Positions 1 to 64,000 of a stretch of DNA of 64,000 bases are shown here, piece after piece (the stretch's first letter is position 1; every line of letters begins with the position of its first letter). The notes under the pieces are model-generated. The model worked only from the letters and a program-made list of their open reading frames with translations. It was not told the origin of the DNA and ran no database searches. The stretch is from Halopiger xanaduensis SH-6 (GTDB lineage: Archaea > Halobacteriota > Halobacteria > Halobacteriales > Natrialbaceae), in assembly GCF_000217715.1 (NCBI RefSeq), contig NC_015666.1:2616270-2680269 (forward strand), in the 5' to 3' direction. The position numbers were made by a program, and so were the translations under genes.

Positions 1-694
1 GCTGGACCTCGAGGCCCAGTTCCCGGATGACGTAGCGGTAGGTGCGGGCGATCTCGTCCTTCTCGACGCGGGAGACCGCGTCGATCTCGTCTAAGCTGCG
101 CGGGGTGCCGGCCTGCCGGGCGGCGGCGTACAGCGAGGCCGTCGAGACGCCTTCGATCGACCGTCCGGGAAGGAGGTCCTCCTCGAGGGCGCGGCGGTAG
201 ATCACGCTGGCCGTTTCGCGGACGTTCTCGGGGAGGCCGAGCGCGGAGGCCATCCGGTCGATTTCGCCCAGCGCCTGCTTTAAGTTGCGCTCCTTGGAGT
301 CGCGGGTGCGGAACCGCTCGTTCCAGGTGCGAAGGCGCTGCATCTTCTGGCGCTGGCGGCTCGAGAGGGAGCGGCCGTAGGCGTCCTTGTCCTGCCAGCC
401 GATGTTGGTCGAGAGCCCCTGATCGTGCATCATGTTGGTCGTCGGGGCGCCGACGCGGGACTTCTCGTCCTTCTCGGCGGCGTCGAAGGCCCGCCACTCG
501 GGCCCGCGGTCGATTTCGCCTTCGTCGACGACGAGACCGCAATCGTCGCAGACCGTTTCGGCGTGCTCGGCGTCCGAGACGAGTCGACCGCCACACTCCG
601 GACACTGTTCCCGTTCGCCCGCCTGCTCGTGCGACTCCTCCTGGGTGCCCTGGCGTTGCTCGTCGCTGCGAGTTCGAATACTGGTGTCAGTCAT
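1..694 (-). CDS. tfb: transcription initiation factor IIB (TFB), 3' end outside window
   Basis: Archaeal TFB bridges TBP at the promoter and RNA polymerase. The visible 231 residues hold an N-terminal zinc ribbon (CPEC near residue 34 and CDDC near 53), the B-reader/linker with the WNERFRTRDSKERNLKQAL stretch, and the first cyclin-fold repeat (RSIEGVSTASLYAAAR). The second cyclin repeat lies beyond the left edge, since the family is usually about 320 aa. The ATG at 694 is the first in-frame start. A TATA-like TATTTAAG lies on the minus strand at 773-766, which predicts a 5' UTR of about 45 nt. Haloarchaea carry several tfb paralogues and the part seen does not tell which one this is. Confidence 0.93.
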   Translation of the reverse strand, partial: MTDTSIRTRSDEQRQGTQEESHEQAGEREQCPECGGRLVSDAEHAETVCDDCGLVVDEGEIDRGPEWRAFDAAEKDEKSRVGAPTTNMMHDQGLSTNIGWQDKDAYGRSLSSRQRQKMQRLRTWNERFRTRDSKERNLKQALGEIDRMASALGLPENVRETASVIYRRALEEDLLPGRSIEGVSTASLYAAARQAGTPRSLDEIDAVSRVEKDEIARTYRYVIRELGLEVQ

Positions 695-765
695 TGTATT
701 GGACTGTCAGAACCTCGGTGAAAACGCTCGAATCCGTAGTGCTCCCTAGTAACGAACGACGCTCA

Positions 766-773
766 CTTAAATA
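766..773 (-). promoter_or_regulatory. TATA-like box of tfb
   Basis: TATTTAAG reads on the minus strand about 75 nt before the tfb ATG, in a short AT-rich patch inside an otherwise GC-rich spacer shared with the divergent gatC gene. Confidence 0.45.
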
Positions 774-858
774 CTGCGATACGATTCGCTGCCCGCAGCA
801 CGGCCCGATCACCCGCGTCGAGCGCCGGCCGAGACGGGCCGAACCGGTCCTCGCGTAT

Positions 859-870
859 CGAAACCCTTAC
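859..870 (+). promoter_or_regulatory. BRE/TATA of gatC, leaderless start
   Basis: CGAAACCCTTAC is a typical haloarchaeal BRE plus TATA pattern. It is centred about 29 nt before the gatC ATG, so transcription should begin at or almost at the start codon. Confidence 0.5.
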
Positions 871-895
871 TCTCCGGAAGGCGGTTCGAACAGGT

Positions 896-1174
896 ATGAG
901 CGACGACGCCGTCAGTCCCGAGGAGGTCCGCCACGTCGCGGAGCTGGCTCGCGTCGACCTCGAGGACGACGAGGTCGACCAGTTCGCCCGGCAGTTCGCG
1001 GATATCCTCGAGTACTTCGAGACGCTGGACGAGGTCCCCGAGGTCGACCGCGAGGCCGACCTCGCGAACGTGATGCGACCCGACGAGGAGCGCGACTCCC
1101 TCGATACGGAGGAGGCGCTGCGCAACGCGCCGGAAACCGAGGACGGCTACTTCAAGGGGCCGAACGTCTCGTAA
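896..1174 (+). CDS. gatC: Asp/Glu-tRNA amidotransferase subunit C
   Basis: This is the small GatC subunit (92 aa) of the GatCAB complex, which converts misacylated Asp-tRNA(Asn) or Glu-tRNA(Gln) to the amide form. The N-terminal helix (EEVRHVAELARVDLEDDEV, residues 9-27) and the C-terminal AEALRNAP-like segment with GYFKGPNV at the end are diagnostic. GatC clamps GatA to GatB. The stop is followed after 2 nt by the gatA ATG, so the two are co-translated. gatB is not in the window. The length is normal for the family. Confidence 0.95.
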   Translation: MSDDAVSPEEVRHVAELARVDLEDDEVDQFARQFADILEYFETLDEVPEVDREADLANVMRPDEERDSLDTEEALRNAPETEDGYFKGPNVS

Positions 1175-1176
1175 CC

Positions 1177-2448
1177 ATGTCCGAGAACATCTACATCACC
1201 GAGGAGCGAATCGAGGGCGCCGACGACGGCCCGCTGGCGGACGCCACCGTCGCGGTCAAGGACAACATCTCTACCGAGGGCGTCCGAACGACCTGCGGCT
1301 CGGCCATGCTCGAGGAGTACGTCCCGCCGTACGACGCGACGGTCGTCTCCCGCCTCAAAGAGGCCGGAGCGACCATCGTCGGCAAGGCCAACATGGACGA
1401 GTTCGGGATGGGGACGACCACCGAAACCTCCGCGTTCGGCGCGACGGACAACCCCGCCGCGCCGGGCCGCGTCCCCGGCGGCTCCTCGGGCGGCTCCGCC
1501 GCCGCCGTCGCCGCGGGCGAGGCCGACCTCGCGCTCGGCTCCGACACCGGCGGCTCGGTCCGCTGTCCGGCCGCCTTCTGCGGCGTCGTCGGCATCAAGC
1601 CCACTTACGGCCTGGTCTCGCGGTACGGGCTCGTCGCCTACGCCAACAGTCTCGAGCAGATCGGCCCGTTCGCAAACACCGTCGAGGACGCCGCCGCGCT
1701 GCTCGACGTGATCGCCGGCGAGGACGAGCGCGACGCGACCACCCGCGAACCACAACTCGAGGGCGAGAGCTACGCCGCTGCCGCGACCGCCGACGTCGAC
1801 GGCCTCACGATCGGCGTCCCGACGGAGCTGCTCGAGGGCGCCGACGAGGGCGTCGTCGAGACCTTCTGGGACGCGATTGCGGACCTCGAGGACCGCGGCG
1901 CCGAGTACCACGAGGTCTCGCTGCCGTCCGTCGAGCACGCCGTCGAGGCTTACTACGTGATCGCGATGTCGGAAGCCTCCTCGAACCTCGCGCGGTTTGA
2001 CGGCGTCCGCTACGGCAACTCCGGCGGCTACGACGGCAACTGGAACGAGGCCTTCTCGAAGGCCCGCCAGGAGGGCTTCGGCGACGAGGTCAAGCGCCGC
2101 ATCCTGCTGGGAACGTACGCGCTCTCGGCCGGCTACCACGACAAGTACTACAAGCAGGCCCAGGACGCCCGCGCGTGGGTCAAGCAGGACTTCGACGAAG
2201 CCCTGTCCGAGGCCGACGTGCTCGCCTCGCCGACCATGCCCGTCCCGCCGTTCGAACTCGGCGAGAGCCTCGACGATCCGCTCCAGATGTACCTCGCCGA
2301 CGCCAACACCGTCCCCGTGAACCTCGCGGACCTGCCCGCGATCTCGGTGCCCGCGGGCGAGACCGACGGCCTCCCCGTCGGGCTGCAACTCGTCGGCCCG
2401 GCTTTCGGCGAGGAACGGCTGATCCGGGCGGCGAGCGCGCTCGCCTGA
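1177..2448 (+). CDS. gatA: Asp/Glu-tRNA amidotransferase subunit A (amidase)
   Basis: This catalytic amidase (423 aa) hydrolyses glutamine to supply ammonia for tRNA-dependent amidation. The amidase-signature triad is visible: Lys28 in VAVKDNIS, the cis-Ser in GGSSGGSAAA (residues 101-110) and the nucleophile Ser127 in GSDTGGSVR. The C-terminal PAISVPAG and GLPVGLQLVGP motifs are intact. The start at 1177 lies 2 nt after the gatC stop, and the frame is open upstream only because it reads through gatC. At 423 aa it is shorter than many bacterial GatA proteins (about 485), mainly because the N-terminal region is compact, as in other haloarchaea. Confidence 0.96.
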   Translation: MSENIYITEERIEGADDGPLADATVAVKDNISTEGVRTTCGSAMLEEYVPPYDATVVSRLKEAGATIVGKANMDEFGMGTTTETSAFGATDNPAAPGRVPGGSSGGSAAAVAAGEADLALGSDTGGSVRCPAAFCGVVGIKPTYGLVSRYGLVAYANSLEQIGPFANTVEDAAALLDVIAGEDERDATTREPQLEGESYAAAATADVDGLTIGVPTELLEGADEGVVETFWDAIADLEDRGAEYHEVSLPSVEHAVEAYYVIAMSEASSNLARFDGVRYGNSGGYDGNWNEAFSKARQEGFGDEVKRRILLGTYALSAGYHDKYYKQAQDARAWVKQDFDEALSEADVLASPTMPVPPFELGESLDDPLQMYLADANTVPVNLADLPAISVPAGETDGLPVGLQLVGPAFGEERLIRAASALA

Positions 2449-2539
2449 TCGAAGTCGGCGATCGGAACCGGACAGGTACATACTTTTTACTGTTGGCTGC
2501 AAAGACGCGGTACGCTGTCCCTCCATCGAGTGAACTGCT

Positions 2540-2956
2540 ATGAAAATCACGCACCAAGAGGTCGAATTCGACGAATTCTCGCGGGTGTGCGACCTCGTCG
2601 AGGAGTACTTCGGCGAGACGCTCGACGACGTCGCGCTCCACGCCCCCGTATCGCGCCGCCAACTCGTCGCGGTCCTCGCACGCGCCCAGCTGTCGGGTCG
2701 CCGGCTCGCGAACGACGGGGACGGGCTGGCCGACGCAGGCGACGTCGTCTACCAGTCGAACCGCGAAACGCTGTACTGGCTCGACGGCGACTTCTGGACC
2801 GACGTGTGCGGACGCCACCACCTCGAGCCCGACGAAGGCCGCGCCGCGCGGGAAGTCCACCGGCGGATCCTCGAGGCGATCGACGGAGACGTTTCGCACT
2901 ACAATCGCGAGCGGGATCCGTTCGTGTTGATCGAGCGGTTCGGGCTCTACGAGTAA
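2540..2956 (+). CDS. conserved haloarchaeal protein, function unknown
   Basis: This 138-aa soluble acidic protein has no signal peptide, membrane segment or recognised catalytic motif. The N-terminal half is rich in Asp/Glu and has a helical pattern (DEFSRVCDLVEEYFGETLDDV). A Trp-rich middle (LYWLDGDFWTDVCGRHHLEPDEG, around residues 78-100) precedes a C-terminal helix and an FVLIERFGLYE tail. It is monocistronic, on the same strand as gatCA but 91 nt downstream, with its own AT-rich upstream patch (TACATACTTTTTACTG, about 2480-2494). I do not recognise a family. Confidence 0.75.
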   Translation: MKITHQEVEFDEFSRVCDLVEEYFGETLDDVALHAPVSRRQLVAVLARAQLSGRRLANDGDGLADAGDVVYQSNRETLYWLDGDFWTDVCGRHHLEPDEGRAAREVHRRILEAIDGDVSHYNRERDPFVLIERFGLYE

Positions 2957-3055
2957 CGTAACTGCGGTCGCGACGCTCGGTCCGATCGAAAATCAAACCC
3001 GCAAAATTGCAGAATCGTAGTTGCGGCGACGGTCTCGTGTTCGGTTCGGTTCGGC

Positions 3056-3406
3056 TTACTCTTCGTACGCGAGGTTCATGATCCACTGCGAGAAGGCGTC
3101 ACTGTTGGGATCGACCTCCTCCTCGCCGATAAAGGGCGACAGCATGTCGCCGGCCATCAACAGCCTGAAATCAAGGTCCCGCGCCGTCGGGCTGATGTAG
3201 TAGGTGTTGTGACCGTCGTAGATCGTCTCCTCGCGGTCGACGAGCCCCTTCTCGACGAGCGATTCGACGATCCGGCTGCCCTTCCGCGAGGAGACGCCCA
3301 ACTCCTTCCAGAAATCGCTCTGGTGGATGCCGCCGGTCTCGCGAACGAGTTCGAGGCCGGCGCGCTCGTCCTCGGAGAGTTCTGCTTCGGCTGTGGAAAC
3401 GCTCAC
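3056..3406 (-). CDS. winged-helix (MarR/COG2512-like) DNA-binding regulator
   Basis: This single-domain winged-helix protein is about 116 aa long. The core is LSEDERAGLELVRETGG, then the recognition segment IHQSDFWKELGVSSRKGSRIVESLVEKGLV and a beta-wing ending ETIYDGHNTYYISP. The C-terminal tail (RLLMAGDMLSPFIGEEEVD) is likely a dimer or effector region. I chose GTG 3406 because an SD-like GAGGTG lies 6 nt upstream. GTG 3415, three codons upstream, is the alternative and would lie inside that SD. The gene sits alone between two unrelated genes, so the target is unknown. Confidence 0.8.
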   Translation of the reverse strand: MSVSTAEAELSEDERAGLELVRETGGIHQSDFWKELGVSSRKGSRIVESLVEKGLVDREETIYDGHNTYYISPTARDLDFRLLMAGDMLSPFIGEEEVDPNSDAFSQWIMNLAYEE

Positions 3407-3478
3407 GGTGACCACCTCTCCGTGCTCGCCGCTACAGGCAGGAGTGCGTCCATGTCCATACGAGGGTTCGGGAGCCGC

Positions 3479-4273
3479 TTAAATGTGCCCTTCGGCGTCG
3501 CTCGCGAACGCGGACGCGTCATCGACCGCCGGGAGGTCGACGGTTTCGTAGGCCGTCTGACACGGCGGGCCGTCGGCGAACGCGTACTGAGATTCGGAAC
3601 CGCCATCACGGAGCGCGATCAGTGACGACGAGCGAGTCCCGAACCCGTCGCCGTGGATGCAGACCCCGTAGTCGTGATCGCCCAGCACCGAGCCCGCGCG
3701 CTCGAGCCAGTCCGAAACGGATTCGCCACCGTCGGCGACCGACAGTTCGCGACGCACCGTGCGTGCGTTCTCGGCCTGCGCTCGAGCGGCGTCGGTTCGG
3801 AACGACGGGATATCGACCTCCCCGTCGACCGCGACGTTGACCACGACGTGGACGCCGGGCTCGAAGTCGGTCCGGACGAGGTCGCCGTCCCACTGGAAGC
3901 AGTAGGCGTCGTCCGCGTCGGCGACGACGAGATTGAATCCGTCGTACTCGTCGGCAGCGGTCGCATCCGCGACGATTGAGGCCGCTTCGGCCGCCGAGCG
4001 CGCCTCGAGGACGTCGGCGACGAGCAGGCCGCGCGAGCGCTCGCCGGCGAGTTCGGCGTCGGTCCACCTGTTCGTGATCCCGGCGAAGACGCCGAACTCG
4101 TTGTAGCCGATCCAGGTGCCGCCGGCCTCGGCGTCCCGCGGCGCGACGATCAGCGGCTCCTCGCGGTAGACGTCCGGCGGCCGCGAGTCGCGATCGACCG
4201 CTTCGTCGCGGTTCGCCGCGACGGCGACCGGCGCGTCCTCGAAGACCTGCCAGGCGAGAGTCAGCGTACACAC
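3479..4273 (-). CDS. NRDE family protein (TANGO2-like)
   Basis: This 264-aa NRDE/TANGO2 protein begins MCTLTLAW, so Cys2 would be the N-terminal residue after Met removal, as in Ntn-type hydrolases. The defining NRDE motif is at residues 21-24 (AANRDEA). GGTWIGYNEFGVFAGITNR (about 51-69) and YDGFNLVVAD follow the family pattern. Eukaryotic TANGO2 has been linked to heme and lipid handling; the archaeal role is unknown. It lies downstream of menE on the same strand with a 58-nt gap, so it may be read with the menA-menC-menE operon. Confidence 0.88.
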   Translation of the reverse strand: MCTLTLAWQVFEDAPVAVAANRDEAVDRDSRPPDVYREEPLIVAPRDAEAGGTWIGYNEFGVFAGITNRWTDAELAGERSRGLLVADVLEARSAAEAASIVADATAADEYDGFNLVVADADDAYCFQWDGDLVRTDFEPGVHVVVNVAVDGEVDIPSFRTDAARAQAENARTVRRELSVADGGESVSDWLERAGSVLGDHDYGVCIHGDGFGTRSSSLIALRDGGSESQYAFADGPPCQTAYETVDLPAVDDASAFASDAEGHI

Positions 4274-4331
4274 GGCTCGGAGTAGGGGCTCGAGCGTCTT
4301 AACTCCAGTTTCAAAACGAAGGATCGTTCGG

Positions 4332-5930
4332 TCAGCGATCGTCGACGTCGATTCCGTCCTCGAGCAGCCGATCCCGAACGGCCTCGCGGTCGACGGTCCC
4401 CGACGCCGTTCGCGGAAGCGAGTCGGCGAACGCGATCATCTTCGGTTTCTTGAATCCCGCGAGGTGCTCGTCGCAGTGTGCGAGCAGCGAGTCGACGTTG
4501 GACTCGACCTCCGCGTCTGCAGCCGGTACGACCAGCGCCGCGACGCGCTCGCTCCACTCGGGATCCTCGAGGCCGACGACGGCGGCGTCCTCGACGGCTG
4601 GATGCTCGCGCAGGATTGCGACTACCTCGCCGGGATCGACGTTCTCGCCGCCGGTGACGATGCGGTCGCTGCGCCGGTTGAGGATCCGGAGTCGGCCGTC
4701 TGCGTCTCGGTAGCCGACGTCGCCGGTATGGAGCCCGCGGTCGCCGAACGCCTCGTCGGTGCGATCGGAATCGAGATATCCGGGCGTCACCGTCGGCCCC
4801 GAGACGACCAGTTCGCCGGGCTCGTCGGACGGAACCGGGTCGCCGTCCTCGTCGATGATCGTCACGTCGGTGTTCACGAGCGGCTGGCCGACCGTCCCCT
4901 CGTGCTCGCGAACGTCGGCCGGCGTCGCGGTCGCGACCTGCGAGGCCGTCTCGGTCATCCCGTAGGTCGGGTGGACCGGCACGCCGGCCTCGAGGCAGCG
5001 CTCGAGCAACTCGCTCGAGGCTGGTGCGCCGCCGAGCAGGACGAACCGGAGCGATTCGGGCGGTTCCCAGTCCGCGTCGAGGAGCCGCTTGCACATCGTC
5101 GGGACGAGCGAGACGCCCGTGATATCGTACTCGTCCATCACGCGTGCGGTCTCGCGGGCGTCGAACTCCCGCTGGATCACGACGGTCGTCCCGTACAGCG
5201 TCGATCGGACGATCGGCGCGAGCCCGCCCATGTGGTACATCGGGAGACAGCAGAGCCAGCGGTCATTTCGGTCGACGCCCAGCCGGAACGCGGAGGCAGT
5301 CGCGCTGGCGACGAGGTTGCCGACCGTCAGCCGGACGATCTTCGGCTCGCCGGACGTTCCGGAGGTGAACAGCAGGAGTTGCGTATCGTCGCGCTCGAGG
5401 GGAACGGGATCGACCGACGGCGAACCCGAATCGCCGCCCGCGGTCGCCTCGAGGAACTGAACGTCGGTGTCGGTCTCGGTGTCGGCGTCGGATCCGGACT
5501 CGGGTTCGTCGACCGAGAGCACCGGGAGTCGACGACCGTCGGTCGACGCTGCAAGTTCGAGTGCCGTCGATTCGGTCTCGCTCTCGCAAATGACGGCCTC
5601 GAGTTCGGTTCGCTCGACCTTGGCGGCGAGTTCGTCGGTCGTCTCGCGGACGTTCAGCGGGACGACCGTCAGTCCGAGCCGCATCGCCGCGAAGAAGACG
5701 GTCGCGAAGGCCGGCCGCGTGTCCATGCAGACGCCGAGTCGGTCGTCGACGACGCCTTCGTCCTCGAGCGCCGCCGCGGTGCGATCGACCCGACGGTCGA
5801 AGTCGGCGTAGGTCCACTCCACGCTTGCGTCCCCGTCACCTGCGTCCGCGTCGGCGTCGATCAGCGCCGTCCGCTCGGGCGTCGTCGCAGCTCTGTGCGC
5901 GAGGAGGTCGCGGGTCGGCCACTCCGCCAT
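4332..5930 (-). CDS. menE: o-succinylbenzoate--CoA ligase
   Basis: This adenylate-forming enzyme (532 aa) activates o-succinylbenzoate with ATP and CoA in menaquinone synthesis. The P-loop-like LLLFTSGTSGEPKIVRLT, YGMTETASQ, the hinge TGDVGYRDADGRLRILNRRSD and the catalytic Lys in PRTASGTVDREAV (as LPRTASGTVDR; the FKKPK stretch lies before it) are present. The start is ATG 5930. An in-frame GTG overlapping the menC stop (near 5957) is possible but leaves no room for a ribosome site. The run of Asp/Glu around residues 150-180 is an acidic insertion typical of halophiles. It is the last of three tightly packed men genes. Confidence 0.92.
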   Translation of the reverse strand: MAEWPTRDLLAHRAATTPERTALIDADADAGDGDASVEWTYADFDRRVDRTAAALEDEGVVDDRLGVCMDTRPAFATVFFAAMRLGLTVVPLNVRETTDELAAKVERTELEAVICESETESTALELAASTDGRRLPVLSVDEPESGSDADTETDTDVQFLEATAGGDSGSPSVDPVPLERDDTQLLLFTSGTSGEPKIVRLTVGNLVASATASAFRLGVDRNDRWLCCLPMYHMGGLAPIVRSTLYGTTVVIQREFDARETARVMDEYDITGVSLVPTMCKRLLDADWEPPESLRFVLLGGAPASSELLERCLEAGVPVHPTYGMTETASQVATATPADVREHEGTVGQPLVNTDVTIIDEDGDPVPSDEPGELVVSGPTVTPGYLDSDRTDEAFGDRGLHTGDVGYRDADGRLRILNRRSDRIVTGGENVDPGEVVAILREHPAVEDAAVVGLEDPEWSERVAALVVPAADAEVESNVDSLLAHCDEHLAGFKKPKMIAFADSLPRTASGTVDREAVRDRLLEDGIDVDDR

Positions 5931-5953
5931 CGTCGTCGCACCCGCGGGCCCCG

Positions 5954-7069
5954 TCACTCCTCCCACACCCCCTCGATGCCCAGCCCCTTCGCCTGGGGAA
6001 CGACGGCCGCTCCCTTCTCGAGCAGGACCGGATCGCGCCCGAGGTCCTCGGCGAGCAGTTCGGCGGTGGCGAGCCCGCAGGCCGGCACGTCGGGAATCGC
6101 CGCCGCGAGGTGGACGGCGCCGGTCCGCGCGACGACGCCGTCGATGGTCGTCGTGACGATCGGCGCGATATCGACCTCCATCACCCACGCGGCGACCCGA
6201 CGGGCGACGTCGACCCCGCCCAATGCCATCGGCTTCAACACGACGGCGTCCGCGGCCTCGGCGTCGCAGATCGCGTCGACGCCGTGCTCGAGCAGCCCTT
6301 CGTCCAAGGCGATATCGACGCCGGTGTCCATCCTGCGGAGGTCGGCGTGGCCCTCGAGCGCACCCGCCGGAAGCGGTTGTTCGACCAGCGAGACGCCGAG
6401 GTCGGCGAAGGCCTCGAGGGCGGACTCGGCATCCTCGTAGGTCCAGGCTTCGTTCGCGTCCGCGCGGAGTTCGACGGCGTCGTCGACCGCGTCCCGGGCC
6501 TCGCGGACGCGTTCGATGTCCTCCTCGACGCTGCGCAGGCCGACCTTGAGCTTGCAGCAGGCGTAGCCGCGCTCGCTGGCCTCCCGCACGGCCGTTCGAG
6601 TTTCGGCGGGCGAGCAGTCGCCGACGGTCGCGTTTACCGGCACGCGACCGACCATCGGTCCGTTCCCGAGATAGCGGTACAGCGGCGTCGCGTGCCGCGA
6701 CGACTGGAGATCCGCGAGCGCGAGCGAGACCGCGTGGCGGGCCGCGACCTGCCGATCGACCGCCTCGAGCGCCTCGTTCGGACCGCCGGCGCGGAACGCG
6801 TCCTGCGCGCGCTCGAGGGCCGCCCGACAGTCGTCTCGGGATTCGGTCCAGCCCGGCAGCGGGGTCGCCTCGCCGTAGCCGACGACGCCGTTCTCGTCGG
6901 CCAGTCGCACGAGAAAGCCGTCGCGGGACTCGATCGTCCCGTTGGACGTCTCGAGCGGGCTGGCGAGTTCGAGCGAGAAGGGGCGGAACTCGAACTCGAG
7001 GTTGGCGTTGGGGTCGGAGTCGGAGTCGCGATCGGGATCGCGGTCCGAACCCGGATCGGAACCGCTCAT
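5954..7069 (-). CDS. menC: o-succinylbenzoate synthase
   Basis: This enolase-superfamily enzyme (371 aa) dehydrates SHCHC to o-succinylbenzoate. The catalytic Lys motif (CCKLKVG) and the metal-ligand strands ending ELRADANEAW, LVEQPLP and ALDEGL are in the expected order, followed by VVLKPMALGG. The N-terminus starts with a low-complexity Asp/Ser repeat (residues 3-21) unlike the family core. ATG 7069 overlaps the menA stop (ATGA), indicating translational coupling. The stop falls 23 nt before menE. Confidence 0.93.
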   Translation of the reverse strand: MSGSDPGSDRDPDRDSDSDPNANLEFEFRPFSLELASPLETSNGTIESRDGFLVRLADENGVVGYGEATPLPGWTESRDDCRAALERAQDAFRAGGPNEALEAVDRQVAARHAVSLALADLQSSRHATPLYRYLGNGPMVGRVPVNATVGDCSPAETRTAVREASERGYACCKLKVGLRSVEEDIERVREARDAVDDAVELRADANEAWTYEDAESALEAFADLGVSLVEQPLPAGALEGHADLRRMDTGVDIALDEGLLEHGVDAICDAEAADAVVLKPMALGGVDVARRVAAWVMEVDIAPIVTTTIDGVVARTGAVHLAAAIPDVPACGLATAELLAEDLGRDPVLLEKGAAVVPQAKGLGIEGVWEE

Positions 7070-8001
7070 AGCACCACCAGCCCGGCGGCGAACAGTACCG
7101 CGTAGAGGGCGAGTAGCTTTCCGGTCCCCTCGAGCGCCGGGTTGAGCGCCTCGCCGTCGGTTCTGGTCAGTACGGTTCGGGTTACCGACGCGGCGTAGGG
7201 CAGCGAGACAAGCGGGAGCAGGGCGCCGAGGCCGAAGCCCTCGAGCCAGAACCAGAACGGTGCGAGGTAGGCCAGCGCGAGCAGCGCCAGGTACTCGACG
7301 CGGCTCCACCGGTAGCCGAGCCGAACCGCGAGCGTTCGCTTCCCGGTCTCGGCGTCGGTCTCCTTGTCCCGGATGTTGTTCACGACGATGATACAGGTCG
7401 AAATCGCGCCGACGGGGAGGCTGGCGACGAACGCCTCGAGGGTGATCGTTCCTTCGGGGATCGCGGTCGTTAGCGGCTCTGCGAGGACCGCGGCCGCCTG
7501 GACGTAGAACGTCCCCATCACGGCGACGACCCCGAAGAAAACGAAGACGAAGGGGTCGCCGAGCCCGTGGTAGCCCAGCGGGTAGGGGCCGCCGGTGTAG
7601 GCCCAGCCGCAGAGGACGCTGACGAGGCCGATCACGAGGATCGGCACGCCGCCGATGTAGACGAGATACGTTCCGGTGAAGATCGCCAGCGCGAACGTGA
7701 CGATCGTCGCGAGCTTGACCTGTTCAGCGGGGATCAGGCCCGACTGCGTGACGCGGGTGAATCCCTCGCGGTCCTCCGTGTCCGCACCCTTGATCGCGTC
7801 GTAGTAGTCGTTCGCGAAGTTGGTGCCGATCTGGATCAGCGCCGCGCCGACGAACGCCAGCAGCGCGGGCACCGGGGAAAACACGCCCTCGGAGACCGCG
7901 AGTCCGGTACCGACGATAACGGGCGCCGCGGCCGCGGGCAACGTCTGCGGGCGCGCCGCCATCAGCCACGCCTTCGTCCGTGACGTCTCCACCTCGGTCA
8001 T
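7066..8001 (-). CDS. menA: 1,4-dihydroxy-2-naphthoate polyprenyltransferase
   Basis: This UbiA-family integral membrane prenyltransferase (311 aa) attaches the isoprenoid tail to DHNA to give demethylmenaquinone. The first Asp-rich motif is NDYYDAIKGADT (residues 64-75) and the second is the DKETDAETGKRTLAV segment near 210. About eight or nine hydrophobic segments are visible. It is the first gene of the menA-menC-menE run, and its stop overlaps the menC ATG by 4 nt. The start is ATG 8001 with a GC-rich upstream spacer of 74 nt to the next gene. Confidence 0.93.
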   Translation of the reverse strand: MTEVETSRTKAWLMAARPQTLPAAAAPVIVGTGLAVSEGVFSPVPALLAFVGAALIQIGTNFANDYYDAIKGADTEDREGFTRVTQSGLIPAEQVKLATIVTFALAIFTGTYLVYIGGVPILVIGLVSVLCGWAYTGGPYPLGYHGLGDPFVFVFFGVVAVMGTFYVQAAAVLAEPLTTAIPEGTITLEAFVASLPVGAISTCIIVVNNIRDKETDAETGKRTLAVRLGYRWSRVEYLALLALAYLAPFWFWLEGFGLGALLPLVSLPYAASVTRTVLTRTDGEALNPALEGTGKLLALYAVLFAAGLVVL

Positions 8002-8075
8002 ACCTCGAGTGTCCCACTCGAGAGAGTGTCAACGTTGGCATTGCAGTCGAGCGATTGCGGCCCGGTCGCGCCGCC

Positions 8076-9380
8076 TCAGGTCTTCGGCACGACCAGTTCG
8101 ACCGGCGGCATCTCGAGAAACGCCGTCTCGTACCCCTGATGGCGGGCGATCTGCGGCGGCGACTCGATCTCGATCGCGACTGAATCGCCGGCTTCGACGC
8201 CCGAGACATCACCGATCTCCGACAGCGAAACTCCGTAGTGCAGCCCGTACTCCCCGTCGAGCGTCTGCTCGAGCGGCGCGTCACCGAGTTCCGTCCCGTC
8301 GCGCTCGATCGTCGCACGCAGGGACATATCCGCCAGCGGCACGCGGTTGTACGGCGTCCGCGGCGAGACGAGGAGATACTGCCCGTCGCCAGCCAGTCGG
8401 TGCTCCGACTCGAGCAGCGTCGCGAGAACCCCCGCGTCGCCGCTTCGCGGGAGGTCGCTCGTCTCGGGATTCTCGTGGTCGGGGCCGCCGTTTTCGTTAT
8501 CAGAATCGGACTCGAGGAGCAACGTGCCGGGATAGGCGTCGACCGGCGGCAGCATGGAGTAGGGAATCCCACTGTCGCTGTCGTTCTCGTCAGTCGCCAT
8601 CATCCCCATCGGCTCGAGTGCACCGCGCTCGCCCCATCGCTCCTCGTCGAGGTACTCGACGCCGCCGACGACCGACTCGCGGAACTCGTCGTCGTACTCG
8701 AACTCGAAGGTGGCCGTCGCGCGCTCGTCTAATCGGCCGGCGAGGTCACCGGTTTTCCGGGTCGAAATCGGCGGCAGGGTGACCTCGACGGTGTAGGTGC
8801 CGTCGCCCGGCAGCCCGACGTTGTCGCCGAAGTGAAAGCCCATCTCCTGGGAGAGCATGGCCCACGGCTGGCGCGGCGCGCCGACCTGTTCGCCGTCCCG
8901 TCGAATCCGAATTTGGACGCCTTCGTCGACCGGGAGGACGGTTCCCGTTTCGGTGTCCCAGGCGACGAACATCATGTGCACGCCGTCCGGGTCGTCCGGC
9001 GTCGTCCGCTCGACCGCGTCGTCGGCGTCGCCGGCGATCACCCAGAACTGGTGGGGGTAGGAGAGCATCGGCGCAAGCGCGTAGTCGCCGGCTTCGACCG
9101 GCTCGAGCATCTGCATCGACTCGCGGTGGGTCGGCAGGTAGACGGCCTCGGGCGGGTCCTCGACGGTGATCTGTCGCGGAAGGGTCGCGTCGCCGCCGTC
9201 ACCAGTCTCGTTCTCGCTCCCATTTCCGGCGTCGTCGTCCGCGGGGTCGCTTTCGTTCTCGTCGGACTCGTCGTCAGTGCTCGTACAACCCGCGAGCGCG
9301 AGCGTTCCCGTTACTGCTCCCGTTCGGCGGACGAAGGTTCGTCGATCGATGGCCTCGAGCGCTTGCGTTCGGTCTTGCAT
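8076..9380 (-). CDS. Tat-exported Tp34/P19-like iron-binding lipoprotein
   Basis: The N-terminus (434 aa protein) has a twin-arginine stretch (RRTFVRR, residues 13-19), a hydrophobic segment and a lipobox LAGC with Cys32, then an acidic Ser/Asp linker. Residues about 90-240 match the Tp34/P19 periplasmic iron-transport fold: AGDYALAPMLSYPHQFWV, GVHMMFVAWDTETGTVLPVDEGVQI, and AMLSQEMGFHFGDNV with the Met/His cluster expected for metal binding. The C-terminal half (about 280-434) looks like a second beta-domain. It lies 57 nt downstream of the DyP-like gene. In bacteria, P19-type proteins work with iron permeases; no permease is seen here. Confidence 0.8.
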   Translation of the reverse strand: MQDRTQALEAIDRRTFVRRTGAVTGTLALAGCTSTDDESDENESDPADDDAGNGSENETGDGGDATLPRQITVEDPPEAVYLPTHRESMQMLEPVEAGDYALAPMLSYPHQFWVIAGDADDAVERTTPDDPDGVHMMFVAWDTETGTVLPVDEGVQIRIRRDGEQVGAPRQPWAMLSQEMGFHFGDNVGLPGDGTYTVEVTLPPISTRKTGDLAGRLDERATATFEFEYDDEFRESVVGGVEYLDEERWGERGALEPMGMMATDENDSDSGIPYSMLPPVDAYPGTLLLESDSDNENGGPDHENPETSDLPRSGDAGVLATLLESEHRLAGDGQYLLVSPRTPYNRVPLADMSLRATIERDGTELGDAPLEQTLDGEYGLHYGVSLSEIGDVSGVEAGDSVAIEIESPPQIARHQGYETAFLEMPPVELVVPKT

Positions 9381-9437
9381 GTGTCTCGCGTCGTGTCCTC
9401 GTGCGTGTTGTTCTCGCTCGGGTCTACCCGTCTCGAG

Positions 9438-10769
9438 TCAGTCACCCTCAATCTCGGCGTCGGGATCGGCCGGCGGCAGGGCGCGCAGCGACCGCGGCGG
9501 CACCAGATAGTTGCCGCGCCGGTCGACGAAGATGTAGTGGCGAATGCCGTTGTTCGCCATCGGCACGTCCAGATCCGCGCCCGTCATCGCCTCGCGGGTT
9601 CGGACGAAGTCGTCGATCCCCCGCTGGAGCGCGAGGAAGTGGACGCCCGGCCGATCGCCGTCGACGGTATTGAAATCGCGGCGCAGGAGCGGCGGTTCCC
9701 CGTCCTCGCGGGCTCGAGCGGCCTTCTGCGCGTGCCCGACGACGTTGTGCTCGCGCGCGTCGTCCGCGGTGGCGTCGATCCGCTCGGTCGTCAACCCGTT
9801 CGTCGTCGTCAGTTCCTCGCCGACGTCGCCGACGAGTTCCTCTTCGGCGTGCTCCCGGCTGAACAGTTTCGAGACGCGTTGCGTGTGGTTCTCCTGCTGG
9901 AACCACTGCTCGAGGTTGATCTCCAGCGATTCGATATGCTGGGTCGTCCCGCCGGCGAACGGCCCCGACTCGATCGTCACTCGATCCTCGGTCGCCTGAC
10001 TAGCCTGGAACCCCGAGCGAAAGCCCATGAAAAAGGGCGCGTCCTCGGGCACCGACTCCGGGACGCCGGAGACGTCCGTACGGTCGGCCGGCAGCCCCGC
10101 GCCGACGAAGCCGGTCCGCCGGCGATCCTCGAGGCGCTCGAAGACGCCCGTTAGGTCGGTCTCGACCTCGAGGCCGTTCAGTCGGTCGCGTTGGCCGAAC
10201 AGTCCCTCCTCGGCCTCGAGGACGACCTCGGGGCGATCGCTCGCGAGGTGGAGTACGGCGTCGAACTCGTCGAACGCGGGGGCCTCCTGTGCGGTCAGCG
10301 CCTCGGGTTCCGGGAGGCCGACCGCGTCGGGCAGCGGCCCGTCGAATCGGTCGAAGTACGCCGGCGTGTAGCCGAGCGTGAACACGAGTCCGTCGTTGCT
10401 CCACTCGTAGGCGCGCTCGAGCGTTTGCAGCGCGGATTCGGTTGTCTCGCGTGCGTCCTCGGCGACGGAGTGGTCCGTGCCGTCGCCAGCATCATCGAAG
10501 ACGCCGTCCCGGAGCGATAGCGCCACCAGCACGTGATGTTCCGGCGGCCGAACGTTGCCGTCCTCGTCCGTCGTCAGCGCTTCGTTCCACGCGTGCTGGC
10601 GGTCAGGAAGCGACTCGGGATCGGACGTTCCGGTCGGTACGTCCGGGTCGCCGTCGTCGCCGTCGCTGGCGAACTCGAGGCAGGCGCTCAGCGCCGTCGT
10701 CCCGCCGACGGCGACCAGCGCACGGAGGTAGTCCCGTCGGGGCAGCGAGGACCGATCGGGAAGCGTCAC
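9438..10769 (-). CDS. DyP-like peroxidase-fold lipoprotein, catalytic Asp apparently lost
   Basis: The leader has LPRRDYLRALVAVGG and LSAC with Cys30, fitting Tat export with lipid anchoring (443 aa). The C-terminal half follows the dye-decolourising peroxidase plan: GFRSG at 249-253 where DyPs have GxxDG, GPFAGGTTQHIESLEINLEQW (269-289), the proximal-heme His region VVGHAQKAARA (343-352) and PLLRRDFN with VHFLALQRGIDDF (360-388). The conserved catalytic Asp is Ser252 here. The family may correspond to what is annotated as DUF7405, which I recall but cannot check. It pairs with the iron lipoprotein downstream, recalling EfeO/EfeB-type iron systems. Heme binding is plausible; classical peroxidase activity is doubtful. 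Confidence 0.8.
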   Translation of the reverse strand: MTLPDRSSLPRRDYLRALVAVGGTTALSACLEFASDGDDGDPDVPTGTSDPESLPDRQHAWNEALTTDEDGNVRPPEHHVLVALSLRDGVFDDAGDGTDHSVAEDARETTESALQTLERAYEWSNDGLVFTLGYTPAYFDRFDGPLPDAVGLPEPEALTAQEAPAFDEFDAVLHLASDRPEVVLEAEEGLFGQRDRLNGLEVETDLTGVFERLEDRRRTGFVGAGLPADRTDVSGVPESVPEDAPFFMGFRSGFQASQATEDRVTIESGPFAGGTTQHIESLEINLEQWFQQENHTQRVSKLFSREHAEEELVGDVGEELTTTNGLTTERIDATADDAREHNVVGHAQKAARAREDGEPPLLRRDFNTVDGDRPGVHFLALQRGIDDFVRTREAMTGADLDVPMANNGIRHYIFVDRRGNYLVPPRSLRALPPADPDAEIEGD

Positions 10770-10900
10770 TACGTAACCTACCGGCCGTGAGCCCCAAATG
10801 GCTTTCTCTCAGCGGCTACGTGCGTCTCCGTCCGACTACGTTTCCCATCGTTCTCGCGGTCGCGTTCGTGCTCGTGCTCGAGATCGAGTCGATCCGACCG

Positions 10901-11791
10901 TCAGTAATGCCACGGGAAGTCGTCGAAATCCGGCTCTCGGCCCTCGACGAACGCGTCTCGGCCCTCCTTGGCCTCGTCGGTCATATATCCGAGTCGGGTC
11001 GCCTCGCCGGCGAACACCTGCTGGCCGATCATGCCGTCGTCGGTCATGTTGAACCCGTACTTGAGCATCCGCATCGCCGTCGGGCTCTTGGAGTTGATCC
11101 GCTCGCCCCACTCGAGGGCCGTCTCCTCGAGGTCCTCGTGGGGGACGACCTCGTTGACCATTCCCATATCGGCGGCTTCCTCGGCGTCGTAGGTCTTCCC
11201 GAGGAAGAACACCTCGCGGGCCTTCTTCTGGCCGATCTGCTTGGCGAGGTACGCGGACCCGAAGCCGGCGTCGTAGCTGGCCACGTCGGGGTCGGTCTGG
11301 AGGAACTTGGCGTGCTCCTCGCTCGCAAGGGTGAGATCGCAGACGACGTGCAGCGAGTGGCCGCCGCCGACGGCCCAGCCGGGGACGACGCAGACGACGA
11401 CCTTCGGAATGTGGCGAATGAGGCGCTGGACCTCGAGGATGTGCAGCCGTCCTTGCTCGGATGCCCGCTCCTCGTCCCCGTCGTACTGGTACCCGTCCTC
11501 GCCGCGGATCGTCTGATCCCCACCGGAACAGAACGCCCAGCCGCCGTCCTTCGGTGACGGGCCGTTTCCGGTCAGGAAGACACAACCCACGTCGGTTTGG
11601 CGTTTCGCGTGCTCGAGGGCGTCGTACAGTTCGTCGACGGTCCCCGGCCGGAAGGCGTTGCGCACCTCGGGGCGGTCGAAGGCGATCCGGACCGTCCCGG
11701 AGTCGACCGCGCGGTGGTAGGTGATATCGCGGAAGTCGTCGTTGGGCTCGAGCGGCTCCCAGCGCTCGGGATCGAACAGTTCCGAAACCAT
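10901..11791 (-). CDS. menB: 1,4-dihydroxy-2-naphthoyl-CoA synthase
   Basis: This crotonase-family enzyme (296 aa) closes the second ring of o-succinylbenzoyl-CoA. VRNAFRPGTVDELYDAL, the oxyanion region CSGGDQTIRG, VVCVVPGWAVGGGHSLHVVCDLTLAS and DPDVASYDAGFGSAYLA are characteristic of MenB rather than other crotonases, as is the C-terminal FPWHY. The ATG at 11791 fits a full-length family start. It is separated from menA by the iron lipoprotein pair and from menD by a 3.5-kb accessory block, so it is probably transcribed on its own. Confidence 0.94.
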   Translation of the reverse strand: MVSELFDPERWEPLEPNDDFRDITYHRAVDSGTVRIAFDRPEVRNAFRPGTVDELYDALEHAKRQTDVGCVFLTGNGPSPKDGGWAFCSGGDQTIRGEDGYQYDGDEERASEQGRLHILEVQRLIRHIPKVVVCVVPGWAVGGGHSLHVVCDLTLASEEHAKFLQTDPDVASYDAGFGSAYLAKQIGQKKAREVFFLGKTYDAEEAADMGMVNEVVPHEDLEETALEWGERINSKSPTAMRMLKYGFNMTDDGMIGQQVFAGEATRLGYMTDEAKEGRDAFVEGREPDFDDFPWHY

Positions 11792-11856
11792 TGCTTGGTG
11801 GTTGGTCGGCGCCGGCTGAAATAGATTCGCGTCCGGGACGATCGGTCGATTCGAAT

Positions 11857-12170
11857 ACCACGAAAGCCCCTGACCCGATCGACCTTCCGGGACTTGCTGC
11901 GGTCCTCGCTTCGCTGTGGTCCTTACGGCGCCCGGGTAGGACCGACCGGGTCAGCCCCTTTCATTCCCACCCGTGTCGGCAGATTGGCCGGGCTACCACG
12001 GGTGGGAATGAAAGGGGCTGCCGGCATCCGGGAAGACGGACGACGGGAGCACGCGACCGAAGGGAGCGCGCGCAGCGAGGTCTTCGCGAACGAAGTGGGC
12101 GAAGGGCAGCGAGACGCGAAGCGTCTCGCCAGGCCCTCGACCGAATGCCCGCAAGGGCTTTCGTAGTGGT
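11857..12170. repeat. large imperfect palindrome built from two divergent repeat units
   Basis: The left unit (11857-11975) begins ACCACGAAAGCCCC and ends with a 24-bp arm. The right unit (11997-12170) begins with the exact reverse complement of that arm and ends GGGCTTTCGTAGTGG, matching the left end inverted. The two 24-bp arms (11952-11975 and 11997-12020) are perfect inverted copies around a 21-nt spacer. No convincing gene is found across 11792-12218. From memory, related GGGAATGAAAGGGGC-type intergenic repeats are common in haloarchaeal genomes, which suggests a miniature mobile or REP-like element rather than a unique site. Confidence 0.75.
12109..12129. repeat. perfect hairpin inside the right repeat unit
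   Basis: GCGAGACGC and GCGTCTCGC form a perfect 9-bp stem around a GAA loop. It lies about 40 nt before the right end of the palindromic element, so the unit carries internal secondary structure besides its terminal arms. Confidence 0.7.
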
Positions 12171-12218
12171 GTCGATTCGCCCGACCGAAAGCCGTGCGAT
12201 CGAGAACATCGCACCGCC

Positions 12219-13628
12219 TCACGCTCGAGTGGCGTTCAGTCCCTGCTCGATGTCAGTGGCGTAGGTCTCGTCAACCTCGAGCGGCGTCGGACTGTCCCGG
12301 ACCGTGTTCGTCGCGACGACGCCGGCCGCGCCGGAGCGGATGCGGATTCCCGCCGCGTCGGCGCCGTTGATCGAGTTTCCAGTCACGGTGAAGCTGTGGG
12401 GCCGTTCCGTCTCGCGGGCGGCCTCGTCCTCGGGGTCCGCGGGAACGGTTCGGGCGAGGATCCCGACCGGACAGTTGTCGACCTGGTTGCCCGAAATCGT
12501 GATGTCGTACGAACGAGCGCGGTCCGTCCCGGCGATTTCCTCGCGGACGTGGGTCTCCTTGTACTCGATCTCGATCCCCGCCTCGCCGCCCGGATCGGGT
12601 TTGTACTCCTCGAGGCCCCGACAGACGTTGCCGACGATGGCGCCCTGCTGGGCGGGCGAACACGCGATGAGACTGTGGCCGCCCTCCTCGACGACGTTGC
12701 CGTAGACGGTGAAGTTGCTGACGTTGTAGGTCGCGATGTTGTTGTAGGTCACGCCGGCGACGTAGTTCCGCGCGACGACCACGTTCTCCGAGCGGCGCAG
12801 ATCGCGGTCGCCGCCGGTCGGGGCGGCGCGGCTGGTGATCCCGTACCAGTTGGGATCGAGCACCTCGTTGCCGACGACCTGCACGTTGCGACACCGCGAG
12901 AACGAGATCGCCATCTGGAACCCCTCGACGGTGCGGTTGTTCGCGATCACCAGCCCGTCGCAGTCGTCGGCCTGAATCGCGTGGTTGTCGGTTTGCGTGC
13001 CGTCGGCGTCGAACTCGATATTGGCCACCGTCGCGCCGTCGCCGCGAACGCGGATCAGGTCGTGGCCCGACTCCCCGCTCGCGCCGGCCACGACGAACCG
13101 GGTTCCGCCGCTGCCGACCAGCCCGGTGTCGTCGCCGACCGTCGCTGGCCCGCCGAACTCGAAGGTATCGCCGCTCGCGACGACGGTGCCGCCGGACGCC
13201 GGGAGTTCGTCAAAGGCGTGCTGGAACGCCTCCTCCGCGGTGCCGTCGGTCGCGAACGCGATCGTTCCCGTGTCGCCCTCGAGAACCAGGTACTCGGCGT
13301 CGGCGAGACGCCCGTGGCCGCGGCCGCGTTCCGCGTCGGTCGCGCTACCGTTGCCGTTTCCGGCGCCGTTTCGATTTCCGTTCTGGTTGCCGTTTCCGTT
13401 CCCGTTGTTGCTCCACCCTCGTTTACGGCCCGGAAGCGCGCCATCGCCGATCCGAGCGACGTAGTACACCGCACCGGAGCCGTCCGGAGCGGCGGTCGGC
13501 TGCGCTCGGCCGGAGCCGGTCAGCGCGCCGAGTCCGACGGTCGCGCCGAGTCCGCTGAGGAACGATCGACGCGTCGGCTGTCCGTTCGCTGCGGGCCATC
13601 CGTTCGTGGTACCGCTCTCGTCGAACAT
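12219..13628 (-). CDS. Tat-exported right-handed beta-helix protein
   Basis: A twin-arginine leader (PTRRSFLSGLGATVGLGALTG, near residues 18-38) ends around GRAQP. An Asn/Gly-rich linker follows, then a right-handed parallel beta-helix from about residue 190 onward with repeated turns such as VVGNEVLDPNWYG, VVARNYVAGV, FTVYGNVVEEGG, AIVGNVCRG, ITISGNQVDN and FTVTGNSINGA. Such folds bind or cleave polysaccharides or act as adhesins. No polysaccharide-lyase catalytic motif is evident. I start at ATG 13628; a TTG at 13655 is weaker. The 3' end abuts the palindromic repeat. Confidence 0.85.
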   Translation of the reverse strand: MFDESGTTNGWPAANGQPTRRSFLSGLGATVGLGALTGSGRAQPTAAPDGSGAVYYVARIGDGALPGRKRGWSNNGNGNGNQNGNRNGAGNGNGSATDAERGRGHGRLADAEYLVLEGDTGTIAFATDGTAEEAFQHAFDELPASGGTVVASGDTFEFGGPATVGDDTGLVGSGGTRFVVAGASGESGHDLIRVRGDGATVANIEFDADGTQTDNHAIQADDCDGLVIANNRTVEGFQMAISFSRCRNVQVVGNEVLDPNWYGITSRAAPTGGDRDLRRSENVVVARNYVAGVTYNNIATYNVSNFTVYGNVVEEGGHSLIACSPAQQGAIVGNVCRGLEEYKPDPGGEAGIEIEYKETHVREEIAGTDRARSYDITISGNQVDNCPVGILARTVPADPEDEAARETERPHSFTVTGNSINGADAAGIRIRSGAAGVVATNTVRDSPTPLEVDETYATDIEQGLNATRA

Positions 13629-13861
13629 CACCCGGGACTGCCGACGACCGGCCAATGGTGTTTTATAATAGCCGTACGGTTGAATTCTGAGCGTTATGTC
13701 GGGAATATACCGGACACGACGGCTACGTACCGGACGGCGTGTTCCGGGCGTTGGCGCTCGAGCTGTCGCGCTCGTAACTTCGTCAGAAAGACGCCAGCTG
13801 AGCTACCGGGCAGCGCGACCGACCGCGAAAAACATAGTCGTCGATTCCGTACCCTCCGCCG

Positions 13862-14167
13862 ATGACAGACGACGACTCCGCGAGCGACGAGCGCACCGTC
13901 ATCCGAGCAGGCCGCGAGTTCGAACAGGAGTACCGCCTCGACGCCAGCGAGGCGGGCGAGTTCCTGATCACGCTGGGCGAGCAGCTCCGCGACAGCGATG
14001 AGCTGACGATCAGCGACACCACCGACGGCGAGGCGTGGGAACTGCCCTTCGCCTTCGGCGAACCGGTCGAACTCGAGCTCGACTTCGACGGGATGGGCGA
14101 GCCGGAACTCGAGATCGAACTCGAGTTGCCCGGCCGAACGGACGAGAAGGCGCCGCAGATCGACTGA
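13862..14167 (+). CDS. amphi-Trp domain protein
   Basis: This 101-aa protein has the amphi-Trp plan: a basic N-terminal strand (ERTVIRAGREFEQEYRLDASEAGEFLITLGEQLRD, read in two parts), TDGEAWELPFAFGEPVELELDFDG and an alternating acidic/hydrophobic C-terminal strand. The family is small and widespread in haloarchaea, with no established function. A TATA-like AAAACATA about 30 nt before the ATG suggests a leaderless transcript. The divergent beta-helix gene starts 233 nt upstream. Confidence 0.82.
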   Translation: MTDDDSASDERTVIRAGREFEQEYRLDASEAGEFLITLGEQLRDSDELTISDTTDGEAWELPFAFGEPVELELDFDGMGEPELEIELELPGRTDEKAPQID

Positions 14168-14192
14168 ACGCGACGGCTCGAGACACCGCCGT

Positions 14193-14206
14193 TCTCATTT
14201 TTCGGC
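14193..14206 (+). terminator. T-rich end after the amphi-Trp gene
   Basis: GTTCTCATTTTTCG lies about 28 nt after the stop in GC-rich surroundings. Archaeal RNA polymerase stops at such T-runs without needing a hairpin. Confidence 0.4.
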
Positions 14207-14318
14207 ACCGACGACGTAGTCGCGCTCGAGCGTCGGGACGGAGCCGCGAATACTGACGAACCGCGCCGCGAGCGCGCAATCGAACCGTTCTTGTCCCGGA
14301 CTTTCGTGGGGTCGCGAT

Positions 14319-15203
14319 ATGGATGCCGGACTCGGAGTCGCGCTGCTCGCCGCCCTCGTCTGGGGCGTCTACATCTACGTGCTGAAGCGGTCGTTCGACG
14401 AGTATCCGCCGGCGGCGTTGACCGTGCTCATCAACGCCTTCGGCATCGCGTGGTACCTGCCGGTCGCGGTCACGCAGGTCGACGGGTCGGCGGCGGCCCT
14501 CGGAAGCTTCGGCCTCGCCGAAGCGGGCGTAACGACGCTCACGATCGTCGCGACCGCCGCCGCGTTCGTGCTCTTTCTGCGGGCGATCGACGAGGGCGAC
14601 GTCTCCTACGTCACGCCGATCAACAAGATCGTCCCGATGTTCGTGTTGCCCCTCGAGGTGCTGGTGCTCGGGCAGGTGCTGACGCCGCTGGAAGTCGGCG
14701 GCGTCGTCGTCGCGACGCTGGCGGTGTACGTCGCGAACTACGATCCCGGCGGCTTCTTCGAGCCGTTTCGGAAGGCCGCAGCCTCGAGGCCCGCCCAGCT
14801 CGCGCTGCTGAGCGCGATGTGTTACGCGGTCAGCGACCTCGGCAAGCGGGTGTCCTTACAGGAGCTGGCGATCCCGGAGCGGCTCTGGGTGCCGATGCTG
14901 CTGGTGGGGGTCGCGGTCGTCCTCCTGCCGATCGCGGTTCGCAATCCGCCGACCGAATCCGACCTCGGGCTCCGCGGCGACCTGCCGACCCTCGCCGTCG
15001 CGGGCGGGATGGTGGCGCTCGGCGAGCACCTGACGACGCTCTCCTTCGCCGTGCTACCCGCCAGCATCGCCTCGCCGGTCATCAACACGCAGGCGATCGT
15101 CGCGGTCGTCCTCGGCGGCGTCCTGCTGGGCGAACGACACTTCCGGCTTCGGCTCGTCGCCGCCGTACTCGCGGTGATCGGCGTGACGCTGATCGCGATC
15201 TGA
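14319..15203 (+). CDS. EamA/DMT-superfamily transporter
   Basis: This 294-aa membrane protein has about ten hydrophobic segments arranged as two EamA halves. The first half runs from LLAALVWGVYIYVLKRSF to LAVYVANYDPGG; the second from ALLSAMCYAVSDLGKR to VIGVTLIAI. EamA proteins usually export metabolites. AVLPASIASPVINTQAIVAVVLGGVLLGE is the conserved helix 8-9 pattern. The substrate is unknown. The gene converges with menD, with a dispersed repeat between the two stops. Confidence 0.9.
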   Translation: MDAGLGVALLAALVWGVYIYVLKRSFDEYPPAALTVLINAFGIAWYLPVAVTQVDGSAAALGSFGLAEAGVTTLTIVATAAAFVLFLRAIDEGDVSYVTPINKIVPMFVLPLEVLVLGQVLTPLEVGGVVVATLAVYVANYDPGGFFEPFRKAAASRPAQLALLSAMCYAVSDLGKRVSLQELAIPERLWVPMLLVGVAVVLLPIAVRNPPTESDLGLRGDLPTLAVAGGMVALGEHLTTLSFAVLPASIASPVINTQAIVAVVLGGVLLGERHFRLRLVAAVLAVIGVTLIAI

Positions 15204-15243
15204 CGGATTCAGGGGATCGATTGAAGATCCGAATTAGACGCTG

Positions 15244-15339
15244 TTTGATATAGCGTTATGAGATTTAATTGGTCGATATCGGCCAGCGGTTACGGACGTC
15301 GCTACGCAGTCTGCAGCGGACAATCAGTAGGCAACTGCT
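15244..15339. repeat. dispersed intergenic repeat, copy A
   Basis: This stretch shares blocks in the same order and spacing with 42272-42368: GATATAGCG.TATGA at the left, CGATAT in the middle and AGGCAACTGCT/CAGCAACTGCT at the right. From GATATA to GCAACTGCT the distance is 84 nt here and 85 nt in the other copy. Both copies sit between converging gene ends. It contains no reading frame of note. Confidence 0.6.
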
Positions 15340-15364
15340 CGAGATGGGCCTGAAAAACCGGCGC

Positions 15365-17182
15365 TCAGTCGCTCCGCGTGCCGTCGACAGCGTCGGCGAC
15401 GCGAGCCGCGAGTTCCTCGCGCCGGCGGTGGCTCCGCTCGGCGTCAAACTCGAGTGACAGCACCTGCGTTCCCTCGCGCTTGAGGGACCGGCGATACGCG
15501 TCGTCGAACTCGCGGGGCTCGACTCGCTCGAACTCGAGTCCGTAGGTCTCGCCGAGCGACTCGAAATCGATCCCGTGGGGCGTCTTGAACTGGCCGGTGA
15601 AAGGCGGGTCGAACTCCTCGATGGGAAGTTTGTGGAAGATGCCGCCGCCGTCGTTGTCCAGCAGGACGATCGTGGCGTCGACGTCGCAGCGGTCGACCGC
15701 GAGCAGGCCGTTCGAATCGTGGTAGAAGGCCAGATCGCCGGTGACGAGCACGAGCGGTTCGTCCGCGTCGGTCGCGCTGCCGGCGCCCAGCGCCGTGCTC
15801 TCGATCCCGTCGATGCCGCTGGCCCCGCGGTTCGCGAGCACCGTGAGTTCGGCGGCTCGAGGGCGGCCGAACCGGTCGGCGTCCCGGATCGGCATGCTGT
15901 TCGAAACGAACACCGTCGCCGGATCGGGCGCGCCCTCGAAGACCGACGCGAGGACGGCGCCCTCGAGGGGGTCGGCCTCGAGCGCGTCGTCGATTCGCGC
16001 TGCCTCGTGAACGTCCCAGTGTTTCCGCTCGGCGGCCTCGAACTGTGCGAGCCATCCGTCCTCGGTCGCCGTTCCAGCACTCGAGGCAGAATCCAGGGCC
16101 TCGCGCACGCCGTCGACGACCGACGCGGCCGTCGCCGCGAGCAAATCTGTCGCGGTAAAGGTCGCCTCGCGCCACGCGCCCGCGGGATCGACCACGAACT
16201 GGCGCGCGTCGGCGTCCCGCAGCGCGTGGCGCAGCGGTTTCGACGTCGGCGATGCGCCGAACCGGAGGACGACGTCCGGATCCTCGAGCGCGTCGATATA
16301 TGTGTCGTAGCCGCCGTAGACTCGTATGGAGTCTCCGCGCGCGCGAACGTGCGAGCCGAACCGCAGTCCCGACAGGGGATCGGCGAGGACCGGCGCGCCG
16401 ACGCGCTCGGCGAGGTCGACGACCGCGTCGGGCTCGAGTTCCCGCAAATTACGCGGATCCGCAGGGCCGGCGACGATGAGCGGCCGCTTGGCGTTCTCGA
16501 GCGCGTCGGTAAGTGAGCGTAATCCGTCGCCGGCAGCCTCGAGCGTCCGCCGACCGCGATCGGTTTCGACGAAGGCGCCGTCCCGCCCGCGCCCGGCGAG
16601 CGTCTCGGCGAACGAGTCGGGGACGGCGTCGGGCACCTCGAGCGGCTCGAGGGGTTTTTTGAACGGACAGTTCAGGTGGACGGGACCGGGTTCGACGCCG
16701 AGGGATTCCGAGAGCGCCCGCGCGGCGGTCGTCCGGAGACTCCGGACCTTCCGCTCGTCGGCTTCGGGTTCCGGCAGTTCGGCGTACCAGCAGACGGCGT
16801 CGCCGTAGAGCTCGACCTGGTCGATCGTCTGGTTCGCGCCGCTGTCCCGGAGTTCGGGTGGCCGATCCGCGGTGAGTACGAGCAGCGGGACGCGAGCCTG
16901 ATTGGCCTCGATGACGCCGGGGTGGAAGTTCGCCGCCGCCGTTCCGGAGGTACAGACCAGCGCCGTCGGCTCGCCGGTGCGGCGTGCCCGGCCGAGCGCG
17001 AAGTAGGCCGCCGAACGCTCATCTAAATGCGAGTAGACCTCGAGCTCGGGGTGTTCGGCGAAGGCGACCGTCAGCGGCGTCGAGCGGCTCCCCGGGGCGA
17101 TACAGACGGCCTCGAGGCCGCCGGCGGCGAGTTCGTCGGCGAGGACGCGACCCCAAAGGGTCGCGCGGTTCGGTGCGCTCAT
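15365..17182 (-). CDS. menD: SEPHCHC synthase (MenD)
   Basis: This thiamine diphosphate enzyme (605 aa) joins isochorismate and 2-oxoglutarate in the first committed menaquinone step. The N-terminal Pyr domain shows IAPGSRSTPLTVAFAEHP and ALVCTSGTAAANFHPGVIEAN; the PP domain shows RGASGIDGIESTALGAG and VLVTGDLAFYHDSNGLLAV with the metal-binding GDLAFYHDSN motif. ATG 17182 (MSAPNRATLWGRVL) fits other MenD starts. It follows menF by 35 nt on the same strand and is presumably co-transcribed with it. The next men gene, menB, is displaced by 3.5 kb. Confidence 0.95.
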   Translation of the reverse strand: MSAPNRATLWGRVLADELAAGGLEAVCIAPGSRSTPLTVAFAEHPELEVYSHLDERSAAYFALGRARRTGEPTALVCTSGTAAANFHPGVIEANQARVPLLVLTADRPPELRDSGANQTIDQVELYGDAVCWYAELPEPEADERKVRSLRTTAARALSESLGVEPGPVHLNCPFKKPLEPLEVPDAVPDSFAETLAGRGRDGAFVETDRGRRTLEAAGDGLRSLTDALENAKRPLIVAGPADPRNLRELEPDAVVDLAERVGAPVLADPLSGLRFGSHVRARGDSIRVYGGYDTYIDALEDPDVVLRFGASPTSKPLRHALRDADARQFVVDPAGAWREATFTATDLLAATAASVVDGVREALDSASSAGTATEDGWLAQFEAAERKHWDVHEAARIDDALEADPLEGAVLASVFEGAPDPATVFVSNSMPIRDADRFGRPRAAELTVLANRGASGIDGIESTALGAGSATDADEPLVLVTGDLAFYHDSNGLLAVDRCDVDATIVLLDNDGGGIFHKLPIEEFDPPFTGQFKTPHGIDFESLGETYGLEFERVEPREFDDAYRRSLKREGTQVLSLEFDAERSHRRREELAARVADAVDGTRSD

Positions 17183-17217
17183 GCGTGTCTTGGAGTTGCA
17201 AACGGCACGTGGAATCG

Positions 17218-18687
17218 TTATCGTAACTCGTCGAGAATCGGTCGGAACTTCAACTGCACTTCCTCCCACTCCTCGTCGGGATCGCTGTCGGCGACGATGC
17301 CGCTGCCCGCGAAGAGCGTGACGGCCTCGTCGGTCGCGATTCCGGAGCGGAGGCCGACCGCGAACTCGCCGTCCCCGTCGGCGTCGAACCAGCCGACGGG
17401 CGCGGCGTACCAGCCCCGGTCGAACGGCTCCGTCTCGCGGATCGTCTCCCAGGCCGCGTCCGGAGGCATCCCGCCGACCGCAGGCGTCGGGTGCAGCGCC
17501 TCGACGATCTCGAGGACGTGGCGATCGCCGTCGAGCGTGGCCTCGATGGGCGTCCGGAGATGCTGGATCGTCGCCAGCTTGCGGATCGTTCGCCCGTCTA
17601 TCTCGAGATCCCGGGCGAGCGGTGCGAGCTGGTCGCGGATCGCGTCGACGACCAGTTCGTGCTCGCGTCGGAGTTTATCGCTCTCGAGCAGTCGATCGGC
17701 GTGCTGCTGGTCTTCGTCGGGCGTCTCGCCGCGCGGCGCGGAGCCCGCGAGCGCCTCGGTCGCGACCCGAGGGCCGCGTTTCGCGACCAGCCGCTCGGGC
17801 GGCGCGCCGAAGAAGGTGACCCCGCCCTCGCGGCCGATCCGGAACCGGTAGCAGTTCGGGTACTCCCGGCGGAGCCGCTCGAGGGTCGCCCCGACGTCGA
17901 TCGGGCCCTCGAGGGCGACCGACAGCGCCTGCGCGAGGACGACCTTCGTGAGGCGGCCGTCGGCGATCCGCTCGAGGGCGGCTTCGATTCCGGTTCGCCA
18001 CTCCTCGGGCGCGGTCGTCCGGTGGGTCGCAGCGACGCCGGGGCCCGCGCCGCTCGGCTGCATCGCGGGGAGATCCGCGATGCGGTCGTGCCAGCGCTCG
18101 AGTCGCGCGGTCGCCTCGCCGGCGTCGGTGCCGACGGCCGTGAGCCACGTACCTTCCCCGTCGCTTCGGACGACGAACACGCGGGGAATGACGAACGAAG
18201 CGGCGTCGAAATCGTCCCAGTTCGGCTGCGGGTTCGGCGTCGAACGCGCGGTCGAATCGGAATCGTCGGAATCCGTGCGGTCGGCGGCGTGATAATCGTG
18301 AAACGCGAAGCCGCCGACCGCTCGCGGGCGAGCGACCTCGGGACCGTCGTGCTCGAGTCCGTCAAACGCGCGGCTGGCCTGCCGTCGAATTGCGGCGAAT
18401 CGCTCGGGTCCGGTCGCGACGAACCGCGCCGCGACGCCGCGGCCGACGAGCTCGAGGCCGTCGGGAGCGGCCCACTGGATGCGTGCGCGGTCGGTTTGGT
18501 TCGCCTCTGCGGCGGTGTCAGCGTCGACGCCATCGACGTCGGCGGCCGCGATTGCGCCGAATGAGACGTCCTCGAGTTCGCGGCTACGGCTCACCAACTC
18601 GCCGTCGACCGTCACGCTCCGGGTGGCAGCGGTATCCGTGCCCGCCAGCCGACCTTCGACCTCGCGCTTGCCCGACGTCCGGTCCAT
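17218..18687 (-). CDS. menF: isochorismate synthase
   Basis: This chorismate-binding enzyme (489 aa) converts chorismate to isochorismate for menaquinone. The C-terminal catalytic domain carries KVVLAQALSV, FFGAPPERLVAKRG, TEALAGSAPRG, EHELVVDAIRDQLAP, HPTPAVGG and RGWYAAPVGWFDADGDGEFAVGLRS, then LFAGSGIVADSDPDEEW. The N-terminal 200 residues are divergent and acidic. It precedes menD with a 35-nt gap, and a sulfite-oxidase-fold gene lies 32 nt upstream on the same strand, so the three may be one transcript. Confidence 0.94.
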   Translation of the reverse strand: MDRTSGKREVEGRLAGTDTAATRSVTVDGELVSRSRELEDVSFGAIAAADVDGVDADTAAEANQTDRARIQWAAPDGLELVGRGVAARFVATGPERFAAIRRQASRAFDGLEHDGPEVARPRAVGGFAFHDYHAADRTDSDDSDSTARSTPNPQPNWDDFDAASFVIPRVFVVRSDGEGTWLTAVGTDAGEATARLERWHDRIADLPAMQPSGAGPGVAATHRTTAPEEWRTGIEAALERIADGRLTKVVLAQALSVALEGPIDVGATLERLRREYPNCYRFRIGREGGVTFFGAPPERLVAKRGPRVATEALAGSAPRGETPDEDQQHADRLLESDKLRREHELVVDAIRDQLAPLARDLEIDGRTIRKLATIQHLRTPIEATLDGDRHVLEIVEALHPTPAVGGMPPDAAWETIRETEPFDRGWYAAPVGWFDADGDGEFAVGLRSGIATDEAVTLFAGSGIVADSDPDEEWEEVQLKFRPILDELR

Positions 18688-18719
18688 CGCACGATGGTCA
18701 GGACCGCCGCGCCTTCAGC

Positions 18720-19319
18720 CTAACTATATCGCTCCTCTCGCCACGGGTTCGCCGTCTGGGAGTAGCCGCGCTTCTCCCAGTAGCCCCGCTCGGATTCGGT
18801 GAGGAACTCGATGCCGTCGACCCACTTGGCACCCTTGTAGGCGTACTTGTGCGGGGTAACGACCCGAAGCGGCCCGCCGTGATCGTCGGGCAGCGGCTCG
18901 CCGTCGAACTCCCAGATGAACAGCACTTCGTCGCGCATGCAGTCCTCGAGGGGAAGGTCGGTCGTGTAGCCGTCTAGCGCGGAGAACATAACGTGGACGG
19001 CGTCGTCGTGGACGCCCGCCCGCTCGGCGAGTTCGGGGAAGGGAACGCCGGTGAACTCGCAGTCGAACTTGCTCCAGCCGGTTACGCAGTGGAAGTCCTG
19101 GCGCTGGGTCTCGCTGGGTAGGTCGCGGAACTCGCCCCACGAGAAGGACAGTTCCTCGTCGACCGCGCCGGTGACGGTGAACTCCCACGTCTCGGGGTCC
19201 CAGTCCGGCGTCCCGCTCTTCGAGAGGACGGGAAACTCGGAGGTCTCGCGCTGGCCCGACGGGAGCCGATCGTCGCCGAACTCCTGGTAGAGGTCCGTAA
19301 CGTCCTTCGTCATGTCCAT
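18720..19319 (-). CDS. molybdopterin-dependent sulfite-oxidase-fold oxidoreductase
   Basis: The 199-aa protein is a single SUOX/MsrP-like molybdopterin domain. QDFHCVTGWSKFDCEFTGVPF contains the Cys expected to ligand molybdenum (the first Cys), followed by DGYTTDLPLEDC, LIWEFDGEPLP and GGPLRVVTPHKYAYKGAKWVDGIEF. No Tat signal or membrane segment is visible, so it would be cytosolic, unlike bacterial MsrP. ATG 19319 is taken; ATG 19313 and an upstream GTG at 19388 are alternatives. The substrate is unknown. Its position 32 nt before menF may mean shared transcription or chance. Confidence 0.85.
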   Translation of the reverse strand: MDMTKDVTDLYQEFGDDRLPSGQRETSEFPVLSKSGTPDWDPETWEFTVTGAVDEELSFSWGEFRDLPSETQRQDFHCVTGWSKFDCEFTGVPFPELAERAGVHDDAVHVMFSALDGYTTDLPLEDCMRDEVLFIWEFDGEPLPDDHGGPLRVVTPHKYAYKGAKWVDGIEFLTESERGYWEKRGYSQTANPWREERYS

Positions 19320-19480
19320 CACTTCGTCCGGATAGCCGTAGGTGTGACGCTCCGTCCCGGTGACTCGAGCGGGTGGACCGGAGACCACCAGCCGTTACCG
19401 ACCCAGTCCGATCGCGGGTGACAGGAACGGCTGGAGAAAGGCCTTGTTACCCGCTGAAACGGGGGTCCGAAACGGTGTGA

Positions 19481-19498
19481 AACGGTCCTGCGACCGTT
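19481..19498. promoter_or_regulatory. inverted repeat next to a TATA-like box
   Basis: AACGGTC and GACCGTT form a perfect 7-bp inverted repeat around CTGC, directly followed by TTATAATA. This places a possible operator at the TATA box facing the small membrane protein gene at 19566. A second repeat, CCAGCCGTT/AACGGCTGG, lies at 19388-19434. Confidence 0.35.
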
Positions 19499-19565
19499 AT
19501 AATACCAGCATACGGCCTGAAACCCTCGCCACCCCTTTGTAGCAACTCGCCCACCAACCCAATGC

Positions 19566-19865
19566 ATGGCGAGTAGACAACAGATAATGGAACGGGAAAT
19601 GTCCGGACAGGAAGCCGAAGAAGTTGGCGAGCAGGCGATGGGGCCCGCATTCATCGCGTCGGCCGCGTCGGTCGGCCTTTCGCTCTACTACTTCTTCATG
19701 AGAGGAGAGCGACAGCTCGGCGCGTTCATCGGGCTGTGGCCGCCGACGATCCTCGCGTTCGCGAGCTACTTCAACCAGCGCAAGATGCGCCAGCAGCTGG
19801 ACTCGCTGACCCAGCCCGGGGCGACGCTCAAAAACGCGTTCGACTCGATGATGGGCAACCGGTAA
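19566..19865 (+). CDS. small membrane protein, unknown
   Basis: This 99-aa protein has two hydrophobic segments (GPAFIASAASVGLSLYYFFM near 26-45, and LGAFIGLWPPTILAFASYF near 51-69), a charged N-terminus (QQIMEREMSGQEAEEVGEQ) and a C-terminal helix (RKMRQQLDSLTQPGATLKNAFDSMM). This suggests a hairpin with both ends cytosolic. The start ATG 19566 follows a nearby out-of-frame ATG that meets a stop at once. I recognise no family beyond a conserved haloarchaeal hypothetical. Confidence 0.75.
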   Translation: MASRQQIMEREMSGQEAEEVGEQAMGPAFIASAASVGLSLYYFFMRGERQLGAFIGLWPPTILAFASYFNQRKMRQQLDSLTQPGATLKNAFDSMMGNR

Positions 19866-19978
19866 CGGTACCTGAGAACCGCTCACCGCTGACGACCGCG
19901 GCATTCGAGTCGCGCCCTCCTTTGCGGATTCCATTTACGGATAGCGGACCGACCGTCGCGAGCCATCGTTGGCTCCGC

Positions 19979-20074
19979 GAGCGGATCGGAATGCGGCTCA
20001 AACCGCCGATTCGAACGCCGACGCAAGAGCGGATCGGAATGCGGCTCAAACCGCCGATTCGAACGCCGACGCAA
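19979..20074. repeat. perfect tandem duplication of a 48-bp unit
   Basis: The unit starting GAGCGGATCGGAATGCGGCT and ending GACGCAA is repeated exactly at 19979-20026 and 20027-20074, with GGCTTTT following. It lies between the small membrane protein gene and the RHH gene and contains no start site. The exact identity points to a recent duplication or a functional tandem site. Confidence 0.9.
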
Positions 20075-20102
20075 GGCTTTTCTGCGCGTGCAGAATCCCC
20101 GT

Positions 20103-20114
20103 CAAACCTAAATA
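20103..20114 (+). promoter_or_regulatory. TATA-like box of the RHH gene
   Basis: CAAACCTAAATA ends about 25 nt before the ATG at 20139, predicting a leaderless message. The tandem 48-bp repeats end 28 nt upstream of it. Confidence 0.5.
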
Positions 20115-20138
20115 CCCCCTCACCGAAAGCCGAATCAG

Positions 20139-20372
20139 ATGCCGAAAGTAGAGATCACCATCCCGGAACACCTCGAGATGCAGATCGCCCAGATGGTCGA
20201 GCGCGGCGAGTTCGTCAATCGCGAGGAGGCGATCGAGGACCTCCTCTCGACGGGCATTAAGGCCTACAAGACCAGCGGGCCGATGGACGAAGAGGAGGGT
20301 ACAGGCACCGGTGGCGGCACCGGTCTCGAAGACGACGGAATGATGGGCCACGACGACGAGTACGTCTTCTAA
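20139..20372 (+). CDS. ribbon-helix-helix (CopG-like) protein
   Basis: The N-terminal 45 residues of this 77-aa protein give a ribbon-helix-helix: the strand PKVEITIPEHL, helix EMQIAQMVERGEF and helix NREEAIEDLLSTGIKAY. The tail is Gly/Thr-rich then acidic (about residues 50-77) and probably disordered. RHH dimers bind short operators, often their own promoter. No toxin-like partner is adjacent; the next gene is convergent. The tandem 48-bp duplication directly upstream is a candidate binding region by position only. Confidence 0.82.
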   Translation: MPKVEITIPEHLEMQIAQMVERGEFVNREEAIEDLLSTGIKAYKTSGPMDEEEGTGTGGGTGLEDDGMMGHDDEYVF

Positions 20373-20378
20373 CTCGGC

Positions 20379-20585
20379 CTACAGCGCGACCGTGAGGAGG
20401 GGGATACCGAAGGCGATCGCCGCCCCGACCGCGAGCACGAGCGCGCCGACGCCGACGGCTCGCGAGGAGTAGTCGCTCATCGGTGCGGTCGTCCGCTCGG
20501 CCTCGAGATCGTGGCCGACGTCGGCGCCCGTGTCGCTCCCGTGCTCCGCCGCTGGAGTATCGTGCGTGTCGTCCGTGTCTGCCAT
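20379..20585 (-). CDS. small single-span membrane protein (DUF7550-like)
   Basis: This 68-aa protein has an acidic, Thr/His-rich N-terminus (residues 1-40) and one C-terminal membrane segment (AVGVGALVLAVGAAIAFGIPLLTVAL). It resembles short haloarchaeal proteins annotated DUF7550, from memory. ATG 20585 is preferred over a longer frame because the extra N-terminal residues have no family character. It converges with the RHH gene, 6 nt between stops. Confidence 0.7.
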   Translation of the reverse strand: MADTDDTHDTPAAEHGSDTGADVGHDLEAERTTAPMSDYSSRAVGVGALVLAVGAAIAFGIPLLTVAL

Positions 20586-20650
20586 ACTCGCGTGTTGACC
20601 CTTCACGGTCTTAAAAACACCTACACGCAACACGGCAGCCGTCCGCTCAT

Positions 20651-20666
20651 ATCAAAGTATTTACTA
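20651..20666 (+). promoter_or_regulatory. TATA-like box for the lipoprotein pair
   Basis: ATCAAAGTATTTACTA is centred about 29 nt before the ATG at 20688, fitting a leaderless start for the two-gene lipoprotein operon. Confidence 0.5.
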
Positions 20667-20687
20667 ACGCCGCGAGAAGCGGCGGCA

Positions 20688-21377
20688 ATGCCCTCCACAA
20701 CGGTTTCTCGCAGGCGACTGCTCGCCGTCGGCAGCGGCTGTCTCTCGCTGGCGATCGCGGGCTGCGCCGGCGAAAGCGAGAGCGAATCGACGGTCGAAGG
20801 GAAGGGGAGCGACGAGCCGACAGGCGAGTCAACGGTCGAGTCGACCCACGAATACGAGTCCCTGTTCGTGCGATCGGACGGGGACGGTCACTTCATCTAC
20901 CGCGACGAGGAACGGGCGAACGAGGCCGCGGAAACCAGCGATGCCGATGGCGCATCGTCCAGGCCGTACATCCGCTCCCCGTTGTTCGTCGTCGACGAGG
21001 ACGACGCCGACGCGCTCCGGATCGAAACCGACGCGACCCGAGCGGACGAGATACGGGCGTTCGTCGCCGAAACCGACTTCGAGAGCGAGTCGATCGTCAT
21101 CGACCAACGGACGATCGAGGACTGCTACCGCCGCCACATCGAGGGGATTCGGGCCGGCGGCTCGTTTCACACCGACTACTGCCAGTCGCTGAAAGGACCG
21201 ATGACGCCGTGTGAAGCGGGCAAAGAAGTGATGGAAGCGGTGATTCTGCGAGTGCACCGACCCTACAACGAGGCCCCCTCGAGCCGCAGCAGTTCCGAGA
21301 GTCACTCGTGTCCAGGTTCGATCGCCGCGCGCGACCGCACCCGGAACGAGGGCGAGGAGGAGGACGACGACGAATGA
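20688..21377 (+). CDS. Tat lipoprotein, unknown function
   Basis: The leader SRRRLLAVGSGCLSLAIAGC carries a twin-arginine motif and a lipobox IAGC (Cys near 26) in this 229-aa protein. An acidic Ser/Glu linker leads to a compact domain (about 55-195) with DADALRIETDATRADEIRAFVAETDFESESIVI and three Cys residues (DCYRRH, DYCQSLKGPMTPC). The tail is Ser/Glu/Asp-rich. The stop overlaps the next lipoprotein gene (ATGA), so the two are coupled. I do not recognise the family. Confidence 0.78.
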   Translation: MPSTTVSRRRLLAVGSGCLSLAIAGCAGESESESTVEGKGSDEPTGESTVESTHEYESLFVRSDGDGHFIYRDEERANEAAETSDADGASSRPYIRSPLFVVDEDDADALRIETDATRADEIRAFVAETDFESESIVIDQRTIEDCYRRHIEGIRAGGSFHTDYCQSLKGPMTPCEAGKEVMEAVILRVHRPYNEAPSSRSSSESHSCPGSIAARDRTRNEGEEEDDDE

Positions 21378-22744
21378 CGCCCGGCAGCAACTCCGGCCCC
21401 GAGGTCGGACCGCGTCGACGGCAGTTCCTTGCAGGGCTCGCCGCGGCGTCCGGCGTCGCCGTCGCCGGCTGCGCCGATCTTCCCCTGCTCGGCGACGAGT
21501 CGACGACCTTCACCGCCTCGGACGCCGACGCCGTCATCGCGGACGCGACGCCGACGGTCGAGTGGCCCGCGCCGGTTCGACCGTCGTCGAGCGCGCTCGA
21601 GGACGCCCGCGACCGGATCGACGACTTGCTCGCCGACGTCCCCGAATCGCTCGGCCCCGACGACGTCCCCAACGGGGTCGTTCGCGAGTCGATCGTGGAG
21701 AATCGAGAGGAAGCCGTCCGAGCTCGAGACGAGGCCGACCGGGCGACGGGCCGCGAGAAGTACCACGCGTTTCGGGGGACTCGAGACGGACGCGAAACCG
21801 CACGGGCGGCGCTGACGACGCTGCTGGCCATCGAGGAAGACACGGACGCGCTGGTCGACGAACTCGCGGACGAACGCGAGGCCGTTCAATCGGCGGTCCG
21901 GGAGCGACTCGACGGCATCGACTACCGCGGCGACGATACCGAGGACGGCCGGCGACGGGCCGCGCTGTACTATCAGCAACTCGAGTCGGATCTCGTGCGC
22001 GCCCAGCGGCTCCTCGAGCGCTGGAGCGCCGATCCGGGGATGAACGTCGTCGAACTCGGCGAGGCTGCGGGCGAACTCGAGTTCGCGACGGCGACGGTAG
22101 CCGTCTGGGATCACCTCGCCGATCGGTACGAGAACGACACCACCGGGGCCGACCTCGAGTCGGTCTTCGACAGTGCGCTCGAGCGGTCGATCGACCGCGC
22201 CGAGGCCGTCGAGTTCCCCGAACAGGACGGCGAGGAGTGGTACGACGCGGTCGGACTCGAGGAGTTGGACGACGGTCGGCTCGAGTTAACCGTCTGGCAC
22301 GCCGGGCGGGAAGTCACCGACGCCCGCGAACGGATGGAGGAGGGACGGACGAACGGCAACGTCGGAACCGGGCTTCACGGCGCGGTCCAGTTCGAACAGG
22401 CATTCCGAGCGTTCGAACACCTTCGCGACCGGATCGCGGCGGAGTCGGTCGCGCCACCCGACGACGTCGACGCGATCCGCGCCGAGCGGGACCGCGCACT
22501 CGAATCGGCTGTTGCGGCTCGCGAACAGGTTCCTGTCGCCGACCCGTCGCTCGGCGCGTACGTGCTCGGGGAGACGCTGCAGTCGTTCGAGTGGACCGAC
22601 GAGTCCGTGCGGCGATACGCGACTCACGATCCGGAAGTCGTCGTTTCGCTATCCAGGGAGTACGGCGAATACGCGCGTCTGCAGGCGGAACTCGCGGCCC
22701 TTCCGGACGCGGTGACGGCGTTCCGCGAGCGGTTGACAGAGTGA
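21374..22744 (+). CDS. Tat lipoprotein with long helical domain, unknown function
   Basis: The 456-aa product begins with a Tat/lipobox leader (RRRQFLAGLAAASGVAVAGC, Cys near 34). The remainder is largely alpha-helical and acidic with many Arg/Glu heptad-like stretches (DARDRIDDLLADV, ALYYQQLESDLVRAQRLLERW, DRALESAVAAREQV). This suggests a surface-anchored helical bundle, possibly an extracytoplasmic scaffold. The start codon overlaps the stop of the preceding lipoprotein gene by 4 nt, so they probably work together. No catalytic motif is visible. Confidence 0.78.
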   Translation: MTPGSNSGPEVGPRRRQFLAGLAAASGVAVAGCADLPLLGDESTTFTASDADAVIADATPTVEWPAPVRPSSSALEDARDRIDDLLADVPESLGPDDVPNGVVRESIVENREEAVRARDEADRATGREKYHAFRGTRDGRETARAALTTLLAIEEDTDALVDELADEREAVQSAVRERLDGIDYRGDDTEDGRRRAALYYQQLESDLVRAQRLLERWSADPGMNVVELGEAAGELEFATATVAVWDHLADRYENDTTGADLESVFDSALERSIDRAEAVEFPEQDGEEWYDAVGLEELDDGRLELTVWHAGREVTDARERMEEGRTNGNVGTGLHGAVQFEQAFRAFEHLRDRIAAESVAPPDDVDAIRAERDRALESAVAAREQVPVADPSLGAYVLGETLQSFEWTDESVRRYATHDPEVVVSLSREYGEYARLQAELAALPDAVTAFRERLTE

Positions 22745-22791
22745 GCGCGGTCGATCGGCCGGAATTGTCCGATCCGGGCGCCTTTACTACC

Positions 22792-22809
22792 CCGGGTGCG
22801 AACACCCGG
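22792..22809. promoter_or_regulatory. perfect hairpin between hisF TATA box and start
   Basis: CCGGGTG and CACCCGG pair perfectly around a CGAA loop. A TATA-like CTTTACTA lies at about 22781-22788, so transcription would start near the right arm. The element could be an operator or a terminator of the upstream gene. Confidence 0.4.
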
Positions 22810-22824
22810 TAAGAAACACCGCTC

Positions 22825-23640
22825 ATGGCACTGACCAAGCGAATCATCCCGTGTATCGACGTCGACCTGGACGAGGACGGGAACCCGGCGGTCTACACCG
22901 GCGTTCACTTCGAGGACCTCGAGTACACCGGCGACCCCGTCGAGATGGCCAAGGCGTACAACGAGTCCGGGGCCGACGAGTTCGTCTTCCTCGATATCAC
23001 CGCCTCCGCGGAGGGACGGGAGACCATGCTCGACGTCGTCCGCGACGTCGCCGACGAGGTCTTCATCCCCCTCACCGTCGGCGGCGGCATCCGCACCACC
23101 GAGGACATCAAGGAGACCCTCCGCGCCGGCGCGGACAAGGTCTCGATCACGACGGGCGCCTTAGAGCGCCCGGAACTGGTTAACGAGGGTGCGAAGGCCT
23201 TCGGCAGCCAGTGTATCGTCATCAGCGTCGACGCCAGGCGCCGCTTCGACGAGCAGGGCGAACACTACGTCGAGGTCGACGGCGAGTCCTGCTGGTTCGA
23301 GTGCACGAAGAAGGGCGGCCGCGAGGGGACCGGCATCGACGTCGTGGAGTGGGCGGCCGAGGCCGAGTCCCGCGGCGCGGGCGAACTGTTCGTCAACTCG
23401 ATCGACAAGGACGGCACCAAGGACGGCTACGACCTCCCGCTGACGAAGGCAGTCTCGGAGACCGTCGACACGCCGGTCATCGCCTCTTCGGGCTGCGGGG
23501 GCCCCGAAGACATGTACGACGTGTTCACCGAGGCCGACGCGGACGCCGGGCTGGCGGCGTCGATCTTCCACTTCGGCGAGTACTCGATCGAGGAGACCAA
23601 GGAGTATCTGGACGAGCGCGGCGTGCCGGTCCGGCTCTGA
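22825..23640 (+). CDS. hisF: imidazole glycerol phosphate synthase cyclase subunit
   Basis: HisF (271 aa) is a (beta/alpha)8 barrel that uses ammonia from HisH to make imidazole glycerol phosphate and AICAR. The catalytic Asp near the N-terminus ([10 protein letters not shown]) and the second in [11 protein letters not shown] are present, along with the phosphate loops [24 protein letters not shown] and [43 protein letters not shown] follows the family. At 271 aa it is slightly longer than bacterial HisF because of acidic insertions. No other his gene is adjacent. Confidence 0.96.
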
Positions 23641-23742
23641 GCGGGCGTCCGGCGGTCGACGGCTTGTGACGCTCATATCGGTCACGGCGCCCGTGCAATC
23701 GACCCGACACGCTTATTCTCTCGCAGTCGACCGCTAGAAGCA

Positions 23743-24642
23743 GTGAAGTGGCGGTGCACCTGGTGTGGGAAGCCTCACGCGGAGAACGACCCACCCTGCG
23801 ACGAATGCGGGCACAACTCCTTCGAGAAGGCCGTCGTCCGCGCCGACGAGGACTCGTCGACGGCCTCGAGCGACGCGAGCGGCGACACCGGGACGAGCGG
23901 TGCCCCTGACGAATTCGACGGCGCCGCACCCGGAACCGTCGACACCGGTACCCAGTACGTCTGGCGCTGCCCGAACTGCGGCCGCGACCACGTCAGGAAC
24001 AACCCGCCCTGCTCGCGCTGTGGCAACCCCGACCTCGAGCAGACCGAACAGACCTACGACGACATCGAGCGCGAACTCGAGACCCCGGGTTGGCTCGAGC
24101 TGGCGAAGCCGTACGCGCCGATCCTGGTCGTCGTCGGCCTCGTCGTCGCCCTGTTCGCGACCGGGATCGTTCCGCCGTCGGTGCTGCCGGGGATCGGGCC
24201 GCCGTCCCCGCCGGACGCGCCCGGCAACGCCAGTCAGGCCGGCGGGATCGACCTCGATCAGACGGAAGAACTGGTCTACGAGGAACTCGAGGCCGATCGC
24301 GACGCGGCCGACTCGCGAACCGCCGACGCCGACCTCGCGGCGTTCGCCGAGTACTGGAATCGAGCCCTCGTCGCGAGCGAGTACGGTGACGCGAACCCCG
24401 ACCGGGTCGATCCCGACGCGTTCGGCGTCGACTGCGCGGCCGAGGACGTCGTCGCCACGCAGTTACCGCAACTCGAGCGGGATATCGGCGGCTACGAGGA
24501 CGAATCGGCGCTCGCGGCCGAGATCGCCGACGCCCTCCGACCGACGGCCGACAGTGGCTCGAGCGGCGAACTTTCCAGCGAAGGACTCGATCTCCACGTC
24601 ACGGACGACGGAGAGATTCACGGCTTCTACGCGACGTGCTGA
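23743..24642 (+). CDS. membrane protein with two zinc ribbons
   Basis: This 299-aa protein carries two rubredoxin-like zinc ribbons in its N-terminus: CTWCGKPHAENDPPCDECG (residues 4-22) and CPNCGRDHVRNNPPCSRCG (about 76-94). A single membrane segment follows (YAPILVVVGLVVALFATGIVPP, near 124-145). The rest is an acidic C-terminal domain (about 165-299) that would lie outside if the ribbons are cytosolic. It starts with GTG at 23743. The repeated HxxNDPPC/HxxNNPPC spacing shows the ribbons arose by duplication. Function unknown. Confidence 0.82.
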   Translation: MKWRCTWCGKPHAENDPPCDECGHNSFEKAVVRADEDSSTASSDASGDTGTSGAPDEFDGAAPGTVDTGTQYVWRCPNCGRDHVRNNPPCSRCGNPDLEQTEQTYDDIERELETPGWLELAKPYAPILVVVGLVVALFATGIVPPSVLPGIGPPSPPDAPGNASQAGGIDLDQTEELVYEELEADRDAADSRTADADLAAFAEYWNRALVASEYGDANPDRVDPDAFGVDCAAEDVVATQLPQLERDIGGYEDESALAAEIADALRPTADSGSSGELSSEGLDLHVTDDGEIHGFYATC

Positions 24643-24705
24643 TGCGTCTCGGTCGACTGCTGCGACCGCAATAGAGAGGTCGAGTCCGAACGAGAAACCG
24701 GGCGC

Positions 24706-24999
24706 TTACGCCGCCTGAGCTGCGTCTTCGAACGACTCGCGGAACGACATCGCCTTCTCGCGGACGTCGACCGCCGCCTCTTCGAGCGCCTCGAGCGGAT
24801 CGACGCCGCCCTCGGTCTTGATCGTCAGGATCGGCTCCGTCTGACCGCCCGACTGCTCGGGATTGACGTCGTAGGTCGCCGCGCTGACGTCCTCGTGCTC
24901 GAGCAGTGCGCCCTTGAGGACGTTCATGAACGTGTGATCCTCGCCCGCGATTTCGATCGAGAGTTCGTCCTCGGTGCTCTCGGTGACCCGCAGTTCCAT
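24706..24999 (-). CDS. rpoL: DNA-directed RNA polymerase subunit L
   Basis: RpoL (97 aa) is the small archaeal counterpart of Rpb11 and the C-terminal part of bacterial alpha; it pairs with RpoD in the assembly platform. [25 protein letters not shown] is the conserved core, followed by [24 protein letters not shown]. The ATG at 24999 gives the expected length. The upstream minus-strand CGAAAGGTACAAG (about 25037-25025) is a good promoter. The frame is open far upstream, but that extension is not RpoL-like. Confidence 0.95.
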
Positions 25000-25127
25000 A
25001 CCCCTGTATCCGGCCGTCGGCCGCTTGTACCTTTCGAAGGCGGGCAGGGCCCGATCAGAACCGATCCGCAGACCGGCCGGCCCGCGGAACGCGCAAGCGG
25101 CGACCCAGTCGCCGGACGGAACAGCGA

Positions 25128-25139
25128 ACGGTATATGGG
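25128..25139 (+). promoter_or_regulatory. TATA-like box deciding the rhomboid gene start
   Basis: AACGGTATATGG contains an in-frame ATG (25135), but as a TATA box it sits 29 nt before ATG 25162. The upstream ATG would then lie outside the transcript. Confidence 0.45.
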
Positions 25140-25161
25140 CGTGCGGTCGCACCACAGGGAT

Positions 25162-27030
25162 ATGCGCTGGACCGCGGTCGCGCTTGCAGCCGCCCTCGCG
25201 GCGACGTTCGCCCTCTCGCTCGCCACCGTCAGTCGACTCGACCGACCGGCACGCCGCTGGCGCGACGCGGCCGGCGAGCGACTCGTCGCGGGCGTGCCGT
25301 GGGGAACGCTGGTCGTCGTCGCGTTCGTCGTCTGCGTCTACCTGTTCGTGCAGGACGGTATTACCGACGTCAGCGACCCGGTGACGATTCCGTACCGGGC
25401 GTGGTCGTTCTTCTACCCGCTCGGGCTGGCGACGGCCGCGTTCGCCCACGCTGACCTGGGCCACCTCGTCGGCAACATGGCGGGAACCGTCGTCGCCGCG
25501 CCGATCGCCGAGTACGCCTGGGGCCACTACGTCCCCGATCGAGACGCCGACGCGACGGCTGGCGGCCGCCTCGAGCGCTGGCGAACGAATCCGTGGGTCC
25601 GGGCGCTCGTGCTCTTTCCGCTCGCGGTTATCGGCATCGGGTTGCTCACGAGCGTGTTCGCGCTCGGCCCGATAATCGGCTTTTCCGGGGTCGTCTTCGC
25701 AATCGTCGCGTTCGCGATCGTCCACTACCCGATTGCGACGCTCATCGCGGCGATCGGCGCCCAGAGCATTCTGCTGACGGTTTATCGCGCGATTCAAAAT
25801 CCGGTGTCCGTCCACGTCGTCGAACAGAGCCCCCCGACCGCACCCGGGTGGGCCGGCATCGCGATCCAGGGTCACGCGCTCGGCTTTTTCATCGGACTCG
25901 TCCTCGGCGCGGTGGTCCTCGAGCGCCGCGGCCGCCGCCCGAACGCGCTCCACGTCTGGCTCGCGATCCTGATCTTCGCGTTCTCGCGGGGACTGTGGCA
26001 GATCTACTGGTACGGCGAGGGGAACTCGTTCATCCTCTTTCGGGGCCCCGGCGTCGTCGTCGTCACCGTCCTCGCGCTGGTGATCACGATCGCGCTGGCC
26101 GGCTCCGACGAGCCCGTCGTTCCGCGGCGCGTCGAGCGGTTCGTCGCACGCCTCCGCGGCCAGGACGGCCGTCGCTCGAGGGAGCGACCGAAGTCGCTCG
26201 TCGACCGACCGCTCGAGATCGCCGCCGGCGCGTGGACCCGCGGTGCGGGCGGCGGAGACACCGACCGCAGCCCGGGGGGACTCGAGCGGATCCGCGAACT
26301 CGCCGGGGGCCGAACGCACGAATCGGACGAGCCTCTGTTGGCGAACGCGACCCGGCGCAGTTCCGCGTTTCTGGTCGTCCTCCTCGTGCTCGCGGTGCTG
26401 GCCGGGACGGCGATTCCCGTCAACCTCGCCGTCTACGAGTCGACCGAGGCTTCGAGCGAGGCGATCCAGATCGAGGACTACACGGTCGAGTACGCCGAGG
26501 AGGTCGAGAACGGGCTGGTCTCCGGCATCGGCGTCGACGCGGTGGTCGACGACAGCGGGCTCGAGGCCAGCGGCGTCATCGTCTCGAGCGAGCGACGGAA
26601 CATCTGGATGGAGGCGGTCACGAGCCAGCGACTCTCGTTCACCGGCGAGGAGACGATCGCGGTCGGCGGCCCCGGCTGGCGCGAGACGGTCCACGTCGAA
26701 CGCGTCGGCTGGGAGCCGGTCGGCAACGAACCGGTGTACCAGATCCGGATGTGGGAAGCGGGCGAGGAGCCCGCGGTCGTCCACGAATCGACGGGCGCGA
26801 TGGCCGACGTTCTGATCGAGAACCGGCTGGTGACGATCACCTCGCAGGACGGCGAGTTCGTCCTCGAGGTCGCCTCGAACGAGACCGGCCTGATCGCGAC
26901 GACGCCGCTTCCCGAGGAGGGCGAAACGACGCGAGCCGGCGGCCTCGCCTTCGAACGCGAGGACGGCACGCTGTACGCCGCCACGGACGGGACGGCGGTC
27001 GCCGTCGCGAGCAAAGAGACGTACGACTGA
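25162..27030 (+). CDS. rhomboid-family intramembrane protease with long C-terminal domain
   Basis: The first half of this 622-aa protein is a rhomboid-like serine protease. [21 protein letters not shown] (residues 94-114) gives the HxxxHLxxNM pattern, GFSG at 173-176 holds the nucleophile Ser175, and GHALGFFIG places the catalytic His at 238. Several more membrane segments reach about residue 325. A cytosolic Arg-rich linker (about 330-415), one further membrane helix ([21 protein letters not shown]) and an acidic C-terminal domain of about 190 residues follow. That domain is not part of the usual rhomboid. The start 25162 rests on the promoter position; 25135 is the alternative. Substrates are unknown. 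Confidence 0.85.
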
Positions 27031-27380
27031 CGCCCGCTCGTACGGGCCGATTTCCTGCCACTACTGATACGTGTTTGCGGTGATTTCTCGAGATCGGAGC
27101 CGATACTCGAGCGCCGGTAGCAGCGATATCACCATCTAACCGGACCGAGCAGCCGATTTTGTCTTTCAACTCGTTTTCTCCGACCACTATGTCACGATCT
27201 GCGAACAGTCGACTGTACGTGGATATTTCAGGCCTCGAGCGCGAGTCGAGCGATCGGACCCGCACGCGCTCGCCAGCGGCCGTCGGAGCGGCGATCGGTT
27301 AACCGCCACGTGGCAGCGGGAAGTCGGCGTGAAACAATGACTCGACGGGGCGTTCGATCGGACGAGTTGAATCCGGAGAG
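27031..27380. other. 350-nt stretch without a convincing gene
   Basis: The left part holds a U-rich stretch (GATTTTGTCTTTCAACTCGT, about 27154-27173) that could end rhomboid transcription. A 37-codon frame starting at 27190 has no family character. CCGGAGAG just before 27381 is a plausible ribosome site for the ABC ATPase. Confidence 0.5.
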
Positions 27381-28199
27381 ATGAGCCACCGTTCACTCCC
27401 GAAATCGGCGTCGGAAGCGGCTGACGCCGATTCCGATGCCGACGCCGACGTCGATGCCACGTCCGCCCGAGACGACGGCCGCGCCGACCCCCGGTCGCCG
27501 GCCGCCGTCCGTCTCGAGAACGTCACTCACGAGTACGGCGCCGACGGCGGCTTCCGATCGAGCGGGGGCCGGTCGGTGACCGCGCTCCGCGACGTCTCGC
27601 TGTCGATCCGCCCCGGCGAGATCGTCGGCCTCGAGGGGCCGAGCGGGAGCGGCAAGTCAACGATTCTGCACGCGGTCACGGGGCTGTTAGTGCCGACCGA
27701 CGGAACCGTCGAGGTGATGGAGACGGATCTCACCTCCCTCTCCGAGCGGGAGCGAACGCGGATGCGCCGGCGCCACGTCGGCATCGTCTTCCAGCGGTTC
27801 CACCTCCTGCCGTCGCTGTCGGCCCGCGCGAACGTCGCCCTGCCGCTGGTGCAGGTGGGCGTCCCCAAAGCCACCCGTCGCGAGCGCGCCGAGGAACTGC
27901 TCGAGGGCGTCGGACTCGCCGACCGAGCGAGCCACCTGCCCGGCGAACTCAGCGGCGGCGAACGCCAGCGGGTCGCGATCGCCAGGGCGCTGGCGACCGA
28001 TCCCGACGTCATCGTCGCGGACGAACCGACCGGCGAACTCGACACGGCGACCGGCCGAAACGTGCTCGAGCTGTTGACCGACGTCGGCCGGGAGCGCGAC
28101 AGGGCGGTGCTGGTCGCGTCCCACGACGACGACACGCTGGCGGTCGCCGACCGCGTGATCTCGCTCCGGGACGGGCAGGTGGTGACGGATGGCGGATAA
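27381..28199 (+). CDS. ABC exporter ATP-binding protein (MacB/LolD type)
   Basis: This 272-aa ATPase drives an ABC system with the two downstream FtsX-like permeases. Walker A is GPSGSGKST, the Q-loop GIVFQRFHLLP, the signature LSGGERQRVAIARAL, Walker B VIVADEPTGELD and the H-loop VASHDDD. The first 45 residues are an acidic Ser/Ala/Asp extension unlike the family. ATG 27381 follows a CCGGAGAG site. The stop lies inside the next gene (11-nt overlap). MacB/LolD systems work on envelope lipoproteins, peptides or drugs; the substrate here is unknown. Confidence 0.93.
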   Translation: MSHRSLPKSASEAADADSDADADVDATSARDDGRADPRSPAAVRLENVTHEYGADGGFRSSGGRSVTALRDVSLSIRPGEIVGLEGPSGSGKSTILHAVTGLLVPTDGTVEVMETDLTSLSERERTRMRRRHVGIVFQRFHLLPSLSARANVALPLVQVGVPKATRRERAEELLEGVGLADRASHLPGELSGGERQRVAIARALATDPDVIVADEPTGELDTATGRNVLELLTDVGRERDRAVLVASHDDDTLAVADRVISLRDGQVVTDGG

Positions 28200-29538
28200 G
28201 CGCGGCGACGACGAGACGAGGGAGACGGGCACACCTATCGACGGCACGCGCCGTCAGCGCTGGAGTGATCTCGTCGGATTCTCGGTTACCCGACTGTGGA
28301 ACCGCGCGACGCGAACGCGGTCGGGCCGCATCGCGGCGACGATCAGCGCGGTCGCGCTGACGATCGCCCTGCTGGTCGTCGTGACCGGCGTCGCAATGGG
28401 GCTGGCCGACGGGGGCGTCGTCAGCCACGACGACGCCGCCGTTCGCGTCATGCCGGAGGAGAGCGGCGCGCTCTCGTCGGTCGACGGCGTCGAGCGACCC
28501 CGGCTCGGCGAGACGAATTCGCGGGCGGCGACGATCGCCGAGCGCGAGGGGGTCGACCACGCGTCGCCGGTACTCACCGAGACGGTTCGGCTCGAGGTGG
28601 CCGGCGACGACGATGGCAGTGGCGCCTCCGAGTCCAAACACGTGCTACTCGTCGGCGTCGTCCCCGACGACGAGTCCAGAACCGTCGCCGGCCTCCCGAC
28701 GGACGCGCTCGAGCCGGGCGATCCCCACTACGCCGAGGGGTCGTACGACGGCGTGCCGCGCCAGGAGGTCGTCCTCTCGGAGGCCGCGGCGAGCAGGCTC
28801 GGCGCGACGACCGGCGACGAACTCGAGTTGACGGGTCCCGGCGCCGAGGCCGCCGCGGCGGGCGACGGGACGACGCCGTCGGTCACGGTGACCGCCGTCG
28901 AACCGGCCGGCGATAGCGGATCGGACGGGCAGGACGCGGAGCGGGCCGCGCCCGTCGCGCTCGTCCACCTGAGCGAACTCCAGACGGCTTCCGGGGCGGA
29001 CGACGGCGAACTCGCGGACCGGGTCCTCGTGTGGGGCGAGTCCGACGCGGCCGAAGCGGCGGCCGCCGACGCCTATCCCGACGCGGCCGTCGAATCGGCC
29101 GCCGAACTCGACCTCGAGTCGCTGTTCGACGACGGGCTGGCGCTCGCGACGAGCCTGCTGGCGCTGCTGGCCAGCGTGGTGATCTGCGCGTCGTTCGTCG
29201 CGACGACGATGGGGATGACCGTCGACCAGGACCGGCGCACGCTCGCCGTCCTCGAGGCGGTCGGCTTCCCGGCCTCGAGCCGGCTGCTGGTCGTCGCGCT
29301 GTCGACGCTCGTCACGACGGTCGTCGGCGCGGTGCTCGGCGCCGCGATCGGAATCTGCGGCGTCCACGCCGTCAACGCCGTGGCATCGGCGACGGTGGCG
29401 CCGGGAGCGGTCGCGACCGTTCACCCGCTGTTCGTCCCCTACGCCGTCGGCGTCGCCCTGGTCTCGGGGCTGGTTGCGGTTCCCTACCCGCTCGCGGTCG
29501 CCTCGCGAACGTCCGTCCTCGCGGAGGTGGGACAATGA
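28189..29538 (+). CDS. ABC transporter permease, FtsX-like
   Basis: This 449-aa permease has an N-terminal membrane helix (GRIAATISAVALTIALLVVVTGVAMG, about 45-70), a large extracytoplasmic domain (about 75-310) and three C-terminal membrane helices from LALATSLLALLASVVICASFVATTMG onward with the FtsX signature DQDRRTLAVLEAVGFPASSR. It overlaps the ATPase gene by 11 nt and the next permease by 4 nt, so the three are tightly coupled. Different soluble domains in the two permeases suggest a heterodimeric exporter. Confidence 0.9.
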   Translation: MADKRGDDETRETGTPIDGTRRQRWSDLVGFSVTRLWNRATRTRSGRIAATISAVALTIALLVVVTGVAMGLADGGVVSHDDAAVRVMPEESGALSSVDGVERPRLGETNSRAATIAEREGVDHASPVLTETVRLEVAGDDDGSGASESKHVLLVGVVPDDESRTVAGLPTDALEPGDPHYAEGSYDGVPRQEVVLSEAAASRLGATTGDELELTGPGAEAAAAGDGTTPSVTVTAVEPAGDSGSDGQDAERAAPVALVHLSELQTASGADDGELADRVLVWGESDAAEAAAADAYPDAAVESAAELDLESLFDDGLALATSLLALLASVVICASFVATTMGMTVDQDRRTLAVLEAVGFPASSRLLVVALSTLVTTVVGAVLGAAIGICGVHAVNAVASATVAPGAVATVHPLFVPYAVGVALVSGLVAVPYPLAVASRTSVLAEVGQ

Positions 29539-30767
29539 GCGTCAGCGCGGCGATCGTCCGCGGAAAAGCGGTCGTCGGCCTCGCGTTCGCTCAGCTCCGC
29601 CGGTCGCCCGGCCGCACCGCGCTGACGGTGATCGCAGTGGCGGTCGCCGTCCTCGCGGTCACCCTGCTCGCGAGCCTCGGCGTCGGCGTCGTCGAAACCG
29701 GCGAGCGGGGACTGGACAACGCCGATCAGGACATCTGGATCTCGAGCGACCCCGTCGATCCCGCCGCCAGCGGCACCGAGAATCCGATCGTCGGTTCCCA
29801 CGGGATCGCGGGACAGCTGATGCAGCGCGACGACGTCAGCTACGCCGCGCCGATCGGGATGTACGACGTCTACGTCGGGACGGATCCCGACGACCTCGAG
29901 CGCCACCCCGCCGTGGGCGTGCGGGAGACCCACGAGGGGTTCGACTTCCAGTCCGGCGGCGGGTTCGAAACGCCGCCGGAGGCCTACGAGGGCGGCCGGA
30001 CCGAGGAGCCGATGACCGAGGAGATCGTGCTCGATCCCCGCGTGGCCGAGAAGATCGGCGCCGACGTCGGCGACACGATCTACGTCGGCACCAGCCGCCA
30101 GACGGCGCCCGAGTACGAGTTCACCGTCGTCGGCACCTCGAGCTACTACTCGCAGTACCTCGGCTCGGAGACGGTGACGATGCCGCTCGTGGACCTGCAG
30201 GCCGTCGCCGGGACGACGGGTACCGACCGGGCGACGTTCATCACCGCCGACGTGGCCGACGGCGCCGACCGGGAAGCCGTCGCGAGCGAACTCGACGAGG
30301 AGTATCCGGGCTACGACGTCCGCACGAGCGACGAGCAGATCGAGGCGATGTTCGCGGAGCGGCCGCTCGTGCTCGCCAGCGGCGCGACGCTGGTCGGGCT
30401 GGCGATCGTCGGCGGCGTCGTCCTCACGGTCAACCTGTTCGTGCTCGTGGCCGCCCAGCAGCGCGACGAACTCGCGGCGCTGCGGGCCGTCGGCCTCTCC
30501 CGGCGGGTCCTCGCGGGGACGATCGCCGTCCAGGGGCTCGTCACCGGCGTCGTCGGGGGCGCCGTCGGCCTCGTCGCGACCCCGCTGCTCTCGAGCGGGT
30601 TCAACCGCGTCGCGGCGTCGGTCGCCGGCTTCGAGAACCTGCTGCAGACGCCGCCGAAGGTCTACGCCGCCGGCTTCGCGGTGGCGATCGTCGTCGGCAC
30701 CGTCGTCGCGCTCGTCGCCGGCTGGCGCGCCGGAAAGTACGCGAGCATCGAACACCTCGAGATCTAA
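29535..30767 (+). CDS. ABC transporter permease, MacB/FtsX-like
   Basis: This second permease (410 aa) has the MacB layout: an N-terminal helix after RRSPGRTALTVIAVAVAVLAVTLLASLGVG, a periplasmic-core-like domain (about 45-285) containing a DPRVAEKIGADVGDTIYVG strand-loop, then three membrane helices with QQRDELAALRAVGLSRRVLAG, the conserved coupling motif. ATG 29535 overlaps the preceding stop (ATGA). The overlap and strand pattern define a three-gene operon from 27381 to 30767. Confidence 0.92.
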   Translation: MSVSAAIVRGKAVVGLAFAQLRRSPGRTALTVIAVAVAVLAVTLLASLGVGVVETGERGLDNADQDIWISSDPVDPAASGTENPIVGSHGIAGQLMQRDDVSYAAPIGMYDVYVGTDPDDLERHPAVGVRETHEGFDFQSGGGFETPPEAYEGGRTEEPMTEEIVLDPRVAEKIGADVGDTIYVGTSRQTAPEYEFTVVGTSSYYSQYLGSETVTMPLVDLQAVAGTTGTDRATFITADVADGADREAVASELDEEYPGYDVRTSDEQIEAMFAERPLVLASGATLVGLAIVGGVVLTVNLFVLVAAQQRDELAALRAVGLSRRVLAGTIAVQGLVTGVVGGAVGLVATPLLSSGFNRVAASVAGFENLLQTPPKVYAAGFAVAIVVGTVVALVAGWRAGKYASIEHLEI

Positions 30768-30824
30768 CGCTCGAAAAGAGACTCGAGCGACGGACGCGAA
30801 ACCGGGCTGCGGTTACGGTTACGG

Positions 30825-31442
30825 TTACCACTCGATACGAAACACTTCCGCCGCGAGCGTCTCCTCCGCGGACTCGTGGAACTCGAACCGCCGCTCGAGC
30901 GGGAACTCGGCGCGGAAGGCGTGGGTCACCTCGCCGCCCTCGTCGGCCGCGAACGACTCGACGAACTCCTGACTGCCCTCGTTGTGGATAGTGTAGGAGA
31001 CGGTCGCGATCTCGCTTGCCGTCTCGAGAAACCGGCGGTCGGCGTGGCGGTTGCCGCGCTGTGCGCCGAAGGGCGGGTTCGAAAGCACGGTTCGGTCGGC
31101 GCGAGTCAGCGGCGGGCGGGTCGCGTCCCCCAGAATCCAGTCGATCGAATCGGCGCCGACGCGAGCCGCGTTTTCCCGGGCGACGGCGAGCGCGTCGGGG
31201 TCCACGTCGATGCCCAGCACGCGGTCGGAACCGGCGAGCGCGGCCGCGATCGCGAGCATACCCGTCCCGGTACCGAGGTCGACGACCGGCCGCTCGAGGT
31301 CGCCCTCGAGGGCGGCGCGGTGGCAGATGTGGGCGGCGATGTCGGACGGCGTGAGATACTGCTCGAGCGAGGCCGACGGCTCGGAAAAGTCCGCGAGCGA
31401 CTCGAGCTCCCGGGCGAGCGAGCGACGCGAGGGGCCTGCCAT
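30825..31442 (-). CDS. METTL5-like N6-adenine methyltransferase
   Basis: A Rossmann-fold SAM methyltransferase (205 aa). The leading LEQYLTPSDIAAHIC is typical of METTL5-like enzymes, followed by SAM motif I VVDLGTGTGMLAIAAALAG, the acidic loop GIDVDPDALA and the catalytic NPPFG for exocyclic amine methylation. Human METTL5 modifies one adenine in 18S rRNA; archaeal members probably act on 16S rRNA, which is inference. The stop of the ABC operon faces this gene. It lies 12 nt downstream of a small Cys-bearing protein gene on the same strand and is likely co-transcribed. Confidence 0.88.
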   Translation of the reverse strand: MAGPSRRSLARELESLADFSEPSASLEQYLTPSDIAAHICHRAALEGDLERPVVDLGTGTGMLAIAAALAGSDRVLGIDVDPDALAVARENAARVGADSIDWILGDATRPPLTRADRTVLSNPPFGAQRGNRHADRRFLETASEIATVSYTIHNEGSQEFVESFAADEGGEVTHAFRAEFPLERRFEFHESAEETLAAEVFRIEW

Positions 31443-31454
31443 GCCCGGCCCTTC

Positions 31455-31853
31455 TCAGTCGAGCGTAATCGGTCCGTCGACCTCGAGGACGAGGCCCTCG
31501 CGTTCGGCCCGTTCGGCGCAGGCCGCGAGCGCGGGGCGAACTTTCTCGTCGTTGGCGACGTCGTCGACGGCGACCGTGACGGCGTTGACGCCTAAGAAAG
31601 AGCCGGCGCGGACGTAGCCGCGGATGCGGTCGACCTCTTCCTGCGTTGCGAGCGAGCAGTCTTCGTCGAAGCAGGCGTCGACGGTCAGTTCGACCGGCGA
31701 GAGGTCTTCTGCGGCGAACTCGCGCTTGAGGTCGCGGAGGTACTCGGGTGCGGTCGATTCCAGCGACGCGGCCTCGAGAGTTACGGGGGTGACGTCCGCG
31801 GGTGAACAGCAGTCGATCGCTGACTCGCCGTCGGCGGATGACGTGGTGCTCAT
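31455..31853 (-). CDS. conserved haloarchaeal protein, unknown
   Basis: This 132-aa soluble protein has a Cys-Cys near the N-terminus (AIDCCSPAD, near residue 16) and a second pair (DACFDEDC). The middle has DRIRGYVRAGSFLGVNAVTVAVDDVANDEKVRPALAAC, a beta-alpha pattern. The C-terminus ends ADV-like strands GLVLEVDGPITLD. Its gene precedes the METTL5-like gene by 12 nt, so a joint role in RNA modification is possible but unsupported by motifs. ATG 31853 is preferred because the longer frame runs through a promoter-like AT-rich region. Confidence 0.75.
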   Translation of the reverse strand: MSTTSSADGESAIDCCSPADVTPVTLEAASLESTAPEYLRDLKREFAAEDLSPVELTVDACFDEDCSLATQEEVDRIRGYVRAGSFLGVNAVTVAVDDVANDEKVRPALAACAERAEREGLVLEVDGPITLD

Positions 31854-32015
31854 TACGAGACCATACATAGGCTGCATACAAAAATGTTGTTGGATTCGCA
31901 GTAGTAATACACGGCCGGTGAGAGGTTCGCCGATCGGCGGTGGCGGCGACCGGAGATATTCTTCTTTCGTGATATAATCGAATAGAGTTAAGGACGGGCC
32001 GTTCGAAGTCATCGT

Positions 32016-32267
32016 ATGGACGAGTGCCCCCGGTGCCAGGGCTCGCTCGAGGAACTCTCGCTCGGGGACGTCTCGACGGTTAGCTGTCCGCACTGCGAGT
32101 ACGCGGACATCCCCGTCGAGCACGAGAGCGTCCCCGAGACGCCCGAGTCCTGGCGGGACGCGCTCAATCGCTTTTACGAGGAGACGGTTCCGAAGGTGGA
32201 TCCCGTCGACGTGGAGTCTGAAGCGGACGCGAAACCGGAACCGGAACCGATCGCTCGAGAGGACTGA
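32016..32267 (+). CDS. small zinc-ribbon protein
   Basis: This 83-aa protein has one zinc ribbon, CPRCQGSLEELSLGDVSTVSC followed by PHC (residues 4-27), then an amphipathic helix (PESWRDALNRFYEETVPK) and an acidic Pro/Glu tail. Such proteins are common in haloarchaea, often regarded as nucleic-acid or protein adaptors. The spacer to the divergent Cys-bearing gene carries AT-rich blocks (GATATAATCGAATAGAGTTA, 31973-31992) fitting a promoter. Confidence 0.8.
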   Translation: MDECPRCQGSLEELSLGDVSTVSCPHCEYADIPVEHESVPETPESWRDALNRFYEETVPKVDPVDVESEADAKPEPEPIARED

Positions 32268-32340
32268 GAAAACGGAGCGGCGTACGGAGCGCTCGAGACG
32301 GCAAAGCGGCTGCGCTGCTCGGTAGTGAGCGCCAGCTAAA

Positions 32341-32356
32341 GAGAATAAAACCGAGA
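32341..32356 (-). terminator. T-rich end of the actin-like gene
   Basis: On the minus strand GGTTTTATTCTCTTTA occurs about 50-60 nt after the stop of the actin-like gene. It lies in the convergent space with the zinc-ribbon gene, so it may serve both. Confidence 0.4.
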
Positions 32357-32403
32357 GGGAGAGTGAACGAACTGAAGCGTCCGAACCGAGAACGGGAGCG
32401 TCG

Positions 32404-33420
32404 TTACTCGGCGGCGGCCGCTTCGGCTTCCTCGCCGTCGACGTCCTCGTCCGAGCGGGCGGCGACGAGGCCGCCGCGAGCGACGCTGTACAGCGGCTCG
32501 TCGGCGTGGGTCACGCCGCTGATCGAGAACGGGATGTTCGCGTCGTTCAAGTGGTCGCGGAACAGCTCCTCGAAGCCGCTGGGGCTCGAGGTGCCGCCGG
32601 TGACGACGACGGGCACGTCCAGGCCTTCCTCCACGTCTTCCTCGTCGACTTCCTCGACGATGTTGTCGATGACGTAGTCGAGCAGGTTCTCGTAGTAGAT
32701 CGACAGCGCGCCCTCGACGCCGCCGACGTCGGTGGTGAAGTCGAGTTCGAAGTCGTCCTCCTTGATGGAGGTGACCTTGTCGACGGGCGTGCCGGTCGCC
32801 CGGGCGGCCTGCTCGTCGACCCAGTCGCCCCCGCGGGCGACGGAGAACTTCATGACCGGCACCGCGTAGTAAGAGAGACAGACGTTCGTCATCCCGGCGC
32901 CGAAGGAGATCCCCAGTCCGGTGAAGTTGTTGTCCGCGAGTTCGGAGTAAATGACGGACATCCCCTCGTTGATCGGTTCGGAGTCGTACCCCATGTCGTC
33001 TAAGAACGACTCGATCGTCTTCTGGTGATACAGCGTCGAGAGGTCCGAGTCGATCGGGTCCGCGGGCGAGGAGAAGTACAGTTTCTCGTCCGGATAGGCG
33101 GGCTCGCCGACGACCTGTTCGATGATGAGCTTCATCATCGGGATCGCGCTCTGCTCGTCGTTCGAGAGGATCCCGTGTTTCATCGGGCGGCGGGTCTCCT
33201 TATTGAAAATGTTCGCAAAGTTGAGGGCGTCGTCGCCGACGACGTAGACCTTGTCGTCCTTGCGAATGTGGAGGACTTCGCTTCGCGAGAGCATCTGCTC
33301 GGCCATGTCCGAGTACTCGATCTCGACGAAGGAGTTGCGCTGCTGCACGAATACCGTGTCGTTCCCATCCTGCTGTGCAGACAGGATGTTCATCGTACCG
33401 ACGTCCAGGCCTTTGGCCAT
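32404..33420 (-). CDS. actin/Hsp70-superfamily protein, probable salactin-type
   Basis: This 338-aa protein has the actin-fold nucleotide motifs: phosphate 1 GLDVGTMN (residues 4-11), phosphate 2 [13 protein letters not shown] (168-180) and the adenosine motif [13 protein letters not shown] (271-283). The length fits prokaryotic actin-like filaments and lacks the Hsp70 peptide-binding domain. Salactin of Halobacterium is a dynamically unstable haloarchaeal actin homologue, and this looks like an orthologue. That is memory-based and not checked. The last 20 residues are acidic and Ala-rich. A TATA box about 30 nt before the ATG gives a leaderless mRNA. The neighbouring membrane protein gene lies directly upstream on the same strand. 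Confidence 0.82.
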
Positions 33421-33445
33421 AGTTGGGCAAGGCGGCCGACGGATT

Positions 33446-33453
33446 ATAAATCT
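33446..33453 (-). promoter_or_regulatory. TATA-like box of the actin-like gene
   Basis: ATTTATAA reads on the minus strand with its centre about 29 nt before ATG 33420. The actin-like gene therefore has its own promoter in the 98-nt AT-rich gap after the membrane protein gene. Confidence 0.55.
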
Positions 33454-33518
33454 ATGTGCGTTGATTTCATTTTCTCAAAATTAGGAAAAATATAGTATTA
33501 ACCTCAGTTTATGAGGTC

Positions 33519-34424
33519 TTAATTCCTCTCGAGGAGGTTCCGCAAGGAGTCGAGCAGCGAGGCCAGCGGGCCGCGAGCGCCGTCGTCCGCCTCGGCGAGC
33601 TCCTCGGCCCGGCGCTGCTCGCGGAGTTCCTTCAGTTTCTGGGTCTGGTCGTCGACCGTCGCGCTCGAGGTGGTGGTCTTCGTCTCGCCGCCCTTCAGTC
33701 CCTTGAGGCCGGCGACCTGTGCGTCGACGCCGGAGGAGCGGGTGGTCGTCGTGCCGGCGTCGCTGACGTGGACCTCGTCGAACTCGTCTTCGGAGAAGTT
33801 CAGGCGCTTGTGCTCGGTCTTCTCGACCCCGCCCCAGGAGAGTTCGACGTCCTCCATGGCCTCGTCGATGTCCCGCTGGATCTCCTCGTCGGAGTAGGAT
33901 TCGCTCTCCTCGTCGGTCGAGTCGACTTCGACGCGGTCGGCTTCGCGGGCCATGTCGAGGTAGTGGGCGATCAGCGCGGCGCCGGTGGAGGCGGTCAGCC
34001 CCGCGAGGCCGACGGCGTAGGTCGCGGTGACCTCGACGGTGTAGTCGGTCTCGGCCATGAAGTTCCAGTTGTCCGGGTACGCGAAGAGGAACCCGACCGT
34101 CGCCGCGACGGTGACGGCCGCGCCGGCCGTCGAGACGCCGATGGTCTTCCGGTCGGCGGGCAACAGGACGACGACGCCGAGGATCATCGCCGGCAGCGAG
34201 AGCATCCCGAGCGCGTAGGCCGGCTGGACCCACGTGAAGTAGGCCGGATCGGTTCTGCTGAACGTGCTGCTCCAGAGGAAAAGGAGCAGTGCGACGACCG
34301 CCAGTCCGACGCCGCCGAGGAACAGACCGAACCCGAGATAGACGTCGGTCCGGTTCTCCGGCTCGCCGATATAGCGGCGGTAGAGGTCGAAGAGATAGCC
34401 GTCGAGGGGCTGTTCCGCTGGCAT
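33519..34424 (-). CDS. membrane protein next to the actin-like gene (DUF7139-like)
   Basis: The N-terminal 180 residues of this 301-aa protein hold five or six membrane segments (VYLGFGLFLGGVGLAVVALLLF, ALGMLSLPAMILGVVVLL, TIGVSTAGAAVTVAATVGFLFAY, TATYAVGLAGLTASTGAALIAHY). The C-terminal 120 are cytosolic and charged, with EEIQRDIDEAMEDVELSWGG and a Thr/Ser stretch before a final helix. A signal peptide is absent. It lies 98 nt upstream of the actin-like gene on the same strand. A membrane anchor for filaments is an attractive guess but only from position. The DUF7139 label is from memory. Confidence 0.78.
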   Translation of the reverse strand: MPAEQPLDGYLFDLYRRYIGEPENRTDVYLGFGLFLGGVGLAVVALLLFLWSSTFSRTDPAYFTWVQPAYALGMLSLPAMILGVVVLLPADRKTIGVSTAGAAVTVAATVGFLFAYPDNWNFMAETDYTVEVTATYAVGLAGLTASTGAALIAHYLDMAREADRVEVDSTDEESESYSDEEIQRDIDEAMEDVELSWGGVEKTEHKRLNFSEDEFDEVHVSDAGTTTTRSSGVDAQVAGLKGLKGGETKTTTSSATVDDQTQKLKELREQRRAEELAEADDGARGPLASLLDSLRNLLERN

Positions 34425-34631
34425 TAAGGGCTCGTTTACGCTCCAGTACTATGACTGTTGGGTCGCGAACGGATCGTCGCGCCGGCGTCGCTCGCCCGCT
34501 ACCGGGCCGATCGATCGTCGCCGCACACCGGCCCGCGCGCCCGCCGGCTCGAGGTTGGAATTCGCCGGCGGCGACCATCCAGAATCAAGTCGCCCAGTCC
34601 CGCCGCGGCCTCGATGACGAAAAGCGCCGCC

Positions 34632-34638
34632 GTTATAC
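34632..34638 (+). promoter_or_regulatory. TATA-like box of dph2
   Basis: GTTATAC is centred 27 nt before ATG 34662, so the dph2 mRNA should be leaderless. This also supports that start over the long upstream open frame. Confidence 0.5.
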
Positions 34639-34661
34639 GTCCGTGGCCGTTAGGACGGCTA

Positions 34662-35711
34662 ATGAGTCAGGAGTCGGAGTACACCGAGGGGGACCTCCGG
34701 AACACCGGAATGCAACTGCGGCACGACCGCGAGTGGGACTACGAACTCGATCGGATCGTCGACGCGATCGAAGAACGGGACGCCAAAAAGGTCGGGCTGC
34801 AGTTCCCCGAAGGACTGAAGCGGCGCGGCCCAGCCGTCGCCGACGACCTCCGCCAACTCGCGGACGACGACGTCACCTTCATGCTCTCGGGCCAGCCGTG
34901 TTACGGCGCCTGCGACCTCGACACCTATCTGATGAAACGCACCGACGTGTTCGTCCACTTCGGCCACTCGCCGATGAAGAACACGGACAAGGTGATCTAC
35001 GTCCCGCTGTTCTCGAACGTCGAAGTCACGCCGATCATGGAGGAGGCCCTCGACACCCTCGAGCCGCCCGAGGAGACCGAGGGCGTCGGCCTCGTGACGA
35101 CGGCCCAGCACATGAACCGCTACGACGAGATGAGCGCCTTCCTCGAGGAGCGCGGGTACGAGGTCCACAGCCGCCGCGGCGACGAGCGACTGACCCACGA
35201 GGGACAGGTGCTTGGCTGCAACTACGCGAGCGCGGACGTGCCCGCGGATCAAGTCCTGTACGTCGGCGGCGGGAAGTTCCACCCGCTCGGGCTGGCGATG
35301 GAACACCCCGACAAGCACGTCGTCATCGCCGACCCCGTCAACAACGTCGTCACCGTCGCGGACACGGAGAAGTTCATGAAGCAACGGTACGGCGCGGTCC
35401 ACCGCGCGATGGACGCCGAGAAGTGGGGCGTCATCTTCTGCACCAAGATCGGCCAGGGCCGTTGGGAGATCGCCCAGGACATCCTCGAGGACAACGACAA
35501 CGCCTACCTCATCACGATGGACGAGGTGACGCCGGACCGGCTTCGCAACTTCGACATGGACGCGTTCGTCAACACCGGCTGCCCGCGGATCACGACCGAC
35601 GACGGCCCGCAGTTCCACAAGCCGATGCTCACCCCCGGCGAGTACGAGATCGCCGTCGGCAACAAGCCGCTCGACGAGCTCTCTTTCGATACGTTCCACG
35701 GCACCTGGTAA
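34662..35711 (+). CDS. dph2: diphthamide biosynthesis enzyme Dph2
   Basis: Archaeal Dph2 (349 aa) is a noncanonical radical-SAM enzyme that transfers the 3-amino-3-carboxypropyl group to a His of elongation factor 2, the first step of diphthamide synthesis. The three cluster Cys are visible in GQPCYGACD (80 or 84), VLGCNYAS (186) and NTGCPRI (307). VGLQFPEGLKRRG and VYVGGGKFHPLGLAM are typical. The start at 34662 is supported by its promoter and the MSQESEYTEGDLRNTGM N-terminus. No other dph gene is in the window. Confidence 0.93.
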   Translation: MSQESEYTEGDLRNTGMQLRHDREWDYELDRIVDAIEERDAKKVGLQFPEGLKRRGPAVADDLRQLADDDVTFMLSGQPCYGACDLDTYLMKRTDVFVHFGHSPMKNTDKVIYVPLFSNVEVTPIMEEALDTLEPPEETEGVGLVTTAQHMNRYDEMSAFLEERGYEVHSRRGDERLTHEGQVLGCNYASADVPADQVLYVGGGKFHPLGLAMEHPDKHVVIADPVNNVVTVADTEKFMKQRYGAVHRAMDAEKWGVIFCTKIGQGRWEIAQDILEDNDNAYLITMDEVTPDRLRNFDMDAFVNTGCPRITTDDGPQFHKPMLTPGEYEIAVGNKPLDELSFDTFHGTW

Positions 35712-36027
35712 GGCCGACTGGTCGCGATCCGGGACGGCGGATCGTATTGCTGAATTCACGCTTCTCACTTTGACGGATCGACCGGTCGAGATGCAACTAC
35801 TCAATCTTCGATGCAGGTAGAGTTAGCAGTTCGATTGCGGGACGCTCACGACCGATATACTATCACTCGGAATAGTATATACTAGAACTGAGCCGGAAAT
35901 ACAGTTATACTATTCACGGAATTTTAGTTCTATATAGGAGAATTTCAGCGATACGTTCGTAATAAGCCACTGATTCCAAATCTGTTTGGAGGAGTTCTTT
36001 TGCCCGAACGGCACGGACCAGTAGTTG
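35712..36027. promoter_or_regulatory. AT-rich regulatory spacer upstream of the DUF7344 gene
   Basis: The last 190 nt drop sharply in GC. GAATAGTAT (35870-35878) and ATACTATTC (35907-35915) are perfect inverted copies, and CCAAA/TTTGG (35976-35989) forms another. TATA-like stretches occur at 35877-35884 and 35929-35935. An SD-like GGAGGAG at 35988-35994 is too far from the ATG at 36028 to serve it. No gene is found. Confidence 0.5.
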
Positions 36028-36819
36028 ATGAGTAACACAGCGGCCAGCGGACGATCGACGACTGCCCGAAACGACTGCTTCCGGTCGCTTGCGGACGCCA
36101 CCCGACGCGCTCTCCTCCGACTCGTGCACGAGCGATCGCCCGACGGCATCGGGAAAAACGATCTTATCCGCGAGCTCGCGGCGGTAACTGCAGATAAACC
36201 GGTCGACGACGTGACGGATGCGGAGTACCAGCGAGTCGCCGTCGCCTGCCAGCACACGCACCTGCCGACGCTGCTCGAGGCGGGCCTCGTCGCGGAAGCC
36301 GAGAACACCGACACCGACGAAGACGTGATCGTCACGACGGACCACTGGGCATTCGACGAACCCGCGCTCGAGAACGTCATCGCGGGCCGCCTCGACGCAC
36401 CCGCCGCGGAACTCGACACGCTGTTCGACGCCGTCGCCGACTCGCGCCGCCGGCTCGCGCTCTCCGTCCTCGCGGGCAACGCCCGCAGCGACTCCGAGGC
36501 GATGGACCGCGACGCGCTCGCTCGAGCGGTCGCCGCTCGCGAGACCGATGCAGGCGCCGACGACATCGCACAGGAGCACGTCGATGCGGTCTACAGTTCG
36601 CTCGTCCACGTTCACCTGCCGCTTCTCGAGGACGCCGGACTCGTCGCGGTCGCGTCGGACGGCGTCGCCTACGACGGCCATCCCGAACTGCACGTCTCCT
36701 GGATCGGCGACGACGCGATCGACGCGGGCGCGGACGAGACGGCGCTCGCGGAGATCGACATCCAGATCCGCTCGGAGTTCACGATCACCGTCGCCGCCGA
36801 GCAGTCGCTGCGCGAGTAG
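36028..36819 (+). CDS. tandem DUF7344-type winged-helix regulator
   Basis: Two copies of the haloarchaeal DUF7344-like helix-turn-helix unit occupy this 263-aa protein. The first is DCFRSLADATRRALLRLVHERSP through YQRVAVACQHTHLPTLLEAGLV (about 16-95). The second is LDTLFDAVADSRRRLALSVLAGNAR through VYSSLVHVHLPLLEDAGLV (about 130-215). Both share the RR-aL.L and HvHLP.L..aGLV patterns. The unit is a predicted DNA-binding domain often associated with stress or envelope genes. Single-domain versions are more common. The inverted repeats in its own upstream spacer are candidate operators. Confidence 0.82.
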   Translation: MSNTAASGRSTTARNDCFRSLADATRRALLRLVHERSPDGIGKNDLIRELAAVTADKPVDDVTDAEYQRVAVACQHTHLPTLLEAGLVAEAENTDTDEDVIVTTDHWAFDEPALENVIAGRLDAPAAELDTLFDAVADSRRRLALSVLAGNARSDSEAMDRDALARAVAARETDAGADDIAQEHVDAVYSSLVHVHLPLLEDAGLVAVASDGVAYDGHPELHVSWIGDDAIDAGADETALAEIDIQIRSEFTITVAAEQSLRE

Positions 36820-37012
36820 TACCCCTGACGATCTCTTGTCCTTGTCTATCGGCTCGTATCGACTCGAGTCGTCGCGCGGTCGCGGCGCCGGCGACCTCGG
36901 ATCTCGACTTTCTCGTTGCACGGGACGCCGGCGCCCCGCATTTCGCTGCGGTACAGTCACAGTTTTCGAAGAGACAATAACACTTACCCAGTCGGTCCTC
37001 GCACCAACGGGT

Positions 37013-37843
37013 ATGATCCAGAGCGACTGGGGCGATTGGTTCATCCAGCAGATCGAAGACGCGAATCCCGACGGCGTCGCGGTCTGGTACCTCGGCTGCA
37101 ACGGCTTCGTCCTGAAGGACAGCGAAGGGACGACCATCTACATTGACCCGTACCTCGGCCTCGGCAACCCGCCGCGGACCGTGCGGATGATCCCCGTCCC
37201 GTTCACGCCCGGCGACGTCGAAACCGCCGACGCGGTGCTGGCGACCCACGAGCACACCGACCACGTCGACGGGCCCAGCCAGGCGCCGATCCTCGAGAAC
37301 ACGGGCGCGACCTTCTACGGCGCCGACGACAGCCTCGCGGTCGCGCGCGAAGAAAACTGGACCGACGAGTGGGACGTCGACGGCGACCAGTTCGCCGAAG
37401 TCAGCGAGGGCGACACCCTCGAAATCGGCGCGTTCACCGTCCACGTCGAGGAGGCGTACGACCCCGACGCGACCCACCCGGTGAGCTACGTCGTCGAGCA
37501 CGAGGCCGGCACGGTCTTCCACGGCGGCGACACGAAACCGAGCGACGAGTTCGCCCGCATCGGCGACGAGTACGACATCGACCTCGGAATTCTCGCGTTC
37601 GGCACCGTCGGGATGATCCCGGACAAGGAGACCCTCGAGCCGAAGCGAACGCGCTGGTACAACGACGAGAACCAGATCGTCGAGGCGGCCGACGACCTCG
37701 CGCTCGAGCGACTCCTGCCGAGCCACTGGGACATGTGGCGCGGCCTCACGTCGGATCCGAAGGTGCTCCACCACCACGCGAAGAGCTTCGAGCACCCCCG
37801 CGAACTGGAGCTCGTCGAGATCGGCGATCGCGTCGAACTCTAG
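37013..37843 (+). CDS. MBL-fold metallo-hydrolase (UlaG-like)
   Basis: The metallo-beta-lactamase metal motif THEHTDHVDG (HxHxDH, near residues 79-88) and the later histidines in HGGDTKPSDEF and LPSHWDMWRG mark a two-metal hydrolase of 276 aa. The N-terminus (VAVWYLGCNGFVLKDSEGTTIYIDPYLGLG) resembles UlaG, which opens lactones of ascorbate 6-phosphate. The natural substrate here is not deducible. The ATG at 37013 has an AT-rich ATAACACTTACC block about 28 nt upstream. It is monocistronic. Confidence 0.87.
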   Translation: MIQSDWGDWFIQQIEDANPDGVAVWYLGCNGFVLKDSEGTTIYIDPYLGLGNPPRTVRMIPVPFTPGDVETADAVLATHEHTDHVDGPSQAPILENTGATFYGADDSLAVAREENWTDEWDVDGDQFAEVSEGDTLEIGAFTVHVEEAYDPDATHPVSYVVEHEAGTVFHGGDTKPSDEFARIGDEYDIDLGILAFGTVGMIPDKETLEPKRTRWYNDENQIVEAADDLALERLLPSHWDMWRGLTSDPKVLHHHAKSFEHPRELELVEIGDRVEL

Positions 37844-37878
37844 ATCGGTTCGTGAACTAAATTTGATATTCTCCCGTA

Positions 37879-37891
37879 GTATTTATAATAA
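37879..37891 (+). promoter_or_regulatory. TATA-like box of the acidic coiled-coil gene
   Basis: GTATTTATAATAA ends 22 nt before ATG 37913; TTTATAA inside it is centred 28 nt upstream. It is one of the strongest TATA matches in the window. Confidence 0.6.
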
Positions 37892-37912
37892 TGGTGGGGC
37901 AACGTTGCTCGC

Positions 37913-39898
37913 ATGAGTAGCACCGCCGATACGGACGAGGTTATCGAGGTCAGCGCTGACGGACTATCAGTCCGGAAGACGTTTACGGCGGACGAGTTTC
38001 CGGTCCCCGCGATCCGGTTCGAAATCGACTCCGAACGCGAGAGTCAGGTCGATTTTCGACTGTCCGAGGACATCCCCGACTCGTTCCCGATGGACAAGGT
38101 CGGCTTCCACCCCGACTATCACAGCGACGACTGGACGGCGTTTCAGGACAACCACGTCGAGTTTACCGGCACGCTCGAGCCCGGCGAAACGCTCGTCACG
38201 GTCTACGGGATTCGGATCGACGACGAGAGCACGGCCGAGGAGTTCCTCACCGAGCCGACGGTCGTCGAGGTAAGCGCCGAGGAACAGCGGACCACCGACG
38301 GCGACGAGATCGACGACGGCGTCATCGGCAGCATCGTCTCGGAGGACCGCAACCAAGCCGTCAGAGATATGCTCTCCGGCGACTCGGCCTCCGTTCCCGG
38401 CCTCGACGCCGCCGAGGGGGCCGACGACGACTCGAGTGCAGACGAGTCCGCGGCGGATGCGTCCGCGACCGCCGACACGGAAGACGCCGCCGAAGACGAC
38501 GAAACCGAGAGCGCTGTTCCCGAGGCCGACGACGACTCCGACGAGAACGGGCTCGATCTCGACCTCAGCGGCGTCGAAACCGATCCGGCAGAAGGTGCCG
38601 ACGAAGATGGCGAGGACGAGGAAGGAGACGCACCCGACATCGACCTCGGCTTCGAAGAGGAGGAGATCCCCGAACCGGCCGACTCGGACGAGACCGCCGA
38701 TCCGCTCGCGGAACCGGACGACGGTGAAGACCTCGATCTGGATCTGGACCTCGACGCCGATTCCGACGTGGACGGCGAGGACGAAGCCGAAAGCGAGGCC
38801 GAGCCGGACGCCGATATCGACCTCGGACTCGAGGACGAGACCGAAGCGGCGGATGCCGATCTCGAGGACGAAGCGGCGGACGTCGACGAGGAGGAGGCCG
38901 CAGCAACCGATCCGGACGAGGAACCCGAATCCGTGGTCGAGCCGGCATCCGAATCCGCATCCGAGGACGGCAAGGACCTCGAGGACAGCGGTACTGATGA
39001 CACCGAGGACGGCGACGTCGACGCGGACGACGTGACGGACACGGACGACGAAGAAGTCACACCGGACGAAACCACGACGGAGACGACCGAACCGGCCGCT
39101 GCGACGGCCACGACGGACGAATCGGGACCGGAAGCTGAATCGGCCGCCGAATCCAGTTCCGAATCCGAGCCCGAGACTGTAGCCGAACCCGAACCCGGCT
39201 CCGAACCGGTACTCGAGGGAACCCTCGCCGAACGACTCGCGAGCGAGATCCGCAACGGCGAGGTCGACGAGGACGAACTCGAGGTGCTCCGCGCCGAACT
39301 CGCCACCGAACCGGAACTGAGCGCCCCCGAACTGGCGAAGCTCGACCACCTCCAGTCTCGCGTCGAGGAGGTCGCCGCCTACACCGAGGCTCTCGAGACG
39401 TTCCTCGGCGAGAACGGTACCGGCGAGCAACTCATCGAGGACTTCCGGTCGGAGGTGGCGGACGTACAGGACGAACTCGCGTCGATGGACGACCGCCTCG
39501 CGGACACCGAATCGCAGGTCGACGACGTCGAAACCGAAATCGACACGCTCACCGAGTGGACGACCGACCTCGAGGACGAACTCTCCGATCTCGACCACCT
39601 TCCGGAAACGGTCGACTCGCTGACTGACCGGACCGACGACGTCGAAGACGAGATCGAAACGGTGGCCGACGACGTCAGCGCGCTCGAAACCGGCCTCGAG
39701 ACCGTCGAATCGGACGTCGAAACGGTCGCGGACGACGTCGATGCGGTCGAAACTGATGTCGACGACCTCTCCGAGGACCTCAGCGCCGTCGAAGACGACG
39801 TCGAGAGCGTCGAATCCGACCTCGAGGACGTCCGCGAGGAGATCACGGACATTCAGGAGTGGCGCAACCAGCTCGGCTCGATGTTCGCGGACAACTGA
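37913..39898 (+). CDS. long acidic protein with disordered centre and coiled-coil tail
   Basis: Residues 1-125 of this 661-aa protein form a folded-looking beta-rich domain (VIEVSADGLSVRKTFTADEF; LEPGETLVTVYGIRI). Residues about 130-430 are extremely Asp/Glu/Ser-rich with short repeats such as DLDLDLDAD and DIDLG, and are probably disordered. From 440 on there is a helical region followed by a heptad-type coiled coil with repeating DDVETEIDTL, DDVEDEIETV, SDVETVADDV units (about 500-655). No signal or membrane segment is seen. It could be a scaffold or chromosome/cytoskeleton-associated protein. I do not know a function. Confidence 0.83.
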   Translation: MSSTADTDEVIEVSADGLSVRKTFTADEFPVPAIRFEIDSERESQVDFRLSEDIPDSFPMDKVGFHPDYHSDDWTAFQDNHVEFTGTLEPGETLVTVYGIRIDDESTAEEFLTEPTVVEVSAEEQRTTDGDEIDDGVIGSIVSEDRNQAVRDMLSGDSASVPGLDAAEGADDDSSADESAADASATADTEDAAEDDETESAVPEADDDSDENGLDLDLSGVETDPAEGADEDGEDEEGDAPDIDLGFEEEEIPEPADSDETADPLAEPDDGEDLDLDLDLDADSDVDGEDEAESEAEPDADIDLGLEDETEAADADLEDEAADVDEEEAAATDPDEEPESVVEPASESASEDGKDLEDSGTDDTEDGDVDADDVTDTDDEEVTPDETTTETTEPAAATATTDESGPEAESAAESSSESEPETVAEPEPGSEPVLEGTLAERLASEIRNGEVDEDELEVLRAELATEPELSAPELAKLDHLQSRVEEVAAYTEALETFLGENGTGEQLIEDFRSEVADVQDELASMDDRLADTESQVDDVETEIDTLTEWTTDLEDELSDLDHLPETVDSLTDRTDDVEDEIETVADDVSALETGLETVESDVETVADDVDAVETDVDDLSEDLSAVEDDVESVESDLEDVREEITDIQEWRNQLGSMFADN

Positions 39899-39950
39899 CG
39901 GCCGGCGGTTGACGACCGACGAGAGGCAGCGATAGCCGAAAACACAACTC

Positions 39951-39958
39951 GTTTATCC
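39951..39958 (+). promoter_or_regulatory. TATA-like box of the HisG-fold gene
   Basis: GTTTATCC is centred 27 nt before ATG 39981, implying a leaderless start separate from the preceding gene. Confidence 0.5.
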
Positions 39959-39980
39959 GTCGCCGGTCGAGCACTGCTCG

Positions 39981-40928
39981 ATGGGCGAGACGATTCCGAT
40001 CGCCGTTCCCAGGAAAGGACGCCCCCTCGAGTCGGTACTCGACCGACTCGCGCGGCGGCTCAACGTGCCCGACCTCGCGGACGAGATTGCTTCCACGCTC
40101 CGCCACGAGAAGGCCGTCACGAAAGGCGACCTCGAACCCGACGAGGAGAACGTCTACCATCGTCTCGCCGACTACAGCAGCGCCGACGAGCCGACCGAAC
40201 CCGAGTACACCTTGCTGCGGGACGCCCGCGCCGGGAAACCCCGGCGGATCGTCTTCGACAGCGTCACGATCCCGCTCGAGGACGTCGACGCGATCGACGT
40301 CGACGGCGACGCCGCGATCCAACTCGTCGGCCGCGAGGAACCGTTCCGAGCGCTTCGCACCCACGAGTTCGCGCTCGGGTTCGACAGCGCCGACCTCGTC
40401 TTGGAGGAGGTCGTCGAACTCCGGCCCGAGCCGCTCGACCGGATCGCCGACATCAACGCCCGCATCGATCCCGCCGACACCGACGTCCGCGTCGTCACCG
40501 GTCTCGGAGATACCGTCTATCACACGCTGATGGCCGCGCCCGAGGTCGCTCCCGCCGACGACTCGCTCGACCGCGACTTCCTCGAGCGCTACGAGGGCCC
40601 ACTGTGTATCGAACCCCGGTACGAGCGGCTCGTCCAGGCCGTCCTCGGGACCCGAACGCTCGACGGCGTGGAGTTTCGCTACCCCGCGGAAGGCCGGGAG
40701 GAGGAGGCGGCAATCGCTAACACGGGGCTCGGCGTCTACCTCACCGTGACCGGCTCGACCGCCCGCGAACACGGTCTTTTGCTGGGCGAGCAGTTGTTCC
40801 CCAGCGAAACCGTGCTGCTCGAGAACACTTCCGAACTGCGCAAGACGGACGCAGCGGCGACCGTCCGCTCCTTACTGGACGGCGACGATCTCGAGACGGA
40901 ACTCGCCGTCGACGGAGTCTCGCAGTAA
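39981..40928 (+). CDS. HisG-fold (ATP phosphoribosyltransferase-like) protein, role unknown
   Basis: The N-terminus of this 315-aa protein, TIPIAVPRKGRPLESVLDRL (residues 4-23), resembles the HisG opening strand. The C-terminal region LCIEPRYERLVQAVL (208-222) and ANTGLGVYLTVTGSTAREHGL (246-265) match the HisG pattern of an R.AT-type strand and a ribose-phosphate loop with TGST followed by a helix. FALGFDSADLVLEEV (130-144) matches the LGFG region. The middle is longer and more acidic than in HisG, and no his gene is near. It may be a divergent paralogue with another substrate. Motif matching by eye only. Confidence 0.5.
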   Translation: MGETIPIAVPRKGRPLESVLDRLARRLNVPDLADEIASTLRHEKAVTKGDLEPDEENVYHRLADYSSADEPTEPEYTLLRDARAGKPRRIVFDSVTIPLEDVDAIDVDGDAAIQLVGREEPFRALRTHEFALGFDSADLVLEEVVELRPEPLDRIADINARIDPADTDVRVVTGLGDTVYHTLMAAPEVAPADDSLDRDFLERYEGPLCIEPRYERLVQAVLGTRTLDGVEFRYPAEGREEEAAIANTGLGVYLTVTGSTAREHGLLLGEQLFPSETVLLENTSELRKTDAAATVRSLLDGDDLETELAVDGVSQ

Positions 40929-40955
40929 CGGTCCCGTGCCGGAACTCGACTCACG

Positions 40956-41654
40956 TTAAGGCTGACTCGCCAGCGGCACGACGTAGGACTCGACGAAGTC
41001 GATCAGCCGCTCGACCAACTCCGCTCGATCGACGAAGTAGCGGAATCGGAGATCGTACGCGTCGTCCATCTCGTCGATCGACGCGCTGCTGAACCGCGGT
41101 TCGTAGACGGTTCCGGACTCGCCGCTCGCTTTCTCGGCTTCCGCGAAGATACAGAACGTCCGCGGATCGCGCAGTCGCAGGTCCGCATCGCGGAGCCGGA
41201 AGTGCTCGGGGATCGCGCCGGCTTCGGCCCCGGCGCCCGTCGTGAGTCCGGCCTTCGTGAAGACGAACGCGTTCCCGGCGCTCGCCTTCGCGAACGCCAC
41301 CGACTGATCGATGACCGGCATCCCCGGCTCCTCGAGGGCCTGCCGTTCCGCCTCGCGTCTGGTCGGGATCTCGATGTCGCTCGCGATGAACGCCGTCGTC
41401 CCGGTTTCGGCCGACACGCGGTCGCAGATCGTCCGCAGCGTCGCTTCGATCGCGTCGGGCGCGGCACCGTTCCTCCGCGGGGCGAGCGGATCGGGCGGCA
41501 ACGGGTAATCGTCGTCCGGATACAGATAGGCGGGATCGAGCAGGCGGTACGGCCCCATGAGGAAGACGAAGACGTCGTCCCGATCAGCGTCGGGAAGCGA
41601 CCGAGTGATCCACTCCTCGATCGGCCGCCCCTCGTACTCCGTGAGCGCGGTCAT
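40956..41654 (-). CDS. DUF7509-like protein, possibly NDT/TIR-like
   Basis: This 232-aa soluble protein starts a Rossmann-like unit with VFVFLMGPYRLLD (residues 28-40), like the first strand and loop of nucleoside deoxyribosyltransferases. TTAFIASDIEIPTRREAERQAL (86-107) and NAFVFTKAGLTTGAGAEAGAI (128-148) follow. The GAGAEAG site aligns with the catalytic Glu loop of that fold. A C-terminal helix with FRYFVDRAELVERLIDFVESYV ends it. The family label is recalled, not checked. It is divergent from a winged-helix regulator gene; a defence or nucleotide-metabolic role is possible. Confidence 0.65.
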   Translation of the reverse strand: MTALTEYEGRPIEEWITRSLPDADRDDVFVFLMGPYRLLDPAYLYPDDDYPLPPDPLAPRRNGAAPDAIEATLRTICDRVSAETGTTAFIASDIEIPTRREAERQALEEPGMPVIDQSVAFAKASAGNAFVFTKAGLTTGAGAEAGAIPEHFRLRDADLRLRDPRTFCIFAEAEKASGESGTVYEPRFSSASIDEMDDAYDLRFRYFVDRAELVERLIDFVESYVVPLASQP

Positions 41655-41750
41655 CCCTCGTCAGTCCAAACGGACGACAGTTAAAGTTCGTTTCAGAAGT
41701 TCGTCTTAACGTCGATTAAGTCTAAGTAGGTCGAGTCCGTATCCTCGCCT
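41655..41750. promoter_or_regulatory. shared divergent promoter region
   Basis: The minus strand carries CTTTAA (41686-41681) about 29 nt before ATG 41654. The plus strand carries GATTAAGTCTAAGTAGG (41712-41728) before ATG 41751. The two genes thus start back to back within 96 nt, and a regulator bound here could control both. Confidence 0.5.
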
Positions 41751-42116
41751 ATGAGCGAACGAGAGACGCCACGAAACGAACGCTCCGCCGCGCGAGAACG
41801 CGTCGAATCGGATCTCCTCGCCGGCACCCTCGACCTCGAGCGAGAGGCGAACCGGCTGCAGGTGATGGGCGAACCCACGCGGTTTACCATCCTCTACCTG
41901 CTCGCCGAGGAGGGGCGGCTTCGAAGCGGTGAACTCGCGGACCTGCTCGACCGACGGCAAAACGATCTGTACCACCACCTCAACACGCTCGAGGATGCGG
42001 GACTCGTCGGGAAATTCCGCGACGGCAGCAGTCGGGTGTACGAACTGTCGCCGCTGGCCGAAGGATTCGTTCCGCAGATATTCGATGCAGTCGGGGCGCG
42101 CGCCGAGGCGGTGTAG
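41751..42116 (+). CDS. ArsR-type winged-helix regulator
   Basis: This 121-aa single-domain winged helix has EANRLQVMGEPTRFTILYLLAEEGRL, the recognition helix ELADLLDRRQNDLYHHLNTLEDAGLV and the wing KFRDGSSRVYELSPLAEGF. The first 35 residues are charged and acidic. ArsR-like proteins usually repress and release on metal or stress signals; no metal-binding Cys pair is visible, so the signal is likely different. It faces the DUF7509-like gene across a 96-nt promoter region. Confidence 0.85.
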   Translation: MSERETPRNERSAARERVESDLLAGTLDLEREANRLQVMGEPTRFTILYLLAEEGRLRSGELADLLDRRQNDLYHHLNTLEDAGLVGKFRDGSSRVYELSPLAEGFVPQIFDAVGARAEAV

Positions 42117-42435
42117 CGACACAGCGCGCGAGCCGACGCAACCGCAGCGCACGTTTTCTCCCCAAATCCGCCGGCCGATTCGGTCAGTTGACGGCAGCGG
42201 CCGTCTTCGTTCTTGAGGACCCCTCACACGGCCGAATAGTGATCAGAATGCGTTGGCTCGGGAACCCCGATTTCGATATAGCGGTATGAAGTTTATGAGT
42301 CCGATATAGGACAGTCGGCACCATAGATTACAGTTAGTATTCCAACACGATATAGACCAGCAACTGCTGAATGCGGAAAATTCGATTCGATATCTCGAGC
42401 AAGACGTCATCGACGCGCAGTCGCTGCAGCGGCGA
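42117..42435. other. 319-nt convergent spacer with a dispersed repeat and no gene
   Basis: Between the end of the winged-helix gene and the end of the integrase gene there is no convincing reading frame. It is more AT-rich than its surroundings and contains the dispersed repeat copy B. Confidence 0.6.
42272..42368. repeat. dispersed intergenic repeat, copy B
   Basis: TTCGATATAGCGGTATGAAG opens and AGCAACTGCT closes the element, mirroring 15244-15339 with almost identical spacing (85 nt versus 84). It lies directly 3' of a tyrosine recombinase gene, so it may be linked to mobility. Confidence 0.6.
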
Positions 42436-43488
42436 CTACGGCGCCACCGAGTAGATGTGCTCGAGGTACGTCTCGCGGACGCGATCGCCCCAGTTGTGGG
42501 TGTAGGTGTCGATCACGTCGCTGGCGACGTCGCCCCGCAGATACTGGACGATACCGCGATCGCCGGTTCGATCCCGGAGGTGCGTGGTGAAGAAGTGCCG
42601 GAAGTAGTGGGGCGTGACGTTCTCGGAAGCCCCGCCGCCGGTCCGGTACCAGCCTCGCTCTCTGGCGTACTGTTCGACGACGTGGTGAACGACGTTCGGC
42701 GTCAGCCGCTGGCCCCAGCTGTCAGCGGTCCCGACGAACAGCGGCTCAGTCGCCGCGGCAGACGGCGTTCTCGAGTCCCCGGCTACGTCCGGTCGGACGG
42801 CGAGCCATCGGACTAATACCTCTTTCAGCTCGTCGTCGATCGGAATGACGGTCTCGCGCTTTCGCTTGTTCGACGCCGTGCGCCGTTCGCCGCCGGATTC
42901 CTCGCCGTAGGTGTGCTCCGTCGAGACGAACAGCGAGTCCGGACGCCCGGCGATGTGGGCGCGGGGCTGCCACGTCTGGGCCTCGTGCTCGAGGTGGCAG
43001 TCGATGAGGTCCAGATTGCACAGTTCCCCTGCCCTGATACCGGTTTTCAGCAGTGTAACGACAATTGCACGGTGCAGGGGATGGCGGACGTCCGCAACGA
43101 ACGATCGCATCTCCGGCAGCGTGATATCCCGGCGGGTCGGGTTCGACTCGATCGACTCGCTCATCTCCTCCAAGACGACCGTCATCGGATTCTCGTCGGT
43201 GTGGCCGACCCGCTCGAGGTAGCTGTAGAAGCGGTTGAGATAGGAGGCGTAGGTGGCGACGGTGCTCTCGGAGTGCGTGGACCGCAGTTCGTGGATCCAG
43301 GCCATGCAATCGCGGTAGCTCGCCTCCGGCGGCGCCTTCTCGAACCGCTCCGCGAGGAAGGACTCGTAGTCCGTCAGAACGCGCTGATAGGCCGCTGCAG
43401 TCCGTTCGTTGCGGCCGTGATGCTCGATGTCCTGCAGGAAGTATTCGACCGTATTCGCCTGCTGTTGCGGCGTTTGTCCCTCACTCAT
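42436..43488 (-). CDS. tyrosine recombinase (phage-type integrase family)
   Basis: The N-terminal SAM-like core-binding domain (about 10-110) and the catalytic domain are present in this 350-aa protein. Arg152 lies in TGIRAGELCNLD, a Lys lies in the SNKRKRETVIPI beta-hairpin, HYFRHFF gives His294 and Arg297, and Tyr329 in IDTYTH is the nucleophile. The usual LGH second His is an Asp (RGD, 318-320). The start ATG 43488 overlaps the DUF5805 gene by 8 nt. It could be a chromosomal Xer-like recombinase or an element integrase. The neighbouring gene-free AT-rich region supports the latter; the lack of other element genes argues against an intact provirus. Confidence 0.88.
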   Translation of the reverse strand: MSEGQTPQQQANTVEYFLQDIEHHGRNERTAAAYQRVLTDYESFLAERFEKAPPEASYRDCMAWIHELRSTHSESTVATYASYLNRFYSYLERVGHTDENPMTVVLEEMSESIESNPTRRDITLPEMRSFVADVRHPLHRAIVVTLLKTGIRAGELCNLDLIDCHLEHEAQTWQPRAHIAGRPDSLFVSTEHTYGEESGGERRTASNKRKRETVIPIDDELKEVLVRWLAVRPDVAGDSRTPSAAATEPLFVGTADSWGQRLTPNVVHHVVEQYARERGWYRTGGGASENVTPHYFRHFFTTHLRDRTGDRGIVQYLRGDVASDVIDTYTHNWGDRVRETYLEHIYSVAP

Positions 43489-43891
43489 CGCCGACCACCA
43501 CGTAGCCGCCCTCGCGGCCGCTGTACCGGACCTTATTCTCGTCCTGCAGTTGCTGGAGCGCCGCGTCAAGGTCGTCCTCGACATCGTCGATCAGCGCGTC
43601 GACGAGTTCGTCCCAGTCGTGGACGCCCTCGCGCTGGAGCACCTCGAGGATGCGGTCGGCGAAGTCGTCGCCTGCTGAGTCAGCTGTCTCGGCATCGGCG
43701 TCCATCTCGCTCTGCTTTTCGTCGGCGGCGCCTCCGCTCGAGGGGACCTCAAAATCGCTCCGTCCGGCTTGGACCATCGTCCGGACGAACTCGCTTTGAC
43801 TCATCTCGAGATTGTCAGCATGATCTTCCCAGGCCCCCTTCTGGTATCGGGGAACGTATGTTTTCACGGCGACTCGCTCGTCGTCTGTCAT
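43481..43891 (-). CDS. DUF5805 protein, RHH-like partner of the recombinase
   Basis: The N-terminus of this 136-aa protein (ERVAVKTYVPRYQKGAWEDHADNLEMSQSEFVRTMVQAG) has the pattern of a ribbon-helix-helix DNA-binding unit. A Ser/Ala-rich acidic linker leads to a winged-helix-like C-terminal half (DRILEVLQREGVHDWDELVDALIDD through KVRYSGREGGYVVV). The stop overlaps the recombinase start by 8 nt, so the two are co-expressed. It may regulate the operon or direct recombination. ATG 43891 is preferred to GTG 43903. Confidence 0.82.
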   Translation of the reverse strand: MTDDERVAVKTYVPRYQKGAWEDHADNLEMSQSEFVRTMVQAGRSDFEVPSSGGAADEKQSEMDADAETADSAGDDFADRILEVLQREGVHDWDELVDALIDDVEDDLDAALQQLQDENKVRYSGREGGYVVVGDE

Positions 43892-43925
43892 CGACGGCAC
43901 CAACTCACGCTGCTCACTTCAATCT

Positions 43926-43961
43926 AACCCACATTCACAAATAAATATCCTTATTTGGGTT
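43926..43961. promoter_or_regulatory. interrupted palindrome in the DUF5805/recombinase promoter
   Basis: AACCCA (43926-43931) and CAAATAA (43938-43944) on the left are repeated in inverse as TTATTTG and TGGGTT on the right (43951-43961). The TATA-like minus-strand ATATTTATTTG lies inside it. An RHH-type protein such as the first gene product could bind here. Confidence 0.45.
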
Positions 43962-45468
43962 GACAGCACCCTATATCCACCCGACTAGAGAGATTATTTG
44001 TGTATATGACTCCATAATTGCCGGAATTCTGGTCCTAGATTAGAAGATAAACTGTCTAGTGTAGATGAATGTTATCACTAGCCATGACAGAGGATCAAGG
44101 CTCGGTTTGACTGATCGATCGAGAGGGGGAGAACATAATCTCAGAATTTAGTACATTCCTGGAGCAGGAGCTAGCGAAAGATGTTGTTTCGTTTTCATAT
44201 ATACAACCCCATTCTAGGAGGTTAGACCCTAGGGGTTGCGGTCGAGAAACACCGTTCTAGAGAACATATTTTCTCCCACTGCGACTTTAATTCCATTATA
44301 TCTTACCTATATAATACTTCAGGGAACCCACTTCTAATCTGTATGTTTGATAGCAATGCACACAGTGATTTCAATTGGGCAATACTGTCATCACCATCAT
44401 AATTATTGTTCGACGTCAACTTCAGTGCGAATGAAGAGCGACCCCAAATGACACCGGTAGCGAATGAGACGATAGACGGCGGCGAACGAGTCCCCGATCT
44501 CGAGGCGAGGGACAGTACTCGTTTCGCGTCGTCGTGCTTCGACCGACGACACGGTCGAGCGCCGGTCGATGACTCGAGCGCGCTCGAGTCGGTCGGGATC
44601 AGTGCCACCGGCGTATCCACCGGGAGAGCGTGCGAGCATCGATCTCCGATCGGTTGATATTGACCCGACTGTCGGCTGGGCTCACCTGGGTCCCCTCCGG
44701 GCAACGTTGATCTGTCACCCCGGTTGATCGGCCTGGAACCACAGGAGCGCCGTTCTACATCCGCGGATTGGATGCGATTCGTACGGGAGAGATCAGGGGT
44801 CAGCAGTAGGCACGACGAGCCACGCCGTCGCTATCGTGTATGACGATTCAGTAAAGCGCAGAAACGTAGATCGGCAGGTCTACTCGAGTCGGCCCCACCT
44901 GAATCTTGGACCCGTCTGCAGCTAAACCCGAGCCGATCACGGCACTGCTGCGGGAGAATGCTGCATGCGAATCGACAACGTCGAATGCGGATCACCTAGC
45001 AAAATCACCCGAACGAGATGGTTACTGCCGAAGACGCTCGCGGATGACCGAAGACGAGCACGGCGCTGCGCGACCCAAACCGGTCGGCGCCGCTGACCTA
45101 GGAGCTCGAGGACGCGAGTCGTTGCGGATACCGGAAGAAACGGATCGCTCGAGGCGACTGTCGCGGGTTCGGCCGGGACTCGAGTCCGCTGATTGTACCA
45201 CTCATTTCTATTAATCCACATCATCAATTCAATAATACCTGTCCACAGCCATGTTCCACCTCGACCAAATAAATTCTATTCCGCTATATCGAATATTGGG
45301 CTCGAACCACGGTCGAACGGGTTCAGTTCGGAACACGATGAAGATCGAAATTGGTCGCAGCGAGAACAATCGTCAAACCACCTGTCGAGGGTTACCCCCT
45401 CACACGGGCGAGGGGGTACACACCGCGTCGAGACCAGATATCTGCCGGAGAGACAGTTCGTGGCGCGG
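43962..45468. other. 1.5-kb AT-rich stretch with no convincing gene
   Basis: The left 450 nt are markedly AT-rich (runs such as TTTCGTTTTCATATATACAA near 44188-44207) and the remainder is of mixed composition. Open frames of 80-130 codons on both strands at 44.3-45.2 kb lack halophile-like acidic composition and family motifs, so I do not call them. It may be a decayed integrated element linked to the recombinase, or a large non-coding region. Confidence 0.6.
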
Positions 45469-45702
45469 TCAGTTCGTCGGTACGCCGACGTCGTCGACGT
45501 GATAGAGATCGTCTTTGAGTCCCTCGCCGTCACAGTCCTCGTTCGGGCACTCGTAGTGCCAGCCGTCCTGGGTCGCGTCGCCCTCTCGGAATCGCTCGCC
45601 GCAGACCTGGCAGAACAGCTGTCCCTTCTGACAGGTGTCGAGGTGGAGCTCGAGCGCGAGTTCGGTCTGGAACGACTGGTTGCAGTTGCGACAGGTGTGC
45701 AT
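45469..45702 (-). CDS. HVO_2901-type zinc finger protein
   Basis: MHTCRNCNQSFQTELALELH contains a C2H2-like finger (Cys-x2-Cys ... His, completed by HLDTC). It is followed by a second Cys-rich unit, LFCQVCGERFREGDATQDGWHYECPNEDC, in a protein of 77 aa. This matches the haloarchaeal HVO_2901-type zinc-finger family, as remembered. Small zinc-finger proteins in haloarchaea are often regulators. ATG 45702 is chosen; a longer frame adds a non-conserved stretch. A promoter-like AATAAAAAATCC lies 36-48 nt upstream on the minus strand. Confidence 0.82.
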   Translation of the reverse strand: MHTCRNCNQSFQTELALELHLDTCQKGQLFCQVCGERFREGDATQDGWHYECPNEDCDGEGLKDDLYHVDDVGVPTN

Positions 45703-45737
45703 AATTCGTCTGACGCTGGCGTCCGACAAAACTGCTT

Positions 45738-45751
45738 GGATTTTTTATTCC
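45738..45751 (-). promoter_or_regulatory. TATA-like A/T run for the zinc-finger gene
   Basis: GGAATAAAAAATCC reads on the minus strand about 36-50 nt before ATG 45702, giving a predicted leader of about 15-20 nt. Confidence 0.4.
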
Positions 45752-45896
45752 GTCCGGGTCGCCCGTGATTCGGGCCCACTGCGTCGATTTAGTCGATACC
45801 GGTCGAGAAGAAAGAGCGTTCGGCAAACCAGTGTATTCGACTTCGAGTGGTCGGTAGTTCGGTAGTTTAGGCGTGTCTATGGTCACCAATCGACGG

Positions 45897-45909
45897 CCGA
45901 AAAATACTG
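45897..45909 (-). terminator. T-run after fumC
   Basis: CAGTATTTTTCGG reads on the minus strand about 50-60 nt beyond the fumC stop, the expected signal for factor-independent archaeal termination. Confidence 0.4.
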
Positions 45910-45958
45910 TCGAGAACTGGAGGGGTTAGGTGTACTGACTCGAGATCGAGACAGCCGC

Positions 45959-47368
45959 TTAGTCCTGCCCGAGGATCCCGCGTTCGGTCATCTTCGCGGG
46001 GTCGAGCACCTCGTCGGCTTCCTCCTCGTCGAGGTAGCCCTTCTCGAGGACGACCTCGCGGACGGTCTTGTCCTCCTTGAGCGCCGTCTTGGCGACCTCG
46101 CTGGCCTTGTCGTAGCCGATGTGGACGTTCAGCGAGGTGGCCATCGCCATCGACTGCTCGACGCGGTCGCGGCAGTACTCCTCGTTGGCCTCGAGTTTCG
46201 CGACGAAGCGCTCGGCGAAGACCTGGCTGGCGTTGGAGATGAGTTCGGCCGACTCGAGGAAGTTGTGCGCCAGGACGGGCTTGTAGAGGTTGAGGTCGAT
46301 CTGGCCCTCGGCGGCGCCGGCCGATACTGCGGCGTCGTTACCGACGACCTGCTTGTGGACCTGGTTGACGGCCTCGGCGACGACGGGGTTGATCTTCCCG
46401 GGCATGATCGAGGAGCCGGGCTGGTTCTCGGGTTGTTCAATCTCGCCCAGGCCGTTGCGCGGGCCCGAGGCGAGCAGTCGAAGATCGTTGGCGATCTTGT
46501 TCAGCGAGCCGGCGACGGTTCGCAGGGCGCCGTGGGCCTCGCTCATCGCGTCGTGGGCGGCCTGGGCCTCGAAGTGGTTGTCGGCCTCGCGGAACTGGAC
46601 GCCGGTCTCCTTCGTAATATATTCTGCCGCGCGCGAGGGGAACTCGGGGTGGGTGTTCAGCCCGGTGCCGGTCGCGGTGCCGCCCAGCGCGAGTTCTGCG
46701 AGGTGTTCGCGGACCTTGTCGACGCGTGCGAGGCCCTTCTCGACCTGCGTGCGGTAGCCGGAGAACTCCTGTCCCAGGGTTACGGGCGTCGCATCCTGCA
46801 GGTGGGTGCGACCGGTCTTGACGACGTCGTCGAACTCCTCCTCTTTCTCCTCGAGCGCCTCGCGGAGGGTATCCAGCGCGGGGATGACGTCCTTCTCGAC
46901 GGCCTCGAGGGAGGCGACGTGCATCGCGGTCGGGATGACGTCGTTGCTCGACTGGCCGTAGTTGACGTGGTCGTTGGGGTGGACGACGCGGTCGCCGATC
47001 TCCGACCCCATGAGCTCGGCGGCGCGGTTGGCGATGACCTCGTTGGCGTTCATGTTCGACGAGGTGCCGGAGCCGGTCTGGAAGACGTCGACCGGGAACT
47101 GGTCGTCGTGTTGCCCTTCGATAACCTCGTCGGCGGCCTCGATGATCGCCTCGGCGACGTCCTCCTCGATCAGATCAAGGTCGCGGTTGGCCTGTGCGGC
47201 GGCCTTCTTGACGACGCCGAGCGCGCGGACGAACCGGCGGCTGAACGTGATCCCCGAGATGGGGAAGTTCTGGATCGCGCGCTGGGTCTGGGCCCCCCAG
47301 TAGGCGTCCGCGGGCACCTGCATCTCGCCGAGGCTGTCCTCCTCGATTCGGTAGTCGTCGTCTCCCAT
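45959..47368 (-). CDS. fumC: fumarate hydratase class II
   Basis: This citric-acid-cycle enzyme (469 aa) hydrates fumarate to malate without an iron-sulfur cluster. The signature GSSIMPGKINPV and the active-site regions QTGSGTSSNMNANEVIAN, HPNDHVNYGQSSND and GRTHLQDATPVTLGQEF are intact, with AYWGAQTQRAIQNFPISG near the N-terminus. The length matches the family. The ATG at 47368 is preferred; the frame continues upstream without conserved sequence. It diverges from the sugar ABC operon across a 235-nt spacer with repeats. Confidence 0.96.
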   Translation of the reverse strand: MGDDDYRIEEDSLGEMQVPADAYWGAQTQRAIQNFPISGITFSRRFVRALGVVKKAAAQANRDLDLIEEDVAEAIIEAADEVIEGQHDDQFPVDVFQTGSGTSSNMNANEVIANRAAELMGSEIGDRVVHPNDHVNYGQSSNDVIPTAMHVASLEAVEKDVIPALDTLREALEEKEEEFDDVVKTGRTHLQDATPVTLGQEFSGYRTQVEKGLARVDKVREHLAELALGGTATGTGLNTHPEFPSRAAEYITKETGVQFREADNHFEAQAAHDAMSEAHGALRTVAGSLNKIANDLRLLASGPRNGLGEIEQPENQPGSSIMPGKINPVVAEAVNQVHKQVVGNDAAVSAGAAEGQIDLNLYKPVLAHNFLESAELISNASQVFAERFVAKLEANEEYCRDRVEQSMAMATSLNVHIGYDKASEVAKTALKEDKTVREVVLEKGYLDEEEADEVLDPAKMTERGILGQD

Positions 47369-47473
47369 ACGCGGGGCATCTCGGGGTGTCAGGTAAAATC
47401 CACCGGTACGGCGCGACGATCCGCCTGCAGCGTACCCGTCGACAGGGACGAACCGGCGATCACGTTCGGTCGA

Positions 47474-47489
47474 ATAGTTGTACAACTAT
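47474..47489. promoter_or_regulatory. perfect 16-bp palindrome, probable operator
   Basis: ATAGTTGTACAACTAT is a perfect palindrome in the spacer between fumC and the sugar ABC operon. Its symmetry and length fit a dimeric regulator site. It is about 106 nt from the fumC ATG and 130-145 nt from the operon start. Confidence 0.6.
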
Positions 47490-47504
47490 ATCTTCACTCG
47501 GTTA

Positions 47505-47576
47505 TAAAATAATAATAGTAAGTGTTAAATATGGGTTTGATCTTGCCTTTACTCGCATCTAAAATAATAATAGTAA
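47505..47576. repeat. two 17-bp direct repeats before the sugar ABC operon
   Basis: TAAAATAATAATAGTAA occurs exactly at 47505-47521 and 47560-47576, 55 nt apart (about five helical turns). Both copies continue with a TATTAA-like stretch; the second leads into the probable TATA box ATTAAGT at 47579-47585. Confidence 0.8.
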
Positions 47577-47618
47577 CTATTAAGTATTCGGTCTTCTACA
47601 AATATGGTGAGGCTTAAC

Positions 47619-48953
47619 ATGGATTTCAATAGTGATCGTTCGCGGAGAACGGTTCTGAAGGGTGCAGGCCTGGCGGGAACCGGAGCGCTTACCGCGCTTG
47701 CGGGTTGTACTGGCGGCGGAAATGGCGACGGCAACGGTAACGGCAACGGTGACGGCAACGGTAACGGCAACGGTGGCGACGGCCAGTGGAGCAACGAGCT
47801 CGAGGTCCTCCACGGCTGGACCGGCGGCGACGGCGCGGAAGCCGCCGACGCCCTCTTCTCGACCTTCCAGGAGCAGTATCCTGACATGGAGGTCAACGAA
47901 CAGCCCATCGGCGGCGGTGGGAACCAGAACCTCGACCAGACGGTCGCCAACCGGCTGCAGGGCGGCGACCCGCCGAGTTCGTTCGCCGGCTGGCCCGGCG
48001 CGAACCTCGCGCAGTACGAGGGCGTCCTCGGCGATATCGAGAGCAACGTCTGGGACGAAGCCGGTCTGAAGGACGCACACGCCCAGGAGGCCGTGGAGGC
48101 CTGTCAGTCCGACGCCGGCTTCTCCGCGGTTCCGATCGGCTCCCACCGACTGAACGACCTCTTCTACAACGTCGAGGTCATCGAGGAGGCGGGCGTCGAT
48201 CCCTCGTCGCTGGAGAGCGTCGACGACCTCATCTCCGCGCTGGACACCGTGTCCTCCGAGACCGACGCGACGCCGCTGGCGTTCTCGCTCGCTCCCTGGG
48301 GTATCCTCCAGACGTGGGGCGTCACGATGCTCAGCGAGCACGGGTACGACGCCTACATGAACTTTATCGAGGGCAACGGTGACGAGAGCGCCGTCCGAGG
48401 GACGTTCGAAAAACTCGAGGAGATCCTGACCAACTACATCAACAGCGACGCGGCTTCGATTGACTTCACCGAGGTCAACCAGGACATCATGAGCGGCGAC
48501 GCCGCGTTCATCCACCAGGGTAACTGGGTCGCCGGCGCGTACATCACCGAAGGGCTGGAGTACGGCTCCGACTGGGACGCGGTCCGCTTCCCCGGAACCG
48601 AGGACCTCTACACCCTCCACATGGACTCGTTCATCTACCCCGGCGACAACCCGAGCCCCGAGGAGACCGCCGCGTGGCTTCGCTACGTCGGCTCCGAGGA
48701 CGCGCAGGTGGCGTACAACCAGTACAAGGGATCGATCCCGACGCGAACGGACGTCGCCACCGACGAGTTCAACGACTACCTCGTCGACACCATCGAGGAC
48801 TTCGACGAGGTATCGGAGAAGCCGCCGACGCTCGCGCACGGGCTCGCGGTCGACCCGAGCACCCAGTCGGAACTCGAGGGCGTGCTTAACGACAACTTCG
48901 CGGACCCGTTCGACGTCGACAGCGCGACGAGCGGCTTCATGGACGTCGTATAA
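47619..48953 (+). CDS. ABC sugar-binding lipoprotein
   Basis: The 444-aa extracytoplasmic binding protein belongs to the family of MalE/UgpB-like sugar receptors. A Tat leader with RRTVLKGAGLAGTGALTALAGC ends in a lipobox (Cys near 30), followed by an Asn/Gly/Asp-rich linker. The mature domain begins NELEVLHGWTGGDGAEAADALFSTF and contains SSFAGWPGANLAQY and HQGNWVAGAYI. ATG 47619 is chosen because an SD-like GGTGAGG lies just upstream and the TATA box would leave ATG 47604 outside the message. It heads the operon. The sugar is unknown. Confidence 0.92.
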   Translation: MDFNSDRSRRTVLKGAGLAGTGALTALAGCTGGGNGDGNGNGNGDGNGNGNGGDGQWSNELEVLHGWTGGDGAEAADALFSTFQEQYPDMEVNEQPIGGGGNQNLDQTVANRLQGGDPPSSFAGWPGANLAQYEGVLGDIESNVWDEAGLKDAHAQEAVEACQSDAGFSAVPIGSHRLNDLFYNVEVIEEAGVDPSSLESVDDLISALDTVSSETDATPLAFSLAPWGILQTWGVTMLSEHGYDAYMNFIEGNGDESAVRGTFEKLEEILTNYINSDAASIDFTEVNQDIMSGDAAFIHQGNWVAGAYITEGLEYGSDWDAVRFPGTEDLYTLHMDSFIYPGDNPSPEETAAWLRYVGSEDAQVAYNQYKGSIPTRTDVATDEFNDYLVDTIEDFDEVSEKPPTLAHGLAVDPSTQSELEGVLNDNFADPFDVDSATSGFMDVV

Positions 48954-48974
48954 TCACAACAGTCTACCAATTTT

Positions 48975-49946
48975 ATGAAAGGAGTGTTAGAGATACTGCG
49001 TAGCGTCCGTGATAAGCGACGCATCGAGACCGACGGGGGGACGGTCGAAGGACGCTCGACGGCTCGTCGCTTGCTCGATAGCGACATCGTTCAGTCGGCG
49101 CCGTTCTGGTTCCCGCCGTTCCTCCTCATGGGGTTTTTCGTCTACGCGGCGATCGTATGGAACGGCTTCCTGTCGCTGACGAGTTACTCGGGCTTCGGCG
49201 ATCCGGACTACACCGACCTCGGGATCGGCAACTACACGGCGTTGCTGAACGATCCCCAGTTCTGGTCGGCGACGCGGAACACGGTCGTGTTGCTCGTGGT
49301 CTTTACCGTGGCGTGTCTGGCGATCGGACTCGTCCTCGCTCTGCTGCTCGACCGGAAAATCCGATTCGAGCGATCGTTCCGGACGATCTACCTACTCCCG
49401 TTCGCCCTGTCGTTCATCGTCACCGCGCAGTTCTGGCGGTGGATGTACAACGTCAACAACGGGATCGTCAATCAGTTCATCGGCATCTTCGGTCTCGGTC
49501 CGTACAACTGGCTCGGCAATCCGAAACTCGTCCTCGGATCGGTGATCTTCGCGCTGGTTTGGCAGTTCAGCGGCTACGCGATGGTCATCTACCTCGCCGC
49601 GCTTCGGTCGATCCCGACCGACCAATACGAGGCCGCCCGCGTCGACGGCGCCAGCACGATCCGCATGTACTGGCGCGTCATCATCCCGCAGCTACGGCCC
49701 GCGATGGTCAGCGCGTCCGTGACCCTCGTCCTGTTCGCGCTCAAGGCGTTCGACTTCCTGTACGCCACCTTCGGCGGCTACCGGCCGCGCCTCGGCGCGG
49801 ACATCCTCGCGACCTTCATGGTTCGCGAGTCGTTCGGTAAATCGGAGTGGGCCTACGGCTCCGCGATCGCGCTCGTGTTGTTCGCGCTGTCGCTGGCCGT
49901 CATCGCACCGTACCTATACACACAATACAAACGAGGGAACCTATGA
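48975..49946 (+). CDS. ABC sugar transporter permease 1
   Basis: The 323-aa membrane protein of the MalF/UgpA type has an N-terminal cytosolic stretch, six membrane segments (starting PFWFPPFLLMGFFVYAAIVW), and the EAA coupling loop DQYEAARVDGASTIRMYWRVIIPQLRP (about 217-243) that contacts the ATPase. It lies 21 nt after the binding protein and overlaps permease 2 (ATGA). Confidence 0.93.
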   Translation: MKGVLEILRSVRDKRRIETDGGTVEGRSTARRLLDSDIVQSAPFWFPPFLLMGFFVYAAIVWNGFLSLTSYSGFGDPDYTDLGIGNYTALLNDPQFWSATRNTVVLLVVFTVACLAIGLVLALLLDRKIRFERSFRTIYLLPFALSFIVTAQFWRWMYNVNNGIVNQFIGIFGLGPYNWLGNPKLVLGSVIFALVWQFSGYAMVIYLAALRSIPTDQYEAARVDGASTIRMYWRVIIPQLRPAMVSASVTLVLFALKAFDFLYATFGGYRPRLGADILATFMVRESFGKSEWAYGSAIALVLFALSLAVIAPYLYTQYKRGNL

Positions 49947-50872
49947 GCGAGGAGACAGCCACACCCGAACCGACACCGACGGCGGACCGAACCGCACTGG
50001 AGTCCATCGACGTACAGCAGCTCCTGCTGTACGCGACCCTGGCGGGTCTCGTCGTCTTCTACCTGATCCCGATCGAATCGGGGCTGGTGACGTCGATCAA
50101 AACGTCGGAAGCGCTGCGAACAACCTATCCGTTCGTCCCCCCGGGACTCGAGGGAGTCACGTTCGAGAAGTGGTCCTTCGCGTTCGATATGCTCAGTCGA
50201 GGACTCGTCAACAGTATGCTGTTTACGATCCCCGCGACGATCCTCTGTGCGATCTTCGGCAGCACGGCGGCGTACGGGTTGACCCTCGTCAACTGGCGCG
50301 GTCAGGTCGCGGTCTTCGCGCTGTTCATCGCGGGCATCTTCGTCCCGTACCAGGCCGTGATCGTTCCCCTGTTCGAGTTCTGGAACCAGTACGTGCAGTT
50401 CGGCGAGCGACTCGCGTTCCTCTGGGGGCTCCCGCTGCTCGCGGAACACCACGCGACGATCCTCGAGTTGATCATCACGCACACGGCGTACGGGATTCCG
50501 ATCTGTACGCTGATGTTCCGGTCGCAGTACAAGACGATGTCCTGGGAGATGATCGAGGCGGCGCGACTCGACGGCGCGACGGTCTGGCGGATCTACCGGC
50601 GGATCGTCCTGCCGCTATCGGTGCCGATGTTCGCCGTCGTGTTCATCTTCCAGTTCACCCAGATCTGGAACGAGTTCCTGTTCTCGCTGACGATCATCGG
50701 CAGCGTGAGCGACTCGGCCGCGTCCGCGACGCTGATCCTGTCGGGGCTCGGCGAGTCGCTGCAGGGAACCGACTACCCGCTGCGGATGGCGGGGGCGTTC
50801 ATCACGGCGCTACCGACGCTGATCGTGTACGTGCTGTTCGCCGACCAATTCGCGGAGGGCGCACAAATATGA
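49943..50872 (+). CDS. ABC sugar transporter permease 2
   Basis: The 309-aa MalG/UgpE-type partner permease has six membrane segments and the EAA loop MIEAARLDGATVWRIYRRIVLPLSVP (about 203-228). ATG 49943 overlaps the preceding stop. The stop overlaps another ATG (50869) that encodes only 13 codons before the ATPase gene, perhaps a coupling peptide. Confidence 0.93.
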   Translation: MSEETATPEPTPTADRTALESIDVQQLLLYATLAGLVVFYLIPIESGLVTSIKTSEALRTTYPFVPPGLEGVTFEKWSFAFDMLSRGLVNSMLFTIPATILCAIFGSTAAYGLTLVNWRGQVAVFALFIAGIFVPYQAVIVPLFEFWNQYVQFGERLAFLWGLPLLAEHHATILELIITHTAYGIPICTLMFRSQYKTMSWEMIEAARLDGATVWRIYRRIVLPLSVPMFAVVFIFQFTQIWNEFLFSLTIIGSVSDSAASATLILSGLGESLQGTDYPLRMAGAFITALPTLIVYVLFADQFAEGAQI

Positions 50873-50912
50873 CCGACCGCCGACCGAGTACACCAAAACG
50901 GAGGAACTGACG

Positions 50913-52109
50913 ATGGCAGAAACGACACTCGACAACGTAACGAAGGTATTCACGGACGACGACGGCAGCGATATCGTTGCCGTCGACGAGGTATCGATCG
51001 ACATCGAGGACGGGGAGTTCCTCGTTCTCGTCGGCCCGTCGGGCTGTGGCAAGTCGACGACCCTGCGGATGATCGCCGGCCTCGAGACGATCACGGACGG
51101 CGAGATTCGACTCGACGACCGCGTGATCAACGACATCCCCGCGAAGGACCGGGACATCGCGATGGTGTTCCAGTCGTACGCGCTCTACCCGCACATGACC
51201 GTGCGGGAGAACATGTCGTTCGGCCTCGAGGAGTCGACGGAGCTCTCGGACGACGAGATCACCGACCGCGTCGAGGAGGCCGCCGAGATGATGGGGATCG
51301 GCGAGCTGCTCGACCGCAAGCCCGGCGAGCTCTCGGGCGGCCAGCAACAGCGCGTCGCGCTCGGTCGCGCGATCGTCCGCGAACCGGCGGTCTTCCTGAT
51401 GGACGAGCCGCTCTCGAACTTGGACGCCAAGCTCCGCGCGCAGATGCGGACCGAGCTCCAGCAACTGCAGGAGGAACTCGACACGGCGACGGTCTACGTC
51501 ACCCACGACCAGACGGAAGCGATGACGATGGGCGATCGTATCGCGATCCTCAACGACGGCGAACTCCAGCAGGTCGGGACGCCGCTCGAGTGCTACCACG
51601 AGCCCGCCAACCAGTTCGTCGCGAACTTCATCGGCGAGCCGTCGATGAACTTCCTCGACGTGGACGTTCGCGAGACGGCCGACGGCGCCACGCTCGTCGG
51701 CGAGCACCTCGAGTACGCCGTCTCGGACGATATCGCGGATTCGATCGAGGGCCGCAGCGACGTCGTCCTCGGCATTCGACCGGAGGATATCGACATCGAA
51801 CGCGACGAGGGGCGACAGGCGGGCGGCCACGAGGTCCCCGCACAGGTCTCGGTCGTCGAACCGACCGGCGACGAGAACATCGTCTACCTCGTGCTCGGCA
51901 ACGACGAATTCGGCGACGACACCGAGTTGCTGGACACCGACCGAGAGACGATCATCGCGACGATCGACGGGATGAGTACGGTCAACTCCGGCGACCGCGT
52001 CGTCGCCCACATCCCCGAAGACGCGATCCACCTCTTCGACGCACGGACCGGCGAGGCGGTCCACAACCGCCGCGTCGAGAACACCGAGCCGCGAATCCCG
52101 AACGTCTAA
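50913..52109 (+). CDS. ABC sugar transporter ATPase (MalK/UgpC type)
   Basis: Walker A GPSGCGKST, the Q-loop AMVFQSYALYPHMTV, the signature LSGGQQQRVALGRAIV, Walker B FLMDEPLSNLDAKLR and the H-loop YVTHDQTEAM define the nucleotide domain (1-235) of this 398-aa protein. A C-terminal OB/TOBE-type regulatory domain (about 245-385, with LGIRPEDIDIE) is typical of sugar importers. It completes the four-gene importer from 47619. The start follows an SD-like GGAGG (50899-50903) by 9 nt. Energy coupling and regulation by the C-domain are family knowledge. Confidence 0.94.
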   Translation: MAETTLDNVTKVFTDDDGSDIVAVDEVSIDIEDGEFLVLVGPSGCGKSTTLRMIAGLETITDGEIRLDDRVINDIPAKDRDIAMVFQSYALYPHMTVRENMSFGLEESTELSDDEITDRVEEAAEMMGIGELLDRKPGELSGGQQQRVALGRAIVREPAVFLMDEPLSNLDAKLRAQMRTELQQLQEELDTATVYVTHDQTEAMTMGDRIAILNDGELQQVGTPLECYHEPANQFVANFIGEPSMNFLDVDVRETADGATLVGEHLEYAVSDDIADSIEGRSDVVLGIRPEDIDIERDEGRQAGGHEVPAQVSVVEPTGDENIVYLVLGNDEFGDDTELLDTDRETIIATIDGMSTVNSGDRVVAHIPEDAIHLFDARTGEAVHNRRVENTEPRIPNV

Positions 52110-52154
52110 CGGAGCGTTGAATCGCGCCTCGATCTGACTCGAGTCTGACGAGGC

Positions 52155-52182
52155 GCCGTTGGCCGTTGGCCGTTCGCCGTTC
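52155..52182. repeat. short GCCGTT tandem run
   Basis: GCCGTT recurs four times within 28 nt in the 216-nt spacer after the ABC operon, followed by a run of TTCGACTTTCGACG. It may be simple slippage and has no reading frame. Confidence 0.5.
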
Positions 52183-52325
52183 GATTTTCGACTTTCGACG
52201 TTTGACTGGTCGGCCGTTCGAGTACAGTACGATCGGTCGTTTTCGACCGCTGATTGTTCTCCGCGTTTTGCGTCGATCGACAACCGAACGAGCAAACGAA
52301 CGGCCGACGCGACGTCAGGAGCGTC

Positions 52326-53066
52326 TCACCGTGAATCCACGGCCGAGCGTCCCGACGCGTCGGCGTAGCCGACGCCGACCGTTCGAGCGCCCGCCACGAG
52401 GAAGTACGCGGCGGCGGCCGCGGCGAGGATCCCCGACGCGTCGCCCCGCTGGAGGGTCATCAGGGCACACCACGTGCCGAGCAGCACGAGCGAAAAGCCG
52501 ACGATCCAGCGGAGGAGGTACGTCGCGTCGGCGAGCACCGGCATGACGACGTCGGTATCGGCGGCGGCGCGCAACCGTCCGTTCGAGACGCTCGCAGCGA
52601 CCGCGACCGGATACGCGTACGCACACGCCAGGAGGGCGAAGAGCAACAGCGTCGTCGACACGAGCGTGAGCACTCCCGCACCGCCCTCGAGCGTCCCGCT
52701 GTCGGCCGTTTGCATCGCCGACAGTGCCAGCAAGCCGATCGGCGGGGCGAGTCCCACGATCGACAGCGCGAGCGCTGCGAGTCCGGGTCGGAGCAGCCCT
52801 CGAACGCTGGGCCAGTCCCGCTGCGCGGGATCGGCGAGCAGGACAGCGGTCGTTCCGAGGAGGAGGACGAGGCCGACGACCGCGAGGAGCGCCGGAACGA
52901 GCCCGACCACCAGCGGGACGAGCGCCGCCGCGTACCGGAGGCCGACGACGAGCAGGACGACGGCGATCAGACACCTGAGCAACGCTCCCCGACCGACCTC
53001 GTCGGCGACGGGATACCGAAGCGCGTCGCTAATCACCGCGACCACCGGCACGCTCGGCGACGCCAT
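52326..53066 (-). CDS. multi-span membrane protein (DUF4013-like)
   Basis: The 246-aa protein has about six membrane segments (LLRCLIAVVLLVVGLRYAAALVPLVVG, LLAVVGLVLLLGTTAVLLA, LAALALSIVGLAPPIGLLAL, VLTLVSTTLLLFALLACAYAYPVAVAASV, YLLRWIVGFSLVLLGTWCALM, ILAAAAAAYFLVAGA). The N-terminal DALRYPV motif and overall plan resemble DUF4013 proteins. Function unknown. It is transcribed towards the end of the ABC operon. Confidence 0.78.
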   Translation of the reverse strand: MASPSVPVVAVISDALRYPVADEVGRGALLRCLIAVVLLVVGLRYAAALVPLVVGLVPALLAVVGLVLLLGTTAVLLADPAQRDWPSVRGLLRPGLAALALSIVGLAPPIGLLALSAMQTADSGTLEGGAGVLTLVSTTLLLFALLACAYAYPVAVAASVSNGRLRAAADTDVVMPVLADATYLLRWIVGFSLVLLGTWCALMTLQRGDASGILAAAAAAYFLVAGARTVGVGYADASGRSAVDSR

Positions 53067-53185
53067 CTATCATGTACGGCGAGTGGAACGGTCGGTGCAA
53101 AAACGTCGCGGTCCGCGCGCGGCCGCTTCGGCGGGTCGCGTCTCGAGGCGGGCGAGTAGAGACGGAAAGAATACCCGTCAGGCGA

Positions 53186-54898
53186 TCACGTGAAATCGAC
53201 GGAGACGCCGAGATCGTCGGCCGCCTTGCGCTCGCGCAAGGCCGTCTGCAGGTGGTCGCGACTCGCCCCGTGAACGTCGCGGGCGTCCTCGAGGGCGATA
53301 TCGTAGATCGTCGACGACGACCAGACGAACGAGCGGGAACTGGCCGTGTCGACGACCAGCGAGGCGAGGCCGAGCCGGCGCTGGAAGATCGAGCGCCGCG
53401 TCGAGACCGTCTGGATCCGGTAGTAGGGGATCACGGTCGTCCGCCGGCGCCAGAAGCCGCTGCGGATCACGAGGTGGTCGTCGCCGACGAAGTAGCCCAG
53501 GTGCGTGTACCGGAGGTGCGCCGCCGGCGGCACCGCGACGAAGACGACCGCGGCGAGGTACCACCGCTCGAGCGGCGTCGCGTACGACAGGCCGAAGGCG
53601 ACGGCGACGATCGCGGCGGCGAGCAGCGAGTACCGCACCGCGTAGCGCCGACGGGCGATCGGCGACGGGCTTTCGAACGACGGCGTCTCGACGCCGGTGA
53701 GGTTCTCGGCGAACGTGTAGATGCGGTCGCGGGCCGCCAGCGGGACAGCCGACTGGCTGCCGGCGTCGCTGTCGGGACCGTAGCCGGCGGTCTCGACCCA
53801 CAGCCCGGCGTAGCCGAGCAGCCGCTGGAGCGGGTTGTCGGTGACCGTGACCGACTGGACCTTCTCGGCGGGGATCGAGCCGCTGTACCGCTGCAATAGG
53901 CCGCGGTCGTAGACGAAATCGTCGCCGATGCGGCCGAGCTGGAAATCGTAGTACATCGCGAAGGTGTACGCGACGCTGAGGAGGTACGTGACGCCGACGC
54001 TGATCAGCCCCGAGACGATCGTCAGGATGCCGTAGCTCCCCGCGTCGCCGGACGCGAGGTCCTGCGGACCGCCGAACGGTGCCGCGGCGGCGAGGAAGGC
54101 CTCGAGCACCGCGTCGGTCGCGAAGAAAAACAGGAAGAGGCCGGCGGCGCCGGCGGCCGGCCGGAACGTCGTGAAGGCGTACAACAGTAGTTCCGTGTCG
54201 GCGAGTTCGAACAGCCGCCGGCGGCGCTGCTGCGGGCTCGGCCGCGCCGTCGACTCGGAAGTCGGTCGTCCGGCGTCCGAACTCGAGTCGGCCGTTACCG
54301 CATCCGGATCTGTTTCGGCCCCGGCCGGGCCGTCCGTCCCAGCGGCGGGCTGACGATCGGGTTCGGCATCGGGCTGGGATTCGGGGTCGACGTTCGCGTC
54401 CGACTCCGGTGCGTGCTCCCGGTCCTGTTCCTGCCGCCGTTCCTTCACGCCCGCAGTACGGCGGCGGATCTCCGCCTGGAGGCGATCCGCTTCGTCCTCG
54501 CCGACGACGGACAGCGTCGCTTCGGTCGTGCCCCCGCCGGCGGTCTCGATCGAGACGACGGCGACGCCGAGCAGGCGCTGGACGACGCCCTGCCGGATGT
54601 CGACGTTCTGGATCCGGCCGTAGGGTATCTCTCGAGAGCGGCGGGCGAACACGCCGGACGCGACGTCGACGGTATCCTCGGTGATCTGGTAGCCGAACCG
54701 ATAGTAGTACGCGACGCCGTAGCTGAGCCCGAGCAGGAAGCCAAGCGGCGCGGCGACGACCGTCCAACTTCCCTGTATCGGCTCGAAGACGCTCGCCAGT
54801 GCGCCCACGAGGAAGAGCGGGAGCCAGAGGCCGAGGAAGGCGTACCGGAGCGAGTACGTGACCGCGCTGAACGGGTGCAAGCGGTTCATACTGGACAT
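53186..54898 (-). CDS. membrane protein with three bacterial PH-like (bPH2/YdbT) domains
   Basis: The 570-aa protein has several membrane helices and three PH-like beta domains, each marked by an IPY.RIQ-type strand: REIPYGRIQNVDIRQGVVQRLLGVA (about 92-116), SIPAEKVQSVTVTDNPLQRLLGYA and TTVIPYYRIQTVSTRRSIFQRRLGLA. A long acidic linker with Pro/Asp/Glu lies near 160-220. YdbS/YdbT-type proteins in bacteria relate to membrane stress. The gene begins 1 nt after the stop of the single-PH partner gene, so the two form an operon like ydbS-ydbT. Confidence 0.85.
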   Translation of the reverse strand: MSSMNRLHPFSAVTYSLRYAFLGLWLPLFLVGALASVFEPIQGSWTVVAAPLGFLLGLSYGVAYYYRFGYQITEDTVDVASGVFARRSREIPYGRIQNVDIRQGVVQRLLGVAVVSIETAGGGTTEATLSVVGEDEADRLQAEIRRRTAGVKERRQEQDREHAPESDANVDPESQPDAEPDRQPAAGTDGPAGAETDPDAVTADSSSDAGRPTSESTARPSPQQRRRRLFELADTELLLYAFTTFRPAAGAAGLFLFFFATDAVLEAFLAAAAPFGGPQDLASGDAGSYGILTIVSGLISVGVTYLLSVAYTFAMYYDFQLGRIGDDFVYDRGLLQRYSGSIPAEKVQSVTVTDNPLQRLLGYAGLWVETAGYGPDSDAGSQSAVPLAARDRIYTFAENLTGVETPSFESPSPIARRRYAVRYSLLAAAIVAVAFGLSYATPLERWYLAAVVFVAVPPAAHLRYTHLGYFVGDDHLVIRSGFWRRRTTVIPYYRIQTVSTRRSIFQRRLGLASLVVDTASSRSFVWSSSTIYDIALEDARDVHGASRDHLQTALRERKAADDLGVSVDFT

Positions 54899-54899
54899 G

Positions 54900-55361
54900 T
54901 TAGACGGCGTCCTCGGCCTCGCTCTCGACGGCGAGTTCCCGAAGGGTGTCTTGAAGCTCCCGCGCGCGGTCCGGCGTCAGCCCCGGAATCCGGACGTCCG
55001 CGTTCCGGGTGCCCGCCGTGTAGACGACCACGCTCGAGAGCCCGAAGACGCGCTCGACGGGGCCGAACTGCGTGTCGACGTGCTGGACGCGGACGAACGG
55101 GACCGCGGTTTCGACGAACGTGACGACGCCCCGCTCGAGGTAGAGGGCGTCCGCTTGCAGTTCGAATTTCCAGACCTGGTAGAGCCGCACGGCGTAGGCG
55201 ACGCCGAGCACGAGGATGAGCGCGGCGACGCCGCCGATTGCGGCCGCGGGTACGTCGACGAGCAACTGATCGACGGCCGCGAGGCCGATGCCGACGACGA
55301 CCGCGGCGAGGAGCCCCTGTCCGATCCAGAGGAGTCGAATTCGGGGGTTGAGCGCTTCCAT
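54900..55361 (-). CDS. PH-domain membrane protein (YdbS-like)
   Basis: Two membrane helices (LWIGQGLLAAVVVGIGLAAVDQLL and IGGVAALILVLGVAYAVRLY) precede one PH-like domain of the bPH2 type, with VETAVPFVRVQHVDTQFGPVERVFGLSSVVVYTAG, in this 153-aa protein. ATG 55361 fits the family. The stop TAA is followed by a single base before the ATG of the larger partner. The pair mirrors bacterial YdbS/YdbT. Their role in archaea is unknown. Confidence 0.85.
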   Translation of the reverse strand: MEALNPRIRLLWIGQGLLAAVVVGIGLAAVDQLLVDVPAAAIGGVAALILVLGVAYAVRLYQVWKFELQADALYLERGVVTFVETAVPFVRVQHVDTQFGPVERVFGLSSVVVYTAGTRNADVRIPGLTPDRARELQDTLRELAVESEAEDAV

Positions 55362-55444
55362 ACGCAATCCTATCAACAGAGATGGATAAACGTGCGGGTC
55401 GCGTGTCGCCGCGCGGTGTGCGGTTCCGGACCGAAGTCTCCGCC

Positions 55445-55699
55445 CTAGGCCTCGGCGTCCTCGTACTCCTCGGGCGTGTACGTCGACAGCTCCAGGGCGT
55501 GGATGTCGGTCGTCATGTGGTCGTCGAGGGCGTCGTAGACCCGCTGGTGCTGCTGAACCAGCGGCAGGCCCTCGAACGCGGGCGAGACGACAGTCGCCGC
55601 GAGGTGGTCCTCGTCGTGTTCGTCGCGGGCGTGCGTGACCGTCGCCTCGGCGTCCTCGAGTGCCGATTCGATGAGTTCTTCGACCTCGTCAGGCTTCAT
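55445..55699 (-). CDS. BolA family protein
   Basis: The BolA fold is seen in this 84-aa protein: a helix (MKPDEVEELIESAL), beta strands with ATVTHARDEHDEDHLAATVVSPAFEGLPLVQQHQRVYDAL and the conserved H-Q-R-VY-AL motif, then HMTTDIHALELSTYTPEEY. BolA proteins partner monothiol glutaredoxins in iron-sulfur metabolism. The Nfu gene lies 76 nt upstream on the same strand, a fitting neighbour. ATG 55699 has an SD-like CACCTCC-complementary stretch (GGAGGTG on the plus strand just 3' is antisense, so no true SD is seen). Confidence 0.9.
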   Translation of the reverse strand: MKPDEVEELIESALEDAEATVTHARDEHDEDHLAATVVSPAFEGLPLVQQHQRVYDALDDHMTTDIHALELSTYTPEEYEDAEA

Positions 55700-55775
55700 A
55701 GGAGGTGAAAGGGACGCTCGCGGCAAAAGGGGTGCGGTCGCGGGCGCCGCGGTGCCGGGGGGTCGAACCGACGGA

Positions 55776-56114
55776 TCAGAAGGGGACATCCGGCGGGACG
55801 TCCGGCCCCGAACCCGACTCCTCGGCCAGCCCGTCGAGTCCCGTACTGACGCTGACGGCGTCGATCGCGTCGATCTCGTCGGGGAGCCGGCGCTGGATTG
55901 CCTGGGTCGTCATCGGGCTGACGCCGCAGCCGCTGCAGGCGCCGGTGAGGTTGATCCCGACGCGGCGCTCCTCGAGGTCGACTTCGGTGATCGTCGACTC
56001 GCCGCCGTGCAGTTCGATCTGGGGGAAGTTCCGCCGGAGGAACAGGGAGACGGCCTCCCGAACGTCGTCCTCGGTAGCGGCGGACGCGGGGGAATCCGGG
56101 TCGGACGCGGTCAT
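55776..56114 (-). CDS. Nfu-type iron-sulfur scaffold (NifU C-terminal domain)
   Basis: The 112-aa protein is a single NifU C-terminal domain. VREAVSLFLRRNFPQIELHGGESTITEVDLEERRVGINLTGACSGCGVSPMTTQAIQRRL contains the CxxC cluster motif CSGC (about residues 60-63). It would carry a Fe-S cluster to client proteins. The C-terminal tail is Gly/Pro-rich. ATG 56114 is chosen; the longer frame has a basic, non-halophilic extension. It precedes bolA on the same strand. Confidence 0.92.
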   Translation of the reverse strand: MTASDPDSPASAATEDDVREAVSLFLRRNFPQIELHGGESTITEVDLEERRVGINLTGACSGCGVSPMTTQAIQRRLPDEIDAIDAVSVSTGLDGLAEESGSGPDVPPDVPF

Positions 56115-56266
56115 ACCGTCTGCGAGGGGCCCCAGAGGTTTAGCCCTGTTCACGTACCGGTTCGATCGGGTCGAATCCGACGGCCGGGCACGGTCCGACG
56201 TCGATCGGTTCCGACGCCTGTCGCGGATGGCGGCGACTTTATGCCGATCCGGGACGCGCTCCCGGT

Positions 56267-56803
56267 ATGTCACTGGCAGCCGAGACGCGCCGGGCCGTCG
56301 CCGACCACCCGTTCCTCCTGACGGCGCTTCGCGCGGGCGTCGTCAACTACACCGCCGCCGCCCGCTTCCTCGCGGCCGACGGACTCGAGGGCGACACCGA
56401 CGCGATCGCGACCGCCCTGCGCCGGTACGCCGAGGAGGTTCCCGACTACGGGACCGAGTCGCGAGCCGTGCAGGTCCGCATGGAGAGCGGGATCGGCCCG
56501 CTCGAGCGCGAAGCCGACGCTCCCGGCGACTCCGAACCCGAAGCGCTGCTCGCCGTCGGCGGCGCGGCCTTCGGCTCCGTCGACGGCGACCGAACCGCGA
56601 TCATCGCGACCGGCGAGGTAGACCCGACCGCCTTGGCCGCAGCGCTCGAGCGGCTCGCGCTCGAGGACGTGTCGACGACGGCTGCCGCCGTCGGCGACGG
56701 AACGATGGTGCTCGTCGTCGACCGAATCGAGGGGGCAAACGCCGTGCGAGCGGTCGAAGCCGCGCTCGAGGGCGTCGTCGTGCGTACAGACGAGAACGAG
56801 TAA
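56267..56803 (+). CDS. conserved haloarchaeal protein with ACT-like C-terminal domain
   Basis: The N-terminal half (about 1-75) is an HTH-like helical unit (ETRRAVADHPFLLTALRAGVVNYTAAARFLAAD; IATALRRYAEEV). The C-terminal half (about 90-178) has alternating strands and helices resembling an ACT or small ferredoxin-like fold (RTAIIATGEVDPTALAAALERLALEDV; TMVLVVDRIEGANAVRAVEAAL) in this 178-aa protein. It may sense a small ligand. I recall a DUF7523 label but cannot confirm. It diverges from nfu. Confidence 0.75.
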   Translation: MSLAAETRRAVADHPFLLTALRAGVVNYTAAARFLAADGLEGDTDAIATALRRYAEEVPDYGTESRAVQVRMESGIGPLEREADAPGDSEPEALLAVGGAAFGSVDGDRTAIIATGEVDPTALAAALERLALEDVSTTAAAVGDGTMVLVVDRIEGANAVRAVEAALEGVVVRTDENE

Positions 56804-56847
56804 GACTAGACTGCTGGAACCCGCGAAATCGACGCCGGTTCGTTCCG

Positions 56848-58803
56848 TTATGCCTCGTCCGCAGCCGGGAGCGTAACGGAGAACGTCGCGCCCTCGCCCG
56901 GCTCCGAATCGACGCGGATGGCGCCCGCGTGGCGCTCGACGATCCGCTGGCACAGCGCCAGCCCGATCCCGGTGCCGGCGTACTCCTCGCGGCTGTGGAG
57001 CCGATCGAAGAGGTCGAAGATCCGATCCTGTTCGGCGACCGGAATGCCGATGCCCTCGTCGCGGACCGAAATCGTCCATCCGTCGCCGTCGGACGTGCGT
57101 TCGGCCGTGGTATCGATCCGCGGCGGCTCGTCGCCCGCGTACGTGAGCGCGTTGTCCAGCAGGTTCTGGAACAGTTGGCGGAGTTGCTCGGGGTCGCCCG
57201 TGACGCGAGGCAGGTCCCCGACCGTCAGGTCCGCGTCGGTCTCCGCGAGACGGAGTTGCAGGTCGTCGCGAACGTCCGCGACGACGGCCTCGAGATCGGT
57301 CGGCTCGAGCGGGCCGCCGCGGGACTGGACCCGCGAGTACTGCAGGAGGCCGTCGATCATCGCGCGCATCCGCTCGGCGCCGTCGACCGCGAACTCGAGG
57401 TACTCGCGCGTCTCCGCGGAGAGGTCCTCGTCGCGGCGCTCGATGAGTTGGAGGTAGCTCGAGACCATCCGCAGGGGCTCTTGCATGTCGTGGGAGGCGG
57501 CGTAGGCGAACTGCTCTAAGCGTTCGTTCGAGGTCTCGAGGCGGTCGACCGTGCGCTCGAGTTCGCGCTCGCGCTCGTGTTGCTCGAGTTCGTACGTGAC
57601 CCACTGGCCGATCGAGCGGAGGAATTCGCACTCGTCCTCGGAGAAGGGCTCGTCGCGGGTGGACTCGCCGACGAACGCGACGGACCGATCGGGGCCGCCG
57701 TCGATCTCGACGTAGGTGCCGAGGTACGCCCGAATGCCGAACTCGCGACAGGCGAGAATGCCGTCGCACCCCTCCGATTCGGGATCGGTAACGTCCGCGA
57801 CCGCTTTCGTCTCCGCCGCGAGGGCGCAGAAGGTCTCCGACAGCGGCAGTTCGGCGCCCGGTTCGAGGTGCTCGTGCTCGTCGCTGACGTACTCGAGTTC
57901 GAACCGGTCGTCGTCCGGATCGACGCGAGCTATGCCGCCGAGATCGAGATCGAACCGTTCGCAGCCCAGCTCGAACAGCGCGTCGAGCTTTTGCTCGAAC
58001 GAGCGATCGGGGTCGGCGATGATCTCGTTCTGGCGCTGCTGGTAGCGCTCGCGTTCCTGCAGTTCGGTTTTCGCCTCGGTTCGTTCGCGCAGCGTGCCGA
58101 GCATCCGGTCGAGTTCGTGGGTCGGCTGGTTCGGGCCGCAGAACTCCTCGGGCGGCGTGTAGTAGAAGTTGTGACAGACGGTGTCGTCGTAGATGAGGTG
58201 CGGGTGGACGCGGACGACGTCGCGGATGACTTCCGGCGGGAACCGATTGCGGTCGTACTGACAGACCGCGACCGCGTCCTCGTCGTCGAAGAGGTCGTTG
58301 ACCTTGCTCTCGTAGGTCATCGTCTCCTCGATCGCCACGTCGCTCTCGAGGATCCAGGACATCTCGGCCGCCAGGCGAAAGCCCTCGTACTCGGCGTTGA
58401 CTTCGTCGATGACGTCCGCGTAGAACGAGATCATCTCGTCGACGTCGAACGCCCCGTTCTTGAGGTAGGTGTTTTGAAACGTCTCGACGACAAGCGAGCC
58501 CGACGCGACGGCGGCCTCGACGTCGATTCCTCCGTCCCGAAGCGCCGTTCGGACCGCATCCACCGAATCCTTGTCCGTGACGTAGACGCACTGCTCGCCG
58601 CGCTCGAGGCCCTGCCGGAGGAACGGGACGACGGCCGCGAACTGGTCGGCGGGAGCGTCGTAGATCAGCGCGAAGTGGTCGTTACAGAACTCGCCCTCGA
58701 CCTGTTCGACGGGGCCGCGAAAGTCCGGGCTCGTGGCCAGGGCGTTCAGCGGGCGCTCGAGGTCGAGAACGTCGTCGGCGGGGGAGGAATTTGTCTTACT
58801 CAT
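56848..58803 (-). CDS. sensor histidine kinase with MEDS and GAF domains
   Basis: The 651-aa soluble kinase starts with a MEDS domain (NDHFALIYDAPADQFAAVVPFLRQGLERGEQC, about 42-200) of the methanogen/methylotroph DcmR-type sensory family. A GAF domain follows (about 260-405), then the HisKA helix with His438 in YAASHDMQEPLRMV, and a HATPase with NLLDNALTYAGDEPP, DEGIGIP and GTGIGLALCQRIVERH. No membrane segment is seen, so the input is cytosolic. A near-identical kinase core occurs in the gene just upstream. No response regulator gene is adjacent. Confidence 0.9.
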   Translation of the reverse strand: MSKTNSSPADDVLDLERPLNALATSPDFRGPVEQVEGEFCNDHFALIYDAPADQFAAVVPFLRQGLERGEQCVYVTDKDSVDAVRTALRDGGIDVEAAVASGSLVVETFQNTYLKNGAFDVDEMISFYADVIDEVNAEYEGFRLAAEMSWILESDVAIEETMTYESKVNDLFDDEDAVAVCQYDRNRFPPEVIRDVVRVHPHLIYDDTVCHNFYYTPPEEFCGPNQPTHELDRMLGTLRERTEAKTELQERERYQQRQNEIIADPDRSFEQKLDALFELGCERFDLDLGGIARVDPDDDRFELEYVSDEHEHLEPGAELPLSETFCALAAETKAVADVTDPESEGCDGILACREFGIRAYLGTYVEIDGGPDRSVAFVGESTRDEPFSEDECEFLRSIGQWVTYELEQHERERELERTVDRLETSNERLEQFAYAASHDMQEPLRMVSSYLQLIERRDEDLSAETREYLEFAVDGAERMRAMIDGLLQYSRVQSRGGPLEPTDLEAVVADVRDDLQLRLAETDADLTVGDLPRVTGDPEQLRQLFQNLLDNALTYAGDEPPRIDTTAERTSDGDGWTISVRDEGIGIPVAEQDRIFDLFDRLHSREEYAGTGIGLALCQRIVERHAGAIRVDSEPGEGATFSVTLPAADEA

Positions 58804-58936
58804 TGAGATCGGGGGAGGACAGCTACCGATTCAAGTGGATGCGAAGGGAAAAGGGTCGCGGTCAATCAACGAACGATCGTGTAGAATCGGGCAGTTCGCA
58901 CCTCGAGCGGCGGAATGACGGCTGGGTGTGGGAACT

Positions 58937-61573
58937 TCACTCCCGGTCGTCGACGGCGGGCAGCGTAAACGAGAACGTCGCGCCCTCGCCCGGTTCCGAG
59001 TCGACCCAGATATCGCCGCCGTGGCGCTCGACGATCCGCTGGCACAGCGCCAGCCCGATCCCGGTGCCGGGGTGTTCGTCCCGGCTGTGGAGTCGTTTGA
59101 ACACGTTGAAGACGGCCTCCTGCTCGTCGGCGTCGATCCCGATCCCCTCGTCGGCGACCGAAATCAGCCACCGATCGCCGCGGCGTTCGGCGTCGACACG
59201 GACCCGCGGCGGCTCGTCGCCGCTGTACTCGAGCGCGTTCGAGAGCAGGTTCTGGAACACCTGGCGCAACTGGCTGGCGTCGCCCTCGACGCGGGGTAAC
59301 GACTCGATCGCAATTTCGGCGTCGGTCTCCTCGATCTGGAGTTGCAGATCCTCGAGCACGTCTTCGAGGACCGGATCGAGGGCGATCGGTTCGAGCGGGG
59401 CGCCCTGCGTTTCGACCCGCGAGTACTCGAGCAGGCCGTCGATCATGTCGCGCATCCGCTCGGCGCCGTCGACCGCGAACTCGAGGAACTCCTCGCCGTC
59501 CTCGTCGAGCGTATCGGCGTAGCGGCTCTCGATGAGCTGGAGGTAGCTCGAGACCATCCGCAGGGGTTCCTGCAGGTCGTGGCTCGCCGCGTAGGCGAAC
59601 TGCTCGAGCCGTTCGTTGGACTCCTCGAGTTGCGCGATCGTCTCCTCGAGTTGCCGCTGGGACTTCTTGCGCTCGGTGATGTCGTGGGCCATCGTCACGC
59701 CGGCGAAGACGTCGCCCCGGCTGTCGGTGATCGGGACCGCGTAGAGCACCCACTCCCGGCCGACGTACTTGAGTTCGACCGACTCCTGCTCGCCCTCGAG
59801 GGCCGCCAGGAGCGCCGGCTCGAGGTCGGCGGCGGTTTCCTCGGACCAGACGTCGTAGAAGTTCTCGCCCTCGAGATCGTCGGGATCAACGGGGATCTTG
59901 TCGAATCCCTGGCCCGCCGCCAGCGTGTACTCGAGGTCGTGGTCGAACAGCGTCACGATCCCGTTCGGGAAGTGTTCCGCGAGCGTGCGGTACCGCTGCT
60001 CGGACTCCTCGAGTTCTCGCTCGCGCTGGACGCGCTCGGTGACGTCGCGGAAGTACACCGAGATGCCGGTCGCGGAGGGGTAGAGGTTCGCCTCGACCCA
60101 GAAGTCCAGCGTGTCGTAGTAGAGTTCGTAGCTGGTCGGCGACTGGGTTTCCATGGCCGTGTGGAAGGCGTCCCAGACCTCGTCGAAATCCCTGAGATCG
60201 GGGAAGACGTCCCAGAGCCGTTCGCCCAGCAGTTCGTCCTCGGAGCGCTCGAGCAGTTCGGCGGCGCGATCGTTGACGTGCGTAAATCGGAACTCGTCGT
60301 CGACCGCGTAGAACGCGTCCGAGACTCGGCCGAGGATCTGCTGGAGTTCGCTCTCGAGTTCCTGCTCGCGCTCCCAGCGGTCCGTCATATCTCGGGTCAC
60401 TTTCAGGAAGCCGCGGTGGGTCCCGTCGGCGTCCCGAACCGGCGTGATCGTCACGTTCGCCCAGAACCGCGAGCCGTCCTGACGGACGCGCCAGCCCTCG
60501 TCCTCGACGGAGCCGTTCTCGAGGGCGATCTCGAGGTTCTGGTCGGGGATACCGTCAGCGCGGTCCTCCTGGGTGTAGAACGTCGAGAAGTGCTCGCCGA
60601 CGATCTCGTCGGCGTCGTAGCCCTTGATCTGTTTCGCGCCCTGGTTCCAGCTGATGACGGTGCCGTCGGCGTCCAGCCGGAAGATCGCGTACTCCTCGAC
60701 GGCGTCGACCAGCGACTCGAACGCCTCCCGGCTCTCCCGGAGGTCGCTCTCCGATCGCTTCCGATCGGTGATGTCGGAGTAGAGTTCGATCCGGCCGCCG
60801 GCGTACTCTCCCGATTCGATCGGTTTACTCTGGTACTCGAGCCAGCGCGACTGGCCGTCGTCGCCGGTCGCGCGACACTCGTACCGATCGAGGTAGCTGC
60901 CCTCGTCGTAGGTCGAGGTGACGCTCCGGACGAACGGCTCCGGCGCCGCGAGGCGGTCCGCGATGGTGTCCTCGACCACCGTCCGACCGTCCCGGCCGAC
61001 GACCGCGTCGCGGTCGAGGTCGAGAAACGCCGCGGCCGTGTCGTCGACCCAGGTGACGTCGAGCGCGTCGTCGAGGACGACGACGCCGGCGTTCGGCCCG
61101 TCGGGCGCCCGCACGGACTCGAGCGTCTGCAGCCGCTCTTTGGTCTCCGCGAGGTCTCGAGCGACGCCGATCGTCCCCTGCAGTTCGCCGTCGGCGATGA
61201 GCGGCGACACCCGCAGTTCGCAGGGAATTTCGTCGCCGTCGACGGTTCGGATTGCGAGTTCGAAGGTCGGCAACGCGACGGCGGCCTCTCCCTCGTCCCC
61301 GCCGGCGAGGGCGGCGGCCAGTTCGCGCTCGATGGCCTCGACGTCAGTGTCGTCGAGCAGGAGCGAGATGTGCTCGCCGAGCAGTTCGTCGCGCGAGTAG
61401 CCCGTCGTCTCGACGACCGCGTCGTTGACCGCGACGAAGCGGCCGGCCGCGTCGAGCTGATAGAGCCCGTCGTCGATCGTCTCGACGAGGGTCCGAAACC
61501 GCTGGAGCGCCACGTCGTCGTCGTCAGCACCTCCCCAAAATCCCGAATCCGTGGCGTCCGATTGGGTATGCAT
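58937..61573 (-). CDS. multi-PAS sensor histidine kinase
   Basis: The 878-aa protein has about five PAS/PAC units (near 25-130, 145-255, 262-385, 390-510 and 520-640; for example AVEEYAIFRLDADGTVISWNQGAKQIKGY). They are followed by HisKA with His665 in YAASHDLQEPLRMV and a HATPase with NLLSNALEYSGDEPP, DEGIGIDADEQ and GTGIGLALCQRIVERHGGDIWVDS. No membrane segment is evident. PAS sets like this sense redox, light or gas. The last 214 residues match the downstream kinase in length and order, a sign of duplication. Confidence 0.92.
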   Translation of the reverse strand: MHTQSDATDSGFWGGADDDDVALQRFRTLVETIDDGLYQLDAAGRFVAVNDAVVETTGYSRDELLGEHISLLLDDTDVEAIERELAAALAGGDEGEAAVALPTFELAIRTVDGDEIPCELRVSPLIADGELQGTIGVARDLAETKERLQTLESVRAPDGPNAGVVVLDDALDVTWVDDTAAAFLDLDRDAVVGRDGRTVVEDTIADRLAAPEPFVRSVTSTYDEGSYLDRYECRATGDDGQSRWLEYQSKPIESGEYAGGRIELYSDITDRKRSESDLRESREAFESLVDAVEEYAIFRLDADGTVISWNQGAKQIKGYDADEIVGEHFSTFYTQEDRADGIPDQNLEIALENGSVEDEGWRVRQDGSRFWANVTITPVRDADGTHRGFLKVTRDMTDRWEREQELESELQQILGRVSDAFYAVDDEFRFTHVNDRAAELLERSEDELLGERLWDVFPDLRDFDEVWDAFHTAMETQSPTSYELYYDTLDFWVEANLYPSATGISVYFRDVTERVQRERELEESEQRYRTLAEHFPNGIVTLFDHDLEYTLAAGQGFDKIPVDPDDLEGENFYDVWSEETAADLEPALLAALEGEQESVELKYVGREWVLYAVPITDSRGDVFAGVTMAHDITERKKSQRQLEETIAQLEESNERLEQFAYAASHDLQEPLRMVSSYLQLIESRYADTLDEDGEEFLEFAVDGAERMRDMIDGLLEYSRVETQGAPLEPIALDPVLEDVLEDLQLQIEETDAEIAIESLPRVEGDASQLRQVFQNLLSNALEYSGDEPPRVRVDAERRGDRWLISVADEGIGIDADEQEAVFNVFKRLHSRDEHPGTGIGLALCQRIVERHGGDIWVDSEPGEGATFSFTLPAVDDRE

Positions 61574-61707
61574 GTATTCCTAATGGGGACTGACGGGAAT
61601 AAATCTCCTGCCGGTCGGCACGGATCGAACCGCGACTGCGCCCCGCGTTGTGCCGTCGCTCGCGGGCCATCACACCGCTTAACTTTCAGCCGGGGGAAGT
61701 GCCGGTA

Positions 61708-63204
61708 ATGACCCTGCACGTGACGAACACGTTGACGGGCGAACGGGAGCCGTTCGAGCCACAGGACCCGGAGAACGTCTTGCTCTACTACTGTGGCCTG
61801 ACGGTGTCCGACCCGCCCCACCTGGGCCACGCGCGGTCGTGGGTCCACGTCGACGTCATGCACCGCTGGCTCGAGTACCTCGGCTACGACGTGCGTCACG
61901 TCGAGAACTTCACCGACATCAACGAGAAGATCGTCGCCCGCGTCGGCGAGGACGACTTAGGCGAGAGCGAACCCGAGGTCGCCGAGAGCTACATCGAACA
62001 CACCCTCGCGGACATGCGCTCGCTGAACCTCCTGCGGGCGGAGGTCTACCCCCGCGTCTCCGAGCACGTCCCCGAGATCATCGACCTCGTCGAGACCCTA
62101 GTCGAGAAGGGCTACGCCTACGAGTCCAACGGCTCGGTCTACTTCGACGTCACCGCGTTCGACGACTACGGCAAGCTCTCGAACCAGGAACTCGAGGAGA
62201 TCGAGTCCCAGGGCGACCCCGACGAGCGCTCGGAGAAGCGCCACCCCGCGGACTTCGCGCTCTGGAAGGCCGGCGGCGTCGACGCCGACGCGGTCGCGGA
62301 GCACCGCCATGAGGGCGCCGCACCGGCCGAGGAGGCCTGCGAAACGTCTCAGACCTGGGAGTCGCCGTGGGGCGAGGGCCGCCCCGGCTGGCACATCGAG
62401 TGCTCAGTCATGAGCATGACCCACTTGGACGAGACGCTGGACCTCCACGTCGGCGGCCGCGATCTGGTCTTCCCGCACCACGAAAACGAGATCGCCCAGT
62501 CGGAGGCCGCGACCGACCGGCAGTTCGCCAAGTACTGGCTCCACTGCGAACTGTTCCAGATGGACGACGAGAAGATGTCCTCGAGCCTCGGCAACTTCGT
62601 CACCGTCGAAGACGCCGTCGACCAGTGGGGGACGAACGTCCTCCGGACCTTCCTGACGGCGGGATCGTACAACAGCAAGCAGCTGTACTCCGACGAGACG
62701 ATCGCCGAGGCCGAGGAGCGCTGGGAACGGCTCGAGCGCGCCTACGAGACGGCCGTCGACGCCCTCGATTCGCCCGACGCGCGGACGAAAGTCGAGGACG
62801 AGGCGTTCCGCGCAGCCGTCGACGACGCCCGCGAGGCGTTCGTCGAGGCCATGAACGACGACTTCAACACGCGCGAGGCCCAGTCCGCGCTGCTGGAAAT
62901 CGCGAGCGAGATCAACGCCCACGTCGACGACACCGACGAGTACGACTACCGCGGCCTCCGCGAAGCCGTCGACGCCCTCGAGGAGCTTGGCGACGTCCTC
63001 GGACTCTCCTTTACCGACGAGACGACCGGGTCGGCCGAACTCGCCGGCGACGTCGTCGACCTCGTGCTCGAGGTCCGCGAGCAGGAACGCGACGCGGGCA
63101 ACTACGAGCGTGCGGACGAACTGCGCGACGAACTCGAGGCACTCGGCATCGAGGTGCAGGATACGGACGAGGGGCCGACGTACCGGCTGCCATCGGGCGA
63201 GTAA
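61708..63204 (+). CDS. cysS: cysteinyl-tRNA synthetase
   Basis: The class I synthetase (498 aa) charges tRNA(Cys). The HIGH-type motif is PHLGHARSWVHVDV (about 35-48) and the KMSKS-type motif is EKMSSSLGN (near 287-295), with the zinc/cysteine site in YYCGLTVSDPP and GWHIECSVM plus PHHENEIAQSEA. ATG 61708 is preferred, with GTTAAC-like CGCTTAACTT about 27 nt upstream; the earlier frame is not conserved. It diverges from the PAS kinase. Confidence 0.96.
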   Translation: MTLHVTNTLTGEREPFEPQDPENVLLYYCGLTVSDPPHLGHARSWVHVDVMHRWLEYLGYDVRHVENFTDINEKIVARVGEDDLGESEPEVAESYIEHTLADMRSLNLLRAEVYPRVSEHVPEIIDLVETLVEKGYAYESNGSVYFDVTAFDDYGKLSNQELEEIESQGDPDERSEKRHPADFALWKAGGVDADAVAEHRHEGAAPAEEACETSQTWESPWGEGRPGWHIECSVMSMTHLDETLDLHVGGRDLVFPHHENEIAQSEAATDRQFAKYWLHCELFQMDDEKMSSSLGNFVTVEDAVDQWGTNVLRTFLTAGSYNSKQLYSDETIAEAEERWERLERAYETAVDALDSPDARTKVEDEAFRAAVDDAREAFVEAMNDDFNTREAQSALLEIASEINAHVDDTDEYDYRGLREAVDALEELGDVLGLSFTDETTGSAELAGDVVDLVLEVREQERDAGNYERADELRDELEALGIEVQDTDEGPTYRLPSGE

Positions 63205-63325
63205 GTCGCACCTCGAGCGCGAGGTTCGACGTCACGCTGCTTTTCGACCGCGGCATCGCGCGACGGCGTTCGCGAAACGCGAGACCGACGGCAGAACGAG
63301 AACCGGACGAGGATCGAGCGGCGCG

Positions 63326-64000
63326 TTACAGCCCGAGCGCAGTCGCAATCGACAGGCCGCTCGCGAGCGCCCCGATCAGGTAGCCGCCGATCGCGCCGCC
63401 GTTGAGCAGCGGCAGGCCCGCGTGCGCACGCCCCTTGAGCACCATGTACATCAGCACGAGCAGCCCGGCGAGCGTCCCGACGAGCGCGCCCAGCGCCGCC
63501 CAGTTCAGTGCGATGAACGGCACCGAGATCGTTCCGGCCTCGAGGAAGAAGGCCGCGCTGGCGACGAGAATCGTGGGGATGACGGCGTCGCCGAGGCCGA
63601 TGAACAGGGCGTCGCGGTCGATGTTTCGTTCGTCGTCGGCGTCGTTGGCTTCGCTCCCGCCGTCCTCGAGCGTCTCGGGGTTGCTATCGGGTTCGAGGTA
63701 GGAGTACGAGAGCGTCGTCGGCACGACGAGGACGACGGGGATCTTGAGGTCCATCACGCCCTCGGCCAGATCGAGCATGTGTTCGGTGCCGTAGACGCTG
63801 ATGGCGTCGTAGACCGCCAGCACGGTCAGCAACAGCAGCGCCGGGAGGAGCCCGAAACTGATGCCGAACAGGGCGGCGGCGCCGGCCCCGATCAACACGC
63901 CGGCGCCGTCGATGACGTACCACTCCGGGTGGAGGTATAGCGCCGCGCCGACGCCGACGGCGGCCGCCGCGGCGAGGGCGTTCGTCGACCCGACCGTGAC
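63326..64000 (-). CDS. presenilin-like A22 aspartyl protease, 5' end outside window
   Basis: The intramembrane aspartyl protease signature is complete in this partial protein (224 residues visible): YDAISVY (first catalytic Asp), GLGDAVIPT (second) and the PAL-like GLPLLNGGA near the C-terminus. Membrane segments surround them, and an acidic cytosolic loop (EPDSNPETLEDGG through RNIDRD) sits between. This is the archaeal presenilin homologue (PSH) family, which cleaves membrane proteins. The frame is open to the right edge at 64000, and the N-terminal part is missing. Confidence 0.88.
   Translation of the reverse strand, partial: VTVGSTNALAAAAAVGVGAALYLHPEWYVIDGAGVLIGAGAAALFGISFGLLPALLLLTVLAVYDAISVYGTEHMLDLAEGVMDLKIPVVLVVPTTLSYSYLEPDSNPETLEDGGSEANDADDERNIDRDALFIGLGDAVIPTILVASAAFFLEAGTISVPFIALNWAALGALVGTLAGLLVLMYMVLKGRAHAGLPLLNGGAIGGYLIGALASGLSIATALGL

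Follow-up and report, generated by a model that had tools for sequence, protein, structure and literature searches.

The window studied here, the whole stretch of 64,000 nucleotides from Halopiger xanaduensis SH-6 (contig NC_015666.1, positions 2,616,270 to 2,680,269), contains a gene for a putative lipoprotein built on the plan of the DyP-type peroxidases, in which the distal Asp of the GxxDG motif is replaced by Ser. The question raised by this locus is whether a protein altered in this way may still perform peroxidase chemistry or whether, as the original prediction suggested, a heme-binding fold deprived of this Asp serves a heme sensor, a heme carrier or an iron-extracting protein instead.

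The DUF7405 gene and its product

The gene occupies positions 9438–10769 of the minus strand and encodes 443 amino acids. It begins with a GTG codon, the position of which is the same in a close relative (L001). The product belongs to DUF7405 (PF24152), a Pfam entry without function, which it matches with 502.9 bits (gathering score 27.1) over positions 1–347 of the 347 of the profile; the match to Dyp_perox_C is marginal (20.4 bits at a cut-off of 20). The N-terminus harbors the twin-arginine motif R11 R12 (10734–10739, minus strand), kept in 109 of 110 aligned sequences, and the lipobox LSAC with Cys30 (10680–10691, minus strand), the Cys being kept in 107 of them. Both the twin Arg and the lipobox Cys of a Tat lipoprotein are present, and export of the protein by this route is predicted from the sequence. 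In the literature, no paper on DUF7405 by name was found, and nothing on point was found for a haloarchaeal DyP or for the combination of P19, Tp34 and DyP in Halobacteria.

The AlphaFold2 model of the protein, computed with 57 homologues, has a mean pLDDT of 88.5 and a pTM of 0.88. The best 50 matches of this model among the PDB structures (Foldseek) are all DyP structures, with the top E-value of 1.2e-16 for 5de0 and with TM-scores up to 0.74 by target length. A phmmer search of the PDB with the single protein gave no match, and a profile search of the PDB sequences placed DyPs (TyrA, deferrochelatase and PpDyP) at the top with E-values of 0.05–0.6. Since these values are weak, the assignment of DUF7405 to the DyP (dimeric alpha/beta barrel) fold is based on the structural comparison of the predicted model.

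Residues of the heme pocket

The profile of DUF7405 was aligned with profiles of A-type and B-type DyPs, for which the E. coli proteins EfeB and YfeX were combined with plasmid-borne relatives. The counterpart of GxxDG is the GFRSG motif (residues 249–253; 10011–10025, minus strand), which aligns with GFKDG of EfeB and GFVDG of YfeX, so that Ser252 takes the place of the distal Asp (D235 and D143, respectively). His346 (9732–9734, minus strand), the predicted proximal heme ligand, corresponds to H329 of EfeB and H215 of YfeX, and Arg363 (9681–9683, minus strand), the predicted distal Arg, corresponds to R347 and R232. Asp365 (9675–9677, minus strand), located two residues after this Arg, falls on Gly349 of EfeB and Ser234 of YfeX. 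The strand GPFAGGT (residues 269–275; 9945–9965, minus strand) aligns with the GGSY/GGS strand of DyPs, and the distal Arg belongs to the LLRRDFN stretch (residues 361–367).

This mapping is identical in the global and local modes of hhalign and for both DyP types. The global-mode E-values are 2.3e-19 for the A-type and 1e-7 for the B-type profile versus 0.92 for the unrelated control profile (DUF7350). The local-mode E-values were discounted as evidence because the same control scored 7.5e-07 in this mode. His346 is matched to the proximal His of PpDyP as well (profile search of the PDB sequences), and D143, H215 and R232 of YfeX have the same numbering as the catalytic residues of KpDyP (PMC6153280). 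The geometry of the DUF7405 pocket is that suggested by these alignments.

The Asp of GxxDG is lost across the family

Conservation was evaluated on 218 distinct homologues drawn from 292 sampled haloarchaeal genomes and from other sources. Position 252 is occupied by Ser in 135 of them and by Ala in 71; the rest have Thr (4), Asn (4), Val (2), Gly (1) and Asp (1). The lone Asp, part of a GFNDL motif, belongs to a divergent DUF7405 protein (L099 / L111) that has 651 residues and carries a long insertion. His346, Arg363 and Arg364 are invariant (218/218), and the acidic Glu261 (9987–9989, minus strand) is found in 217. A homologue encoded on a Streptomyces plasmid scores 295.6 bits against DUF7405; it has MGFHSG at this site, and its proximal His and both Arg of the RR pair are conserved. 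As Ser occurs in this bacterial protein too, Ser/Ala is a trait of the family and not a haloarchaeal accident. The presence of the substitution across the family also led to the rejection of a one-off mutation or a sequencing artefact in the window as its cause.

The original prediction had recognized the lipoprotein, the DyP plan with its GPFAGGT strand, proximal His region and LLRRDFN stretch, and GFRSG in place of GxxDG. All of these are borne out by the conserved N-terminal motifs, the predicted fold and the profile alignments, and the alignment of the GxxDG column, which it had proposed as a check, reveals no isolated change.

Strictly defined, a DyP-type peroxidase has GxxDG with the distal Asp, a proximal His and a distal Arg. 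The His is present in DUF7405, as judged from its position in the sequence, and so is the predicted distal Arg, but the Asp was looked for and is absent. Under the strict definition, DUF7405 is therefore no DyP-type peroxidase; its fold is that of the DyPs, and it may function as they do. A further variation of the motif is seen in an annotated Dyp-type peroxidase of Streptomyces sp. NBC_01527 (L148), which has FTEG at this site, with Glu for Asp.

Loss of the Asp and peroxidase chemistry

Which of the two distal residues, Asp or Arg, activates peroxide in DyPs is debated, and the evidence comes mostly from mutants. DUF7405 offers a natural experiment on this debate, being a large family in which the Asp was dropped, the Arg was kept and Asp or His occupies the second position after the Arg. 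The distal Asp matters in DtpA. In the B-type enzyme DtpB, exchange of the Asp for Ala leaves Compound I formation as in the wild type, and it is the Arg variant that is crippled (PMC8463360). The D143A variant of KpDyP still forms Compound I, about 1000 times slower, and the latter then reacts more quickly with substrates (PMC6153280). As Compound I is formed in the Asp variants of both DtpB and KpDyP, it does not follow that a protein without this Asp has no peroxidase chemistry; its lack is compatible with such chemistry. Of the original prediction, the DyP-like heme-type fold and the loss of the Asp, which proved to be family-wide with the His and the Arg kept, stand; the conclusion that peroxidase chemistry is absent is not supported, in view of the DtpB and KpDyP variants.

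Position 365

The residue at the second position after the distal Arg is Asp in 137 homologues, His in 72, Ser in 6 and Thr in 3. In 13 canonical DyPs this site is occupied by Gly, Ser, Ala or Leu (A-type) and by Asn or Ser (B-type); Asp or His, typical of DUF7405, was never found at the B-type site among the DyPs sampled. It forms part of the distal pocket in B-type enzymes, being Asn in DtpB and DypB. In DtpB, the distal-pocket Asn245 fills the site where A-type enzymes have a water molecule bonded to their distal Asp (PMC8463360), and this Asn is two positions after Arg243, as deduced from the names of the variants among the Foldseek matches. By analogy with Asn245, position 365 of DUF7405 probably faces the distal pocket, and it may be the place to which the acid/base has moved. 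The original prediction had named in advance a finding that would refute it, a conserved Asp at another site of the pocket; with Asp or His at position 365, such a residue is at least partly found.

Positions 252 and 365 are occupied mostly by the pairs Ser/Asp (125 sequences) and Ala/His (69). Taken as independent proof of a contact, this covariation was rejected: on the tree it is essentially one switch, i.e. one independent pair.

A divergent DUF7405 subfamily (37–41% identical) is encoded beside CRTAC1-family genes on plasmids (L139, L140 and L142). In its aligned copies, position 365 is occupied by Ser or Thr, and position 252 by Ser. Possibly its substrate is different.

DUF7350, the genomic partner of DUF7405

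The gene of another Tat lipoprotein, DUF7350, is located 57 bp downstream of the DUF7405 gene (8076–9380, minus strand). Its product contains a P19/FetP/FtrA/Tp34-like domain: the best 27 PDB matches of its model (pLDDT 84) are all P19, FetP, FtrA, HftA or Tp34. The protein carries the GFHFGDNVGLPG motif together with invariant His and Met residues. It differs from P19, FetP, FtrA and Tp34 in its length of 350–480 amino acids, an extra C-terminal domain and the Tat lipobox.

The two families are closely associated. Of 145 haloarchaeal genomes (those common to the lists of both families), 124 have both, 4 have DUF7405 only, none has DUF7350 only and 17 have neither. The Fisher p-value of 1e-18 overstates this association because the genomes are related to each other; joint absence is seen in at least 7 genera. 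Three of the four genomes with DUF7405 only possess exclusively the divergent type of this protein. The two genes are 6 kb or less apart in at least 47 of the 75 genomes with positions for both, with about 1% expected by chance. A metal-binding partner of the P19 or EfeO type is characteristic of EfeUOB/Ftr systems, and DUF7350 answers to this description by its P19-like fold and its genomic coupling. These properties suggest that DUF7350 is a lipoprotein of the Cu/Fe-binding type that acts together with DUF7405; of the original prediction, a metal or iron setting is supported by this partner.

Known P19/FetP-type systems are paired with a permease of the Ftr1 type, whereas none was found for DUF7350: the FTR1/EfeU permease was detected in 0 of 141 haloarchaeal genomes, four controls being positive. 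The pair suggests an extracytoplasmic metal-oxidation module that works without the usual permease. It provides a testable function for two families of unknown function that occur in about 85–90% of haloarchaeal genomes.

Genes related to metals are also found near DUF7405 at other loci. Plasmid copies adjoin two genes annotated as “iron transporter”, with a heavy-metal P-ATPase nearby, and one such plasmid island of metal genes further includes a multicopper oxidase, a plastocyanin and a ZIP-type transporter. In all 8 loci of the Natrinema type, the divergent neighbour is a gene of a ferritin-domain (ferritin/Dps-type) protein.

Possible function of DUF7405

Our preferred explanation, in which we have about even confidence, is that DUF7405 is an extracytoplasmic heme enzyme with a Cu/Fe-binding partner, an EfeB-like role and an altered distal pocket. 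The DyP-fold protein would be exported by the Tat system and then anchored to lipid. It would most likely bind heme b through His346 and catalyze redox reactions outside the cell that depend on peroxide or oxygen. DUF7350 would hold or deliver Fe(II) or Cu(I), which would probably be oxidized by DUF7405 by analogy with EfeB and DtpA, both of which are reported to oxidize Fe2+ and Cu+ (review PMC8197335). In the distal pocket, Ser or Ala replaces the Asp of GxxDG and the Arg is kept, and Asp or His at position 365 could act as the acid/base. Taken together, the predicted fold, the conservation of residues, the family-wide substitution and the pairing with DUF7350, with no FTR1 found, suggest a variant metal-linked heme enzyme and not a broken peroxidase.

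A parallel in role is provided by the A-type DyPs E. coli EfeB and S. lividans DtpA, with which DUF7405 has in common the fold, the (here predicted) Tat export and a set of metal-handling genes, and the proximal His and the distal RR motif of EfeB align with its own. In contrast to EfeB, with its GxxDG Asp and the Gly after the RR pair, DUF7405 has Ser/Ala and Asp/His at these sites; it also has a lipid anchor, and no EfeO (M75) gene adjoins it in the regions examined. The top Foldseek matches are B-type DyPs (E. coli YfeX, S. lividans DtpB and R. jostii DypB). D143, H215 and R232 of YfeX align with Ser252, His346 and Arg363, and in DtpB catalysis can rely on the Arg. B-type enzymes are about 300 amino acids long, lack a Tat lipoprotein N-terminus and keep the Asp, and DUF7405 differs from them in each of these respects.

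The following speaks against the EfeB-like explanation. With no FTR1 found in the 141 genomes, the import route of the Efe/Ftr type is incomplete, and the CRTAC1-adjacent subfamily, with Ser/Thr365 and Ser252, occurs in genomes without DUF7350.

A more far-reaching proposal is tentative. According to it, DUF7405 is a lineage of the DyP fold in which the distal acid/base has shifted from the GxxDG strand to the second position after the Arg, where one large clade has Asp and another has His. This would be a catalytically competent third design of the distal pocket, including a distal-His branch with Ala252 and His365, and the enzyme would oxidize metals together with a P19-like partner, no FTR1 permease being involved.

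It is rather unlikely that the protein is not an enzyme at all, i.e. that its fold was kept for heme in a carrier, a sensor or an extractor of heme iron and that peroxide activation was lost together with the Asp. The family-wide loss of this Asp agrees with such a role, as does the presence of a metal/iron partner, and EfeB itself reportedly takes the iron out of heme without breaking the ring (Letoffe 2009, as cited in PMC9174327). However, a pure carrier would not need the distal Arg, which is invariant, and Asp or His follows at position 365; loss of the Asp alone leaves the formation of Compound I in DyPs, and none of the genomic contexts inspected revealed a sensory partner.

Less probable is an ordinary DyP-type peroxidase that runs on the distal Arg, as reported for DtpB and Rhodococcus DypB, with positions 252 and 365 free to vary and with no special role of metals. 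Arg-dependent DyPs are documented (PMC8463360; Singh et al. 2012, as cited in PMC8197335), and several DUF7405 homologues already have the NCBI name “Dyp-type peroxidase domain-containing protein”. The close coupling to DUF7350 and to genes related to metals speaks against this view, and positions 252 and 365 are each limited to few residues instead of varying freely. Finally, most families of the dimeric alpha/beta barrel superfamily bind no heme (4 of 23 do, PMC7611857), but the invariance of the proximal His and the distal Arg, the bacterial homologue included, makes it improbable that DUF7405 is a heme-free structural or metal-binding partner of DUF7350.

Distribution and genomic context

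Of 292 haloarchaeal genomes, 261 contain DUF7405; no sampled genome from the rest of the phylum, beyond this order, has it. One DUF7405 protein is encoded in the genome of Haloferax volcanii. As a Streptomyces homologue exists, the family is not strictly haloarchaeal. The Streptomyces plasmid gene (L136:6989–8065), a case of cross-domain transfer, encodes a protein without the Tat-lipobox N-terminus and adjoins genes of an NAD(P)H-binding protein and a zinc-binding dehydrogenase. A redundant ordinary DyP elsewhere in haloarchaea was also considered and rejected: the 24 Dyp_perox_C matches in the 292 genomes score only 21–31 bits, those checked coincide with DUF7405 genes, and no strong canonical DyP was found.

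A second copy of the gene in the same genome (G000:C3:1866395–1867429; L029, L256) encodes a protein that is 57% identical and has GFRSG too, with no DUF7350 identified adjoining it. One small genome (G285:C53) gives six DUF7405 matches, of which three are fragments, two of these with stop codons; this may be an array of decaying copies.

In the window, the pair lies within a run of menaquinone genes (4332–11791) in the order menB, the pair, menA, menC and menE. The upstream neighbour is menB, the gene of 1,4-dihydroxy-2-naphthoyl-CoA synthase (10901–11791, minus strand), and the downstream one is menA, the gene of DHNA polyprenyltransferase (7066–8001, minus strand). The pair is inserted in the men run also in Natrarchaeobius and Natronorubrum (L001–L003), and menB precedes it in Natrialba (L004); in other haloarchaea it is located elsewhere. 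A link of the pair to quinones is possible. In several relatives DUF7350 is followed by a gene of a small cohesin-domain protein (L003:8567–9214, L005:8650–9282); in the window, no such gene separates DUF7350 from menA. Positions 12219–13655 encode a NosD-like protein of the right-handed beta-helix type, the N-terminus of which is Tat-like.

Follow-up and report, generated by a model that had tools for sequence, protein, structure and literature searches.

The operon of a tyrosine recombinase and the 28-bp palindromic core in front of it very probably form the chromosomal Xer/dif module of the haloarchaea, with a predicted ribbon-helix-helix (RHH) partner protein and two extra half-sites. This reading is drawn from sequence comparisons, namely the operon with its core, their conservation, the single copy in the window clade, the place opposite oriC1, the inversion of the spacer and the insertions that break the spacer. 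Binding, cleavage, recombination, the resolution of dimers and what DUF5805 does are what we infer. A module that works like Xer/dif is the best explanation of the locus; formal XerA membership is not claimed because the recombinase scores below the curated value and departs from the motif at one catalytic position. The window referred to throughout is the whole stretch of DNA that was analysed, 64,000 nucleotides from Halopiger xanaduensis SH-6.

A Xer-like recombinase gene overlaps a DUF5805 gene

The sequence-only reading of the window had placed a DUF5805 gene in overlap with a tyrosine recombinase gene, and this is borne out: both genes lie on the minus strand, overlap by 8 bp and have Pfam matches.

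42436-43488, minus strand: Xer-like tyrosine recombinase, 350 amino acids, SAM-like N-domain and Phage_integrase domain (Pfam)
43481-43888, minus strand: DUF5805 protein, 135 amino acids, predicted N-terminal RHH and C-terminal winged-helix-like DUF5805 domain (Pfam PF19121, AlphaFold2)

For the recombinase, Pfam gave 54.8 bits for Phage_integrase and 32.1 bits for the SAM-like N-domain, and the catalytic R-K-H-R-Y set was found alongside that domain. Residues R152, K208, H294, R297, D320 and Y329 were invariant in 31/31 aligned relatives; K208 we take, by its motif, to be the catalytic lysine. The His or Trp expected before the catalytic tyrosine (R-K-H-R-[H/W]-Y) was absent in all 31 aligned relatives, which have Asp320 at the position where the Xer motif, as given in the accessible text of PMC5357621, has H or W. 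The NCBIfam model XerA_Arch (NF040815) scored 110.2 bits, under its curated cut-off of 220, and the protein is therefore named Xer-like and not filed as XerA. The structure model of the recombinase was poor at the C terminus (mean pLDDT 65.1, with residues 289-350 below 50) and was left out of the conclusions.

The DUF5805 gene matched its Pfam family at 97.9 bits. From the monomer AlphaFold2 model (mean pLDDT 79.0) and weak Pfam matches (NikA-like in 30/45, RHH_1 in 12/45), the N-terminal strand-helix-helix is modelled as an RHH DNA-binding fold, followed by a winged-helix-like domain. The top rows listed by VIA-align for this model were RHH proteins, at a middling best Z of 6.1 (the RHH of PutA); Foldseek alone gave no match under E 0.001 (best E 0.062). 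The predicted N terminus would be alike in fold to PutA, CopG, Arc, NikR and also MatP, whereas the C-terminal winged-helix-like domain is extra in DUF5805, and a common fold proves no function.

The palindrome upstream of the operon is a conserved dif-like core

What had been called a palindromic promoter is a genuine palindrome, which we now read as a dif-like core with an 11-6-11 layout, TTCACAAATAA-ATATCC-TTATTTGGGTT.

43934-43961, no strand assigned: dif-like core, 28 bp (arm 43934-43944; spacer 43945-43950, ATATCC on the plus strand; arm 43951-43961), single perfect copy in the genome and in the window, kept upstream of DUF5805 across the class

Allowing up to three mismatches, CAAATAA-N6-TTATTTG (43938-43957) had no other match in the window (a mean of 0.02 was expected), and the inner 20 bases occurred perfectly once in the 4.36-Mb genome, with one other place at two mismatches. 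The layout of 28 bp with 11-bp inverted arms and a 6-bp spacer is conserved upstream of DUF5805 across the class. The 140 loci gave 124 distinct sites, and 120 of these read ATAA-N6-TTA (94 ATAA-N6-TTAT and 26 ATAA-N6-TTAG), in a search that favours finding that core since sites were scored for ATAA/TTAT itself. Two observations speak against a search artefact: the distance from the core to the DUF5805 start codon is nearly constant (mostly 39-52 nt), and two distant paralogs have lower best scores for it (L149, 7/8; L150, 5/8). Dropped before the 124-site count were the plasmid copies L111 and L112, the degenerate site of L145, the two paralogs, the loci with the full site away from the operon (L121, L124 and L135) and the duplicates L140 and L141; the interrupted locus L047 was retained. 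Although the letters of the arms vary by clade, their complementarity is kept: it reached 0.639 of cells, versus 0.22-0.33 when the arms were slid and at most 0.587 in 500 shuffles. The core and operon being conserved across the class, chance is excluded.

An exact AAATAA-N6-TTATTTGTGA site was present in 25/125 family genomes, at one place each and beside the recombinase; this one-site-per-chromosome count covers the window's own genome and 25 window-clade genomes. One-mismatch window-type sites occurred elsewhere at three places, one each in genomes G077, G091 and G101.

Each arm extends outward, and two further half-sites lie upstream

Alignment anchored on the core revealed that each arm reaches about 22 bases and ends in a TGTGGNNCTA-like sequence, and that upstream there are two further copies of the half-site: an inverted one at -54 and a direct one at -88/-89. 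For the anchored conservation profile, the sites of L044 and L047 were set by hand.

43912-43931, minus strand: conserved sequence block (GGGNTAGATTGAAGTG) lying between the core and the start codon, a possible promoter (conservation profile)
43923-43944, minus strand: extended half-site E4, the operon-side arm with outer TGTGGG...TAGA (anchored conservation profile, half-site PWM)
43951-43972, plus strand: extended half-site E3, the far arm (left arm -0.1 under the right-arm PWM versus -29.8 shuffled, window clade)
43994-44015, plus strand: accessory half-site E2, TTATTTGTGTATATGACTCCAT (PWM peak at offset -54 in 15/30 window-clade and 8/21 Halorubrum loci)
44029-44050, minus strand: accessory half-site E1, TTATCTTCTAATCTAGGACCAG (PWM peak at offset -88/-89 in 14/30 window-clade and 7/21 Halorubrum loci; conservation profile)

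The scan covered the window clade and Halorubrum, with shuffles that preserve base composition only. Above threshold we counted 33 PWM matches in the 30 window-clade loci versus 7.9 expected, with 3 in the control region, and 24 in the 21 Halorubrum loci versus 5.5 expected, with 2 in the control region. The block at 43912-43931 may have a promoter role.

The spacer is found inverted and is broken by insertions

Relatives of the window carry both ATATCC and GGATAT, or near variants, between unchanged flanks. The 40 distinct spacers included 5 reverse-complement pairs, with no reverse-only and no complement-only pair; column shuffles gave a mean of 0.74 reverse-complement pairs and never 5 in 2,000. 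With orientation labels that we defined ourselves, the recombinase tree needs at least 7 orientation changes for the Halorubrum group (27 rows) and at least 2 for the window clade (27 rows).

Natural insertions meet the same six bases. Compared with its sister G326, genome G177 has a 2.04-kb insert (L152:2041-4080; C1:1402041-1404080). In G326, where the site is empty, the edge of the insert maps to position 1236902, within the spacer. Three products are encoded by the insert, namely a VapB-like antitoxin, a PIN-domain toxin and a compact tyrosine integrase. The insert seems to be a very small toxin-antitoxin-bearing element with the core as its target site, and its own integrase, not the window-type recombinase, may have inserted it. 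Natrinema pallidum (L047) has about 1.6 kb more than N. gari (L041), between two copies of the spacer ACTCAC: the far end reads GAGATAA-ACTCAC and the operon end ACTCAC-TTAGCTCG, with the same six bases at both. G328 and G246 have a full core 1.5-2.3 kb from the operon and a partial site at the operon, with no empty relative for comparison. Judged from sequence, the insertion cases would put the crossover of site-specific recombination within the spacer, with the window-type recombinase as a candidate enzyme.

Nearly every genome of the class has the operon, mostly as a single copy

DUF5805 was found in 290 of the 292 genomes drawn from the class and, among 14 control genomes, had a match only in Haloferax volcanii. 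The recombinase was present in 123/125 family genomes, including every one of the 111 with completeness of 90% or more and contamination of 5% or less, and DUF5805 directly preceded it in the 110 loci first collected. Only 2 of 72,556 plasmid records held a relative at E<=1e-40. One narrow exact pattern matched no viral contig, a result of little weight since that pattern would also miss the site of the window itself. The combination of a patchy distribution with an empty site in relatives, as expected of an integrated element, was not found in the family and class genomes.

Most multi-replicon genomes had one recombinase match, and therefore their other replicons seem to lack the module; certain large replicons may have their own. 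In loci L024, L026-L029 and L038 the window-type operon has a back-to-back neighbour, a second operon of roughly the 60-66% type, whose DUF5805 match starts only at residue 68-92, the N terminus being missing. In G033 and G093 a stop codon interrupts the neighbour recombinase of the back-to-back pair, and each of the nine loci scanned had only one core within 430 nt upstream. A newcomer module seems to bring gene and site together, with loss of the resident site and replacement at the same place. As a separate observation, Halomarina has, in addition to its chromosomal operon (L084), a second operon copy on a 1.16-Mb replicon (L111), where the copy comes with a core of its own, GGATTA-GGGCAC-TTATC, that is slightly degenerate.

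The locus lies opposite oriC1

oriC1 is conserved in all haloarchaea, according to the accessible part of PMC3528665, and the PolD small-subunit gene adjoins it, as stated in that of PMC7776575. In 36 single-contig genomes (23 genera, 7 families; genome sizes rounded to 0.1 Mb), the distance from the locus to the oriC1-type orc gene had a median of 0.448 of the genome and a range of 0.303-0.497. It exceeded 0.40 in 32/36 genomes, the other four lying at 0.30-0.36; a KS test on position, uncorrected for kinship, gave about 1e-18. The PolD gene was at most 20 kb from that orc in 34/36 genomes; in G117, which has the lowest distance (0.303), it is 194 kb from the orc used, and G328 had no PolD match. 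On the window's own chromosome (3,668,009 bp) the orc lies at 731474 and the site at 2660207, 47.4% apart.

As position controls, radA (median 0.044) and ahcY (0.061) are origin-near and hence not neutral. The window neighbour fumC was at most 14 kb from the locus in 9/36 genomes; in the 19 genomes where it was more than 200 kb away, 4 exceeded 0.40 for fumC and 16 for the recombinase. The distance to a second universal orc gene was less regular (>0.40 in 21/36). Over 200 kb either side of the site there was no gene-strand switch (plus-strand fraction 0.469 versus 0.478).

The place opposite oriC1 in the 36 genomes points to a predicted terminus region. Since the locus keeps this place although further origins exist, oriC1 would seem to define a terminus even so. 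We also observed that AT skew per 50 kb across G000 C3:2460000-2859999 changes sign near the site, from mostly positive values on the near side to negative ones beyond, a weak signal that was left out of the conclusions.

A proposed mechanism

The recombinase would bind the 28-bp core at both of its inverted arms. Once the two copies of the core on a chromosome dimer had paired, strand cuts at either edge of the 6-bp spacer, followed by strand exchange, would turn the dimer into two monomers. The first product of the operon, DUF5805, probably binds the half-sites in their outer, TAGNNCTA-like parts, and also both upstream accessory half-sites. Once bound, it would aid synapse assembly or set the outcome, and would regulate the operon, filling the place of FtsK in bacteria or of ArgR/PepA at cer plasmids. 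A further-reaching version, which we offer tentatively and consider doubtful, has DUF5805 take the part of FtsK at the dif sites of archaea: bound to the TAGNNCTA boxes of four extended half-sites, this RHH/winged-helix protein would build a topologically selective terminus synapse and drive resolution among some 20 chromosome copies, and rare antiparallel synapses would leave flipped spacers as a fossil record of Xer activity.

Alternative explanations

Several results count against the Xer/dif reading: the XerA_Arch score, the Asp in place of His/Trp, the lack of a gene-strand switch, the four genomes at 0.30-0.36, the G177 insert's own integrase, the one recombinase match in most multi-replicon genomes and, for H. 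volcanii, the broad termination zones and the viable deletions described below. The palindrome might instead be an operator only, with DUF5805, as an RHH protein, repressing its own operon and the recombinase acting elsewhere. RHH proteins do bind palindromes, the core sits a short way before the DUF5805 start beside the promoter-like block, and the extra half-sites share that regulatory region; yet an operator leaves unexplained the spacer flips, the spacer-broken insertions with their 6-bp repeat and the place opposite oriC1, and the full core of G328 and G246 lies far from the operon. We regard this as improbable. More improbable still is that the core is a true recombination site with another purpose than dimer resolution, such as a DNA switch or the att site of a mobile element. 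Elements do insert at the core, and the spacer flips are recombination-like events beyond dimer resolution, but near-universal presence, single copy and a terminus-like position are predictions for dif, and att sites of mobile elements are not expected to stay opposite an origin. The sequence-only reading had proposed a decayed integrated element, in favour of which are a tyrosine recombinase, AT-rich gene-free DNA and a 16-nt flanking repeat. For the operon this is refuted by distribution, the operon being intact, chromosomal, near-universal and hardly ever on plasmids rather than dispersed, and we give the proposal almost no credence; it could hold for 44274-45232 alone.

The spacer flips could also come from replication template switching in the hairpin instead of from the recombinase. 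In its favour, other genomes are known to contain small inversions flanked by short inverted repeats. In the same 24 Halorubrum loci, however, exact loop flips numbered 35 in 145 pair comparisons at the core against 5 in 3,325 at other inverted repeats (528 sequences), all five at one place; these counts are of locus pairs with shared history. Template switching is unlikely on this contrast.

Comparison with known systems

One of the closest known systems is XerA/dif of Thermococcales (Pyrococcus abyssi), which also has a single tyrosine recombinase, a 28-bp 11-6-11 site, one site per chromosome and a terminus-region location, and whose dif core, ATAA-N6-TTAT, recurs at the haloarchaeal site (PMC2958812, accessible part). 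There, dif lies away from xerA and that part of the paper describes no partner gene; the haloarchaeal module differs in having the site before a DUF5805-recombinase operon, Asp for His/Trp and two accessory half-sites. Sulfolobales have a predicted dif close to xerA, as here, with sequence conserved on one side (PMC2958812), but their dif is far from termination zones (excerpt of PMC7776575) and they are without DUF5805. Among bacteria, XerS/difSL and XerH/difH likewise use one recombinase, and the XerS gene is immediately adjacent to its own site; difSL, in contrast, measures 31 bp and has a central region of 11 bp (PMC5357621, in the portion available), versus 28 bp with 6 bp here. XerCD at cer with ArgR and PepA combines a core with accessory DNA bound by a transcription-factor-like protein (same portion of PMC5357621), a layout similar to ours, although cer is a plasmid site whose accessory proteins are unrelated to DUF5805, and DUF5805 binding here is putative.

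For H. volcanii, a 2020 review (PMC7776575, accessible part) counts 12 xerC/d-like genes, treats dif sites only as a possibility with a termination role to be determined, and describes termination in broad zones; four XerC/D-like genes were deleted with the cells still viable, and these may include the window-type counterpart. The open-access literature searched named no haloarchaeal dif site and had no mention of "DUF5805", and the word "halo" does not occur in the accessible part of PMC2958812. The present analysis names one recombinase near-universal in its class, its partner and an exact 28 bp for testing, in organisms that keep many copies of their chromosome and have more than one origin on it. 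An open question on archaeal chromosomes, how joined chromosomes are separated after replication, is thereby made directly testable, and DUF5805 becomes a candidate for control of dif recombination in archaea without FtsK.

Gene-free DNA and repeats beside the site

The 1.5 kb without a gene that had been pointed out beside the operon stands as described. Within 43889-45468 (1,580 bp) none of five ORFs, the fifth extending past 45468, had a Pfam match at E<=0.01, and no Rfam family reached its cut-off over 41600-46000. The DNA is AT-rich, with 52% GC in 44001-45000 versus 57-73% in the other 63 one-kb windows.

44274-45232, no strand assigned: gene-free variable stretch outside the site (no match in same-genus G009, where both flanks are 88-89% identical)

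The suggestion that the stretch is a recombination site used by the recombinase fits the 28-bp palindrome and fails for the gene-free DNA, which lacks similarity in G009. We read 44274-45232 as fast-changing filler beside the site, and it could hold the remains of an insertion.

The sequence-only reading had proposed a look for direct repeats around 42.2 and 45.3 kb. A 16-nt pair (42220-42235 and 45396-45411; 15/16 identical, 94%) does flank the region, as one pair among 21 direct-repeat families. As att repeats of a decayed element it was rejected, since nearly all relatives keep the operon and offer no empty site; a tRNA att target was likewise rejected, with no tRNA gene in the window. The supposed dispersed repeat at 42240-42330 had no second match anywhere in the genome at E<=0.01, and has a 71% inverted echo at 45252-45293. 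Of the two 16-nt copies, the second is part of a GC-rich hairpin and could serve as a terminator.

A few kb from the site, 37913-39898 encodes an acidic 661-amino-acid protein whose C-terminal coiled coil weakly resembles an archaea-specific SMC-related protein (48.8 bits, cut-off 300). It aligned beside the site in several relatives.
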